Part shown: positions 1-64,000 of the stretch, one piece after another | Layout: each line of letters opens with the position of its first letter | Position numbering within the stretch: position 1 is the stretch's first letter | Origin: Paramyrothecium sp. XJ0827 | Taxonomy: Eukaryota > Ascomycota > Sordariomycetes > Hypocreales > Stachybotryaceae | NCBI GenBank assembly: GCA_020881915.1 | Contig: JAJFPB010000006.1 | Span: 2,170,001-2,234,000, forward strand | DNA: 64,000 nucleotides | Direction of reading: 5' to 3' | Notes under the pieces: model-generated | Databases searched by the model: none | What the model saw: the letters and a program-made list of their open reading frames with translations, nothing else | Told to the model about the DNA's origin: nothing | Made by a program: the position numbers and the translations under genes

Positions 1-1450
1 TCTGTGTACTCAACACCTGACTATTGTGAAACAGACGTGCGTCTCGCTCAAGGCGAATTTTGTGCAAAGGGAAATTGAATAGAAAGATATCGTAGTGGGC
101 CCTGTATGCCAATAGAGGCCAGAGAAAATGCTGGCGCCGCGTTGTTCTCCTACTCACAGACCGTAAGGACCATTGGGAATGCTTGGGATTGTGTTTCAAG
201 TGTTGAATGTTTGGCATATTTGTACGCTATTCTAGGCATCTCTCCAATTGCATACTCATAAGTACCTACGAAAGATGAGGATCGTCGGGAAGATGAGAAA
301 GCATTCATTTCCCGGAAACGTCGCTGAGGGAGCGGACCCGATGGCCCGAATGGATGGGGACCAGTATCTGCAAAATAAGGCATCCATTGAAATCGATAAG
401 CTTCAAATGCAATGTAGGGTGCCATAGCTACTGCTCACAGCCCCTTTCCCCTGGCATTAGCGTGCCTTGTCTTCACGCCCTCCTTGTCGAGCGGCTCACC
501 TCGTGCGCCTGACTGCGGCCCATCGCACAGAAGTGTTCTGGCAAAGCCAAAGTCCCCTGTAGATCAGGGCTGCTATACCCACTAGGATCTGCTAGTAAGT
601 CCATAACTTATGGCGGCCCATCTTGTGTCCACACTGACGCGCAATCCGCTACGGCATTGCCTCCCCACAGCGTAGACACCCCAGGCCCATGCTGCGTCTC
701 ATCCTCATTGACCCCGGGAGCGGCATCCTTGGAGCACTCTATTTTCAGGATGGCTGCGTCCCAACGGCTCGGGCGGCCCTCGGGCTGTCGTCGCACCGAC
801 TTCCTTGCTTGCGATCGACGCTGCAGCTGTGGGCGGAAGTCTGTGTGCATCAGCAATGAAGACATATGATTCGTGGTTTGAGCGGCGCCGATCTGTCCAC
901 TGTAACGCCTCGGCAGAGTTGTTTAGGGAACCATCAGGAGGCAATTTGCCAATAAGCTAAATCCTTTCATTCATACCAAGTCGCGGCTCCTTGTTGTTGG
1001 AACCTGAGCTCTCTGTCGAGTTTATGCAGAAGGGGCAGGCACGGCAAAGACAGACCCGCAGCCATGTCGTGTGCCTGTTCATTCATCTCAGGATCCTGTC
1101 CACTTCCTGCAACATCTCCAAACTCGCTGGCCTTCTTCCCTGGGCAAATTTATTGTCCACCGTTCTCTTTTCTTACCTATTCAACATATGGCAGTCAATC
1201 CTTCGACCTCTTAGTGCCTTCCCCAACATGACACTCATCTGAGTCTTGTCTATTCTTTGTCCTCACTCCTATTGTAAATTGCGAGACTCCCTTTCTGCTC
1301 CTCATTTGGGTATTATATAGATCTGAGCTAGAAGCGTTTCACTGCATTTGCTTTACGCTCATTAGATACGAAACATCACACTCCACACAGTCCTGTTTGT
1401 CTTTTTAACTCACTACTCGCCGCCTTCCAGGCGGGACCTTTGTCGCTGTC
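1..1450. other. intergenic, upstream of MFS gene
   Basis: No protein-coding gene can be supported here; the open frames are short, lack family resemblance and lie on both strands. A TATA-like stretch (TATTATATAG, about 1311-1320) lies some 130 bp before the transporter start, followed by a pyrimidine-rich leader, which fits a promoter and 5' UTR. Confidence 0.5.
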
Positions 1451-3452
1451 ATGCCTTCACACACGCGATCGTTCAGCAATGACATCTCGGGGACGTCGAC
1501 TCTAGAGCTACGCGGGCCTAACAGATCCAGCTTGCACGCCGTCAGACATTGGCCCGAGACTACGGGACGTGTAAGCGAGGAGAGCGACACCATGGCGAGG
1601 CTGATTGAAGATGACCTCGATGCCGAGTCTCAGCGACCGCTGACACCGCGAGGGTTCGGTGGAAAATCATCCACTACCGCATCCAATGGGCCTGTCACAT
1701 GGATGTCGCTGCCGCGCAAAGACCAGCTCGCCATCTTATTCATGTCGCGCCTCGTCGACTTCCTTCAAGTTGCATCGCTGCAGGCGTACGTCTTCTACCA
1801 GCTGAAAAGCATGGACGAAGACGTCTCCGACACGGTCATTTCCCAGCAGGCTGGCTTACTACAGGGCTGTTTCACCGGCGCGCAGGTCATGACGGCCATT
1901 CTCTGGGGCAAGGCGGCCGACGCAAGCTGGTGCGGCCGCAAGTGGGTGCTGGTTATTGGCCTCGGCGGCACTGCAGTGTCATGTCTGGGTTACGGGTTCG
2001 CGACCACCTTTTTCTGGGCCGCATTCTGGAGGGCCTTTGGTGGTGCGATCAATGGCACTGTTGGTATCATGTAAGTCTGCAATACTGTATGCGAATATCC
2101 TGCGAACATGGACTCACACCCACGGCAAGTCGTACCATGATCGCGGAGATCACAAAGGAGAAAAAGTATCAGTCAAGAGCATTTCTGCTACTGCCAATGA
2201 GCTTCAATGTCGCAGGTATTTTGGGTCCCAGTAAGCTCTATCTCAACCCGGCATGACCTTCTTTGTGAGCCTGTACCTAACTAGAGAACAACAAGTCATG
2301 GGCGGCATGCTTGCAGAGCCTGCAAAAACACTCCCAAATGTCTTCGGGGAGGGCGCCATCTTCGGCTATCGGTGGATTCAGGAATACCCATTCGCGTTAC
2401 CTAGCCTAATGAACGCTCTTTTCCTCGCGATTGCGACCATTATCATCTACTTTTTTCTGGAGGAGGTTCGTTTCCCAGCTGTGTGCTCAAGTAAAGGAGT
2501 GACTAAAGACTTGCAGACCTCTGTCGAACGAAGAGAAAAGTTTGACTACGGATTGTATCTCGGATCTCGAATCAAGCAATACATCTGGGGGAGTCAAACA
2601 TGCCACGGCTACCAGCACGTTGCCATGAGCGAACCATCAGGCAGAACCCTAAGTGAGAAACCTACAGCAGCGAGCAAGTCGAATGCTCCAATCCGACGCC
2701 TCCCTTTCCACCGCATTTGGACGCGAAATGTCATCTTTACTCTTATCACTGGTGCTTGCTATGACTTTCACCTGGGCGCCTTTACAAACATCTGGTCTCT
2801 CTTCCTGTCTACTCCTCGATACGTTCGTCCCGGAGCCCCTGGGCCTGAAGTGCCACATCAACGTCGCGATCTTCCCCTATTGTTCACGGGGGGCCTAGGT
2901 ATGCCGGCGTCAACGGTCGGCTTCGCGACCTCATTCCTGGGCGTGCTAGGCATGCTCCTGCAAATATCCCTATACCCGCCCATCCAAGCCCGACTCGGCA
3001 CCATGCGATCATTCCGCTGGTTCTTGTTTCTGTTTCCTATTGCCTATTTCGTGGCGCCTTACCTCTCCATTTCCCCCTCATCCACATCACCGCCTGAGCC
3101 GGCCGCTGGACTATTCATTTGGCTAGGCATTATTCTTGTACTACTCCTCCAAGTCACGGCCCGTACTTTCACCCTCCCCGCCAGCATCATTCTTCTCAAC
3201 AACTGCAGCCCTCACCCGAGTGTCTTGGGGACCATCCACGGCCTCGGCCAGAGCGTATCTGCGGGGTTCCGCACTGTAGGGCCAGTCGTTGGTGGCTGGT
3301 GGTACGGCTACGGGCTGGATATTGGCATGATCGCCTGGGGATGGTGGGGAGTGGCTTCTGCTTCGGCTTTGTGCTGCGTTACTGCGTTAGGAATGCACGA
3401 AGGAAGCGGGCACGAAGTCTTCTTAGATGGTGAAGAGGAGGAGAAGCAATGA
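1451..3452 (+). CDS. MFS drug/metabolite transporter (DHA1-like)
   Basis: Predicted plasma- or vacuolar-membrane transporter of the major facilitator superfamily, probably a drug:H+ antiporter type exporter. Exons inferred: 1451-2070, 2130-2230, 2296-2465, 2517-3452, giving 608 aa. The phases join cleanly; for example the exon 2/3 junction gives GPIMGGMLAEPAKTLP, a typical segment of this family. After a roughly 90-aa hydrophilic N-terminus come about 12 hydrophobic segments; the loop 2-3 signature reads GKAADASWCGRKWVL. The third intron (2466-2516) is 51 bp with no stop, so its retention would keep the frame. It lies next to a FAD dehydrogenase and 4 kb from the polyketide synthase, so export of the cluster product is plausible but inferred. 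Substrate cannot be read from the sequence. Confidence 0.88.
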
Positions 3453-3954
3453 GGCTCAAGGACTAGCTGAGTTGAATGCAGAGCATGCGTTACCTGTACA
3501 CATTTCTTGTAAGTCTTTACTGCGCATATAGACGTATCCCGTAAATATCAGCATGAAACACCTGGTTGTTTCGATAGCTCAGCATCATCTTATGAACAAA
3601 CATGATATCGAAGCTTTCTAGGTTCGCACGAGGTTATGTGAGTTAATCAGCCTCGAAACAGACTTGCCCTCCAATCGCTGTGATACCCAGACTACCATCG
3701 GGATCGGATGCCCCGTAATCGCCAGTATGCCTTCTCGCAAAGGTCTCATATGAGGAGGCCTCTCTAGCGAATACGTGGCCGACAACAAGGAATCTGCTTC
3801 CACGGTGCGCCCTTACAATATGGAGCAAGGTTTATAGAAAAGTTTCACTGAATTGACACTATCATACCGCTATGTACATGACACTGTGTTAATTACATCA
3901 CAAATATTCCGTTAAGGTGTATGGCAACACGGTCTTCCAGCTTACGCTCTAGGT
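3453..3954. other. convergent intergenic region
   Basis: The space lies between the 3' ends of the MFS gene (+) and the FAD dehydrogenase (-). It is AT-rich and presumably holds both 3' UTRs. No gene is seen. Confidence 0.5.
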
Positions 3955-5718
3955 TCACAGATGGCTTTTTGCCTTGCCGTGGCTAGATTGTGAACTGTAG
4001 TTTGCGTCCTTACCAAGCAGCTCATCTGCAATGGCGCGACCGGCCGTCCTGCCAGAGAAGATGCAGCCGCCCAGGAAAGTTCCCTCCAGCGAGTTGTAAC
4101 CGTGGACACCGCCACCGCCGAATCCAGCCGCCTCGCCAGCGGCGTACAGGCCCGGGAACGGCGAGCCGTCGGCGCGCATGACGTTGCTGCTCAGGTTTGT
4201 CTCGATGCCACCGAGCGTCTTGCGCGTGAGCAGGTTCATCTGCACAGCGATGAGCGGACCGTGCGTCGCCGTGTCGAGCAGGCGGTGCGGCGGAGCGATG
4301 CGGCTGCGTCGGTCGGGCCAGTAGTTTCGGCCGTTATTGATGAGCATGGCCTGCGCGTCCTTGGAGTACGGATTCACCATCTGGCTGTCGCGTGTCTCGA
4401 CGACCTTCCTGATCGCGTCGACGTCAAGGATGGGCCCCTTCCGTGCCTTGGCGAGGTCGTTCATGCCGGCGACGAGGTCTTCGAGATTATCGCGGATAAC
4501 AAAGTCCTCGCCGTTCTTCTGGAAGTTTTGCACAGGGACAGTGCCCTTCTTACCAAAGACACGGGTGGTGAGAAGTTGCCAGATGGACTTGCCCGTGATG
4601 TCTGGGTTCTGCTCAGAGCCGGACAGGGCAAATTCGCGGGCAATGATGCTTTGGTCTAGGATGAACCAGGTGTAATCGTAGCCCGTGCTGCAGATATACT
4701 TTAGTGTCGCCAGCGTGTCGGTGCCAGGGAACAGGAACGGGGGAAGTCGCTTGCCCGTCGCATCAAGCCACAGGGACGAAGGCGCAGGCAGGACGCGAAT
4801 ACCATGACCGGGCCAGATTGGGTTCCAATTGTGCAGGCCTTCGGTGTAATGCCACATCCTGTCGCGGTTGATGATGTGAGCGCCGGCGCTCTCGGCAATG
4901 CCAATCATGCGGCCGTCGACGTGCGCGGGAACACCCACAACAAAGTGCTCCGGCACCTTGGGTCCCAGCCTGTCGAGAGGCCAGGCGGCCTTGACGGCGT
5001 CGACGTTGCCTCCGATGCCGCCGGAGGAAATGACGACGGCGGAGCCGCGCAGCTCAAAGGTGTCGACGACGACGCGGGACGACGACTCGCCCCGAGGCGT
5101 GTCGTCCGTCTCGTAGATGCGGCCCTTGACGCCGATGGCGCGGCCCGACTCATCGACAATCAGCTCATCCACCGCGTGGCGGAACTTGAACTGCACGATG
5201 CCCTTCTTGGCGGCCTTCTTGACGGGCTCTGCGAAGACGCGAACCACCTCGGGCCCCGTGCCCCATGTGATGTGGAACCGTGGCACCGAGTTGCCATGGC
5301 CGTCAGCCCTGCCGTCTCCACGCTCCGCCCAGCCGACGTTCATCAGGAAGCCGAGGCCGCGGGCCTTGACGTAGCTCTCCATCTCGTCGGCGGCGAAGTC
5401 GACAAAGGCCTTGGCCCACTGGCGCGGCCAGTGGTCCTCGTCCTCGCGGTCGAAGCGCGCGGAGCCCATCCAGTCCTGCAGGGCGAGCTCGCGCGAGTCG
5501 CGGATGCCCATGCGGCGCTGCTCGGCCGAGTCCACGACGAAGAGGCCGCCGAGCGACCAGAAGGCCTGGCCGCCCAGGTTCTGCTCATTCTCCTGGTCCA
5601 GCAGGATGGTGGGGACGCCGCGCTCGGAGAGCTCGAATGCGGCGACCAGGCCGGCGAGGCCCGCACCGACGACGAGGACGGGGCCCTCGGCTGAGCCGCT
5701 GGGGTCAGTGGATGCCAT
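3955..5718 (-). CDS. FAD-binding dehydrogenase (fumarate reductase/ketosteroid dehydrogenase-like)
   Basis: Flavin-dependent oxidoreductase of the FAD_binding_2 family (fumarate reductase/3-ketosteroid dehydrogenase type), 587 aa, no introns. The N-terminal Rossmann motif GAGLAG (residues 18-23) is followed by an acidic residue binding the ribose and by the LGGQAFWSLGG segment. The C-terminal FAD motif (GLYAAGEAAGFGGGGVHGYNSLEG is split here as GLYAAGEAAGFGGGG and VHGYNSLEG) is intact. I chose the ATG at 5718 because the Rossmann strand follows shortly after it; the frame stays open for 52 more codons upstream but those look like untranslated sequence. The gene is GC-rich compared with the PKS. 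It shares a 1.8-kb divergent promoter region with the PKS. It could introduce a double bond into a polyketide, or be an unrelated housekeeping-type dehydrogenase; the sequence cannot decide. Confidence 0.85.
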   Translation of the reverse strand: MASTDPSGSAEGPVLVVGAGLAGLVAAFELSERGVPTILLDQENEQNLGGQAFWSLGGLFVVDSAEQRRMGIRDSRELALQDWMGSARFDREDEDHWPRQWAKAFVDFAADEMESYVKARGLGFLMNVGWAERGDGRADGHGNSVPRFHITWGTGPEVVRVFAEPVKKAAKKGIVQFKFRHAVDELIVDESGRAIGVKGRIYETDDTPRGESSSRVVVDTFELRGSAVVISSGGIGGNVDAVKAAWPLDRLGPKVPEHFVVGVPAHVDGRMIGIAESAGAHIINRDRMWHYTEGLHNWNPIWPGHGIRVLPAPSSLWLDATGKRLPPFLFPGTDTLATLKYICSTGYDYTWFILDQSIIAREFALSGSEQNPDITGKSIWQLLTTRVFGKKGTVPVQNFQKNGEDFVIRDNLEDLVAGMNDLAKARKGPILDVDAIRKVVETRDSQMVNPYSKDAQAMLINNGRNYWPDRRSRIAPPHRLLDTATHGPLIAVQMNLLTRKTLGGIETNLSSNVMRADGSPFPGLYAAGEAAGFGGGGVHGYNSLEGTFLGGCIFSGRTAGRAIADELLGKDANYSSQSSHGKAKSHL

Positions 5719-7514
5719 TGTGGGGGAGTCTGGCTGCGAACGGGTAGTTGACCGGCTCAACGCAATGTGTTTTATATGATCAATGTTGATCGCGAGTGAG
5801 GGGTGTTGGTGAGCCGTCAGCGTGGCGACAGGACAACGAGTGAGCCTCCGCATGAGCATCGGCCATCGGCCCATGCCATGCGTTTCGTTTGGAGGGGACC
5901 CTTACCGAGGCACATGGCTCAATGCGACCGACGTATTGAGTGTGGCGCAAGCCGCCTCTGACAGGGCCAGGGTCCGCGAACTGTATGTGCAGAATGAGGA
6001 CTAAATACAATCAATACTCCATGGTCCAGCCAAGCCAAGCCGATCGTCGAGCTCAACTCCACATCTCTATTTGCCCTTTCTCAATTCAATGCGAAGTGGC
6101 TCATTGGACTTGGAGTCTATTGTTAGAACACAACATTTGGCTTAATTTGCTGCACTACACAGGGACGGTGCTAGCCAAGACAAGCAAGCCGAGGAACCGG
6201 GTTTCTTGGACCTAAAATTCGCCCGTCCTTCCGTTCTATACATTCGAACCATCTGGGGTCAGCTACCCTAGAGCACATTACCTTCATGGCCGGTGACTAC
6301 TTCCGACCAGGTTGCGGGAAAGCCTAGAACAAGGAAGCATCATCGATCATCATAGACTGTTTTCAAGCAGCTCCATAAATTGAGTCTATTATCTATGCTT
6401 GACAAAAGAAATCAAATAATCAGCGGCCTTGACAAGGATCTGCTGGCCCTCCTGCGATAACCACTGTGCTTGAGCTATTCCTCAGGCCCACAGAATAAGC
6501 CCGAGATCGTCAGAGGGTGGCATCAGCAAGTTGGCTGGAAAAGCTAATGCATTACTGAGCGGAGTTCACTGAGCGGACTATATACCCTGGAGCTTCAGTA
6601 TCATAACATCACCTCGTTCCTTGTTTCCAATGCAACCATGCGCAAAAACCCTAACCATTGCCGCTATTCATCGTTCCACTTACAGGCGGTAAAAACCACA
6701 TGTGTTACGATTTCAATTGTAGGTCTGAAAGAAAAAAACGTGTAAACTGTCATTCACGTGTATCAGGATCGCAATCTGCAATGCTACACCGCGACTTGAA
6801 GGAGCTTACTGCGTTTGAACTATCGACAGATGCGAACTGATGTGGACAACATTTTCGGAATGGACGAGAGGTTGATCTTTTCCTCATTAAATCATGTCAT
6901 CCAGATCCTCAAACCATTAATTGAGGTTGTAATAGGCTAACAGGTGTTGGTAGATTGTCGGTCAGCATTACATTGTTGGGGTCCTACCGCTACATCATGC
7001 AGTTGGTATGAAAATCATGCGCGCCAGTTTACTGCGAAAAGGCAAGCTCCTCATTTCAGTTGAGCAATCTGTGGCAATAAGCTTGGCTACTTATGCATGA
7101 ACAATCACACTGAAAAAAGCTGTATCGTGATTGGAGGTAGTAATCCGGAACGGCCGCAGTTTCCTTGATATCCCTGATGAAGAGCAGCATTTGTTAGCTC
7201 GACAGTTGAGCTTTTTTGCGAAAATGGCAGACTATTGCTGCAATGCAATGTGCAAACGAAAAGCTGCCGGGATTGTGACTAAATGGAATCCTGGTTCCGG
7301 CCAGAGCAGAACCAACCTGTATTCCCTCGGAGTAGCTGACGTGGCCCATGTCTAGGGGTTGGTTGGATTCACCATGTTGTCTTAAAACAAGAATATGCCC
7401 TATTAAGTCTTTGTAGGACCCTCCTTATATCATTCATTGACTACAGTCTTCTGTCAGCATCTGATTCTCGCTTTATGTTAGCCTTGCTTCGTAACGCGCT
7501 TTTCACTCTCAAGT
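5719..7514. promoter_or_regulatory. divergent promoter region, FAD dehydrogenase / PKS
   Basis: About 1.8 kb with no supportable gene between two divergently transcribed genes. TATA-like sequences occur at about 6580-6588 (ACTATATACC) and at 7423-7430 (CTTATATC), the latter about 85 bp before the PKS start. Both core promoters must lie here. Short open frames (for example 6658-6840, 7131-7355) show no family features. Confidence 0.5.
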
Positions 7515-10500
7515 ATGGAGCCCAATGCTATTATCGGTTTCTCCTTCAGACTTCCACAAGATGTTGTGGACGATGAGTCCTTGTGGAAGGTCCTTGATTC
7601 CGGGAAGAACCTAGCCACGACTTGGCCGTCAGATCGCGCGGCTATTGAAGCTTTCGATGGAGGAAGAGAAGCTCCATTAAACAAGGTGATTACATGTACA
7701 TAAACTCAGATTCGACCAAATGCTAACGTATTTGAAGCTTCCGACGACTAAAGGTCACTTCATTTCTGAAGATCCAGCCGCTTTTGATGCTCCATTTTTC
7801 TCTATCACATCTCAAGAGGCTGCTGCCATGGACCCTCAGCAGCGATGGGTTCTCGAAACAGCTTACCATGCCTTTGAGAATGGTATGTAATAATTCAGGA
7901 AGACTTTGCAACGTGTATCCAGTCCTAATTCGAAGTTGTAGCTGGCATCCCTATCGAGGACTTGCGCGGTACTCGAACGGCTGTTTTTGCCGGGTCTATG
8001 TCAGACGATTACTCCCGCCTTGTTGCCAAGGATCCAGATACCATGCCACGCATGACAATTGTTGGGACCACCTTCTCGATTCTGGCAAATCGAGTCAGCT
8101 GGCACTTCGATTTGACAGGACCAAGCATGCACATTGATACAGCTTGTTCCAGCAGCCTCACAGCATTGGATCTTGCTTGTCAATCACTCGCGAGCGGGAA
8201 TGCATCACAGGTAAGTCTCCACGGTTCAATATACTTACTTCCCCCTATTTCTAGCGAAACCATTGAATTAGGGCTAATATGATGTACAGGCACTTGTGAT
8301 TGGATCTAGCTTGATGCTTACTCCAGAGAATTCACTGCAGTTGGCAAACATGAGCTTCTTGTCTCCTGACGGAATTTGTCATAGTTTCGACGACCAAGCA
8401 AACGGCTACGCCAGAGGCGAAGGCATTGTAGCTCTAGTGATAAAGCCTATCTCTGCTGCTTTCGAAAATGGAGACTGCATCCGAGCTGTTATCAGGTCGA
8501 CAGGGTCAAACCAAGATGGCCATACTGTGGGCCTGACTCAGCCAAGTGCTGAGGCACAAGAAGAGTTGATGAGGGACGTTTATGCAAAGGCTGGCTTAGA
8601 TTTTGACTCAACTCGTTATATCGAAGCACATGGTAAGTCAGCTCTTGCGCCATTGGGAAATTTAATTCAGTATCCAGCTTACACACATCAACAGGAACAG
8701 GAACAGTCATTGGAGATCGCAATGAACTGCAGGCAATCAACAAAGTGTTCAAGAACGATCGATCCTGCGAATCCCCGGTTTATGTGTAAGTCTAATTTCA
8801 CCAAGCTTCCTTGAAATTGCATTTTTGACTCATCCGATACCTCGAATATTTAGTGGCTCTATCAAAAGTAATATAGGGCATATAGAAGGCGGCAGTGGCC
8901 TAGCGGGAGTCATCAAATCAGTATTGGTACTCGAAAGAGGCTTGATTCCACCCAACGCTCTCTTCAAAACCGGCAACCTTGAATTGAGCGGGGCACAATC
9001 AGTAGCCGCCGTAAGTTAAAGTGTTCTGTCGATAGATATGACATCAAATTTAATGAGAATAGGTTCCAAAAGAGACCATGCCGTGGCCAGAGGAAGGCTT
9101 GAGGCGGATATCCGTCAATTCATTTGGGTTCGGTGGTTCCAACTCTCACGTTATCCTCGACGACACGCTACATTACATCCAGAGTCCAGAGTTCAAGGCA
9201 CTTCTTCGCTCCAAGTCGCTGGATCCGAGAAGAACGCGCTTGCTTACCAACTCAGAAGTTGCCACCAAAACCGCTCATGCCAAAGACAAATCTGACAGAA
9301 ACCTTGAAACCAATGGAATTCATGAAGCCAACGGTACTGACACGGCCCAAAAAGCAGACAAGAAGCTCTCACTTGGAAGCAGGGGGGCACCAGTCTTTTC
9401 GCCAACAACAAAGACTTCCCCTTACTTGCTCGTTTGGTCTGCCAACAGCGAAGATTCGCTTCACCGCGTAATTCAAGGCTATGAGGGTTATTATGATGCA
9501 AGATTTCAGATTCAGCCAGAAAAACTTGGCGATCTTGCATATACCCTCGCAGCTCGACGTACCACAATGGATTGGCGCGCATTTGGGATCGTCGACGGGG
9601 CCCATATGCTGCCCTTCAAGAAAGCACTTGCCATTTCAAAACCAGCACGCATACTTACCCGACGAAATATTGCTTGTGTTTTCACTGGCCAAGGTGCACA
9701 ATACGCCACAATGGGTTGGGAGCTCGTGAAATATCCAGAATTCAGAAACACTCTGGAAGAGTGTAACGAGGCCATCAAGCAGCTGGGCTGCCAATGGTCA
9801 ATTATGGGTAATTATCTGTGCAACATCCCCCAAGGTTGATATCTAACTGCACCTAGATGAGCTATTTAATGAAGATCACATCAATCTGCCACAATACAGC
9901 CAGCCATTATGCACCGCTGTTCAAATAGCGCTTGTATCACTGTTGAAATGTATGGGTGTGACTCCAGCAGCAGTCACTGGGCACTCTTCCGGGGAAATTG
10001 CTGCAGCGTAAGGCCAACTTGGACCGTTACTCTACCTGGCTCTTCCGATTTGCTGACCTCTCCAACAGATACACAGCTGGCGCGCTCTCCCTTCCATCGG
10101 CAATGAAAGTTGCCTTCCACCGGGGACGATTGGTAGGCCAACTCAAAGCAGATGCGCTTGTGGCCGAGGCAATGGTCTCTGTCAATCTTCCCCAGGAACA
10201 AGTTCAAGATTATCTCGAAAGAGCAGCTCCAGATCTGATTGGCAAACTTCACGTCTCCTGTATCAACAGTCCGGTCAACTGCACGCTGTCGGGACCAGAA
10301 ACCTCCATTGACGGTTTGATATCACAGCTGGCCGCAGATCAGTTATTCGCGATGAAGCTTCGAACTGGTGTAGCATATCATTCTCCAGCCATGCTTGTCA
10401 TCGCGCATGAGTATGTTCATTCTTTAGGATTTCTCAGCCAGGGGATCTGCACCGAACAGATTCCAATGATCTCATCAGTTACTGGTGACATTATTCCTCA

Positions 10501-13500
10501 CGAAAGTCTGTCACGCCCTCAATACTGGTGTGACAATCTCACATCGCCAGTCAAATTCTCCGAAGCCGTCCTCGTCCTACTAAAGGCCAATCCAAATTGT
10601 GCTACCATTACCGACCTCGTTGAGATTGGACCACATCCAGCCTTAAGAAGGCCTTTAAAGGATATTCAAGCATCTATCTTAGCTGAGGGCGGCGAAGCGA
10701 GGTATCATTCGGTCTTGGAAAGATCTAGATCTCCATTGCATATGATTCTTAATATGCTGGGTAACTTGTTCTGCTTGGGCTATGCAGTCTCGATCCCACG
10801 GGCAAATCAGCAGTCTGCAAAACGCACAGGCCAGGCACTGCCATTCTTGAATGACGGTCCTAAATATCCGTTTGATCACACACGCAAATATTGGGCAGAA
10901 TCTAGGCTCGCACGAGACTATCGACTCCGAAAGGTTGTGCCGAGTGACAGTCTCGGGGTTTCCGCTCACGACTGGAATCCTTTGGAACCAAGGTGGAGGA
11001 ATCAGCTCAGTGTTGAGTCGATGCCATGGATTGGGCATCATAAGGTAAGTCCTGGTCTTCATTCACTGTCTCGGCCTACCTCAAGTTGCCGTGTTCTCGT
11101 GTGCCGGAAGACTGGGGTTTACTGTGTGTCATTCGGAGTACTAATAAAGAGAACGCAGATCAATGATACTGTGATTTACCCAGGAACTGGCATGCTCATA
11201 ATGGCCATTGAGGCTGCGAGACAGATGGCATCAAAAAGCCGTCATCTTCTAGGCTTTAGGGTTAAAGAAGCCTACTTCTTAAATCCGGTGGTGGTGGGTG
11301 AGTCGAGGGCACAGGCTACAGAATCCATGGTCCAATTGCGTCCAGTTCAGAGTGTGTTCGAAAAGGAGGTCACAGGATTCGATATTGTGATTTACTCTTA
11401 TAACAAAGAACGCTGGAATAAGTGTTTCACTTCCACCATCAACGTCGAGTACGAGGAGACAACACTGCAAGTCTCCTCAGACTCGGAGGAGTCTTTGGAA
11501 GCTTCTCGAGTTCAACAAGTTTACCAAAACGCCACACAAGATTGTACGAAAGCAATCGACTTCCAGGTGTTTTACGCGCATTGTCGTGATTATGGGTTTG
11601 ACTATGGAGAGAGCTTCCAACTTCTCCGTGACATCCGCTGGGATGGCCAGAAAAAGGCAGCCGCAAGGATTCATGGGTCTGCACTACACTACCAGACGGA
11701 AAGTTTCGCCCACCCAGCCACCCTCGATGCTGCATTCCATCTCAGCCTCGCACAGCTCTCGAGAGGGTTGTCTCAGTCGATGGATACCATGGTACCTCAC
11801 CAACTGTTCGATACGTGGATCGCAGCTGAGGGCTGGAACTGCTGCATAGATTCATTGCCACGCGTGACTTCATCATTGATTGAAGTTAAAATGTCTGGCG
11901 CATGCGCTAGAATCCATGTGCTGTCGGATGAAAAAAAGCCCCTTTGTACAATTGGGCGCCTTGAAATTGCATCACTATCAAATAACAAAACAACAATGGG
12001 GCCAGAGCGAAAGCAGAGACTCATCCACGAGGTTGATTGGAAGCCACAGTTGAGTCTCCTAAGCCCACAACAGCTCACTGAGCTCTGCAATTCTGGGAGA
12101 GACGCCGAGCATGATGATTTTATGCCTCGGTTCTACAGGAACCTAGGGATTGCTCTGGCGCAGGAGGCGGAGCAAGCGTTGAACAGTCTCACATCTTCCG
12201 AAATCGAAAAGACCCCAGCTCATTTGAAAAAACTTGCTTCAGCATTGCGTGATCAAATCGATTGGCACAGAAAAGAGACGGGAACCCAAAGCTTGTCCCC
12301 AGATCAAGTTCGTGCAGTATTTGCCCAAGCGCAGTACGACAAAACTGGCTGGGGCATATTTCCACACGTCGCTCGCAATCTCAGTGCCATCTTCAAAGGT
12401 GAGATTGACGCGCTAGATCTTGTCTACACAAGTGGCCTCGCGGATGCTTTCTATAGAAGTATTTTCGACCAATGCTGCGACCACCGCCTCCAAATATTCC
12501 TGAACTTGGTCTCGCATGAGAACCCAGGCCTCAGAATTCTAGAAATAGGTGCTGGCACGGGAGCCATGACAAGGCACGTCTTGTCTGCCCTTCATGAAGT
12601 TGAGCAAAGCACCGGCACGACAAGGTACAAGGAGTTCATCTATACCGATATTTCGCCCAGCTTCTTCGACAATGCAAGCACGGAATTTAGTGATCCCCGA
12701 ATCTCCTTTCGTACATTTAACGTCGAGAAAGACCCTGTCACGCAAGGCTTTGAGGCTGGCACATATGATCTAATTCTTGCTGGCGGTGTTCTGCACGCTA
12801 CTGCCAGCCTAAAGCAGACAATGCGAAACGTGCATAAGCTCTTGAAGCCTGGCGGACATCTGGCTATTCTTGAGATTATTGATCCACAGAGCATCCACGC
12901 AAGCGTTGGTTTTGGTGTGCTTCCAGGCTGGTGGCTTTCCAAGGACAAGGACAGAATCAACAGTCCTTCAATAACGGAAAACCAGTGGGATATGTTACTT
13001 AAGGAGAATGGCTTCTCAGGTAATGACCTTATTCTAAAGGATTACGAGGATACCGAATGTCACCTTTCGGCCATAATGGTTTCCACAGCCGTCGGAAAGG
13101 TTTGGCATCAGGAAATTGATGGGGCACGACTCGTGCTGGTCGTCAACGATGCGGACGACGACCAAAGCAGCCTCGCCACAAGTTTGAGTCAGATGATGGG
13201 CTCAAGTACCATTGTGAAACTATCAGAGATACGGACGACAGAGCTGAGGTCAGAAGATACGATCATCTGTTTACTCGAGATCGGATCTCCATTGTTGGCA
13301 GCAATGACTGAAAGTGAATTCTCAAATGTGCAACATTTGCTCGTGAGGGCGATGAATCTTCTATGGGTAACTTGGACATCTGAAAAAGATGTAAAGTACT
13401 CTCACTACGGCGTCATCAGTGGCTTGTTGAGAACACTTCGCGCGGAGGCTATTGAAAAAAGGCTTCTCTCACTCTCAATTGAGTCCGAGGACAAGTGGAC

Positions 13501-15953
13501 GCCAGAGGTAGTAGCTGAGCATGTACTCAAGGTGTTGAGTGCTTCCACAGGAACAATTGAGATGCCCGAGGTTGAGTTCATCGTACGAGACGGATATCTC
13601 AGTACCGGCAGAGTCATTGAGCACCTCGAAGTTGACGAGAAAGTGAATGGCATGATATCAACACAGCTCAGAAACGACAGTATAGGGTCTGGAAAGCCAA
13701 CATTGCTGTCCATAGGAACCCCGGGTATGCTCGATACATTACAGTTTGTTGAAGATTCCACACCACATGACGAACTGGGCCCGAATGAGCTTGTGGTCGA
13801 GGCACGGACATGGGCGTTAAGTTTCCGTGACGTGTTCGTTGCCCTTGGTAGACTCCAGGACGAAGAGTTCGGCTGGGATTGTGCAGGTATTGTGACAAGA
13901 GCCGGGGCTGGTTGTGAGTTCCAGCCAGGGGACCGCGTTGGATTTGGAGCACCAGGAGCCATGAGGACGCATATTCGGACCAGTTCAGAGAACGTTTTTC
14001 GAATTCCCGAAACAGCCTCATTCGAGGAGGCGGCATCTTTCCTTAATCCTGCTTGCACTGCATACCATTGCTTGGTCAATGTTGCTCGCTTGCAAAAAGG
14101 CGAGAGAGTTTTAATCCACTCCGCCGCAGGTTCAACTGGCCAGATGGCAGTCTGGATAGCAAAGCACTGTGGTGCTGAGATATTTGCTACCGTAAGTAAC
14201 GAGGAAAAAAAGCAGTTGCTAATTGAAAAGTTCGGTGTACCGGCCTCGCACATTTTTTACAGTCGAAACACTACATTTGCCCAGGCGATCACTCGCATGA
14301 CAGACGGTCTGGGCGTTGATGTAGTCCTCAATTCATTATCCGGGGCAAGTCTCAGGGCATCTTGGGACTGTATTGCCCCATATGGTCGATTTATCGAGAT
14401 TGGAAAGGCTGATATCATGTCCAATACGTCTTTGCCGATGACAAATTTCCAGAAAAACGTCAGCTTCTTCGCTGTTGATCTCTATCACATGGCCCTGACC
14501 AAAATGGATTCCCTTCTCAAAGTATTGCACCAGGTACGAGACCTTATTGATCAAGGCGCCATCCAATACCCTTATCCTCGACATGTGTTTGCAGTGTCGA
14601 ATGTCGAGGGTGCATTTCGAGCTATGCAGAGCGGCAATCGTGCTGGGCGTGTACTGATCAACATTCATCCTTCAGAGGTGGTTCCAGTGCGTAAATCTTT
14701 GGAAAGCACATGCAAGGGGATTGCTAATAATTTGATAGAAACTTCTCCGCGATAAAAGCATGACCAGATTTGACAGCAATGCGTCTTATCTGGTCGTTGG
14801 AGGATTAGGAGGACTAGGCCGAGCCATTTGTGATTGGATGGTTGATCGAGGAGCTAAAAACCTCATCTTGCCCTCACGCTCAGGAGTCAAGTCAGAAAAT
14901 GCATTCGCCGCTATGAAGAAACTGGAGGAACAAGGTGTACGCATTATTACCCCTATATGCGACGCTTCTCGCTTGGAGGAGCTTAAATCAGCACTTGAGC
15001 AATGGGCGACAACGATGCCTCCAATCAAAGGCTGCATCAATGCTGCTATGGCACTACAGGTAAGGTAGCTGTACTTTTCTAAAGTGATGTTCGCTAAAGT
15101 TATCTTGACATAGGACTCCATATTTGAGAGCATGACCTTTTCGGAATGGAATTACACTCTTCGTTCAAAGGTAGATACAGCATGGAACCTGCATCAACTA
15201 CTCCCCGGAGGATTAGACTTCTTTATTCTCCTGTCATCTCTTTCTGGGATCTACGGGAATATTTCCTTGTCCAGCTATGCTGCAGGATGCACATTCCAGG
15301 ATGCCCTTGCTCATCACCGTAATTTGCAAGGCCAAAAGTCGATATCACTCGATATAGGTTGGATGAGATCCATCGGCATTATCGCCGAAACAGAAGAGTA
15401 CCAAAGAAACAGACTCAGAGCACGAGATATGCTGCCTATCGAGGATGAAGAACTCCTTACCGTGCTGGATCTGTGCTGCGATCCTTCTCTTCAGCTGCAG
15501 CAGACACGAAGCAGCCAAGGCCAGATTCTCATTGGAGCAACCACGCCAGCTTTTTTCCTCTCGCGAGGAGAAACACCCATTCTCCAAGTACAGAGTCGTA
15601 ACTTTTCGGGTTTGACAGGAAACCTGGATATCAAGCGAAGGAAAGGGGCGCAGACGCTTGGCCACCACATGTCACTATTCACCCAAGAGACCAACTCCGA
15701 AAAGAGGCAAGAAATCGTCGTCAATGCGCTCGTCACGAAGCTGGCCCGCGCCCTTTGCGTTGCAGAGGATTATATCGAGCCTGAAAAGACTCTTTCGGAC
15801 TATGGTGTGGATTCGTTGATGGCGATCGAGCTTCGGAATTGGTTTATCAATGATTTCAAAGCGCAAGTAGCAGTGTTTGAGCTGATGGGTCACACGCCCA
15901 TCACTGTGATCGGGGAACTGGTTGTGAGGAAAAGCGAGTCTCAGCCAATTTAG
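7515..15953 (+). CDS. highly reducing iterative type I polyketide synthase (KS-AT-DH-cMT-ER-KR-ACP)
   Basis: Multidomain enzyme building a reduced, C-methylated polyketide from malonyl-CoA. Exons: 7515-7685, 7738-7882, 7942-8210, 8290-8632, 8695-8785, 8854-9010, 9063-9807, 9857-10007, 10069-11044, 11159-14686, 14739-15059, 15114-15953 (7,737 nt, 2,578 aa, phases consistent). Domains: KS with DTACSSS (Cys174), EAHGTGT and [10 protein letters not shown] with GHSSG (Ser684); DH with [12 protein letters not shown] (His1014/1015); cMT with LEIGAGTG (about 1478); ER with HSAAGSTGQ (about 2002) and LNSLSG; KR with VVGGLGGLG (about 2211); ACP with GVDSL (Ser2533). Every core motif is present, so it should be active. 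No thioesterase, reductase or condensation domain follows the ACP, so release is in trans or spontaneous. The first intron has a clean branch site (GCTAAC, 7722-7727). Product not predictable. Confidence 0.95.
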
Positions 15954-17165
15954 GAGGTTGCGAGTGAAGGCCATTAGCAGAGAGAATATCAAGTAACTTG
16001 ATTTCTGTGAAGCACATACCCAGTGTCTAGCAAGAAAATGCCGGAAAGAGCATGAGAATTTCGTAGCCGCAACATTGCTTACTAGACCGAACAAGGATGC
16101 CAGCCTCGGACTAGAGCTTCGAGAGCACCGTTATCAAGAATACCCAAGCTGTCGGTGGCGTCGAGGGGACCAAGTTGGATGGACCAGACACAATCCTCAG
16201 ATCTCAGCCCGGCAGATGAACGGACCGCTCTCGAGCTACGTGGCGATGCGTCGCTGCCCACCGACTGACAATGACCAGCGAGCGCGCCCAAATAGCGGCA
16301 GTTTATGACTTGGTAAAGACAAAATGGCCAAGCTACTGCAGGGGTTGTGTCTTTGTTCGACACGGCTGCGATCCAATTTGGAAAAAGAGCCACAGCCTAG
16401 CAGGCCGGCACCAGCACTTTCCGTCGGGAATTTCAGCTTCCGGCCGAGCCCAACCCATTGTTGTGCTCAGACCGCAGGCAAACTAGGCTCCTTTCGGCCT
16501 CGCAGCCCAGAATTGTAGATCTGGGGAATAGCCTGAAATGGAGCTCAACTAGCAGGCATGTCTTGGATGCCGCCACCGCAATTGGCCAAGTGTCAGTGCT
16601 GAGAGTCGGGAGCATTATGAATAGGGACGAGGAGATTGGACGAGGCAATTTCCCATGCGCCTTCTTCTCTGGGTAGCTCGATTGAGTCCGAAGCTTAGCG
16701 TGCTTTGTCTCGGGAGACCGTGAAGCGGCGCGCTACTGCTGCTTTCCACCTGCTCATTGGACGATCGTAGGGACGTTCGCTCCATGCTGGTTTGGATCAT
16801 CGTGAGATGACCATCTCCGAGCAATTGTAATCATTGAGCTGTGACTGGTAGCGCAAGCAGGGTTAAATGAAGAGCGGAAGGATCGCTCAGATGCCCACCG
16901 TAACCCGTCTGGCGAAAAAGAAAGCGGCGTCATAGGTAGGGGGCTATGCCACGGTTGAGACGACTGTCCAAGCCCTGAGCGAGCACAAGTGAGCGAGACA
17001 CTTGGTCGTGCGGCAGGATGGCGGCCGTTACCCATAAAAGGTGGTGTACCGTATTCATAAAGGCACCATCTGCGCCCTCCAAAGTCAGGTTTCTTCAAGC
17101 AGTCCCTCTTTCAACTCCAACTATACCCGACTCCCTTTGCTTGATTAATACATCACCTTCTCAAG
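15954..17165. other. intergenic, PKS 3' side to GPI-protein promoter
   Basis: No gene supported. The left part should hold the PKS 3' UTR. A TATA-like CATAAAAGG (about 17034-17042) lies some 125 bp upstream of the next start codon, followed by a CT-rich leader. Confidence 0.5.
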
Positions 17166-18284
17166 ATGTGGTCCGTCAGACTGTTGCCCATTGCTGCTGC
17201 CGTTCTCGGTGCTATGGCGCAGCGCCCCTCCGAGACGAGTATCTGTGACTACTACACCACGGCATTGTTGAAGGAGAACACTGCAGACAACCAGGCCACG
17301 CTCTTGACCTTGATCGTCAACACAGTGGTCATCGGAAACTGTAAGTCTTAATCGTCCACGATGTTTCGAGCGTTCGTGGAACTGACTTTTCCTGTCAAGA
17401 CACGCAACCCAACGTCGGTGTCAAGGTTCCCGGCATCCTGGCCCCTGGTACCGTCGACGGCACGGAAGTGAACCTTCTGCCATACTTCAACGGAGAGCTT
17501 GCCTCGACGAACCGTGGCGGCAAGAAGGGCGTGTCTGTAAACTTCCTCGATGGCGGCGCCGCTGAGCCCCTGATGAAGAATATGCCAGCCAACGACGAGA
17601 AGTCCTCGCAATAGTATGTTCTAACCTTCCTGTGCAAGGCCCTTGATGAATCAAAGGCACTGACTGACCTCAAACAGCTTCCTCCTCACCCACCTTTACC
17701 AATTCTTCGGCTCCCTGCTCGGCTGCTCGCAGCAGGGTATGGCCGGCTTCGCTGCCTACCAGGCCGACCCTTCGATGTACGAGGTGCACAAGTTCATGGA
17801 CCTGAACCTCGCCGAGGTGACCTACTTCATCCAGCAGGTCGGCCTCACGGCTGCGTCGTTTGGCGTCGCCGAGGACGATATCACTGTTGTTGCCAACGCG
17901 CTGAGCACCCTCTTCAACGTCCGCTGCGCTCCTCCCACGACTGTCATCGAGGCACAGGGCCCGCAGCTGCAGTCCATCTGCATCGACGAGGAGACTTGCC
18001 CGCTGGCCCCCAACGCTACCTGCTCCGCGTATGAGGAGTCCGTGCCGCCCAAGAACAGCACCGGCCCTCACTCGACCAAGACACACAGTGGGGCCGCTAC
18101 CAAGACTTCTGCTGGCGCTGGCTCAACTCCTACCCAGAGCAGCCCGGGCTCCGGCTCCGGCTCCGGCTCCGGATCTGGATCGGGTTCAGGAGATAGCCCA
18201 TCGCCCATCCCTACTGGTGGTGCTGCTGTCAACGGTCTCAGCTTTGCCGCGCTTCTGGGTGGCTTGGCTTTGTTGTTCGTCTAA
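17166..18284 (+). CDS. secreted, probably GPI-anchored protein of unknown function
   Basis: Exons 17166-17340, 17400-17613 and 17678-18284 give 331 aa. It starts with a clear signal peptide (MWSVRLLPIAAAVLGAMAQ). A cysteine-containing helical ectodomain of about 230 aa follows (with MKNMPANDEKSSQYFLLTH and LLGCSQQGMAGF segments). Next comes a Ser/Thr/Gly-rich stalk with an uninterrupted Gly-Ser repeat (DNA about 18146-18190), and finally a hydrophobic tail (LSFAALLGGLALLFV) ending the protein, the pattern of a GPI-attachment signal. The ectodomain resembles a family widespread in filamentous ascomycetes; I suspect a globin-like helical fold but cannot verify it. Likely site: cell wall or plasma membrane. 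Its codon use and GC content look like a conserved gene, so it may not belong to the PKS pathway although it sits next to it. Confidence 0.85.
18146..18190. repeat. GGCTCC-type hexamer repeat coding Gly-Ser
   Basis: A run of GGCTCC/GGATCT/GGTTCA units codes the Gly-Ser stalk of the GPI protein. Such tracts change length easily by slippage. Confidence 0.8.
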
Positions 18285-18982
18285 GATTGTTGCGAAGATG
18301 TGAAGCACGCGATTCCATGCTAAAGCCTAAGACTGTCGTCTGGATTTTGTGCGTGTAGGATTGAAGCTTCATTCGAGCCAAATGATCGGTACCTAATAAT
18401 TCTGTACATGCGCTACCTTAGTCAGGTATCATTCTTGCTGCTGTCAATTGTAACGCCCAAGCACATATATGACGGGTAATGGACATAGTTCGTAATAGGA
18501 AAAAAGAAGACAAAAAACAACAACCTTGTGGCTCAAATACTGCGCTTATTAGTTCCAATTGATAATGCTTGTATTTCAACACTAATATATCCGGATCTTC
18601 GGCCCCAGGAACTTCTGCGTGGTACCTGGGCCTAGATATCGCCATCCTTAGCTCCAATGAGCCAGTGGGACCGAAGCTTGAGTGCGTGATTCGGAGCAAA
18701 AGTTGGGGTAGCAGCACCGGATACTATAGGCGGAACGCCCCTGGAAGCCCAGAGCTACCCCGCTGGCCGACAGGGGACTGATGGCGATAACTCCGCAACG
18801 GGGGCCTGCTGGAGACGCATCTCCAAAAGTGCCATGATGACTGATGCCTTATCCGGAGCTTCCTCCACCCTTATCTGAGACATCGAGCTCTCCTCCGAGC
18901 TCCTTCCTTTGAGCTTCTTCCTTCCTCTCCCCCACCAATTCTCTTCAATCAACTACCTCACCATCTTCATCGTCCGCCCAAT
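18285..18982. other. intergenic
   Basis: No gene seen. The last about 60 bp (18912-18972) are strongly pyrimidine-rich, as in the 5' UTR of well-expressed fungal genes, just before the amidohydrolase start. Confidence 0.5.
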
Positions 18983-21871
18983 ATGGACGAGAAGGGCGGA
19001 TTGCCGACGTATGCTGCTGTTGCTGCGGCAACCACAGCTCCCCAGAGCTACCGTCTTCGCAGCCGTCGAAGCGTGCGCCGCTCCCGAGCCATCAAATTCG
19101 CCGCCATTGCCTGCCTGGGCCTGATTGTGCTGGCACAGTGGAAGCAGATCTGGCAGAGCAACGTATCCGCCCCGAAGCTGTCGATTGAGAAGCTCAATGC
19201 CGACCTGGAAACGTGCAAGAAGCTCCACACCAAGCCCAAGGACCCCATCGGTGCGGGCCGTGACAAGAATGCGAGATACATCGACGGAGGTGCGGCAACC
19301 TTGATCAAGAATGCTACCGTCTGGGTCGGTGAGCCGGTTGAGGGAACCAGCGAGAAGGACGCTCGAGCGGGCCACGGCTGGAAGTGGATTCAAGCCGACG
19401 TCTTGATTGAAAAAGGACTGATCCAGAGGGTGGAGGCTGACATATCTTCGAGTAACCTACCAGGAGGCACTATCCTCTACAATGCCCGGGGCCGACAGCT
19501 GACTGCCGGCATTATTGACATGCACTCTCATGCCGGGGTCGATAGCTTGCCAGAGCTGGACGGCAACGATGACACCAACGAGTTGTCCAATAACATCACC
19601 CCATGGGCACGGTCCATTGACGGCGTTAACCCTTTCGACCACCAAATCCAAGTCATTAAGTCCGGAGGCGTGACAACCTCTCTCGTACTGCCCGGATCCG
19701 GCAACAACATCGGCGGTGAAGCCTTCGTTTTCAAGCATGCTGTGGGCAAACCTGACGGCCGCCGCGAGGTTAGCGCTCGCGACATGCTAGCTGACCCGGA
19801 GCACAACTGGCGCTACATGAAGATGGCTTGTGGTGAGAACCCCAAGCGCATCTATGGTCACATCGGCGGCAGGCCGTTCAGCCGACTGGGCGAAAGTTAC
19901 GAGTTTAGACATGCTTTCGAGCAAGCGAGGAATCTCAACCAGAAGCAAGACGACTGGTGCAGCAAGGCCGAGTCCATTGGTGTAGAGAACATGGAGGAAT
20001 ATTTGCCACAGGAAATCTTCTGGGAGACACTTGGAGCAGCTCTCCGTGGCCAGGTCCACATCAACACCCACTGCTACACGGTTCCCGATCTCGAGGCAAT
20101 GGTAGACCACAGCAATGAGTTCAAGTTCGCCATCCGCGCGTTCCATCATGCTCATCAGACCTTCTTGGTGCCCGAGGTACATAATTATTTAACGTGGCTC
20201 AAGACACTTCGCTAACGAATGTACTAGATTCTGAACCGAACATGGGGTGGCCGAGCTCCTTCCTCAGCGATTTTCGCTGACAACATGTATTACAAGGCGG
20301 AGGCGTATATCGGCTCCGAATTTGCCGGCAAGTATCTCTATGATGAGGGACTGACTCCGATCTACGTGAGCGACAACCCTGTGCTTAACGCCCAGCACGT
20401 CCTCTTCGAAGCAGCCAAGGGTTACCACTATGGCCTGCCGTACCACGCCGCCCTCGCTAGTGTCACCACTGCGCCAGCCAACGAACTGGGACTGGGTCAG
20501 CGTCTCGGCAAGATCAAGCCCGGGTTCGATGCGGATGTGGTCGTCTGGGACAGTGACCCACTCAGCGTTGGCGCTACCCCTTTGCAGGTGTGGATTGACG
20601 GCACTGCTCAACTTGAGGAACCGTTTGAGCTGTCGAAGCCTCTTAAAGGCCCCATTGAGCCTGATCAGTCTCTGTCTCAAGTAGTTGAAGAGCCTACTGA
20701 GCTGGCAAGCGCCATCTTCAGCGGCGTCACCAAAATCTTGCTGGATAACGGAGAGAGCCACGCGACTGCAGACAACAGTACCGTCGTCATCATCAACGGA
20801 GACATTACCTGCATCGGAACCTGCGATGAAGAGGTCGCCACCTCCGGCTTCAAGAGGATCGCTTTGAAGAACGGCTACATAACAGCGTCATTTACAGGTG
20901 TAGGCGGAACCATCGGCCTTAACGAAATTGACAACGAGTGGACTACCGATAACGGGGCCAACCCGCTCGTTTTCTCGCGTGCCGTTGATGGACTGCTACT
21001 CGATAGCAAGAAGTTGCACGTTGCCGCCAAGTACGGTGTAACAAGAGCCATCTCCGCACCCAAGTATACATCAGGTGGAACCCACCATGGCACCAGTGTG
21101 GGTTTCCGAACCTCCGCAAAGACAAGTCTCTCGAAGGACGCTGTGTTTGCAGAGGATGCTGCGGTCCACTATACTCTCGATCTTAGTGTGCGGTCAACGA
21201 CCAGCTATTCGGCTGCATTCGGACAGTTGCGTCAGAAACTCATTCTTGCCTCGACGGACGAGAGGCCAATTGTGGATCCATTTTCGGAGGCCGCTTATCT
21301 GAAGAAGGTGGTAGAGGGAAAGAAGGTACTTGCCCTGACCATCAATAGCGCGGATGGCATCGCTGCCGCCCTTCGTGTCAAGTCGGATGTTGAAGGCCTC
21401 CTTTCTGAAGGAAACAAGATCAAGCTGGCCATTGTTGGTGGTGCCGAGTCCCACCTTTTGGCAAAGGAATTGGCTGATGCCTCGGTTGGAGTCATTTTGT
21501 TAACTTTGCAGTCTGAGGGAGCATCATGGGACTCGCGCCGAACACTTTCTGGTGCACCATTGACCAACGGCACAACCATTGACGCACTACTTGACGCTGG
21601 TGTTACGGCTGGCATCGGCCTGTTGGAAGACTGGCAGATTCGAGACCTGGGTTTCGCCGCCGGCACGGCTTACAAAAACAGCCAAGGTCGACTGAGCGAG
21701 AAAGGAGCGCTCGATCTTGTTGGTGCTAACATCTACAAGATACTTGGCGTTGAGGTGTCGGAGGCCGCTGCAAAGAAGCATTTCATCGTTAGTGAGGGAA
21801 GCCCATTAGACGTCGGGTCTAGGATCAAGGCTGTGGCGTCGGGACGGGACACACTGGCTGTTTTTGAATGA
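18983..21871 (+). CDS. membrane-anchored amidohydrolase-superfamily protein
   Basis: Exons 18983-20176 and 20228-21871 give 945 aa. A cytosolic Arg-rich N-terminus is followed by one membrane segment (about residues 36-53, AIKFAAIACLGLIVLAQW), so the protein is a type II membrane protein with the enzyme part on the far side. The catalytic region has the HxH metal motif in GIIDMHSHAG (about residue 178), further His residues in HINTHCYTVPD and FHHAHQ, and the typical C-terminal KIKPGFDADVVVWDSDPLS segment of imidazolonepropionase/N-acetylglucosamine-6-phosphate deacetylase-like amidohydrolases. A second, more divergent half repeats the fold without obvious metal ligands. It hydrolyses an unknown C-N or ester bond. 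Neighbouring genes do not suggest a pathway role. Confidence 0.85.
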
Positions 21872-22848
21872 GTGGGAGTGCCTGGCTTAACGTTAGATAT
21901 AGGCCCATAGCTGTAGTCTTATTTAGCAATGAAACAAGTCAATCACTCTATCTTCCTAAGACAGTATCAACAACCGAACTCGTTCAACCAAGTATTACAC
22001 CAGTACAAGCACGACCAGGGAGAGTATGAGCTTTCTCCGCAGGCTTGTACTTGGCCTACCGTATGGGGGAGAATGTGTTGAACGACCACCCATTGAGAAT
22101 TGGAGGGACTTGATTGATCGTCCCAAAAGGTCTTTTGTTTCAACCTCGTTTAGGTGTTTGGCGGCCCAAAACTGATTGAGCCATTTTTCTTGCGAAAAAG
22201 TGTTTTCCCTGAGTTGTAGCAATCAGATTGTCTTTGCAAGTAATGAAGTTGCTTAAGGAAGGAATCGAAGCTGGAGACAATCATTTATGCTCATGGTATA
22301 AAATAAAATGCATCAAGGCAACCAACGATCATGCAATGTCCAGCATCTGTGTGACATGGTGTACGTCTATAATCCATCTTCGCCAATTTCCTCAAGCCTG
22401 CATCCCAGACTGGATGCAGGGGACATTTGGGAAGCCAGACAATCATACCCAACCATGATACTCACAGTATGAAGACGTCCAGCCAGTACGCGAGGGCACT
22501 ATCCGAGGGACTAATCACCCGCGGTGTAACCCTGCCTATCACGCCATGGCCGCAAGACAACACCTTGAGTGGGCGGTCATGCTGAGACCCCGTTCATATG
22601 TTCCACTGAACCCCATTTCTATGCGCCTGACGCTAAGCCCGTTGAACTGCAGGCTAACTCAGCAGTCGTGAAGAATGACTAAATGCCTCAAAAGACAACA
22701 TGGAGGACACCATGCATGATTTTTATAGCAGCGCTACTTGCGCTAGATCGCAGCAGATGCTGCTACTCATACAAGCCAACTTATACAAGCCGTCAGGCAC
22801 TACCTACAGCAGTTCAGACCAAACTTTTCATGAAATGCCTTGACGGTG
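21872..22848. other. convergent intergenic region with a hairpin
   Basis: This is the space between the 3' ends of the amidohydrolase (+) and a P450 (-). No gene is supported. It contains a perfect 9-bp inverted repeat at 22397-22420. Confidence 0.5.
22397..22420. repeat. 9-bp inverted repeat (CCTGCATCC / GGATGCAGG)
   Basis: A perfect 9-bp palindrome with a 6-nt loop lies in the convergent intergenic region. It could form a hairpin; a function is not indicated. Confidence 0.6.
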
Positions 22849-24511
22849 CTAGGCCTGAACCAAAAGATCTTCGGCCACCATTCCCATTGTGGCGTCAGAT
22901 CCCGAAAATGTGACTTTCCACTTCATGTGTGGTTCTCTCGGTCGAAGCTCTACTTCAATGTCCTCGTCGGGTACTGGGAAGCCAGCCTGCATAGGAGAGT
23001 TCTTCCACGTTGGTTCCTTCCATCCGCCAGCTAAAGGGACAATGTCGAACTGTAATACCAGTAATGCTGCCAACGCCATGGTTTCCGTGCTCGCAAAGTG
23101 CCGTCCAGGACACAGTTGATGGCCGCCACCAAACGCACGAAAAGCGACCCTGTTAAACTTCTTTCTGCCAGGCTCCGAGTTGGGTAGGAACCGCTGATAG
23201 TTGAAGCTGCCGGCATCGTCACCCCATGCCGCGACACTGGTGTGCTGGACTGGAGCCGGAATCAGAAGCATACTGCCTTTCTTCAGCAGCAAGTTCCCGT
23301 CTAACTCCACATCTTCAAGTAGTACGCGGGGGCCGGGATTTACGGCGCGATAACGTAGCACCTCTTGAAATGTACTGAGGAGTATTGGGCAAGACTCCCG
23401 TATACTACTCAGGTCAATGGAATTGACTCCCGGCTCTTGCTCCAGAACCAGATTCGAGACCTCCTTCCGGATATCTCCAAGAACCTGCTCGTCCGAAAAC
23501 ACGTGCCATAACATCCAGAGCGAACAGGGTGCGGTATTTCCCAGCACGGCAAATGTATTGCCAAGCTCTCCTCGGGCAAAATCATCATGGCTCAGGCCGA
23601 ACTTCTGGACATGGTGTTCATAGCGTTTGCGTACAAGTCCTGACGCTTTCTCATGCCCACCTTTCTGTATATAGTCTATCAATGCAGCTGCAGCAAGCTC
23701 GCGTGCGCGAGTGAGCTTGGGAAACAGGAACTGAGCGCCAGGAAACATAGATAGAGTGAGAAAGCCGGCCTCGAAAGTTCTGCATCGTTCTGTTAGCGCA
23801 TGGTTGTAGGTGCGTGTGTCGCAAAAGACTCACTCCCAAGCCTCTGCAACTGCTGCGTCGCGATATGGGTTCTGCGGACCCCACACGGCTTCTGTCGTGG
23901 CTTCAGTCATTACTTGACGGGACCATTGAGCCAATGCAATCTTATGGGTGCCCCTAGAGCGTAACTGATCAGTGCCGGCAGCTATGACCCCAACGGCAGA
24001 CCGATTAATGGCATCGAGGTCTCGCCCCGGGCCCATGGAAGCCATGATAAACCGCGGCCAGCTCACACTAAAGCCCTCTTCAGTCGATAGCCCTTGATGC
24101 ATTATGTCGACAGCCTCTTTGCTCATTCCAACGACGGCACCGGCGTCAGCAGCAATCGCCGAGAAGCTGACATGGCGCCAGTGTTTCTGAAGCGGAGGGA
24201 TGAGCTTCGTGTCGTTGACAATGTACATGCGTTGAAAAGGAAGCCGCAGGGTGTAGATAGGGAGCTGATATTGGTCTCTGCACGGCGGGTGAGTTCATCG
24301 CGAAAAGCATCCCACTAGAAAGTTGCACGCACCTCAAGCGCAAGTGGAATCGCTCTTTTTCTTTGATCATGCCAATGAGAGGTCCGATAAATGGAAGCTC
24401 GGTCACAATGGCGGGCGGCTCTCTCGCATGCTGCGTGGCGAAGAGAAGCAACCGCAGGAACAAGTAGACGGCGCTCAAACCGCCGACGACTAAAGCGATG
24501 ATTGGCGCCAT
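22849..24511 (-). CDS. cytochrome P450 monooxygenase
   Basis: Microsomal haem monooxygenase, 517 aa. Exons on the minus strand: 24511-24333, 24277-23834, 23779-22849; all phases join in frame. An N-terminal membrane anchor (IIALVVGGLSAVYLFLRLLLF) and a proline hinge are followed by an I-helix region (VLGNTAPCSLWMLW), the K-helix ExxR (EVLR, Glu347-Arg350) and the haem-binding loop FGGGHQLCPGRHFAS with Cys431. The I-helix has GNTAP rather than the common AGxDT, as in the CYP7/CYP8-like (sterol 7-alpha-hydroxylase/prostacyclin synthase-like) class frequent in fungal clusters. It is divergent to a second P450 and 7 kb from the PKS, so tailoring of the polyketide is the best guess; the substrate is unknown. 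Confidence 0.9.
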
Positions 24512-25109
24512 GACTGCGTTGGAGCAGCAGCAGGGAAAGAATCCGAGTCGTGTGTAGGCTGGACAGAGAAGAACATACGATTGCAATTAGGGAGCAACGG
24601 ATGACGCCAATTTTTCTCAGGAGTGCGGGAGGAGACCCTGAACGGGCGCATCTACTGCGGTTGGTTGAAGTGTCCTGACGAAGCTAGCTACTTGGAGATA
24701 GAGAAAAGGGTATGAGGTCGTCGCCAAGCCAACGGTCTGTAACATCTGCGCGTTGAGGGCGGCAGCCCTATTGCAGCCGACCGTACCACTGCGCCTTTGT
24801 TGAGACGGGCCCTTACTACCTCCCCTTCTAGTGATGCTGTTGGCCGTGAAATTGCATTGGCGTGATTGGGGGCCGGAGATCCATTGTCGCGCGACGGGGT
24901 ACACGTCACCTCTTCTCACGTTATACCTGCTGTTCAAAAGATGCCAGCTCAACCAACATTCCGCTTGTTGGTGGTAACGCTTCAGCAGATGCAATTACGC
25001 AAACTTTTCCAAAGCTGGCACACTTTAAGAACGAGGAACATCGCCATCCCGTTATGTTGGTATTGTCAAATCTCCACATCCACTCTGACAACCAACATAT
25101 CTCCAAAGC
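24512..25109. promoter_or_regulatory. bidirectional promoter region between two P450 genes
   Basis: About 600 bp separates the start codons of two divergent P450 genes, so it must carry both promoters. Short open frames inside have no recognisable features. Confidence 0.5.
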
Positions 25110-26953
25110 ATGTTCGGGGCAGTTAAGATGCCAACCGGGCTAGGTATGAAAGATCTGCTACACGACTTTTGGCCGTCTTTGACGGCTTCTATTGTTGCTT
25201 CCGTGTTTATTACATTTTTCATCCGAAGTCATTTTCAGAGACAGAAGAATGGGCCACCACGCCTGGGCGAAACCATTCCTTACTTGTCAAATACCTGGCA
25301 ATTCCTGAGGAACAAGAAACGCTTCATTAAGCGTTCAAAGTATCTTTTACCCCATTTAATGTTCAGTTGTGGCAACCACTAACATGAAATGCAAAGGGAA
25401 ATGCTGAGGACAAACCCCATCATTCAATATCAAATGGGGCCAGTACCAATATATCTCGTCTCTGGTGGTAGCAATATTTCAACCTTGTTCCGCGGCTCAT
25501 TCTGCACAAACCCCATGATGCTCTCAATCTTTGGCAACATCGCAGGTTACGAGCCCGTTGATGTTGCCAAATTTGCCGCCGATACTTCGGGAAGTGCCAC
25601 GAAGCCTCGCCGGCGTCATGATATTCCGCTTGAGAGGCGAATATGGTACAATTTACACCACGTTTACCACGAAGATCTCCTGAACGCGGGCTCGGTGGCA
25701 AACATGGGTTCTGCTTACCAAACTTATCTTGATGACCAGCTGTCTCTGTCTGATGTTGGAAGTATTCGAGACGGAGACTGGGTGGACGGTCGTGTAATCG
25801 AGTGTGTCAAACAATGGATGTTTGCGGCAGCGACGAGCGCAATTGTGGGCCCACGAATCATGGAAGTCAATCCGGGCTTTGCCGAAGCTTTTTGGGACTA
25901 TGAAAAGGTCGCTGAGGTGCTGGTGTATGGTCTACCCAAGTGGATCAATCCGGCCGTTCAGAAAAGGGACCAATTCCGTGCTATGTGTCGGAAATGGTAT
26001 GAGCTCGAAACCCGGCTTGACCTCGAGAATGACGGCTCTACTATTGGAAATACTGATCTACAGCGCGCGTTTGGGTCCGATTTCTCGAGGCGTTTACGCG
26101 AATGGGCCAAATCTTTCGATTTTCAAATTGACACTATGGGCGCTTGCTACAGCTTGATGTTATTTGGGTAAGTCACAACCCTAAGATACAAATCACAGCG
26201 ATTACTGATTCCTCTATGGCCTACACGCTAATTCTATTGCCATAACTTCGTGGATGTTAATGGAAGTCATCAAATCCCCCGAGCTGTTTGTAGCAGTGAG
26301 GCAAGAGGCTTCACAATGCCTCAATGAGCATGCTACTGATAGGTCGCTCAATATTCAGAGGCTCACCTCGATGCCCTTGCTACAATCGTTGTTCACCGAA
26401 ACTCTGCGTTTACACTTCAACGTAATTCTGATGCGTACTTGTATGGAAGACGTCGAGATGACGGGTATGTTGTTCGTAAAGGGACAATGGTACAAACATT
26501 GACAGAGACGGCCAATCAAGACGAGGCAGTCTGTAAGTCACCTCCTTGACTACCAGCCGATCGCTTATAATTAATGGATCGATTGCAGGGGCAGTTCCAA
26601 ATCATCCCGCCTCTGATTTCTGGGCTTACCGACACATAAAAGAGATTGAATCAGAGGACAAAGACGGACGCGTGAGAAAAGAACTGAAGTTTGTGGCACC
26701 AGGCTCGAAGATTTTTTTTCCATTTGGGGGAGGTGCCGGCATGTGTGCAGGGCGCAATTTGGCAAAATCAGAGGTGCTGCTGACAGTTGCCATGTTTGTG
26801 CTACGATTCGACGTGGACGTTGATAGCATCAGGTGGTTGAATCCTGACGGGTTTCCTTCAGACAGGCCTGCTCGAGGTGAAGATACATATTCGACTTCAG
26901 TTGCAACCTTTCCGGACAGGGAGATGAAGGTCAGGTGGAAGAGAAGATGGTAG
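25110..26953 (+). pseudogene. cytochrome P450, frameshifted, splice acceptor lost
   Basis: P450 of the same general class as its divergent neighbour. Segments: 25110-25339 (membrane anchor; a second possible ATG is at 25146), 25397-26167, about 26227-26532, 26589-26953. The haem loop FGGGAGMCAGRNLAKSE and the DFWAYRHIKE segment are intact, and ETLRLH supplies ExxR. Two lesions break it. First, the intron starting with GTAAGT at 26168 has no AG where the I-helix segment (ANSIAITSWM) resumes. Second, the frame changes by one base at about 26465: upstream reads EDVEMTG, downstream YVVRKGTMVQ in another frame. A 41-bp cryptic intron (26465-26505) would restore the frame but remove a conserved strand. 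It is either a recent pseudogene or carries a sequencing indel in the GGG run; the lost acceptor favours decay. Confidence 0.7.
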
Positions 26954-27849
26954 CAAATGGAAGGACTTATGATGAGATTTGTCCTTTATTCTCTTGGCTA
27001 AGCATCAGAAGCTGCTCTAACTTCAATGCGAATAATTCGAGATGCCGCGAGGGCGGCGTCGCTTGACCTATTGTTCTTGGTCGCAGATGATGAGAAGAGA
27101 ATATTTGCTCTCAGATTCTTCCTGAATTGTTATTGAATTGTTCTTGTCATTTAGTGTAGCAACCTCTCAGATGTAGCCCAGTGTTCATTTCATTGTCCAT
27201 GAAACTCTTATTGCGGTCAATGATATTGAGTATTTGACTCTGGGCCTCTCAGACACTCGCTCTTTGCTTCCAATTCGCGCCTATTCACAAGTTGAGTCGT
27301 ACATATCCTCTAGGCTAGTGTCAACTTGTCCACAAAACGCACTACACTTTCTTCCCTTTTCGCACTTTGCCAATCACGTCTGTAGCAAATCGAAGGTCTT
27401 CTCTACACGTGATCCTTCATCGCAACATATATGATATTAAAAGTAGAATCCACCTCAGCGACTCAGTTTCAAGTGGCAAATTTTTCTACTATTATAAACA
27501 AAATAGCATCATGAAATGCCTACTTGAAAGCCTTCATTGGTCTTCCCACAAAAAATGTAACTAGTTGCAATCAGGAGCTATCTATCCTATCCAATCAGGG
27601 CCTTGGCTTCGCTGCCCTTTGAGTCCCATGGAAAGGTGGACAGCAGAAAAGCCGTGAAATTTGATCAAGATCCAGGTTGTTCGTCAGTTCCTTGGCATTG
27701 CGGGGCAATCCTTCATGACGTAGACGATTGCGGTTGTCAGTTGGAAGTAAGAAAGATTCCCAATCATCTACTGGGCTCTTTTTTTTCTCTTACCTGCCAA
27801 TCTCACGTGCATCGTGAAAGCAGTATTTTTTCCTCACTGTATAATCACA
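26954..27849. other. intergenic
   Basis: AT-rich, about 900 bp, no gene supported. It holds the 3' side of the P450 and the promoter of the hydrolase. Confidence 0.5.
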
Positions 27850-28782
27850 ATGTCAACTACAGCCCCCTTTGAGCTACCGGAGGCCTTTCATTATAATGGC
27901 TGGACTATCAGATATTCAGTCCGTGAAACAACGAGCGGGCAAGCAACCGCGCAGAGTTGGGTTGTTTTTGTGCACGGCACTCCATGGTCCTCGGATGTTT
28001 TCAGACCTCTGACTGAGGCCCTATGGGCCACACAACAGTTCAACATTGTTTTGTATGACCTCCCTGGCTATGGTCAGTCTCAGGTTTTTGACTCTTCCGA
28101 GGCAAAGGTGCCAGATACTTCTGTGAACCTGCAAGGACGAGCTTTGGCCGCACTGCTTGACCATCTCCAACTCAGCGGACGCGATGGGTCGCGTAAACCT
28201 CAAATCGTCTCGCATGACATTGCTGGGGTGATTTCTCTAAGAGCCCATCTGCTGCACGGTTGTGAGTATCAAAGTTTATGTCTACTGGATACGAACTGTA
28301 CGCTGCCTTGGGGGGATAAACTATACAATCTTGTGCGCTCCCATCCGCTCGTCTTTGAGGAGCTTCCAGCCAATGTTTTTGAGGGCTGCTTAAGGGCTAT
28401 CATTGAGAGCGCGAGAGTTAAAGGATCGGGCCTCGGTCCGGAATGGACAGACGTGCTTGTACGTCCCTGGTTGGGCGATGCAACAGCGCTCCAATACGAC
28501 CCGCAAAAGAATTTCGTTCGGCAGATCAAGCAATCGAACGACCAAGACACTGCAGACCTTCACGATACTGATGCATTTGGTCGCGTTGGCTGTGAAGTGA
28601 AGATCCTGTGGGGAGCAGGTGATACCTGGATCCCACTTGCAAAGATGGAGAAATTGTCCCATCTTATAGGTGGTAGGGTGAAAGAGTTTGTGACAATCCC
28701 CGATGCTGGCCATCTCATCATGCTTGACCAACCCGAAAGAGTTACTTTCGAGATCAGACGATGGCTAGAGCAACACGCTTGA
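27850..28782 (+). CDS. alpha/beta hydrolase, Asp-nucleophile type
   Basis: Intronless, 310 aa. Start chosen at 27850 (good context, TCACAATGTC), where the family homology begins. It has the oxyanion segment HGTPWS (42-47), a nucleophile elbow SHDIAG (121-126) with Asp123 where esterases have Ser, the acid-loop candidate WGAGDTWIP and the catalytic His in DAGHLIML. A His-Asp elbow is the pattern of haloalkane/haloacetate dehalogenases and epoxide hydrolases, which attack through an Asp-alkyl ester. A role on an epoxide or a C-halogen or C-C bond in the polyketide is therefore more likely than simple ester hydrolysis. It follows the two P450s, which could supply an epoxide. The cap region contains LLDTNCTLPWGD. 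Cluster membership is inferred from position. Confidence 0.85.
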   Translation: MSTTAPFELPEAFHYNGWTIRYSVRETTSGQATAQSWVVFVHGTPWSSDVFRPLTEALWATQQFNIVLYDLPGYGQSQVFDSSEAKVPDTSVNLQGRALAALLDHLQLSGRDGSRKPQIVSHDIAGVISLRAHLLHGCEYQSLCLLDTNCTLPWGDKLYNLVRSHPLVFEELPANVFEGCLRAIIESARVKGSGLGPEWTDVLVRPWLGDATALQYDPQKNFVRQIKQSNDQDTADLHDTDAFGRVGCEVKILWGAGDTWIPLAKMEKLSHLIGGRVKEFVTIPDAGHLIMLDQPERVTFEIRRWLEQHA

Positions 28783-30002
28783 TACGAATTTTCTAGCAAT
28801 TCAGGCGTATAAAGTGTTTTGTCCGCGAATTGCATATGAAGACGATGTCCTAGATTAAGCGCCTTCTGTTGTCAGGCACCTCGTCGAAAAACTCCATTCC
28901 CTTATAAGCGGACCTACTACATGGTGATGCCTTTATTACACCTCATGCAATCGGCCATCTTTCTGCTCCTTCCAATTCTCAAATCCAATGCCCGCCTTTG
29001 CTTTGAAAAGATTACTTCATCATACTTCTGCTAATGAGCTTCAAGAGGGTGGATTTTGGACTATGGGAATGGCGAGCACACCTGCACCATTTCCTTTGCG
29101 AAAATGACCCCGGCCACTATTGCGAACCACAACGCGGATGTTGCGTTGTTCGGTGAAGGCTAGACCTGTTTGGATCTCGGTGACAAAGAAAGCAAAACGC
29201 ATCAAAAACGTAGCTAACAAGAACCTAACGAGAAATAAGCTTCGCGATGAGATTGCAGCCAGCATCGGCGAAAATGCACTGCATGGGTGAAGCAGACTGC
29301 CAACTTGACAACTCGCAGGCACAGGTATGACTTTCATAACTCTACATCCGACGATCTCGTTCGACGCGTTTGTACCCCGCCAAGACATTGAGTAGTTGGT
29401 GCACCTAGGGTAATGAAAGTGGAAGCAAATTAGAGCATAGTGCTGGTCTTGCTCCACAAGGACGAGTGATATCCTGTGTAGAGAAACCAGCCAAGCTTGC
29501 TTACATGACCCCTCCTAATTGAACCTACAGCGCTCTGCAGGCCGGTTGTTGAGCGATTCAGCAGCTTGTTGTTGAACGAATCAGCGTCGTTGGCGTTAGT
29601 GATGACAAATGGGTTCCCGCGCGGGTATGACCAATCTAGGCGAAAAGAGCCTGGGCCTGTTGGCACATGAGCCGGCGCCCGGAATCTAATGTGGGATACC
29701 CGAGATTTGTGCGATTCTCCAGCGCTTCGTCTCAGCCTCGGGCGGTGCATTTGTTATTCCCAAGACGGAAATAGTCGTGTAACGTTAAGAGAAACCCATT
29801 TTGTTAGCGACTGGTGCCGGCACAAGGTGGGGCTTCACGGGTGCACTTCTGTATATATCAGATCCCGCAATCCGCCTTTGTTCCTGAATTGCACATCCAC
29901 TACTTGGGCAACTGCGCGCACTGCATGATCTTTGCACTCAAACGAAGCCAAAGATTGAATTTCGATCTGAAGACCACATTGACGAGAACATTTACTTCGA
30001 AA
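28783..30002. other. intergenic, promoter of LigB-like gene
   Basis: No gene supported in 1.2 kb. A TATATA box-like site (29852-29857) lies about 150 bp before the next start codon. A weak imperfect direct repeat (TTGTTGAGCGATTCAGC / TTGTTGAACGAATCAGC) lies at about 29550-29586. Confidence 0.5.
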
Positions 30003-31005
30003 ATGACGGTGGCTCCGGTGATTGCTCTGTCGCATGGAGGTGGTAAGTCGAACATGGCAGCTACTGAGATGGGCACCCAATCTCATGGACATACGAAAAG
30101 ATCTCATTTGACTTACACTTGCACAGGTCCCATGCCCATCCTGGGTGACCCCGGCCATGAATCCATCACCAACTCCCTCAAGAACCGCGTTCCCAAGCTC
30201 CTTGGCCTCGGTACGCCCTCACAACCACGAGCCATTGTACTCATCACTGCGCACTGGCAGACGGCGCAGCCGACCATCTCGTCTGCCAAGTCGCACTCGT
30301 TGCTGTATGACTACTACGGCTTCCCGCCCGCCGCGTACCAGCTCAAGTACCCGGCACCGGGCGAGCCCGACGTGGCGCGTGAGGTCAAGGCCGCCCTGGA
30401 GGGGGAAGGGCTGAAGCCCGAGCTGGACGGAGAGCGGGGGTGGGACCACGGCGTCTTCATCCCCATGATGCTGGTCGCGCCCGAGGCCAAGGTGCCGATC
30501 GTGCAGGTGTCGGTGCTGGAGTCGGAGGATCCGGAGACGCATCTGAGGATGGGCGCCGCGTTGGCGAAGCTACGAGAATCCAACATTGCAATTGGTAGGT
30601 CGAATTCGGATCGGGAATGAAGATGATGACTTTGGACGTGAACTGATTACTGGGGTGATTATTACAGTTGGCTCTGGCTTTGCCTCCTTTCACAACCTCG
30701 GCACCATGCGGTCACTGATGAGCGCAAGCGAAGCCCGAGCTGCCTTCCGCCCAAGGTCAGACAAGTGGAACGACGCGCTGACGAGCGCCGTTGGGCAGCC
30801 CACCAGGGCCGAACGCGCGGAGAAGCTGAAGGAATGGAGGCAATTCCCGCATGCCGATGAGATGCACCCGCCCCATGGAGGCGAGCATTTCATGCCGCTA
30901 CTGGTGTGCGCGGGCGCGGCTAACGACGGCGAGGCAACGGGCAATTACATCGACGCGTTTGTGGGCGTCAACATCTTCACATACTACTGGGGAGCCAAGC
31001 TGTGA
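30003..31005 (+). CDS. extradiol ring-cleavage dioxygenase, LigB/DODA type
   Basis: Exons 30003-30042, 30127-30594 and 30668-31005 give 281 aa, the usual length of plant/fungal DODA-like class III extradiol dioxygenases. These non-haem Fe(II) or Zn enzymes open catechol-type rings. Motifs: HGGG at residue 11, TAHW, WDHGVFIPM and HNLG, with the metal and proton-shuttle His residues spread over these segments. The first intron (84 bp) has no stop and is in frame; if retained it would insert 28 residues directly after the first metal-binding HGGG. It is transcribed in tandem with the downstream glutamine amidotransferase but with its own promoter. It is probably a conserved gene rather than a cluster member. 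Confidence 0.88.
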
Positions 31006-31688
31006 TCCAGCCCCGACCCCCAACCCCAGTACGCTTAGCTGGCCAAATAGAAGGAAAAAAATCCGGATCGCAGCCTTTGAGACACGTGGAGGCCACCTGA
31101 GTCGTCTGCCCTGTGAAGTCAGCCGAGAGAATCGATCTAGAACCAATGTAAGGAACTTGGAACAATGCATGCCGGTCGGCTTGGCGGATGATCGCAGCCC
31201 AGCCCTAGGCTATGCCATGCAGCATTGGCAGCTCGCCTTTTGCCTGGTGTCCAAGCCCTCCAATTGCAAGAAACGGCATTCCCTTTCCATTGCTTTCCCT
31301 GTTACCTGCAGTTCTGGCGTGTCTTTCCCGAGCCCGCCAAGCAAGCCATTGTCTGAGTCGCCGCTCAGCGCCTCTTTCGAGGTGATGACGGGATGGGCCC
31401 ATAGCTGCGGAGCCGCGCGGGCGCCAAGAACGAACGCTCGGCAAATACAGCCAGACAGCAAATAGTTTTAGCTCATAGAAATTGAGTTTCGATGTCAGGA
31501 ATAACTGACCCTGCGATAATTCGCCGCCAGGCTAGAAAAAATGCGTGGAATGGGCACTTAGTGACGTCAGTGTCGACATTTTGCATAACAATACGAGTCA
31601 TTCATCTGAGAGAGAAGATGAGCTTGTCTCTCCTTCTGCCTGAGACATCGTCAAGCGTACAAGCATACAGAACAGTTCAGCAATCAAA
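31006..31688. other. intergenic
   Basis: No gene supported; 3' region of the dioxygenase and promoter of the amidotransferase-like gene. Confidence 0.5.
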
Positions 31689-32603
31689 ATGGCGAAGCAT
31701 TACAAGCCCACAATTAACGCGTCCGTCATCAAGGTCTTCGTGCTCGAGACTGATGAGACGCACCCCGAGCGTAATGAGTCCTTCGCGGAGATCCTGCATC
31801 ACCACTTCGCAAAGGCTGGTGCCGCACACAAGCCGCCCCTGGGCGTGGAGACGGAGCAGGAGTTTGTTGTGACGGAGATGGGAGGCAGGGTACCAAAGGC
31901 GGAAGAGTTCGAAGGCTATGATGGCCTGTTGATAACGGGGAGTCGGTATGATGCGCATGGGGATGACCCGTGGATCCTGGATCTGTTGAAGTTGTTGAAG
32001 GGTAAGTTCCAGTCATTTCAGTGACTGACGAATAACAAAACACTGACTTCCAATTAAGAACTATGGATTAGCCGACCAGATTTCCGCTTCACGGGTGTCT
32101 GCTTCGGCATGCAGCTCCTCGCCCGGCTACTCGGCGGCAAAGTCGGCGAAGCCCCTAGCGGCGACTGGGAGCTCGCCCACACTAAGGTCTTCCTCTCGCC
32201 CACGGGCCAGCGGCTCTTCCGCACCAAGGACGACGCCGTCTACCTGCACCAGATGCACAAGGACCAGGTGCTCGAGGCGCCGACGGTCGAGTCCTCGGAC
32301 GGCCTGCTGGCGCCGGGCACCGAGGTGCACTGCTGGGGCTGGACCGACCACACGCCCATCCAGGGCCTGTACATCCCGAACCGGCTCTTCACGACGCAGG
32401 CGCACATTGCCTTTGACGAGGACATGGTGCGCCGGCAAATCGAGATGCGCCTCGAAAGCGGCGGCATCCAGGACAAGGACCAGGCGGACCAGGCGGCCGA
32501 GACGGCGCACCTGGAGCACGATGGCATCGAGGTGGCGGCTGCGATTCTGCGGCTGTTCAAGTTCGACGAGGAGGATGTGGAGGAGTTCGGGGCCCAGAAC
32601 TGA
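31689..32603 (+). CDS. class I glutamine amidotransferase-like protein
   Basis: Exons 31689-32001 and 32059-32603 give 285 aa, made of a single GATase1 domain. The nucleophile elbow GVCFGMQLLARLLGG carries Cys119; a His in the LHQMHKDQV segment and an acidic residue in QAHIAFDEDM complete the presumed triad. GLLITGSRYDAHGDDPW is the oxyanion-side loop. The family includes stand-alone GMP-synthase-like amidotransferases and gamma-glutamyl peptidases of plants and fungi, so it may act on glutathione conjugates or release ammonia for a partner. The specific substrate is unknown. The short intron interrupts the domain just before the Cys strand. Confidence 0.88.
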
Positions 32604-32687
32604 GATTGGGCCAGGTTTACTGTATTATTATGACACAATATAATCTAGCGAAATGATGAAACGGCATTACATTTATGGGGTTTGTTT

Positions 32688-34864
32688 TCACACAAGTTGG
32701 AAGCATGTCTTGACGCCCTCGGGCTCCCAGGTTGCAGGGGGTTTTGACGAGGTACGGAAAAGGAAGCCGATCCGCTGAAATTGCTGCCCATTTGCCTCGG
32801 TCGGTTGTGTTTTGGAGTGCTTGAGGACCAGGCCAGCCTCGCAGACGTGCTCCTGTTTGGGCGACGCTGACCCAAATGTGCCGAGCGTAAAAAAGATGAC
32901 GTTTTGTAGGCTTTCTTTCAGGTCTGCCACGGAGTTCCAGAAGCGAAAGTCGGCGGTGAAGGCATTGAGGGGACGTGTTCCCTTGGTTCTCTCAACCGAT
33001 GTGCCAGGCTCCGACGAACTACTACCGTCTGATGGAGCCGATACGTCTTCCTTGGGTAATGCTGTTGTATGCGGCACGGAGCCATCTAGAATCTTGATCT
33101 TGCAGTCCCAAAGGAACGACGGATCATTTATTAACCTTGCATCAGGCTCATTCAGTTCCAGCTCCAGCGTCACAGGGACCAAGAAACCCGACACGTTCAG
33201 AGCCTGGCCATATTCCACTTCAGTTCCACAAAGTTCAGGAGTCTGGCCTTCGGTTGACGTAAATTGAACATTGTAAGAGGGGTGTAACTCAATTGCTGGC
33301 CAGTTGACCGCATGATCAGCGGCCGATGCCCAGGTCCACGAAGGGCCGGACCTTGGTCGTCCAGGAGGGCTGGCCGTCGGGCCGCCATGATGCCAGACGA
33401 GTTTCCAAGGCAGATCCTCTCTCAGTGTATCGGACCAGAGGCCGGACATGTATTTGCCTTCTCGGCATTCCTAGTTGTGTCAGCGATGAGCTATAAGTGC
33501 TACCCGTATTTTCTAGATCAGGCTCCTACCTCAAATCTGTTTGCAATACCTCTCAGGGCAGGAAGCTTATCTGTCTTGACCGACAATTTCCTGAGAGAGT
33601 ATTCTGTGACCATAGTTTTCCAGAGTCGAGCTATTTCCCTCTGCTCGAGCCGTTCGATGTTGACATACAAATGCCTGGTAGCGAAACGGTTAATGAATCT
33701 TGGTTGCCCATAGGTGCGATCATTGAAAGGGCCCTGCGTTACAGAACATGTGCAAGAAACGTCTTCGCGGCATTCCCAGAATACCTCGTCCCTTCCAATG
33801 CAGAGAAAGCGCCTCGAAAGAATATGCTCTTGAAGAGTCCAGCCCCGGGTTGTAAGAGGGAGCCTGCCACGGAAGTGGGCTATGCGACGCCGCAGGTAAA
33901 CTTCGTGAACTACTCCTCCAAAGGTTATATGACAGGAACGTGGCTTGACAACACTCTCATCGGGCTCCACGAAAAACCCTTCCTCATCCCCAGAGCTTGC
34001 TCCTGCGGCAAGCGTCAAGTAGGCATTCCTGTAGACGTCCCCCATTATTTTGCAATGGTACGCCCAGTCTACCTGGTCATCCTGTATTATGCATAATGAA
34101 TCAACCCATATATAGCGAAGACCGAGCTCCCTTGTGATTTCAATGGCATCGAATATTGTCCTTGGCAGCTCGGAAACAGGAATATTTGTCTCGTTCGCTG
34201 AGAGTGTATGCGAAGTAGAAAGGTGCCTTGATTTCGTCGGCCCCCAACAATGACTCAGAGCAACGTAGCGAGCGCCTGTTGTTGTGACCAGGCGAACTGG
34301 GTCTTCATGTTTGGTCCCTATGTCAAGTAATCGTGGTGGGCAGAATGCCGATGCTTCGCGGCAACTCGCATGGCGACTCTCACACGCATGAAGCCAGTCT
34401 TTCATACGTTCGAGGTTGTCGACCAATGCAGTGCTCTCTGGGAGCAGAGAAGCACAACGAACATTTCTGAGACGAGGTCGATCTACTCTTTTGATTAAAA
34501 AGATGCAAAAAGAGCCACATCGACTTGTCCTACCTGGTAGAGTGAAGATGTCTAATTCAATCTGTTTCAGTGTTTCTGGAGTCCTCCAAAAGAGCTTGAC
34601 TTCCAACTCAGCCCATTTATCTACAGTAACGGTCATGAAAGCACGTGCTCGCAGTTCGATGCCTGGAAGATACGAAGTCCACGCCTCGTGCAGAATGATG
34701 CATCCTGAGCATTCAGTAATTGCGGATGCTCGCAGCTCATCGTACTTGATGCTCCGGGACACGTAGCCTTCACTGTTAGGATCGGTTGGGCATGACAAGA
34801 AAATGCACACCTGACAATCCTCCATTGGCTGGTGTGCCTCTTGGAGTTGCCAAGTAGACACCAT
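32688..34864 (-). CDS. HET-domain protein (heterokaryon incompatibility)
   Basis: Exons 34864-33530 and 33470-32688 (minus strand) give 705 aa. The HET domain begins with RYVALSHCWG (about 199-208) and continues with YIWVDSLCIIQDD (251-263) and RGWTLQEHILSRRFL, the three hallmark blocks. A cysteine-containing N-terminal segment precedes it and a beta-rich C-terminal region of about 250 aa follows. HET proteins trigger cell death when genetically different hyphae fuse; expression from an incompatible allele is toxic to the cell, and each species has many paralogues. The 3' end is only 84 bp from the convergent amidotransferase-like gene. It probably lies beside the secondary-metabolite genes by chance, as HET genes are common in variable regions. 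Confidence 0.9.
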
Positions 34865-36202
34865 GATTTCGACCCACGAACTGTGAGCTGATTGTTCGAG
34901 ATGACGCTCATCTCATTATCGACATTTGGGGAAACCCTGTTAAGTATTAGGCCAGTTGCGGGGGACTTGCGCAATCAAGCTCTCAGCAGCATCATGTTGC
35001 GGAACGAGAGGTATTGAATCTGCCCAGGCTCCCGTGCGGCGCATGAAACTGGAACTTGGTAAGAAACCAGCAAAAAAGACAGCTTGAAAAGGCCGTGTGC
35101 ACTCACGTGAGCATGTTCTCCATAAAAAATTGAGATGCTTGCATGTGGTTTCCCTTCCCAAAAAGAACTTCCTAAATCAGCGAGCCTAGATCCTTCCCGT
35201 CTCGACCTGGGGCTGAAGAATAATCTACCCAGCTTCCCGCCATTTTAATGGCCATCGTTAGAGTTGCAAAAGCTCTACCATGAGTGATCTTCATCCCTCC
35301 AACCAGGGATAATTTTTGTTAAGCGCTGAAGTTGTCGACAAAAATTCCGTACATCCAGGGTCTCTCTGAGAGAGTGTTAAATGCCTTCAGTTGAAAGCAT
35401 GACTTGGCGCTTCCGGGGTCCATGAAAATACCAACGTATCTCGCGCGAATAGGTTGGTACATTGGGTTATTTCATGGTTGAAGATAACGTGTGACACAAT
35501 CCCTGATGAAGATTGAGACAACGGGCCAGCATATAAGTGATCAAAGCAGTAGCGGGATAGATTTCTGGACGGCTGGCAAAGGGATCTCAAAATAAAGAGA
35601 CACCAAAGACTAATTGATCACATTGTAACGTCCTGGTTCTTTTTCTACAGTATATTCGTCTTTCATTCAGCTGCATTCAGCAGCCTTCACGTCATATCAA
35701 ACAAAATGCGTAACACTTGACTTCTCCCACCCCCTAACCTCACCCGTTACACCCCCCTCTACTAGCAGTAAACAGCAAGCATATTAAAAAAGGATCAAGA
35801 TAATTTGCCTTGCCATTGGCCTCCTGTAATTGTCACTGCATGTATTGATACATAAGACTCGTTATGTACGTAATGTAAGGAGTTCTACAACATTCTTTAC
35901 ATACATGTAATCCTACTGAGCCTTGAGGATGGTAGGGCACGGTTGATTTTAACACTCACTCAACGAATAGGCGCAAAACATGATCCTCCTACTGATCGAA
36001 GCAGTCGAAGAAGATAGGCAGCTGTTCTTGTGCATCTAACTTTTATCGAGTATATGATTGCAGAAGACCAGGATCTGGTATTTGATGCTAAAGAGAACGC
36101 ACCTGCGTAGATGAAACTGTCTTTGTGTTCCTATTTATTGGAAAGTTGACGAAGCCACCGTCTAATCCATTCTGGTAACCAAACACACAGATTTTATGTC
36201 AT
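34865..36202. other. intergenic, AT-rich
   Basis: About 1.3 kb with no supported gene. It contains the HET-gene promoter and the 3' flank of the aldo/keto reductase. Confidence 0.5.
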
Positions 36203-37143
36203 TCATCCCGACAGCTCCTTCAGGAGCTTCCGAAACTCTTCAATATCTGGTTGCAATTCTTCCATAATGCGCTCACCTGTTAATAGCTTGGTGATGGTCT
36301 CCAAATCCTTTAACATCCTCTCCGGCTTAGTCGTGCCATTAAGAACCTGCGTGCCTCCAAGGCCCAAGATGAGAACGTAGAAGGCAAGTTCCTTTTCAAC
36401 TCCAAGCTTTTCTGCCACCGATGCGAGGAGCGGAGACTCCATGACGTCCGGGTTATGCTTCAGCATCCAATATGCCTGATAGGTGATCCCATGCTCTATG
36501 CAGAAATCTCTTAGGTCAGAGTCAAACCCCGTCTCTTTATAGAAGCGGTTCTGTACAAAAGCTGGCTTCACAGTCGCAGCTTCATATATCTGCTTGAGCT
36601 TTGGGAGGTCGAAGTTGGAAACGCCAAGAGCCCGAATGGTGTGTGGTACATATGACTCGAAGACTTTCCACGCGGCGAGGGTATCAGCTTCGTCCTGGAA
36701 GAAGACGTGCAGAAAGAGTACGTCGATGTAATCGACCTGGAGATGTTCAAGACTTTGCTTGACCGACTCTCTGATCTGATCCTCAATACTCTGATCAGGG
36801 TTAAATGGGATTTTATCCTTGGCATGGCCCCAGATTGGCATGTACTTTGTTTGGATCTGAAAGTTCACGAGTTAGTCCCATCAATACTCAAATAACATAG
36901 GCCCCGCGATAGAAACGCATCTTGGCGAGTGTCATCACGTACAAACAAATCGCTACGCTTCATCCCAGCCTTGATTGCCGCGGCGATACCATCACCGGCC
37001 AGAGACTCGTCGTAGGCCGTTGGATAATTTGCAGTATCTATGCCTGTGAAACCATTCTTGATGGCCGTCTCTGTGAGTGTTGCGGTGGAACCCTCCTTCC
37101 AAGCTGTTCCATAAAGAACAAGCGGAGGGGTGCGTGAGGACAT
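36203..37143 (-). CDS. aldo/keto reductase
   Basis: Exons 37143-36943 and 36856-36203 (minus strand) give 284 aa. An NADPH-dependent carbonyl reductase with an (alpha/beta)8 barrel. The conserved segments are GIDTANYPTAYDE (catalytic Asp/Tyr region), the spliced IQTKY (catalytic Lys) and VLFLHVF (catalytic His). GVSNFDLPKLKQIY is the AKR signature 2 region. The coenzyme-binding C-terminal part reads LGLGGTQVLNGTTKPERM. The nearest neighbour is a UstYa-like gene, divergent across 0.9 kb. It may therefore serve either the candidate peptide pathway or the polyketide pathway; nothing in the sequence decides. Confidence 0.88.
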
Positions 37144-38086
37144 GATGCTGTACGGGCCTGTTCGTTATCAAGTGGGGAGAGATGTGAAACACGAATCGGA
37201 TTAGAGCCTTTTCATGGAGAGCTCTCCATACAGAGTTGCAGAGGTCAGAGATTAAATACTGGCATAAATATTGGACTTACTTGGGCCAGACGACACGTCA
37301 AATCAGCGAGTACCCCAAATAACACTTTTCCGCACAGTGCTTCACCTGGGAAACAGCATGTCGCCCAAGCTCTCTGTGTCCACCAGAGTATTGAATCAAG
37401 GGTACCAACAATTTCAGCCCCCATCCTTTCGAGTCAGCTGAGGGTGGTGTACTCATCCTATTCAGGACCCTCCCAACACCCTCAGGTTTCAATTACTACC
37501 TTCTCCGCTCGGTCGTGGGATGTGATACAAAAGTACCCCTTCATTTACTTTCAATGCAACATCATAGGTTGTTAAATCCCATTTCGGTCAGGCCAAGGTG
37601 GCACAGCACAGGTAGAGGGGGTGCTCGCCTAGAAGTGACGTTGGTTGTGCCGCTGCACCCAACAGTGTGCGAAATCATATCTATCAGTTCTGTTGGTGCT
37701 ACTCCTCTTGCTCATGATACCTTATTATCTACTACCAATTAGCTACCGCAGGTAGATAGGAAGCTTCAGTCGGGCAACGCTACATGTGCTTACGAGGTAG
37801 CCAGAAATAGAACCTTGCTGAATTGGGTAGTGATGTCCGTTGGACTTATTAGGTCTCACTCGACAAACGGTCAATGATCGGCTCACAAAGGTGATGGATG
37901 ACACCCACAATACATTCCCAGAATCGCCCGAGTGTGGAGTCTGAATGTTACCTTGGCAGAACTGGATGCTCCGCCACCAGGCCCTTGACCAACACTGCGA
38001 GAGTGCCCGTCCCATGTCGAGCCAACCCAACTTTGGCTCGAGGCAAGTAGGGATTTCGTTGCAAAAGACGACAGTTACATGCCACG
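37144..38086. promoter_or_regulatory. divergent promoter region, AKR / UstYa-like gene 1
   Basis: About 0.9 kb with no supported gene, between the start codons of the aldo/keto reductase (-) and the first UstYa-like gene (+). Confidence 0.45.
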
Positions 38087-38956
38087 ATGCCTTCATCAGT
38101 CGACGATGTGCAGCCTCATGAAGCTCTATTGTCTCGCTATCGAGGCACTGATAGCTACGACGAAAAGCCACCTTCAAAAGCACACTTGCTTTGTGCCAAA
38201 TTTACATTTCACTACTGGCTGGTGTTGGTCATTCTGTTGGTATCACTTGTCCTCAATGTTGCCCAACTGTCTTTATCTCTCCGTCCGGTAGCTCCCATCA
38301 AGTATCAGGAGCCACCTTCAACATATGCTCACCTAGGTCGCACATACAAAACGCCCTATGTCTACGTAACAGAATATGCCGCAGACAACGAGACTGTTCA
38401 GGATGAGGCCTGGATGGGTATCGACGACGATCTAGCCATAGTGGCACTATCAGACGATTTTGCCGCCGCCCACGAGCTGCGCAAGGCCCAGAGGTTTCCT
38501 TGGGACCACAGCAAGGGTCTCTATGTCCTTCATGGCATTCATAACCTCCACTGCCTGAAGAACATTTACATATCACTCAGGGAACATCGTCACGGCGTCG
38601 AGCAGTCACGTTCATGGGGCCATATCAGCCACTGCCTCGACACTTTACGGCGGCAGATCGTTTGCGATGCGGACGACACACCTCGTGCTACCGAGCGGCG
38701 TCCCGAGATTGTAGCCGGGCTCGGACAGTATCGCATGTGCCGCAGCTGGGACGCCTTGGAGGCATTTGCAAAGCGTCACACAGCATGCTACAAGCGCCCA
38801 GGCGGGATAGAGTCAGACGAACCGAAGAGGCTGGACAGGTTCAAGCACTGCCCGCCAGGAAGTGGATATGTTATTACGGACGATTACGTACCAGTGGATG
38901 AGTTCATGGTAGGCCTGCCGGACGAGAATGTCGGATATGTCGAAGAGGAACACTGA
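38087..38956 (+). CDS. UstYa-family (DUF3328) oxidase-like protein 1
   Basis: Intronless, 289 aa. A cytosolic N-terminus is followed by one membrane segment (about residues 42-65, rich in Leu/Val) and a lumenal domain carrying the two family motifs HxxHC: HNLHC (152-156) and HISHC (179-183). A conserved Cys follows in RRQIVCDADD. UstYa-family proteins catalyse oxidative cyclisation or hydroxylation in ustiloxin, phomopsin and asperipin RiPP pathways, and other oxidations in the cyclochlorotine pathway, probably with a metal held by these His residues. The C-terminal tail of about 80 aa after the core domain is longer than in gene 2. It is convergent with the small Kex2-repeat precursor gene 384 bp away, which suggests that the precursor is its substrate (inference). 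Confidence 0.92.
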   Translation: MPSSVDDVQPHEALLSRYRGTDSYDEKPPSKAHLLCAKFTFHYWLVLVILLVSLVLNVAQLSLSLRPVAPIKYQEPPSTYAHLGRTYKTPYVYVTEYAADNETVQDEAWMGIDDDLAIVALSDDFAAAHELRKAQRFPWDHSKGLYVLHGIHNLHCLKNIYISLREHRHGVEQSRSWGHISHCLDTLRRQIVCDADDTPRATERRPEIVAGLGQYRMCRSWDALEAFAKRHTACYKRPGGIESDEPKRLDRFKHCPPGSGYVITDDYVPVDEFMVGLPDENVGYVEEEH

Positions 38957-39340
38957 GTATCGTGCGAGCTGGGAATGGGTGCGTAATTTGGATGATGAAT
39001 ATTCATGTCATTCATTGGCGTGGAGATTATTTTAATGCTACCATGCTCCTAAACTCTTTGGCTCGTGGCATAAGCACAACGTCTCGTGGTGGGTGCACCA
39101 GATGGAGGGTTCCATTTCAGATTGGCTTCATGTTGAACACTTGAGACGTTCCCGATATGTGGTACTGGTGTTATTTGGTAAACCATCAGACGCACTGTTA
39201 CGCAAATTACGAATACAGATGACTGAAGTTGATAGACAGAAGCTTGTTTAGGATACTACCAATCTATTCATCCAATTCATTCTCTCGTTATCGCAAGACG
39301 TCATGGGCAAAAAGTATTTCCTCGAGATAGCTTGTTTGTT
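38957..39340. other. convergent intergenic region
   Basis: AT-rich space between the UstYa-like gene 1 stop codon and the precursor gene's stop codon; no gene seen. Confidence 0.5.
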
Positions 39341-39590
39341 TCATTGTTTGAAGGCCTCGGAGACCTCAATTTCCATTTCGTCACGCTTAAAGGCCTCGGA
39401 GACATCGATTTCCATCTCATCGCGCTTGTGACCTTCGTTGACTTGGATGCTGGCAGCTCTAGACTTTACTAATCGTGGACATTAGATTAGCGGCCTAACT
39501 CAGGAATTAATTGACATTCTCACCAGCTGGAAGAGCAGCTACAAGGGCGAACAGCCCAAGGACAATACTCTGAATAGCGACGACCTTCAT
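39341..39590 (-). CDS. candidate RiPP precursor: signal peptide + two Kex2-flanked repeats
   Basis: Two-exon gene too small for ordinary ORF calling. Exon 1 is 39590-39524, exon 2 39468-39341, separated by a 55-bp GTGAGA...TTAG intron; 64 aa. Residues 1-22 form a signal peptide (MKVVAIQSIVLGLFALVAAL, then PA). A linker ending in GHKR (35-38) follows, then two tandem units, DEMEIDVSEAF (39-49) followed by KR, and DEMEIEVSEAF (52-62) followed by KQ at the stop. KR pairs are Kex2 sites, so secretion would release two near-identical 11-residue cores. At DNA level the two 13-codon units (39427-39389 and 39388-39350) differ mainly at synonymous third positions, and the one amino-acid change is Asp/Glu, so the peptide itself is under selection. 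A TATA-like element is at about 39659-39666. It lies between two UstYa-like genes, the arrangement of dikaritin-type RiPPs. The core has no Tyr, unusual for known UstYa substrates. Confidence 0.8.
39350..39427 (-). repeat. two 39-bp tandem coding repeats (core peptide units)
   Basis: Units 39389-39427 and 39350-39388 each encode KR plus an 11-residue core. Differences are synonymous (Arg, Asp, Glu, Ile, Phe codons) apart from one Asp-to-Glu change. Confidence 0.85.
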
Positions 39591-40627
39591 GTTGCTGGTT
39601 TTGTATGCTTTTGAGTAACTTGGGAGGGCTAAGCTGGACGTGGAGAAACTGAAGAGTGTGAATATAATACCCAACAACAAATAATTCCTTAGGACAAAGT
39701 CAAGTGGCCTACATTATTGAAAGACCTAGCGCCTAAGGCGGGCTTGATATCTCTTTCGCTGTCGGACAAGAGGTTTCAATCTCCACTTCCACTTAACTGA
39801 CCGCCACACCCAGTCGCTGCAACGAACTGAATCGAGTGAAGTGAAGGGGCACAGCGCCGTCTCTGCTGTACCATTGCACGTGGCATGGTGTCTATTGAGA
39901 CTTTGGTTGTGCTTTGGGACGTTGGCCATGCACTGAAACTGTTCCATTGCCAAGTGATAAGCCAGCACACCTCATATACCAGAAAGTCTATCCTGCAGTT
40001 TGTGTAACCACCATTTTTATTGTGCTTTGGGACTTTGGTCATGCACTGGAACCGTTTCATTGCCAAGTGATAAGGCGGCACACCTCATATATCAGAAATC
40101 CTGTGCCAATGTTTGTGGAACCAATCCCGTGCGAAGAGAATGTGCGACGTGGCAATATGTGCATTGTAACATTGCCAGGATCTACCAATAGCTCCCAAGT
40201 CATTCACCAACGCCTCGTTGCTTTTGTATATTTCTTTCGCACTGTGGGGGGTCAGCCCAGGGATTTCGGTGCCTCCCCAGTTGAGAAAAGAAATGTGCAT
40301 CTTGAGCTTCTTACCAGATACGAGGCACCCGGAAGCTGGAAATTTACGAGCATGTAATGCTACTAGAAATATGGGAGTAAAGTCGATATGTCCAGTGACC
40401 GTAACCCTACAATACCACCATTCATGCTCTCACTCCCTCGAAACTCACCCTGATGTGTGCATGTTCACTTCCCTTGCCACACCAACTTGCATTAAGAGTC
40501 TACCTAGGTACAATTTCCAGCCACTCTGCATATCTCTATTTTATTATTTCCCATTCCCTATTTCCTACAAGTTATACTGTCCTGCCCGCATACTTGTACG
40601 CTTGCTCATTTCAAAGACAGCGTCCTT
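39591..40627. promoter_or_regulatory. divergent promoter region, precursor gene / UstYa-like gene 2
   Basis: About 1 kb between the start codons of the candidate precursor (-) and UstYa-like gene 2 (+), so both promoters must lie here and co-regulation is possible. It holds a 78-bp direct duplication. The open frames crossing it show no family features. Confidence 0.55.
39908..40098. repeat. 78-bp direct repeat, two copies
   Basis: Copies at 39908-39985 and 40021-40098 match without indels at a constant 113-bp offset, with a modest number of substitutions. They share blocks such as CATTGCCAAGTGATAA and CACACCTCATATA. They sit inside the divergent promoter region of the candidate RiPP locus. 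Confidence 0.85.
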
Positions 40628-41466
40628 ATGGCAGCCCATGGAGGCGAGTATCGGCGACTCACAAATGATGAAGAGGAGCAGACTTGTTCTGAGACTAAGG
40701 GCCAAGGAAAGATTTTACCCAAATGGTCTCTGTTGGCTGTTACGTTGCTCCTCTTTCTATCGGCCGCAGGAGGCTTTCTTGCGGGCGCAGCTTGGGGGCG
40801 GAAGAGCACAAGCATTAACAAACTGGGATACATGGAATCCTCCACGGCACCTCGGATTCCGATACCATACATCTCGGAAAAGTTTGTATATTCTTCACCC
40901 TTCTCCCTAGAGCCCCCTCAAGGGGAGGGATCAGGGGAAGAGTCTGAGCCAATATGGGATTCACTGGTGCCAAGTGAGTTGCTTCACAGGCATGAACTAC
41001 AACTTTAACCATATCCTCTGTCCAGCGAACTAACCATAACGTAATGAAACTCATCAATGTAGATGGTCTAGGTTACTTTCGTGACGGTCTTCTGGCCCCA
41101 ATCGTCTCCATCCCGACTACATTTCACCAGCTACACTGTCTGTACATACTCAGGCGTGCGTATTACTCGGCCGAGCCTAAGGATGAACTCGAGGCATTCG
41201 ACTTTGGCAAGAACAGGACCCTGCACGTGGCGCACTGCTTTGACTACCTAAAGCAAACCATTGTGTGTTCGGCTGACAGCACCATCGAGCCCTCTGAGGC
41301 CGATGAGAACACTGACGGCTTCCTCGGCAGCGGAATTTTTCGACAATGTCGCAATTTCGACGTGCTGAAGCAGTATGTGGAAAGATGGAGGGTCTTTAAT
41401 GCGACGGGATTTCTAGCTGCCGGTATTCTTCATGGGAAGGCCCGTGTACATGAGGATAGCCCGTAG
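40628..41466 (+). CDS. UstYa-family (DUF3328) oxidase-like protein 2
   Basis: Exons 40628-40973 and 41063-41466 give 249 aa. The order is as in family members: short cytosolic N-terminus (YRRLTNDEE), one membrane helix (about 34-56, LLAVTLLLFLSAAGGFLAGA), then the lumenal oxidase domain with HQLHC (137-141) and HVAHC (170-174), FDYLKQTIVCSADSTIEP and FRQCRNFDVLKQY, the classic family signature. This copy is closer to the consensus than gene 1. Two UstYa-like proteins often work together in fungal RiPP cyclisation (ustiloxin UstYa/UstYb). The gene starts 1.04 kb from, and points away from, the candidate precursor gene. Confidence 0.93.
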
Positions 41467-42176
41467 GACGAGATAATATCACGGCACGTGCTGTATTGTA
41501 ACGGAATGACAATCATCAAATATTATGAACAACGGGAATTCTTCTAACACTGTCCGTGTCAGTGTGAGAAGAAGAATCTTAAAAGGGTGAAGAAGGTCAG
41601 GAGTAGAAACAACTAATCACCCATGAGACGCGAAAAGGACTGTTTCGTTCTGGATTCCGTTTCCCCCTGCTTTCAGGGCACCGTAGCACTGCAAGATCCC
41701 TCGCAGAATCCTTTCAAATCCTGTTACGGTAGGTTAGAGGCAGATTTCTGCGCCACGGATCCGCGTTCAGGGGCAGGGTCGTAGCTATTCGAGGGGCCGG
41801 CGGAGAACGGGGGGACACCACCATACGTGGTCCCGTTGCACCCGAGTCCTTCCATTGGTAGACCCTGTAGCCTACAGAAAAAAGCCTATGGTATGAACCT
41901 GTATTCTGATGAGTACAAGAGCTAAAATGTCAAGGATTGGTGGCGCACTGAAAACAGGAAAGCGGGCGCAAAGCTCAGGTGGGCCAGGAACAACATTACT
42001 GTACGGGGGGTTTTCAATAACAGTCACTCGTTACTCCTTTTCTTTTGTAAAGCAAGCCTATTGTAATAAAATAATTCTCCCTGCTCCGACGGAGGTGTTG
42101 ATGCTTTTCCCAGCTTTTCGGGTCAAATCTTGTTTTCTTTTTTATACCATATTTCAGCTGCATCTATTTTTCGCCA
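41467..42176. other. intergenic
   Basis: No gene supported in about 0.7 kb between UstYa-like gene 2 and the rhodopsin-like gene. Confidence 0.5.
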
Positions 42177-43857
42177 ATGAGCAGCTCGGCCATTCCTCCG
42201 CCTCCTTCACCGGAGCAGGCGGCAGCCATGGCTACAGCGGCGAGGAATTTCGCAATCGAGATCTGGACTCTGTTGGGCGTTGGCACCATGGTCACTATTC
42301 TTCGCACCTACGCACGAATCAGACAAGTGGGGGTATCGAGGCTTAAGCCAGACGATTACTTGGTTTGGCTGGGACTTGTCAGTATCTCTAGCAAACCATG
42401 TGGCAGTGTTACATGGGATCAGACTGACTTTAGCAGATTGCATATGCAGCTGAGACTGGACTCGCCTATGTAATAAGTAGCATCGCTCGGGGACTGGCGA
42501 ACAACGGAATGTCCGACGCTCATAGGGCAGCTCTACGACCAGACAGCGAAGAGTACCGCCTACGGCAGCTCGGTTCCATCATTACGCTTTGCGGCTATGC
42601 TGCCTGCGCGGTCTGCATGTGGTCCCTCAAGGCCGCCTGGCTATTCTTCTATAAACGATTGACTGTAAGGCGAGGCCCATATCGAATCTATCCACCAAGT
42701 CCTGTCTAATATCTTCTCAAGAGTGGTCTTCAGGGCAGCTATCGGCTTCACATCAACGTCGGCTTCGCCTTCGTTCTCGTTAGTCCTGTTATAGCAATCC
42801 TTTCACTCTTTCTGAGCTGTCGCCCCTTCCACCACTACTGGCAGATCAATCCAAATCCCGGAAGTAAGATTCTACAAGTCTATCTTTTTAACTATGACAC
42901 AAAACTCGTTGCTAATCATGGCTCCTTCCTTCATTCAGACGTCTGTCAGCCGGCTCTATCCAACGTTATCATCTGGGTTTTCTGGGTATTCAACGTAGCC
43001 ACCGATCTCTATGTCCTTGCCATTCCACTTCCAATGCTTTGGCAATCCCGATTGCCGACACCAAAGAAACTCGCTCTCATATTTCTTTGCTGCGCAGGCG
43101 CTTTAGTTATTGTTTGTACCAGTCTTCGAGTTGGTTACATTGTGTCTGTGAGATGCCCCCGGTTCTTCTTCGAATGTCCTACCTGGATCCTCGGGTGGAA
43201 AGAATTGTAGTAGTGGCTAATCAGAATAGGATCCTTTAAATGGCTCCATGCAAGCGGGTTCATGGGCCGTACGGGAGTGGTTTGTCGCCGTGGTGACAAC
43301 CAACCTGCCTATCGTTTTCCCTTTACTCAGGGCGTGGTTCAGCCCGGTAACCACAACAATCTCCAGCAGTGTGTACTCGTACAAGAAGTCGTCCAACAGC
43401 GCTCCTAGGGTCATCCGCACGTTTGGGGGTGGAGGTGGTTCGAGCCGGCGTGGTGGCGCACCCACCGCCAACCCTCTCACCAATGTTACATGGGCTGAGA
43501 GTGAAGCGCACATGATAGACGACATGGAGCTGAGCGATTCCCAGCATTGGAAAGAGGTTAACTCTGTACAGGTGACAGAAAACGGGGCGACAACTCAGAT
43601 TCGGAAGTCTGTGGAAGTGGCTGTCTACCGGGAGGACAAGCTACATGTTCTTCAGACAGAGCCCAACAACGGCAGCAATCAGCCAGGCTGGCCCATGGGG
43701 GAGGGCAAATATCACGCTTCTGCCCGGGGTCCTGAGGCTCCGCGCACTTGGCCTAGGTATGTCAGAAACCTCACCTGCTCGTACGTAGCCTCCTTTGAGT
43801 TTTCATATTGCCGCGTTTTGATCGCTTGGGTCTAACAGGAATACAACAGGGCGATGA
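42177..43857 (+). CDS. fungal rhodopsin-domain (PTH11/SAT4-like) integral membrane protein
   Basis: Six exons inferred: 42177-42377, 42437-42664, 42722-42863, 42939-43147, 43230-43756, 43839-43857 (1,326 nt, 441 aa; phases agree throughout). Seven hydrophobic segments, with family blocks TILRTYARIRQVG, LKPDDYLVWLGL, CMWSLKAAWLFFYKRL, CRPFHHYWQINP, NVATDLYVLAIPLPMLW and REWFVAVVTTNLP. A polar tail of about 150 aa with a Gly-rich patch (FGGGGGSSRRGG) follows. The family groups with PTH11-like receptors and SAT4-type proteins; several sit in secondary-metabolite clusters, but molecular functions are mostly unknown. The last tiny exon ends the protein TWPRNTTGR; reading through the last intron would instead give 26 other residues. 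Its place next to the UstYa genes may be meaningful. Confidence 0.85.
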
Positions 43858-44938
43858 TCTGATACTCAGTCTTGCTAGGTAGTTAAGTATCGTGACAACT
43901 CTCTGTTCTTGTACCCGAGCCTATATCTGAGGGTGTAGCAGAATGGCTAGTGTAATTTTTAAAAATTTCTTTTTGAAGGAATCGATGTCACGTTAAGGAT
44001 TGGTAGACTTGTAACGGTGATAGTTGGCCATTGTACCATTTTCTCATCTTACAAAGAGAGTAAGGAGGCTGTCCCATGCCAGTCTCCCCATACCAAGTAT
44101 CAAAATAATGACTAGCCACTTCATCATTTAATCCCGAAGCAAGAATAGCTCGTCGCGCAACTCATAAGCATGGTCATGTCATATTGAAATTACTCTGACC
44201 AGAATTCCCTTTTAGACCTACTCAGCCAGTGGAGGTAATTAGCTACTTTTGTTCAACACCAACACATACGTCTTGGGCGGCATTAGCCATCATCATTCTC
44301 TCTCCCTTAGATGAGCTTCCTGGAACCGGCGGGGGTGGCTAATAGTGTCACGCCCGAAACGGGCCTTTCCCTCTCGCCGGCCTCAGCCTTGCCGGAAAAG
44401 GATCTTCTTGAAAACGTTTCAGACGACGCTGTCCTGCTTTGAAGCTGCGGCTCGTGAACGATGCAAGTTTTCATGACCAATGGCATGTAGCCAGTTTTAT
44501 CGCTGACCACCCGCAGGCGAACGAGAAGATTGTTTGGATTCGGTTCCACTAAAAGCTGTTCTTCCTGAACAGTTTTGTTTACGCGTGTAGATTCGCTCCT
44601 GAAAATGGTGCGTCATCCACAATCTTGAAGATCGGTCGGACAGTTCGAACGCAGGGGAGCCACTAAGTTCAGGGGATGGGTGTAGCTAGAACATTTAGTG
44701 CTTGTTTTATTTCCAGCTTCAATAGATCATAAACTGCGAGCACGCTTGAACTACGCCATACCGTTACTTGAAGTCGAATTCGAGCAAGTCTTTAGAACAA
44801 CAACTAATGTGGCTACATGATTCGCTTCAAATAACCCGCCAGGATGCTTTAGTCTGACTTGGTGGAGGCTGAGCGGAAACTGCTATAGGGCTAGGTATTG
44901 CTAATCCGTATCAAGATCAGATTCGCCATCAATATAAC
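43858..44938. other. intergenic, low complexity in places
   Basis: About 1.1 kb with no intact gene. A GC-richer patch at 44310-44560 is open on the minus strand but has no recognisable family features; it could be a decayed remnant. Confidence 0.4.
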
Positions 44939-45579
44939 ATGGGTACAGCCTCGACTTGCGCCTGGAGTGCGTCGTCAACAAAATCGCTCAGACCACATTC
45001 TTCGTATGCCCCACCAATCACCCAAACTCGTACGCAAGGCCTGTTGGCAGGACAGCGGAAAGGATGGATTTTTCTTTACGGAAAACACTCTCAACCACCG
45101 ACAAAACGCAATAAGTATGATGAACAGAGTATCAAGAAATTTAGACAGCTTTGCCGACTGGCATGTGACCGAGAGCCTGAAAGTCAAAGACGTCCTGGCG
45201 GGCGGATCTAAACCGGCCATCATTGGCATGTCAGATCTGGAAGAAGGAGTTGTTGAGCGCATGTCATGGGCGGGTCGAATGGTGCTGGTTGGTGATGCAG
45301 CTCACAAGTTCACGCCGAATGCAGGGCTTGGCTTCAACAACGGCGTTCAAGACGTCGTATCACTGTAAAACAAGCTTAGATCCTTGCAAAGCCTAGACCC
45401 CAAAAAACCGCCAACTGGTATTTAAGAGTTATCAGCAAGACAGAAGACTAGCTTTGCAGAGAGACTTCGAGCGGTCGGCGGGTGCAACAAGGCTCTCGTC
45501 ATGGGAGAATTGGCGCAAGTTCGTTTTTAGCGAGGTTCTTCTATCCTCTCGGAATTCTGTAGGGGCATTGGTGGATTAA
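44939..45579 (+). pseudogene. relic of an FAD-dependent monooxygenase (C-terminal part)
   Basis: Remains of a flavin hydroxylase of the PHBH/UbiH-like class. The second FAD motif region is very clear: RMVLVGDAAHKFTPNAGLG (about 45274-45330). The sequence is broken by at least three lesions. The frame changes near 45140-45150 (upstream reads GWIFLYGKHSQPPTKR, downstream WHVTESLKVKDVL). An in-frame TAA follows VVSL at 45366-45368. A one-base shift near 45420 is needed to reach the C-terminal block YQQDRRLALQRDFERSAGAT, which ends at 45577-45579. The N-terminal Rossmann part was not found. It is probably a leftover of a former biosynthetic gene beside the UstYa/rhodopsin genes. Confidence 0.75.
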
Positions 45580-46002
45580 GAATGAGCTTGCTACAACAGA
45601 AGTATTGGTACTGGATATCATTGCGGCTGGTGAGCCGTTTATAGGAGAAGTTCTATGGAGGAACAAGCTTTAAGGCTTAGAAAGTACCAAGTTCATGTAT
45701 CAAAATATAGCCGCTTCTTTTCTTCTATTGAAATTTCAAGAGCTCATCGCTCCTTTATGATCAATCTTCTAGTTATACAGAGATGTATTAACGAACAGCA
45801 ACAGTGAACCCTCAGAGTGTTGCAATTCAGTCCCACACCAGGTTCCATACAGACACATGCCACAATCGTACTGAAAAGCCTTATCGAGCATTTACTTCGG
45901 CTCCAAACCTTGTGTAGCACCCCAACGACGCGGAGGAAGAAAATGCGAGATAGAGAGTGATATTAAAAGAATTGAAGCTACAGCATATTTCCTCTCGGCT
46001 CT
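45580..46002. other. intergenic
   Basis: No gene seen; AT-rich, between the monooxygenase relic and the HeLo-like/ankyrin gene 3' end. Confidence 0.5.
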
Positions 46003-48792
46003 CTAAGTTATAGCCTCAAACTTGCTGAGTGGATGATAGTCCCGCAAAGGTCTCGGCACAGCAAGACGGTGCAGTGGGGTCCTTGCGCAACCTTGAGCAC
46101 ACTCGGGGGTATTAGTGTGCCGGAGTAGTTTCGAATCTGTGGACCACCGCCTCGGAGGGTTATTGTCTCGGCAATTAGCTATCTCAGCAAGAAAGCTACA
46201 ATGCAGCCAACCATTAGACTCTTGCAAGGAAGAACAAGCTGAAGATAGGCCCTTGAGACAGCTTCGAATATCAAAAACACTGTACTGCTCGCAATCACTG
46301 AGTATCATAGGCTCAACTTCGTCCGATGTAGCCAAGTGAACATGTCTCCGATTGCCACCGACACAGTTAAATTTCCATCTGGAGTCCAAGGGACAAGGTG
46401 GTATCGCTAAGCCATCGTCTTTTTTCTGATGTTCGTAGCGGATAGTAAAGTCGATCACGTCGCCGTAGTGGAGGAGGCTGACTGTACGATCTTATCGTGG
46501 AATTTGGTGCTCGGGATGCATGATACTGCATTAGTACAACAGGGCTACAGTCATCTTGTGTACTGTCTATGAGAGTCTCAAATATTGATGAGTATTCTGT
46601 TGAGGACTCTCCAGGATCTTCACAATCCCGAACGTCTAGCTCTCTTGGGGATATTTCTTTTGTCCCAACTAGTGACCAGAGACCTTCGGACTTTTCTTGC
46701 TTGGTCGGTCGCCATAAAACTTGGGATGGTAAGCGTCTCTCTGTCGGAAAAGAACCTGTAGGTGCTCGTACAATGTAAACTTGTATGCACTGATTATGTG
46801 TGAGCTTCAGACTCCAGTCTGCCGGCTTCGGGCCAAAAACAAGGTCTGGTTTATAGGCTTTATAAATCCAGTGATCTGGTGGTCGGGTGCCGAACGCCTC
46901 CCAAAGTTGCTTTTCCTTTACTCCATAAGAAAATAGATCTACCTGGGCGCTATTCAGCATCTCAATCCAGGCTCGAAGGGCAACCGCAATAGTTTTGGTA
47001 GATGATATCCTGTACCACGAGTCGGGACTATACACAAATCCCAAGCAGTCCATAAGAGGCGTAGACCCGCTAAAATGCTCATGGTGAAATATTTTGTTCC
47101 GTAAATCTATCTCCTGTCCCTTTGAGACAATGTCAAAATGATTCATATGCTCGCGGTTTCGTCTCATATTGCAGGGGTCTGCGCCATTCCTGAGTAAACG
47201 GGCGCCCAGGTTCAACAGTTCTTTTCGATGCCGGTCTGAGAGAGACAGATATGTCACGGCTTGGTCTTCCAACGAGATATCCACAGCGGCTGATTTATTT
47301 TCTCCGAGATTCCTGGCCACCCAATGAAGGGCTGAATTTCCATTTGGAGTCCTGAACAAGGCGAGCTGTGGATCGGACGACTCAAGTCCAACGCACATCA
47401 GGAATCCAGGTACGCTCAAGAAGCGCAGTTGGAAGGCTAATTCGAACCGTGATTGAAGAGAAAAGGTATTAAACCCGGGAAACACATTGTGCAGGATGAC
47501 TTCTAGGACTTCTTTGTCTTGGCACCAAAGCAGCCACCTCACATCTCGAAACTTTTGAGATCCGAAAATTATGTCCTCTTCAAAATCAACCTCGAATTCG
47601 TGTTGATTCGTGAAGAGATTGTAGATCTCTCTTGAAATTTCTTTCTTGTTGCTTCCCATTGTAAATGAAGTAAGAGCATCATGGAGTTTTGTGTCTATGT
47701 CCGGCTGAGTTGTTTGGCTAAGAAGGTACTGGCAGATTTCCAATTGGCCGTGGTACGCAGCCTCCTAAGAAGGATTAAAGATTTTATTTTGGACCTCTGA
47801 AAGTTCTCACTTACTTCTAATAAAGTCCAGTCCGTTCCATTTTTACGAACAACATCAAGCGGTGATGCCTCGCGGTCCACAAACATTCTTCTGATTTCGT
47901 CCAGTTGGCCTCGTCTGCAATGTTGAAAGACTCTGGAGTTCTGTGGAACAACTTTGTATGAGTGAAGATGCATAAACCACGAATTTTGAGACCGGATTAT
48001 GGCGAGGTTCCAAATTAGACCACAGATAGAAACTGGCAAACGAAGCCGCGCTCGGAACTTTGTCTCCCACTTCCTTGGTTTTCCATTACCAAGGTAATGA
48101 TGATCATTTCTTTCGTTTTCTCGCTCCCATAGATTTTTGTTCTTCATTTCAGGGACTTTTCTTGTCAGGGAAGTGATCCTTCTTGCATCCACTGTTGCCT
48201 GTCCGGTGAAGATTTGGTTAGTTTCTGGCTGCTGCTTGAGCAGAGCGATCTCCCTTATGATGTTCGCATCCATTGCAGCAACCTGACTCTTCAAAGCTTG
48301 AATCTGAGTGCCTTGAGACATATTTTGCTGTAGTTGAGCCTCATATACTCGCCTTTGTTGGTCCATTATGTATATCATATATGCGAGCTCCAACGAATTT
48401 GTGGCAGCGGCAAGTTTATTATGGAGGCCTGTTATCTCGGGGTCTTTGAGTAAGGCGTTCCATTTCCTCCCAAATCTCGTACATTTGGACAACTTGGTTT
48501 CTATCTTATCCACAAGCTGCTGTATTTCGGTGCTGCTCTGCTGGCACTGCACAATGCAACGGAGGAGTAGCGCCCCATGATGCCCACTTTGTTGTCGCTG
48601 TTGTTCAAGCTCCTGAAGAGCTATCGCAATCGTCTCCAATTCGAAAGTAATTCTCGAAATGGTCTTCGGCATGTCCTTGGCCGAATGATAGATCTGTCTC
48701 AGCTTTCTCACGCTCTCGCCCAGTTGAATACTGAGAGACAGCAAGCCTGCCCCACCAGCAACAATGCCGAAAATTGCTTCGGCGCCAGACAT
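46003..48792 (-). CDS. HeLo-like N-terminal domain / ankyrin-type protein
   Basis: The first exon, 48792-47815, encodes the N-terminal domain of fungal STAND/NLR-type and HeLo-like proteins (GIVAGGAGLLSLSIQLGES, then helical segments with ISRITFELETIA). A Gln-rich coiled-coil stretch follows. Exon 2 starts at 47764 and contains ankyrin-like units (AAYHGQLEICQYLLSQ, GNSALHWVARNLG, LNLGARLLRNGADP). The C-terminus is uncertain. Without further splicing the frame stops at 46367 (791 aa). With an intron at 46563-46491 (weak donor GTACAC) the protein continues as RTVSLLHYGDVIDFTIRYE to 46003 (888 aa, in phase). I prefer the longer form because the downstream frame is open and protein-like. HeLo-like domains act in programmed cell death and self/non-self recognition; that role here is inferred. 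No nucleotide-binding domain was found. Confidence 0.7.
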
Positions 48793-51270
48793 TGCTATAG
48801 TGATGGAGAAGCGATTAGCAAGTATTCAATCTGATTAATTGATTTTCAATCTTTTTCGGAAGTTAGCCGCCATCGGGTACATTGCTGAAGACAGCCTTGC
48901 TGCCTAACCGTGAGATGGCACCGAAACATCGTGCAGCTCACGTGCGAGGTCGATGAGTGGCCACGGTTGCTGTAAGAAGCAAAATTATCTCCTTAGAACG
49001 AGAAATCGAAAAGCTCTGCATTGTAATCTCAATAGTTTCCACCATATGCTCTACACCAGTTCAAACCAAATGACTTCGAACACTAGTCTTATCTCCTGTT
49101 ATTGATATTTAAAAGCTCGCCATGTTCCATGGAGAGCAGCCTCACTTTTATTAGCAGCGGTTCGTCGAACTGCCGGATCTGAACGCGATGTAAATAAGTG
49201 AGCTTATAACGAACCAAACTTTTGAAGTCTTCGGTTATGGAATTTCCGGCTGAATGAGAGAGGAACAGTTGGCCAATGGTTGGTGCACGGTGACAAAGTC
49301 ATTACTTGATATCTTGAACTAACAAAATTCACGCTGTAGCAGTACGTAATTGGTCATAGCCTACCAAACATAGCATTGACAACAGAAATGAGGTGCCGAA
49401 CTGCCGTCTCGAGGAAGAACATCCGCTTCCCTTGTCCAATCATGCTCAGGAGTCTAATGGCCAGCCACATGCGCTTCAACTTCGCAAGAATATCAAGCTC
49501 CAGAGATGATTCGGATACTCCCCTTTTCCAACACTGCGCCATGGACAAACACTGCCAAGCTGCATGGTCTGTGGCAACAGCGATATTAGACCGGAAGCCT
49601 GCCAGCACCTCGCCCAGCCAAATTATGCGTCCATTGTAAGCTCCGTCGAGGGCAAAATACATCAGTGATTTTAGTCACGAACGGACTAGTTGTCTTGAGA
49701 ATGCAAATGATACTCCATATTCTCGATTCGAGCGGTCTTGGCACCGCTCACAAACATCGAAGTGCACAAGGCCTGCGGGAACTGTGTTTCGGTCCAAAAG
49801 CAATGCCGGCAGAGTGAGAACTTCTTTCTGATGATGCCTCCAGCTCAAGGATGATGACTTTACTACCAAGCCCGTTTGGTTTGAATGCTCTACATGAGCC
49901 CTGACAGGGAACTTCCCACCTATTCGATTTACTAGAGCTCCGAGATTCGCGGGTCTTACTTACTGTGACGACGGTTGAAGGGCGCTGCATCTCGAGACTT
50001 GTACTAGTATTGACAAAAAGCAAGACCTTTAATACGGAAACTCCAGTCAGATTTCTAGTTCGTGACCAGAGAAAAGAAAATGAAACGTGGCCAAAGCTGC
50101 TTAGTCGTTGTTGGCTCGAGGGGGTTTTGAAGCGGAAGTGCCGTCATTTTGGAGTTGCGGGAGTCTCCACAATCCATGTTTCTGTTGGCTTAGCATATCC
50201 TGCAGAAGGAATACTGAAAATGGACTACCAATAAATACTCATTAGACTTTGACCTTACGAATCATGAACTATGTTGGTAATACATGGTCTGGGGCTTAAA
50301 TTCTAGATCATGAACACAACACAGGGAGAGGACTCAGCTGATAAAAGGAATTGAGGAAGAGGTACCCCCTCCTAAGTCAACACCTTGGGAAAGGGGTCGA
50401 AAGTAGAGAATATAGCCAAACTGAAGCTACTTAGTGCTTTCGACCAACCGCTCGCCCTTTGGAAGAGCCTGGATGAGTCGTCCTACTTCATTCACAGCCA
50501 GATGATCCTATCATACCCACCTCTGAAGACCCTCACCGATGAGGAGGCAGGTATGCTCAAACAGCCTCATATGAAGGAACAGGACACAAGAGCCATCGGT
50601 GGAAGGAAGGTGATGGAAACGGTGACCTTCTTTGTGGAGCCCTGGCAGAATTTGGTGAAATATGGCATGCAACGTGATTATGCATAGTTCACAACTGTCG
50701 ATAAGACCGCATTAACATGACTCGAAATATTAGCTTCGAAATATTCACGCAGTTTGAAGTATAAATTGTCTCGAGAACATAATGGTATGAGACAAAGCCT
50801 GTGCTATGTTTGGGGTGTGAGTCAAAGCCTGTGCTGTGTTTGGAGGCGACAGAATGCTTCGGACAAATAACCTTCGAGTGGCATACCCTGTGGCCAGGGT
50901 TGCCTATTGTACACCAAGACATGAAACTCCGTGATAGCCATGTAATTTAAGAAGGAGGTAGTGCTGATCTTGTAGTCTGCTCACCACATCATCTATGTTA
51001 GATATTCTTTTTGAGCAAGGCTCTACTGAGACGTCCCCGCTATAATTAAGGTAGAAACCTTTCTGTGATAATAGGCCATGTACAACCAGTGTATTCCAAA
51101 ATGGATAGACCCAAAGTCACACTTTGCTGGTTGTCATGCTCGGGGTAAAAATCAAGGTTTATGACCAGGATTTGTTTCTCCGATGGCGCACGTACACGCA
51201 ATATAAAACTGCCGTCACGTCCCATGACGTTGACTCACAGATTCTTCCAAGTCCTCCATCATGCAACCAA
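48793..51270. other. gene-poor region
   Basis: About 2.5 kb without a supported gene. Open frames at 49354-49662 and 49748-50023 (-) and 50385-50687 (+) lack recognisable domains, and the last lacks an ATG start. A 30-bp tandem repeat lies at 50785-50844. The region may contain a decayed gene. Confidence 0.45.
50785..50844. repeat. 30-bp tandem repeat, two copies
   Basis: Units 50785-50814 and 50815-50844 share CAAAGCCTGTGCT and TGTTTGG with a few substitutions. Confidence 0.75.
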
Positions 51271-52923
51271 ATGGCAACAATGTATTGGGACGATTTTCCC
51301 GTGGAAATCCAGCTTCAGACATGGGAATGGCTCTCAGAATTGTCAACGCTTCACCTTGGGCAATATGCCTGCGTGAATTCTGACTGGCGAGACTTTTTCG
51401 AAGCCAAGACCTTCCGGCATTTAATTCTGGATTCCTCTGATATGTTTGAGTTCTCACGAGTCGCCAACTCCCGAAGACAACAGTATATCCGCCACATTCT
51501 CTTCCTAGTCCAGGTTTCCGCTCATGAGCGTCGACACCGCTTCGGCTTTCATGGTGACAACAACCCACCAACGCCAGTCATAGAAGGCAACGTCATATTC
51601 ACCCTAACTTTACGTGAGCTGATGCAGATACTCGCTACTTGGGACACACAAGGAGCAGGCGGTCACGCTGGTCTGGTTCTTGAATTTGGCGGAATTACAC
51701 CCTCTCCGTGTGGACGACCCTTGCCGGAAGACACAACAGAAATGAGCCAGCATTCGCAAGATCCAAGAAAGAGGCGCCTAGTATCTGCTCCGCATTATGA
51801 TTCACGCATGAATTATATGCCAATGATGAGCGAGCCTGTCGGTCGAGGCAAATATTCGTGGCGCCGAGCATGCCGTGATCGGCTGGGCTACTGGCCCATC
51901 GAACTAGTGTTTCCAGAGTGCTTAGATTTGAGGTTCCCGAAATTACCCCAGGTGAACGTCGTTACGGCCGTCCTCATTCGACTGGAGTTTTATCGTAATT
52001 TTAGCCCTCGAACCATTGGCCAAATCATTTGCAGGTTCTCAAATCTCGAGCAAGTGCGCTACGAGAGATGGCGTTTTGCCAACTCGGAGAGCGATAAGAG
52101 ATGGGATAATGGTGAGTCAAGCCACGACGACATGTGGAATTCCCTACGCTGATATGCGACTAAATATAGAGACGTCAACGCTCGTGGCGCGTGCGATGTC
52201 TGGCAATGTGGTAGCGGCAGGTTTGCCACCTTCTGTCAAGACCTTGAGTCTTTTCGAAGAGTTCAACACGGCGTATCACGAGAGAGATAGTATAAGTACG
52301 AGACATGGGATCAGCCGAAACGTCAGTCGCCCGATCGCCAAGACCATGCGTAACGCCAGCGTTCAATGCGAGCATCTGTCGTTCGCACACATGGTCAGTG
52401 GGGAGGCATTTCTCGAGATCTTCTGGCCCATCACATATCCAGTGACTATGCGCCAGAATGTCTGCTTGACTTGGTGCAATCTGAAGACGATAGCCCTTAC
52501 GTGCAGCGACCTACTCTTCGGCTCCGATACCGAAGTGGAACAGTTGGTGATGGCTGCCGCTGCCGCCGCCAAAAACATGCCCAAGCTAGAGACAATGGAG
52601 CTGTGGACTCGAATTTCGGAGAATGCTGCCTTTTTCGTTATGATACGAACGACTATGGAACGAAGGTTGCATGGGGAGGAATCTCCCGGTGGCGATCGAA
52701 GGATGCGGTGCTCAAGGGCTGGGAAGAGGTTGCGGATCAGCACAGTGGTGGCAGGCACGAACTACAAGTCAGCGCGGATGAGCCTTTGTGCGAGACAAAC
52801 GGATGCATTATCCGACATCTCAAGCTTCAATGGCTTATTCTGCCGGAGGACTCGCTCTACCAAGCGTATGGATCGTGCGAAGGGACGAAGGAAGAGCAAA
52901 CGCCACCTGAATCAGGCGACTGA
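51271..52923 (+). pseudogene. F-box-like protein (DUF6546-like C-terminus), frameshifted
   Basis: Starts MATMYWDDFPVEIQLQTWEWL, an F-box-like opening (the frame is open upstream but homology starts here). Exon 1 is 51271-52111; exon 2 begins at 52170 after a GTGAGT...TATAG intron, in phase. The body contains FPECLDLRFPKLPQV and SVKTLSLFEEFNTAYH. Near 52628-52634 the coding frame moves by one base. Upstream reads METMELWTRISENAA; downstream, in another frame, come LFRYDTNDYG, RWRSKDAVLKGWEEVADQHS and IIRHLKL, the typical end of this fungal family, stopping at 52923. The shift falls on a run of five T, so it may be a true lesion or a one-base sequencing deletion. If real, the protein would run on in the first frame to 52996. 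The family is of unknown function, possibly a substrate adaptor for ubiquitin ligase. Confidence 0.65.
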
Positions 52924-53182
52924 GCTTTTGATTACACCCCTGCCGATTTCATTGTACGCATGTAGGTGCAAAAAGGTCGAGCGACTTCACATTTAATGAC
53001 TACCGATTATGAAGTATTTAGGCATAATACCACATTGAAAAAGTCTTCCTATACGGAGTTAAGTGAATAGATGCAGTCTATGTTTAATTGCATCATTCTA
53101 ATAAACCCTTGAACCCACCAATGCATAAATCCCAAAGCTGACATCAGTATGGTTGCCAGCGAATCCTGACACAAACAGTGTC

Positions 53183-54430
53183 ATGTCTTGTGCCACCGAT
53201 GACATGTCGGCTACCCTCACAGCATTGCCAAGAGAATTGATTGACGGTATCATTGTCAATTTGCGGATCGTCGACGTTGTGAATCTTTCGAAATGTAGCA
53301 GGATCTTCCAACCAAGCGCTGAACGCCTCCTCTACGGCAATCGTGCAAGGCTGGCAAGGACGATGAAATGGGCTTGCAAAAGAGGTGATAGCGAGGTCAT
53401 CCGGGCTTGTGTTGCACGCGGCGCCAGCCCGAGCTATGTACGTGCTGCTGAATCAGAAAATCCCGTGGGTTATGCCAAGCGCCGCAAGGGCGTTTCATTT
53501 GAAGAAAGGCGAATATTCACGCTGGTGCTGGTTGCACAACGGCACCATGATGACGCTTTGGAAACGCTTGTCACGCTTGGGGCTCGACTCGACGGAATGA
53601 CCCTGCGTGATCAGAGATTTCTAACTCGAAAATTGAAAGAGGAGGAGAACTGGCGTAAATTGCGCCGTCTTTTGAGTGCGGGCATGGGTCGTGAAATAAT
53701 CAAACGTCCTTACCTTTGCCTTCAGTCCTACGTAGAAGCCAGTGCACCGGTCGACATTTTGCAGCATCTACTGGACCTTGGAGCTGGAGTGGATCTTGTG
53801 CAAGGCTTCTCGAGTGAACCATCCAAGACGCCATTGTCTAAAGCCATCGAGCTTGGCCAAACGGAAGTGGTCCAGTTCTTGCTTGAAAGCGGCGCCAACA
53901 TTCACCAGCCGGAGGGAGTATTCAGTGAGCCCCAGCGCCGTGTCAATAGCTACCGAAACTACGAACACATCCCGATCTTAGCGGCCGCGCGCGCCATGGC
54001 AATGACTGGGTCGACTCAGATGATGGAGATGTGCTTGCAGTTTGGCGCTGATATCAACTACGCCTTCTACAATCGACAGAAGCCGACCGGCGGTCCTGCT
54101 TCGGAAGGCGATGGACCAGGCTTGCCTTTCAATCAGACGCCGTTGCTGGAATACGTCAAGTCAGTTCAAAAATTGCCGTTAGAAGAAAGGGTTGCGAGAA
54201 GAAGCGGACTGGAGTTCTTCTTTGACAGAGGCGTGAAATTCCAAATACCGGAGAATGACACTTCACGATGGGAACCGGTTCCCCCTCGTAACAGACGATT
54301 ACCTTTGAGGTTCATTCTTTTTATGGAAGATTTCTTGAGTGGCTATGGCCTGAAATCCGTCCGTGGGTCCATTTACTTCGAGGGTTTTGTTCATGTGCTC
54401 GAGCGTAGGCTCAGCCTGGTAAAGGGTTGA
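53183..54430 (+). CDS. F-box / ankyrin-repeat protein
   Basis: Intronless, 415 aa, starting at the first ATG of the frame. An F-box-like N-terminus (LTALPRELIDGIIVNL, then VVNLSKCSRIFQPSAERLLYG) is followed by ankyrin-type units: MKWACKRGDSEVIRACVARGA, split here as MKWACKRGDSEVIRA and CVARGAS; LVTLGARLDG; LQHLLDLGAGVD; PLSKAIELGQTEVVQFLLES; and MCLQFGADIN. Such proteins are expanded in filamentous ascomycetes and may recruit targets to SCF ubiquitin ligases; no target can be named. It lies 260 bp downstream of the other F-box-like gene, on the same strand, but the two are not similar enough to call a tandem duplicate. Confidence 0.8.
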   Translation: MSCATDDMSATLTALPRELIDGIIVNLRIVDVVNLSKCSRIFQPSAERLLYGNRARLARTMKWACKRGDSEVIRACVARGASPSYVRAAESENPVGYAKRRKGVSFEERRIFTLVLVAQRHHDDALETLVTLGARLDGMTLRDQRFLTRKLKEEENWRKLRRLLSAGMGREIIKRPYLCLQSYVEASAPVDILQHLLDLGAGVDLVQGFSSEPSKTPLSKAIELGQTEVVQFLLESGANIHQPEGVFSEPQRRVNSYRNYEHIPILAAARAMAMTGSTQMMEMCLQFGADINYAFYNRQKPTGGPASEGDGPGLPFNQTPLLEYVKSVQKLPLEERVARRSGLEFFFDRGVKFQIPENDTSRWEPVPPRNRRLPLRFILFMEDFLSGYGLKSVRGSIYFEGFVHVLERRLSLVKG

Positions 54431-54942
54431 GGATCCATCAAAAAGAGTTGTTGAATTGGGACGCATTGCCCTTTCCAGCTACTGCTTGTATAAACGTTGT
54501 GATTGTTGCAAACTCTGTCAGGCTTGTGTGCTGCTTGCTGAGGAACATGGCGCCAATCGTGTCAGTGACTGAGCTGCCACAGCGGATTTGTTGGCTCACA
54601 AAGCCGGAGAGAGTTGAGCAACATGAAAACCAAGACACAAAAGTGACCCAAAAATAGCCTCGGCGTTCATTCCGGTAGAGTAGCGACAGCTGTCTGGCTG
54701 TAGTGGGACTGGATTCCCCACGGGGTCGAGCGCTCGGAGGCAAAGCCGGCTCCAGCCCGGTATCCGATCGGGAGGCGGATCGGCTAATGCACTTTAGATT
54801 GTACTTGACCATTGCCTCGCTCTTCGTCGCATGCAATGATTTTTGCTGGCGAGTGCATTGTTGTTTATTTTTCCAGTGTTCTTACCATAATCAATTGCAG
54901 CGGATCTTGCCAGCGCAGCTTCACAGCGCAACATACGACAAA
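54431..54942. other. intergenic, promoter of the sugar acid kinase
   Basis: About 0.5 kb without a gene; marks the change from the AT-richer accessory region to the GC-rich conserved block. Confidence 0.5.
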
Positions 54943-56388
54943 ATGACTTCAGAAAGACCCATCTACCTCCAGCCAACCCTCCAGTCCCTCCCTCCTCCAC
55001 CGTCGCAAAGCCTCCGCCAGCAGGTCCGCGACCACCTCCGCAACTCGGGCAACGAGCAGGTCCCCATCCTCGTGGCCCTCGACGACGACCCGACGGGCAC
55101 GCAGACGTGCCACGACGTGCCCGTGCTGACCGTCTGGGACGTGCCGACCCTGACGGCCGAGTTCGAGAGGACCCCGCCCGGCGGGGGCTTCTTCATCCTC
55201 ACCAACTCGCGCGCGCTGCACCCGGAGCCCGCGCGCGCCCTCATCACCGAGATCTGCCAGAACCTCAAGGAGGCGTCGGCCGCGGCGCGCACCGCCTTCG
55301 AGGTCGTCCTGCGCAGCGACTCGACGCTGCGCGGGCACTTCCCGCTCGAGGCGGACGCGACCGAGGCGGTGCTGGGCAAGGTCGACGCCTGGCTGCTCTG
55401 CCCGTTCTTCCTGCAGGGCGGGCGCTACACCATCAACGACGTGCACTACGTCGCCGACGGCGATGTGCTGATGCCGGCTGCGAAGACGCCGTTCGCCGAG
55501 GACGCGACGTTCGGTTACAAGAATTCGAATCTGAGAGACTACGTGGTTGAGAAGAGCAAGGGCGCCATCTCAGCAGAGCAGATCGACTCCCTCAGCCTTG
55601 AAACAATCCGATCCGGCGGAGTAGATGCCGTACTCAAGCAACTGCTCTCCGTGCCCCGCGGAACCGTCGTCATCGTCAACGCCGCCGCAGAGGAGGACGT
55701 CGACGTCGTCATCCTGGCCCTCCTCCAGGCCTCTAAGCACGCGAAGCGCTTCCTCTTCCGCACCGGCGCCGCCTTCGTCTCCGCGCGCCTCGGCATCTCA
55801 CCCATCGCCCCGATCTCCGGCGCGACCCTCAACCTCGACAGCAAGGTCGGCGGCCTCGTCATCGCGGGGTCCTACGTGCCCAAGACGACGGCGCAGCTGG
55901 CCTCGCTGCGGCAGAACAGCGGCGGCCACCTCACCACGGTGGAGCTCAACGTGCGGAACCTGCTCGAGTCGCCCGAGGCGGCGGAGCGGGAGCTCGAGAC
56001 GGCGCTCAGGACGAGCGAGGCGGAGATTGCGCGCGGGCAGGACGTGCTCGTGATGACCAGCAGAGAGCTCATCGTCGGCGACAACGAGGAAAAGAGCCTC
56101 AACATCGGCGCGACCGTGGCCAAGGTGCTCGTTTCGTTCCTGGTCAGGCTGCAGACGAGGCCGCGGTACGTCATCGCCAAGGGAGGCATCACGTCGTCCG
56201 ACATGGCCACCAAGGGACTGCGATTCAAGCGCGCCATGATTGTAGGCCAGGCAGCATCGGGCGTGCCGCTGTGGAGGTGCGACGAGCCGTCATCCAAATG
56301 GGCTGGCATTCCCTACGTGGTGTTCCCGGGCAATGTGGGCTCGAATGATACGCTGTATGAGCTGGTCAAGTCTTGGAGGGCGCAATGA
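54943..56388 (+). CDS. four-carbon acid sugar kinase family (DUF1537)
   Basis: Intronless, 481 aa, start ATG in good context (CGACAAAATGAC). The N-terminal sugar-binding domain begins with LVALDDDPTGTQTCHDVPVL (Asp47-Gln54 block) and continues with FFILTNSRAL, VVLRSDSTLRGHFPLE and the INDVHYV segment. The C-terminal nucleotide-binding domain has AKGGITSSDMATKGL and PYVVFPGNVGSNDTL. This is the typical arrangement of D-erythronate/D-threonate 4-kinases (bacterial DenK/OtnK/DtnK), which phosphorylate a C4 acid with ATP. It is followed 877 bp downstream on the same strand by a DenD-like dehydrogenase, supporting a role in sugar-acid catabolism. Codon use is strongly GC-biased, unlike genes to the left. 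Confidence 0.9.
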   Translation: MTSERPIYLQPTLQSLPPPPSQSLRQQVRDHLRNSGNEQVPILVALDDDPTGTQTCHDVPVLTVWDVPTLTAEFERTPPGGGFFILTNSRALHPEPARALITEICQNLKEASAAARTAFEVVLRSDSTLRGHFPLEADATEAVLGKVDAWLLCPFFLQGGRYTINDVHYVADGDVLMPAAKTPFAEDATFGYKNSNLRDYVVEKSKGAISAEQIDSLSLETIRSGGVDAVLKQLLSVPRGTVVIVNAAAEEDVDVVILALLQASKHAKRFLFRTGAAFVSARLGISPIAPISGATLNLDSKVGGLVIAGSYVPKTTAQLASLRQNSGGHLTTVELNVRNLLESPEAAERELETALRTSEAEIARGQDVLVMTSRELIVGDNEEKSLNIGATVAKVLVSFLVRLQTRPRYVIAKGGITSSDMATKGLRFKRAMIVGQAASGVPLWRCDEPSSKWAGIPYVVFPGNVGSNDTLYELVKSWRAQ

Positions 56389-57265
56389 GACAGGCGCAAT
56401 CTGCAATGTCACAATCCTGAGTTTATAGACAAATACAAGCGTTCAAGTAGATTCTACATTTTGATACGTGCTCCAGCGATGTCGAAGCGGTCATTCTTGC
56501 GTCCCTTTTTCACTCCTTGCAGACCTCACAGTGACTCCGTAGTTTCTCCCGTGCCTTGCACTCAAGCATCACCGTGAATGTTGCTTCAACTCACTCGCTA
56601 CACAACAACACGCATGTGAAGACGCGGGGCACCAGCAGTAGGAGGACCCTGACAGACGATCCCCCACAAAATGACGACTGAACAATCCCAAATCAAGCCT
56701 AGCAACCATCGCTAAGCCAATAAGGGCCAAGCACCAGGAGCGTTGAACATGTCGGCCTTCTCTCCGACAGCTCGCCGCCCCGCACCCCACCGGCTTTGCG
56801 CGCCGAGCCCCTCCGCTCATGTGAAGCATCCAATTCAGGTCCCGCATCCGCCAATGGCGATGTTCAAGCTCGTGTCACGCTGCCGCGTTGCTGGAAATCG
56901 GGATTTTGTGAGTCGAGTCTGGTTGCGGGTAGAGGGACAGCTGTACCCGAGGTGGAAATTGAGAAGCCGGAGCGTGGTGGATCCCGGAACAAGGCCGTTG
57001 AGATCTCCGAGAATGCAATCTAGATAATTGAGTGAAAGCTCTCTACATCGAGCATTGCTATTTCTCTTTACAATCTTGATTCATTCATTAATTTTCCAAC
57101 GACAAAATTGAACAGGAAGCTTTCAACTCGGATCTATAGTGCATTTATTGCCATTTGTAGAGCTTGATTTGTCCTCTCTTAGAACCGGTCACCGAACATC
57201 TCCAACATCTCCAACACCCCCTCACTCTCCCTCCTCCTCCTCCTCTTCACAACCAACCCCCAACA
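56389..57265. other. intergenic, with CT-rich leader
   Basis: No gene seen in about 0.9 kb. A CT-rich tract (about 57219-57250) immediately precedes the next start codon. Confidence 0.5.
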
Positions 57266-58261
57266 ATGGGCAGCATGTCCTCCCCCTCGCATATCCTCAT
57301 CACCGGTGGCGCCGGCTTCATCGGCCAAGAGCTCGCCGCCGCGCTGCTCCTCCACCCCTCCTCCCCGTCCACGCTGCGCCTCACCCTCAGCGACATGATC
57401 GCGCCCCCGGTCCCCGCCAGCGTGGCCCACCTCGCCGACCGCATCACCAGCGTCAAGTCGGATCTGACGGACCCGGGCGCCGTCGCCGCCCTCTTCCGGG
57501 ACCGCTTCTCCGCCGTATACCTCCTCCACGGCCTCATGTCCGGCGGCGCCGAGGCCAACCTCGAGCTCGGCTGGCGCGTCAACCTCGACTCGCACCGCTA
57601 CGCCATCGATCACCTGCGCGCGCACCACCCGGGCACCGTCACCGTCTTCCCGTCCAGTCTTGCCGTCTACGGGCCCAGCAAGCAGGGTGACGTGACCAAT
57701 GAGCTCACCACGCCGCTGCCCCAGTCCAGCTACGGCGCGCAGAAGCTCATGATTGAGACGTACCTCAACGACATGTCTCGCCGTGGCCTCCTTGACGGCC
57801 GCATCGTCCGGCTTCCCACCATCATTGTACGGCCCGGCGCGCCATCCGCCGCCGCCAGCTCCTTCGCCAGCGGCATCGTCCGCGAGCCCCTCAAGGGCGA
57901 GGAGAGCGTGCTCCCCGTCTCGCGCGGCCTGGAGATGTGGGTGTGCAGCCCGGACACCGTCGTCGCCAACCTCATCCTCGCCAAGGACGTGCCCGCCGAG
58001 CGCTTCGGCGGCAGCCGCGTCGTCAACCTGCCCGGCATCACCGTCACCGTGCAGGACATCCTCGACGCCCTCGAGTCCGTCGGCGGCGCCAAGGCAGTCG
58101 CCCTCGTCAAGGAGCAGCGGGACCCCAAGATCGAGGCCATCGTCGGCACCTGGCCCGCGCGCTTCGACACGAGCAGGGCGCAGGCGCTGGGCATGCAGCC
58201 CGACTTTGAGCTGGCGGAGAACGCGAGGAGGTTCGCGAAGCAACAGGGTTATTCTCAGTAA
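57266..58261 (+). CDS. NAD-dependent epimerase/dehydratase family, D-erythronate dehydrogenase (DenD)-like
   Basis: Intronless, 331 aa; the ATG at 57266 has an ideal context (CAACAATGGG) and the fold starts at once. Extended short-chain dehydrogenase: nucleotide motif TGGAGFIG (13-20), catalytic Ser in FPSSLAVYG (about 130) and YGAQK (Tyr156, Lys160). Blocks such as MSRRGLLDGRIVRLPTI, RPGAPSAAASSFASGIVREP and LEMWVCSPDTVVANL match the DenD group, which oxidises D-erythronate to 2-oxo-tetronate in bacterial C4-acid catabolism. The adjacent DUF1537 kinase is the expected next enzyme. A third step (aldolase or isomerase) is not in the window. Function in a fungus is inferred from family and context. 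Confidence 0.88.
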   Translation: MGSMSSPSHILITGGAGFIGQELAAALLLHPSSPSTLRLTLSDMIAPPVPASVAHLADRITSVKSDLTDPGAVAALFRDRFSAVYLLHGLMSGGAEANLELGWRVNLDSHRYAIDHLRAHHPGTVTVFPSSLAVYGPSKQGDVTNELTTPLPQSSYGAQKLMIETYLNDMSRRGLLDGRIVRLPTIIVRPGAPSAAASSFASGIVREPLKGEESVLPVSRGLEMWVCSPDTVVANLILAKDVPAERFGGSRVVNLPGITVTVQDILDALESVGGAKAVALVKEQRDPKIEAIVGTWPARFDTSRAQALGMQPDFELAENARRFAKQQGYSQ

Positions 58262-58686
58262 AACCTGATCGATGAAGGGGTGGGGAGCACAAAATTAGAT
58301 ATCATGAATTGATTTTAGCGATTGATTAGGAATTCGTATTTGTTGTGCTGCTTGCATGGAACTCATGTATATATCAAGTTATCCCCGCAATACGTCGCCC
58401 AAATCACACATTATCACAAGCAATAGAACCATGCTGAGGTTATACTTGATTAAGTATTCATTATTATTGTAACATGGCTCCTATCTGCTACATGTCTGAA
58501 CCAGACTAATCGCACACGTGTGCTTCTCCATTTTCTATCCAGATAGAACTGCTCGCAATAAGCTATTCGGTATCATGGTTCCTTTCCAACGCTGAGAGGG
58601 GTATATTCTATAGAAACAAACAAAACGATGCCGTCGTAAGTCGTAAGTCGATGCTGGTCGGTAACCCGAGGGTCCAATTTCAAACT
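58262..58686. other. convergent intergenic region
   Basis: AT-rich space between the DenD-like gene (+) and the arrestin-like gene (-); no gene seen. Confidence 0.5.
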
Positions 58687-60189
58687 TTATCTCTCCCTGG
58701 ACTGCGCCCTGCTGCTGCTGGCGCTCGTCCTTGCGCTGGTTTCGGCGCTGCTGCTCGCATCTAGCGGCAGCAGGCTGCTCCTGCGGCTGGCGTCTAGGGC
58801 CTCGAGGTCGCAGTATTCGATGGGGCAATCGCCGGAATACTCCGGTGGGCTGGGAGGAACGTCCTGGTAGACAGGCGGGCTCTCGTTGTCCCAGCTCACG
58901 CCGAGTCCGGGGTAGTCGGTCATGTTGACGGCGTAGTGCATGCGCAGGATGCGGCCGGTGCCGGTCTGCGTCGCGAGCTGGGGCTTGCCCACGGGGGCGT
59001 ACTCCTTGGACACGATCATCTCGACGACGAGCGAGTGCGAGATCTCGGTGCCGTCCTGGGACTTGGCGTCGCAGGCCAGCTTGACCTGGCGTCCGTTGGG
59101 GCGAATCTGGTCAACATGGTAGTCAAACTCGAAGTCGACAGTGCCGTCAGTTCCGCTGAAGTCCGACTTCCACCCGTCGTGCATGTGCTTCTCTCCCAGC
59201 ACGCGGACCTCGCTCCTGGGCAGGCCCTTCTTGGAAGAATCCTCGCCGGCAGCGGCGGCGGGGGTGTGGGCCTTGCACGCCGGGGCGATGGTCTTGATGG
59301 TCTCCTCAAGTCGCCAGGTCAGCTTCTTCAGCTTCCACATGTCGACCGTCTTGACCCGCTCATTGTGGGTTACGAGACCATCGAGCTTCAGGGTGACCTT
59401 GTTGACGCTGTTGGGGCGGATGACGGCCGAGTAGTGGGCGCTGGCCTTGATGTTGGTAGGGGGGAAGACGCGGATGGAGTGGTGGGGCAGGTCAGGCTCC
59501 GGAATGGATCGCTTGACGTGGAATGTGCGCTCATACTTGACGGGCACGACGGCTCCGCTGGCTGGGTTCTTGACGACAAGGGCCTCGGCCTTGAACTCGT
59601 AGGCAATGGACAGAACAGGGGTGTCCACGGAAGCTGGGAGGTGGCCGGGCAGGAGAACGGAGAAGGGGAACTGGTGGACGCCGCGGCGCAGGACGGTAGG
59701 GTGGGCGAGGAGCTGCCAGCTCTTGACCTCGGTGTACTGGTTCTGGCACTCGGAGCAGTGGTTGTGGAAGGGGCGCTTCTGGGTGATGTGAATGTTCAGG
59801 TTGGCGGTGAAGGCGTCGACCTCGACGACCTCGTCCTTGACGTTGAGGATCATCTGGCCAGAGACCAGCGCGCCGGTCGAGTCCTGGGGGTTGCCGTGGA
59901 ACACAATCGGCGGGCTCTCGACGCTGCAGTCAACGGCGACGGAGGAGACGGTCACGGGGGAGCGGCGGCCATGGTGGCTGCCGTGGTCCTTGGACGACTT
60001 GGCAAATGGCAGCGACAGGCGGTGGTGCTTCTTGAGCGCGTCGGCCAGGTCCGGCAGCTTGACGGCGATGGAGTGGTCCTCGCCGTCGGACGCGTAGGGG
60101 CTCGAGTGCCGTGATCGCGAGCTAGTCGTCTTCTTGGTGTGCACGTGGCCAGAGGCCTGGCGGAGGAACGTAGGGACTCGGTGAGGCAT
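58687..60189 (-). CDS. arrestin-related trafficking adaptor (LDB19/Art1-like)
   Basis: Intronless, 500 aa. The basic, Ser/His-rich N-terminus precedes an arrestin fold: N-domain strands around VSSVAVDCSVESPPIVFHGN, GALVSGQMILNVKDEVVEVD and HQFPFSVLLPGHLPASVDTP, then the C-domain (SIRVFPPTNIKASAHYSAVI, VNKVTLKLDGLV). PPEY near the C-terminus (SPPEYSGDC) and PPVY (ESPPVYQDV) are PY motifs that bind WW domains of Rsp5/NEDD4-type ubiquitin ligases. Such adaptors direct ubiquitination and endocytosis of plasma-membrane transporters in response to nutrients. The protein ends in a Ser-rich tail. A conserved, GC-rich housekeeping gene. Confidence 0.9.
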   Translation of the reverse strand: MPHRVPTFLRQASGHVHTKKTTSSRSRHSSPYASDGEDHSIAVKLPDLADALKKHHRLSLPFAKSSKDHGSHHGRRSPVTVSSVAVDCSVESPPIVFHGNPQDSTGALVSGQMILNVKDEVVEVDAFTANLNIHITQKRPFHNHCSECQNQYTEVKSWQLLAHPTVLRRGVHQFPFSVLLPGHLPASVDTPVLSIAYEFKAEALVVKNPASGAVVPVKYERTFHVKRSIPEPDLPHHSIRVFPPTNIKASAHYSAVIRPNSVNKVTLKLDGLVTHNERVKTVDMWKLKKLTWRLEETIKTIAPACKAHTPAAAAGEDSSKKGLPRSEVRVLGEKHMHDGWKSDFSGTDGTVDFEFDYHVDQIRPNGRQVKLACDAKSQDGTEISHSLVVEMIVSKEYAPVGKPQLATQTGTGRILRMHYAVNMTDYPGLGVSWDNESPPVYQDVPPSPPEYSGDCPIEYCDLEALDASRRSSLLPLDASSSAETSARTSASSSRAQSRER

Positions 60190-60692
60190 TGCTACGATTT
60201 GGTATATCGGGGTAAAAAGAGAAAGGGAAATTGATTGGTTTAAGAACCGTGAGGCGTCGAGTGCGGCGGCCAGGTGACGTTTTTGTCGTCGCTAGGCTCC
60301 TCGGAGTTGTGTAAGTCGAGCTCGAATCGAGGACCCCGCCTTGTTCTAGCCTCTGGGTAGCCTCTTTGGATCCGGGGTGCAGGTCGCTAATTTTCAATGG
60401 CTGCGTCTGTCTAACCGGCTAAGGGCAAAGAGAGACAAGTCCCGATTTCCCCTCCCCCTTGCGGTTTTTGGTAGAGCAGGTGGTCGACGCGCAGGACAAG
60501 GGTCAACTGGGCGCTGCGAAAAGAGGATGCAGGAAAACCGTCCGTTGCCAAGGAAGACAAGGTTGGTGCGACGAATGGCCTAAGGCATGTCCTGTCCCTC
60601 GCGGCGTTTTGGATGCGGGCGATCCCCCGGAGAGTGCCAGCGCTGCACGAGCAGGTTGGCTGGATGGAAAATGGTGGTGCCACGGGATGACG

Positions 60693-60713
60693 GCTGCGTC
60701 TGCGTCTGCGTCT
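60693..60713. repeat. (CTGCGT)n microsatellite
   Basis: Three and a half hexamer units in the region upstream of the arrestin-like gene. Confidence 0.8.
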
Positions 60714-63102
60714 GTTCAGTCCTGGGTTGGGGTTCTTCGGAGAGCGAGCGCTAGGATGTGATGTGATGTCGCTGGTGATCACGTCAGGTGGCCTCGCCTT
60801 GGTTTGCGACCCTGGTTGTGCTGTGGGTGGGTGAGGCAGGACGCTTGATCTGCGAGAGGTCCAAGCACGGGAATGTCTTGGCTTGCCCAGGAGTGTTGTA
60901 TCCCTTCCTTGCAAAGAATGTCCAATGACGAATGTTCTCAGGGATAGCCTTTTTGCGATGAAATGTCCAACCACACGGAGGATGACTTGTTGCTGTTGGC
61001 TGTAAGTGAAGCTGCGCAAGCTGTGCTTGGGCTGGCCTGATGTCTGGTGTCTAGTCTGGCTTGTTTAGTTGCCTGTGTTGTGTAGAGCAAAGCGAATCCA
61101 ATGCAGGATTGAATTCTTCAGGACCGAAAAACAAAGAAGCACACTGAGGATATCGTGAGCGAGATGAGACGGTAACGCCAGGACCAAGAACAAAAAAAGA
61201 TGCGTCACGAGTCGTTCATATACAAGTACTTCAATGGCCGCCCAAAAAGCTTGCACGCCATTTCGCATCCGTCGCCCACCCCCCGAAAGCAGCAAGCATT
61301 AAAACTATGTGTCATAGTCAGCAGGGCCCGGGGAAAAGTGGCCCAGCGGCGCCGCGCCCTGTAGTCAAGTCGCTGGGCCAGCCGTGGGATTTAACTGGGA
61401 CTCCTGGGACTGGGACAGCCAAGGAAAAGAGAAAGGGCCAGAAAAAGAAGACTGGGAAAAATTAAATGTGGCGCCACCGACTCACCTTACGAGAGGAGGG
61501 AGGGGGGTGTGAGTGGAACCCGCTGGATCGAAACCCATTTACAGCGCGCTACAGGCGACCTCGCAAGGCCTTTGGCGACTCGAGAGCCACTGGCCGGCGC
61601 ACACGGTCGTCGCCATGCCCGGATCTGAGTGGCCAGCCGGGAGGCGTGTGCGTAAACCGTTGGCTGGCGTTGTGCCTGGGCCGCAAACGTGTGAAGCTGC
61701 GTGAATGTAGTGCACTGTAATAATTACATCCATGGTTTTTTTCATTCTTGAAAAGGTGGATCGATGGAAATTTTCCCTTCAGGCGGACGCACGTTCTGAG
61801 GTCAGAGCTGGCATCATCCAAAAGTAATTGTCAAAGGGACGACGCTGTACAGTAGCTGTCTCAAGCCAACGCTCACATTGACCGTGACATTTCCACCACC
61901 ACCATAATCAGCCCGTTCTCACATCTCGTAGTCAGCACTGCAATGACGAAAGAAATGGCGTCTTCGGGGATTGCACTGCGCCCTTGCGCAACAAATAAGC
62001 TGAGATTGGGATGAGACCACAAGGGTAGTAGGCCAGCAAGGCCCGCGCCGGATCTGGGACCTGCACATTTCCACCTTATACCCGCGTCATCAATGCACGT
62101 CCCGATCTGGCGAGGACTGTGGCTTTCTCACCAGTCGAACGCGGAAGCACAGGCACCCTTTTTGCATTCTTTAAATTAATTATTGGACAGGTACCCGAAG
62201 GGCCCATGTGAAAAACTTTAACCGTTGAGCCCTAAGATTCATAACGATCCCTAAACTCAGTTTCTGTCTCTCATCATAGCAGCTTAATCTGAAGTCCTTC
62301 GTCATTCCCCCTTTTCAAGCGGTGTGTGTCAAGCTCGCGCGAGATGGTCACAACCCGCGGAGCATGGCCGGGGTGGGCCACGGGCACGGGGGATGTGAAG
62401 AACAATCCAGGAGAATTTACCTCCTCCACTTTTATTTTCCAGGCTTGTTTGCGGATCCGATTCGATCCTCCCGCGAGACAAGTTGGCTACGCCTTGCCGG
62501 TCACCAGCGTTTTCGATCTGGACGATGAATGAGGGCCCCACCCGCTTGTCAGTCCGTCGCCGAAGGGAAGAAAAAAAAAGTCTGCCGCCGTGACCCGGGC
62601 ATGGGCCGGCTCGGGTAGACCAGGGGGCGGGCGGTAACAACAAGCAGAAGGGCAAAAGTTGACGTGCGAAATGGTGGAATTTGCTGGAAGATACGGGGGA
62701 TCGGCGTAGAAGCGGTTTGGAAGCACATGCATCTTCCACGGGAAGCCACCCCCATGCAAGAGCGACGTCTTCGATTCTGCACTGTTCACATGGCCCCTGG
62801 CTCACCCCTAGGACCGGTACAGTACGCACTCAAAGCATCGAAACTGTTGTCACAGCATCATGGAAATGGGCCGTCGGCTCAAGGCGGGTGCAAATGGGGC
62901 CCCGTTGAACCAAAAACCCCGTCATGGAGCCCACGACTTACACGATCCTTTGTCCATTGTACGTGACACCTCGTGAGCCAGAAGAAAAAAAATAGAGGGA
63001 AAAAAATATCCACTTTGTTTCCATCAAGCAAGCATTCAAGGTCACCTGGCCCAACGTTTCAGTGGATCCCCCATGTTGCTTGCTGGCGAGTTCCCAGCAA
63101 AG

Positions 63103-63130
63103 AAAAAAAAAAAAAAAAAAAAAAAAAAAA
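63103..63130. repeat. poly-A tract of 28 nt
   Basis: An uninterrupted run of 28 A followed by GGAGG and another A run. Exact length is prone to sequencing error. Confidence 0.85.
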
Positions 63131-64000
63131 GGAGGAAAAAAAACTTTTCACACACACGCCCCCTTCGTAGCTCGTCATTGGCCAGCATCCAACGCCTATT
63201 GCCGCCTTGGGAAAATTTCTTTTCCTTGGTCAGAATGCGGTTTAATGCAGTGCGACCAGGGGCCCTGAGGAGCAGCATCATTGTTTAACTCGAATGGAAA
63301 GTGTTGCACCAACACGGCGTGCCGTCCGCTGCGTGCTGCTTGGCTGCTTCGTTCGGACGACCAGCGGGATTTCGGCATCTTGCTCCTCAAGGTCCCCTCG
63401 GTGTTTTTTTGGGTTGCACTTCTATCAACCGTAGACGCATGCCGCCTCCAGCTCTGCTTCCCCAGGCTTCAGTTCGCGGAACCCACAAACCGCTCACCCG
63501 CGCACCCGCTTACCCCGTATTCTGGGCGCTGAGGCTGAATGCAAGCCCTTCAATTGACATGTTTATGGCGTCCGTTTCCATCACCTCGTGACGGTTGCTG
63601 AGAAATCGCTGCGTCGGTTGCGCGGCCCTTCCGACCATCGGACGCGAGCACTAGTTTCATTGCCAACGACACCCTCAAGTCACCCAATGAGTCAAATCCT
63701 CGTCCACAAGGCGTTCAATTGGACAGCTTTGCCGTCATGGGTTTCCGCCGACTTGTCAAGATGCTACTGTAGTACCATAGTGCTCCCATCTTTCGCCCCT
63801 TACCAATGACTAACATTAAATATCCCACACCGCGTCACGTCATGGGCGCTCATTCTCTCGTCCATCACCGCCCAGGTTGCTGTTCCCCCGCATCGTGCCT
63901 CTGCTGCATCTCCGCGGCCGCGACTCGATCACGCGACCCTTTACGTATGACAAGTCAAGCCTCATGAAACCCGTTAATAATGCAATGCACTTCAATTGGC

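Follow-up and report, generated by a model that had tools for sequence, protein, structure and literature searches.

Three adjacent genes in the 64,000-nucleotide stretch of Paramyrothecium sp. XJ0827 DNA analysed here (the window; contig C12, 2170001-2234000) are proposed to form a small fungal RiPP unit. In this reading, to which we give a probability of roughly 0.78, a secreted precursor is processed and then modified by two UstYa oxidases, and the whole trio was duplicated long ago. Support for a RiPP-like unit is good, and comes above all from the sequence of a diverged second trio at 5.53 Mb of contig C10 in the same genome; because this copy exists, the trio is taken to be a real unit.

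The precursor gene and the flanking UstYa genes

The precursor frame lies on the minus strand (39341-39590), where two exons encode 64 amino acids (MKVVAIQSIVLGLFALVAALPAVKSRAASIQVNEGHKRDEMEIDVSEAFKRDEMEIEVSEAFKQ, translated from the window sequence). Exon 1 (39524..39590) encodes a predicted signal peptide, MKVVAIQSIVLGLFALVAALPA, whose typical n-, h- and c-regions were judged by eye. A 55-bp phase-1 intron (39469..39523, GTGAGA...TTAG) with two CTAAT branch-like sites separates it from exon 2 (39341..39468, stop codon included), which encodes a spacer, KR, core 1, KR, core 2 and KQ in that order. The splice coordinates 39524 and 39468 given in the earlier note are correct, both being exon edges; splicing at 39515..39464 (donor GTCAAT) would keep the frame open as well. 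The Kex2-type KR sites occupy residues 37-38 (39422..39427) and 50-51 (39383..39388). Core 1, DEMEIDVSEAF (residues 39-49, 39389..39421), has a Kex2 site on both flanks. Core 2, DEMEIEVSEAF (residues 52-62, 39350..39382), has none on its C-terminal side because KQ and the stop come next. The two cores are identical at 10 of 11 residues. The minus-strand, two-exon frame with two KR sites and two near-identical 11-residue units was described accurately in that note, with the correction that Kex2 sites flank the first unit alone on both sides.

Neither tyrosine nor tryptophan occurs anywhere in the precursor. The residues SIQVNEGH, ahead of the first KR, resemble a worn copy of the last eight residues of the core (3 of 8 identical; P 0.001 by shuffling, in a test made after the likeness had been noticed). 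A text search of the literature for the core strings matched two papers, of which the one listed was an unrelated psychiatry paper.

A UstYa-family gene with two HxxHC motifs was claimed for each side of the precursor, and both are borne out by PF11807 matches and by the motifs themselves. UstYa-1 (DUF3328/PF11807; plus strand, 38087..38956) is a single-exon gene for 289 residues (E 6.3e-21) with one hydrophobic segment at about residues 33-66, HNLHC at 152 and HISHC at 179. UstYa-2, also on the plus strand, totals 249 residues: exon 1 (40628..40973) carries a hydrophobic segment at about residues 29-56, and exon 2 (41063..41466) carries HQLHC at 137 and HVAHC at 170, with a PF11807 match of E 5.8e-22 for a stretch of this exon. 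Its 89-bp intron (40974..41062) yields VPNGLGYF, as does the C10 copy with an intron of 54 bp; an alternative 98-bp form is likewise open. Paired HxxHC motifs are the copper site of the DUF3328 family (PMC12435403). A single-sequence fold of UstYa-1 (mean pLDDT 42.8, the membrane helix alone being confident) was too poor for a test of the copper site, and the best match to a solved structure, a KIN protein homologue at E 0.37, was rejected as not meaningful. Upstream of UstYa-1 and upstream of the precursor/UstYa-2 pair, words of 9-12 bases were not shared above shuffled expectation.

The diverged trio on contig C10

The C10 trio consists of UstYa-1' (plus), a precursor' (minus) and UstYa-2' (plus), and agrees with the window trio in gene order and strands. 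Its UstYa proteins are 51.6% (UstYa-1) and 53.4% (UstYa-2) identical to those of the window; each window protein finds its closest other match in the genome in its C10 counterpart, and the relationship is reciprocal within the fetched loci. Codon-level constraint is apparent in both pairs, with pN of 0.32 and 0.33 and pS of 0.81 and 0.86.

By sequence alone, the likeness of the two precursors is weak. A genome search with the window precursor (E<=10) gave other matches solely on C10, at E 0.025 and 5.4; the reverse search returned the window at E 0.005, and a match of E ~2e-7 was obtained in the 10-kb C10 locus alone with composition correction off. In layout, the C10 precursor repeats the minus-strand arrangement of signal peptide, intron and KR sites, and its first exon is similar. 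Both precursors have a phase-1 intron directly after the signal peptide, that of C10 being 59 bp long, with no CTRAY branch-like site found in it. The C10 precursor is longer and has four cores, all ending in phenylalanine and two of them identical. None of the four contains tyrosine; in the rest of the precursor it is present at residue 27 and at residue 45, where it closes a worn unit, GVSTSDGY, ahead of the first dibasic site.

The small frame might instead have arisen by chance, be decayed, or mask a true gene on the opposite strand, as it is tiny, its clear repeats number only two, and it faces a plus-strand frame, open over 39303-39431, that is equally conserved between the repeats. We consider this very improbable, since C10 holds a longer precursor at the same place with the same minus-strand signal-peptide, intron and KR layout, and no signal peptide is seen by eye in the plus-strand frames. 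Furthermore, all six frames were scanned for pairs of similar units bounded by KR or RR, in a test devised once the finding had been seen; it gave a single hit in the window (the precursor itself) and none in 20 simulated 64-kb sequences of a dinucleotide model or in 70 kb of flanking DNA on C10. Conservation of the repeats was dropped as proof of strand because the opposite-strand open frame shares its third codon positions. All six nucleotide differences between the window repeats fall at these positions, as do all seven that separate the C10 cores of identical sequence; for the remaining three C10 pairs tested the figures are 8 of 10, 7 of 9 and 5 of 9. Amino-acid changes between the window repeats number 1 in the precursor frame versus 0 in the opposite-strand frame, and for the C10 pairs 0, 2, 2 and 3 versus 1, 3, 3 and 4.

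Elsewhere in this genome, a Kex2-repeat frame was present within the fetched stretch at no fewer than 6 of 15 UstYa loci. A similar precursor at a related UstYa locus on contig C8 was considered and rejected, the Kex2-repeat gene there being unrelated, and two looks at a related locus on C14 found no such precursor. The family table of UstYa pieces was partial, leaving out intron-split genes, and no tree was built from it. A regulatory motif common to the two trios was also rejected, as words of 9 to 12 bases were shared between their upstream regions no more than in shuffles.

Extent of the unit

Apart from the trio, a comparison of the window with an 80-kb C10 stretch gave only polyketide synthase (PKS) matches at E<1e-6. 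This bears on the possibility that the Kex2-processed peptides stay linear, as signals or effectors, while the UstYa pair serves another product. Such an arrangement would suit the 6120 of 7878 Kex2-repeat genes that have no DUF3328 neighbour (PMC7329392), the lack of tyrosine in the window cores, a residue used in three proven pathways, and the activity of UstYa enzymes in non-RiPP pathways as well (described in an extract of PMC12048977). Nevertheless, the same two UstYa types flank the precursor in both diverged copies and, the PKS excepted, the other neighbours are not common to them; we therefore regard linear peptides as unlikely.

The PKS raises a further alternative, namely that the trio is one part of an extended hybrid cluster that includes a highly reducing PKS (window 7.5-16 kb; C10 5516-5523 kb). 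A related PKS does lie near both trios, and a search with one ketosynthase piece from the window enzyme has the C10 PKS as its best other match (67%). However, this best match was not upheld by a longer piece: with a 1585-residue piece, and 30 of 152 candidates scored, four other loci have a better best stretch than the C10 PKS. The C10 gene also looks degenerate, with 13 stops in the matched stretch, some of which introns could explain, and the gap between PKS and trio is 22 kb in the window versus about 10 kb on C10, with a different relative orientation. The PKS was thus rejected as a member, and a hybrid cluster is given hardly any weight.

In both copies, genes of the fungal rhodopsin-domain family PF20684 sit after UstYa-2. 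Such a gene was rejected as a fourth member: comparisons of the two copies gave no match between their PF20684 genes, and the family is large (at least 155 genomic matches, 150 of 230 candidates having been scored).

The earlier note had called the system complete, which was not borne out. A partial Pfam scan, covering 39 stretches of a window that holds at least 78 open reading frames of at least 120 residues, gave no peptidase, transporter or stand-alone methyltransferase; the sole methyltransferase seen was a PKS domain (10-15 kb). Tyrosinase (PF00264) has 47 matches genome-wide, none of which falls in the window or in the part of C10 past 1.9 Mb.

Proposed processing and comparison with known systems

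If the gene is transcribed, the signal peptide would take the precursor into the secretory pathway, where a Kex2-type protease would cleave after KR. Kex1-type carboxypeptidases trim KR, and the peptide so freed would be an acidic 11-mer with a phenylalanine end, DEMEIDVSEAF; core 2 would keep its KQ tail or represent a less well processed copy. The calculated [M+H]+ values of the linear forms are 1284.530 for core 1, 1298.546 for core 2 and 1554.699 for core 2 plus KQ, and for the C10 cores 1108.516, 1108.479 and 1123.479. The two UstYa oxidases, predicted to be membrane-anchored, lumen-facing and copper-dependent, would then attack C-H bonds of the core, most likely at the C-terminal phenylalanine together with an aliphatic residue inside the core (Ile5 or Val7). 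The outcome could be a victorin-like ring, or beta-hydroxylation or desaturation, and the modified peptide would leave the cell by secretion. The C12 and C10 copies, which would stem from an ancient duplication, now differ in their cores and presumably in their products.

More tentatively, and with the odds rather against it, the two trios may define a UstYa RiPP subfamily with no need for tyrosine. A dedicated enzyme pair would recognise, within every repeat, the acidic leader D-E-x-E-I/V and would join the C-terminal phenylalanine to an aliphatic carbon, without tyrosinase or any other tailoring enzyme, so that one fungus would make two peptides from parallel enzyme pairs. The three-gene unit, present twice in one genome, offers a natural comparison of the same two enzyme types acting on different cores, which would show the residues that UstYa enzymes recognise and whether crosslinking without tyrosine is possible. 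A precursor gene this tiny is easily missed. Should the proposal be true, two-repeat precursors would constitute a hidden layer that three-repeat surveys overlook.

The victorin pathway of Cochliobolus victoriae has UstYa-family enzymes. According to part of PMC9233826, the victorin precursor is multicore, is likely cut by Kex2 and yields a core closed via its C-terminal phenylalanine and an internal leucine. The window cores likewise end in phenylalanine, core 1 being Kex2-bounded as well, and the four C10 cores share this ending. Victorin differs in core sequence, repeat number and accessory genes, and no halogenation or other tailoring gene was identified at the trio.

The trio resembles the ustiloxin, phomopsin and asperipin-2a systems in its signal peptide, Kex2-bounded repeated cores and adjacent DUF3328 enzymes with HxxHC motifs. 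It departs from all three in a precursor without tyrosine, the residue used in the ustiloxin, phomopsin and asperipin crosslinks, and from ustiloxin and phomopsin, whose pathways also need tyrosinase (PMC7329392), in having no such gene in the window. The term dikaritin-type, used in the earlier note, accordingly stands in the broad sense, in which a DUF3328 protein with two HxxHC motifs, as found in UstYa-1 and UstYa-2, is the class-defining enzyme (an extract of PMC12048977). It fails in the narrow one. The five genes of Ding et al. (quoted in the same extract) are a precursor, a tyrosinase, a methyltransferase, several DUF3328 proteins and a transporter or peptidase; here the precursor has an N-terminal leader (the signal peptide judged by eye) with two clear repeated cores and there are two DUF3328 proteins, while the window has no tyrosinase and the precursor no tyrosine in its core for the ether crosslink by which dikaritin products are defined chemically.

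The possible novelty suggested in the earlier note can be granted to the core sequence, though not to the kind of system: across fungi DUF3328 genes cluster beside Kex2-repeat genes, and 1758 Kex2-repeat proteins with DUF3328 neighbours were counted in 2020 (PMC7329392). We read the trio as a small UstYa/Kex2 RiPP unit that probably adds a member to an already described class of fungal modified peptides and does not found one of its own. Like the surveyed Kex2-processed proteins (KEPs), its precursor appears to be secreted and has near-identical units between dibasic sites. Umemura 2020 asked for at least three tandem repeats of at least 8 residues between KR, KK, RK or RR, plus a signal peptide by SignalP (PMC7329392); Le Marquer 2019, in the part consulted, for at least four fragments after KR/RR cutting, at least three of them similar (PMC6339444). 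The window precursor has two clear repeats and a worn unit, and its two KR sites give three fragments, so it falls short of both; two-repeat precursors lie outside these counts because both surveys set a three-repeat minimum, which the C10 paralogue exceeds with four. Finally, CctR, the DUF3328 hydroxylase of cyclochlorotine with two copper ions per monomer (PMC12435403), belongs to the family of the window enzymes and, like them, has a membrane anchor at its N-terminus and a pair of HxxHC motifs; its substrate is a non-ribosomal peptide, whereas a ribosomal one is proposed for the trio.

A gene trio and its diverged counterpart

The window was placed at C12:2170001-2234000 of the 51.8-Mb genome (15 contigs), and positions 38087-41466 comprise three genes. 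UstYa-1 (38087-38956, + strand) is an uninterrupted frame of 289 aa, UstYa-2 (40628-40973 joined to 41063-41466, + strand) encodes 249 aa, and between them on the - strand lies a precursor of 64 aa (67 + 128 nt, with a 55-bp intron). Both UstYa proteins matched the Pfam profile PF11807 well above cut-off, and each possesses a single hydrophobic segment near the N-terminus together with two HxxHC motifs. The coordinates and description of the trio in the earlier note proved correct. One detail was put too strongly: the Kex2-type dibasic site KR stands on both sides of unit 1 (DEMEIDVSEAF) only, since unit 2 (DEMEIEVSEAF) ends in K-Q-stop.

Genome-wide, 28 exon-level UstYa matches were grouped by eye into 15 loci. 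A locus on contig C10 (L009) was examined because its pair of UstYa matches has nearly the spacing of the window pair, and it was searched with the window precursor as query. The layout is that of the window: UstYa-1' on the + strand, an open frame on the - strand between the enzymes, and UstYa-2' on the + strand. This frame, precursor', encodes 96 aa, with a signal peptide followed by a 59-bp phase-1 intron placed as in the window precursor. Its cores are DDAEVGIADGF, DEEVKVADGF (two copies) and DEEVEIADGF, with KR or KKR between them. The best other match of UstYa-1 in the genome is UstYa-1' (51.6% identity, 279 aligned codons) and that of UstYa-2 is UstYa-2' (53.4%, 206 aligned codons, with an uncertain start codon for UstYa-2'). 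In both pairs, synonymous differences greatly outnumber non-synonymous ones.

In sequence, the two precursors resemble each other weakly, with E values of 0.025 in the genome search, 0.005 in the reverse search and about 2e-7 against the 10-kb locus alone with composition correction off; exon 2 matched C10 at 2.2e-6 in a smaller search. Elsewhere in the genome, no precursor match was obtained at E up to 10 (three candidates scored per search). Their kinship is argued from position, strand, intron and layout in combination. The second copy on C10 confirms and strengthens the observation of the trio. The shared upstream region of the window precursor and UstYa-2 carries a 109-bp tandem duplication (39902-40010 and 40015-40123, 83% identical), none being found in the corresponding region of the C10 copy.

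Directly ahead of its first dibasic site, each precursor carries a stretch similar to the final eight residues of the cores: SIQVNEGH in the window and GVSTSDGY on C10, each identical to its own cores at 3 of 8 positions (shuffle P about 0.001 each, in a test made after the likeness was noticed) and ending in His and Tyr, respectively, in place of Phe. If this worn unit is real, both precursors formerly held one more repeat, and on C10 the final position can be taken by Tyr.

Coding constraint, strand and chance

Of the 36 bases compared between the window repeats, 6 differ; each is a third codon position, and a single residue changes (D/E; random-substitution P 0.0016). On C10, the pair of identical cores shows seven base differences, again confined to third positions and all of them silent (0 of 100,000 trials); in the other three C10 core pairs tested, third positions account for 8/10, 7/9 and 5/9 differences (P 0.0002, 0.0009 and 0.023). 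This pattern points to translation without telling the strand. The opposite-strand frame has the same third positions, so repeat conservation does not fix the orientation, and it is about equally conserved: amino-acid changes in the precursor frame versus the opposite frame number 1 versus 0 in the window, and 0, 2, 2 and 3 versus 1, 3, 3 and 4 in the C10 pairs. What settles the orientation as minus is that the signal peptide, the KR sites and the intron position common to both precursors are found on that strand.

When sequence was scanned for pairs of similar units with KR or RR at their borders, the window gave a single match, the precursor itself, and there were none in 20 simulated 64-kb sequences or in 70 kb of C10 flanking DNA. 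Since the scan was devised after the finding was known, it is a check and not a blind test; the evolutionary evidence is the better support for the trio being more than chance.

Neighbouring genes and other UstYa loci

A Pfam scan placed an aldo/keto reductase at 36.2-36.9 kb and, as further window neighbours of the trio, HET, LigB, alpha/beta hydrolase, P450 and highly reducing PKS genes; beyond UstYa-2 lie a fungal rhodopsin-domain gene, a flavin-domain fragment and a PigL_N/SesA-like gene. HET, UstYa-family and fungal rhodopsin domains together suggest that the source is a filamentous fungus. Of 47 tyrosinase matches in the genome, none falls within the window or close to the C10 copy. The window ORFs matching the 80 kb around the C10 copy at E<1e-6 were PKS ORFs and the two UstYa genes. 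For one window KS piece the C10 PKS is the first-ranked other match, but a longer comparison puts it fifth among other loci (30 of 152 candidates scored), with 13 stops, and the PKS was rejected as part of the unit. These stops, some of which introns could explain, are in frame within the highly reducing PKS stretch at C10:5516609-5519584, which looks like a degenerate relative of the window PKS (7.5-16 kb).

The window and C10 rhodopsin genes gave no mutual match. At least 4 of the 15 UstYa loci have a fungal rhodopsin-domain (PF20684) match no more than 1.6 kb away (window 42177-43300; L009 7742-9091; C8:5789138-5789497; C14:3159383-3159790). This proximity may reflect shared genomic neighbourhoods, PF20684 being very large in this genome; one might also speculate on a peptide-receptor link. 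Among the matches listed, two rhodopsin pairs have equal score and frame length (C2:822837-823568 and C2:1327714-1328445; C2:388694-389161 and C4:137684-138151), which suggests recent duplications.

Another Kex2-repeat gene lies between UstYa genes at L026 694-1401 (C8:5795693-5796400), with five repeats of DSDEAVVYPA[SQ]VDQ[TS]WVDA. Each repeat opens its own exon behind a 53-69-bp phase-1 intron, four exons being of 69 bases and the last reaching the stop, a structure missed by the frame-based repeat scan. Three more Kex2-repeat frames adjoin UstYa genes (L016 922-1686, L020 8204-8812 and L021 6892-7446), with units including DAAEKYKLY, ESTNNQAGWG and DPILDIN...SSY. At least 6 of the 15 UstYa loci (window, C10, C8, L016, L020 and L021) thus have such a frame.

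Relation to known peptide pathways

Kex2-repeat genes with DUF3328 (UstYa-family) neighbours are common (1758 of 7878, in 1461 strains; PMC7329392), and the trio therefore belongs to an already known kind of system. The survey thresholds were three repeats of 8 aa (PMC7329392) and four fragments, three of them similar (PMC6339444); by these thresholds a two-repeat gene would be counted in neither survey, while the repeat number of the C10 gene suffices. A literature text search with five core strings returned nothing relevant. The reading of the trio as RiPP-like is supported. "Dikaritin" applies in a broad sense only, given a window precursor devoid of Tyr and a window devoid of tyrosinase matches, and calling the peptide system "complete" goes further than the evidence.

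DUF3328/UstYa proteins have been implicated in C-H bond hydroxylation, halogenation and ring closure. In known pathways, Kex2 cuts the precursor in the Golgi and UstYa homologues close the core ring (PMC9233826). The anatomy of the window trio fits each of these steps; the core sequence is the point of departure. The ring of ustiloxin, phomopsin and asperipin-2a uses Tyr, a residue present in 65.6% of repeats adjoining DUF3328 genes (PMC7329392), and hence about a third lack it, the window precursor among them. Phe is the last residue of every core in the window and on C10. The victorin ring joins a C-terminal Phe to an internal Leu (PMC9233826), which makes a Phe-to-aliphatic bond the most natural guess for the window product. 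The UstYa enzymes would then join the Phe of the core to an aliphatic residue, hydroxylation or desaturation being the alternatives.
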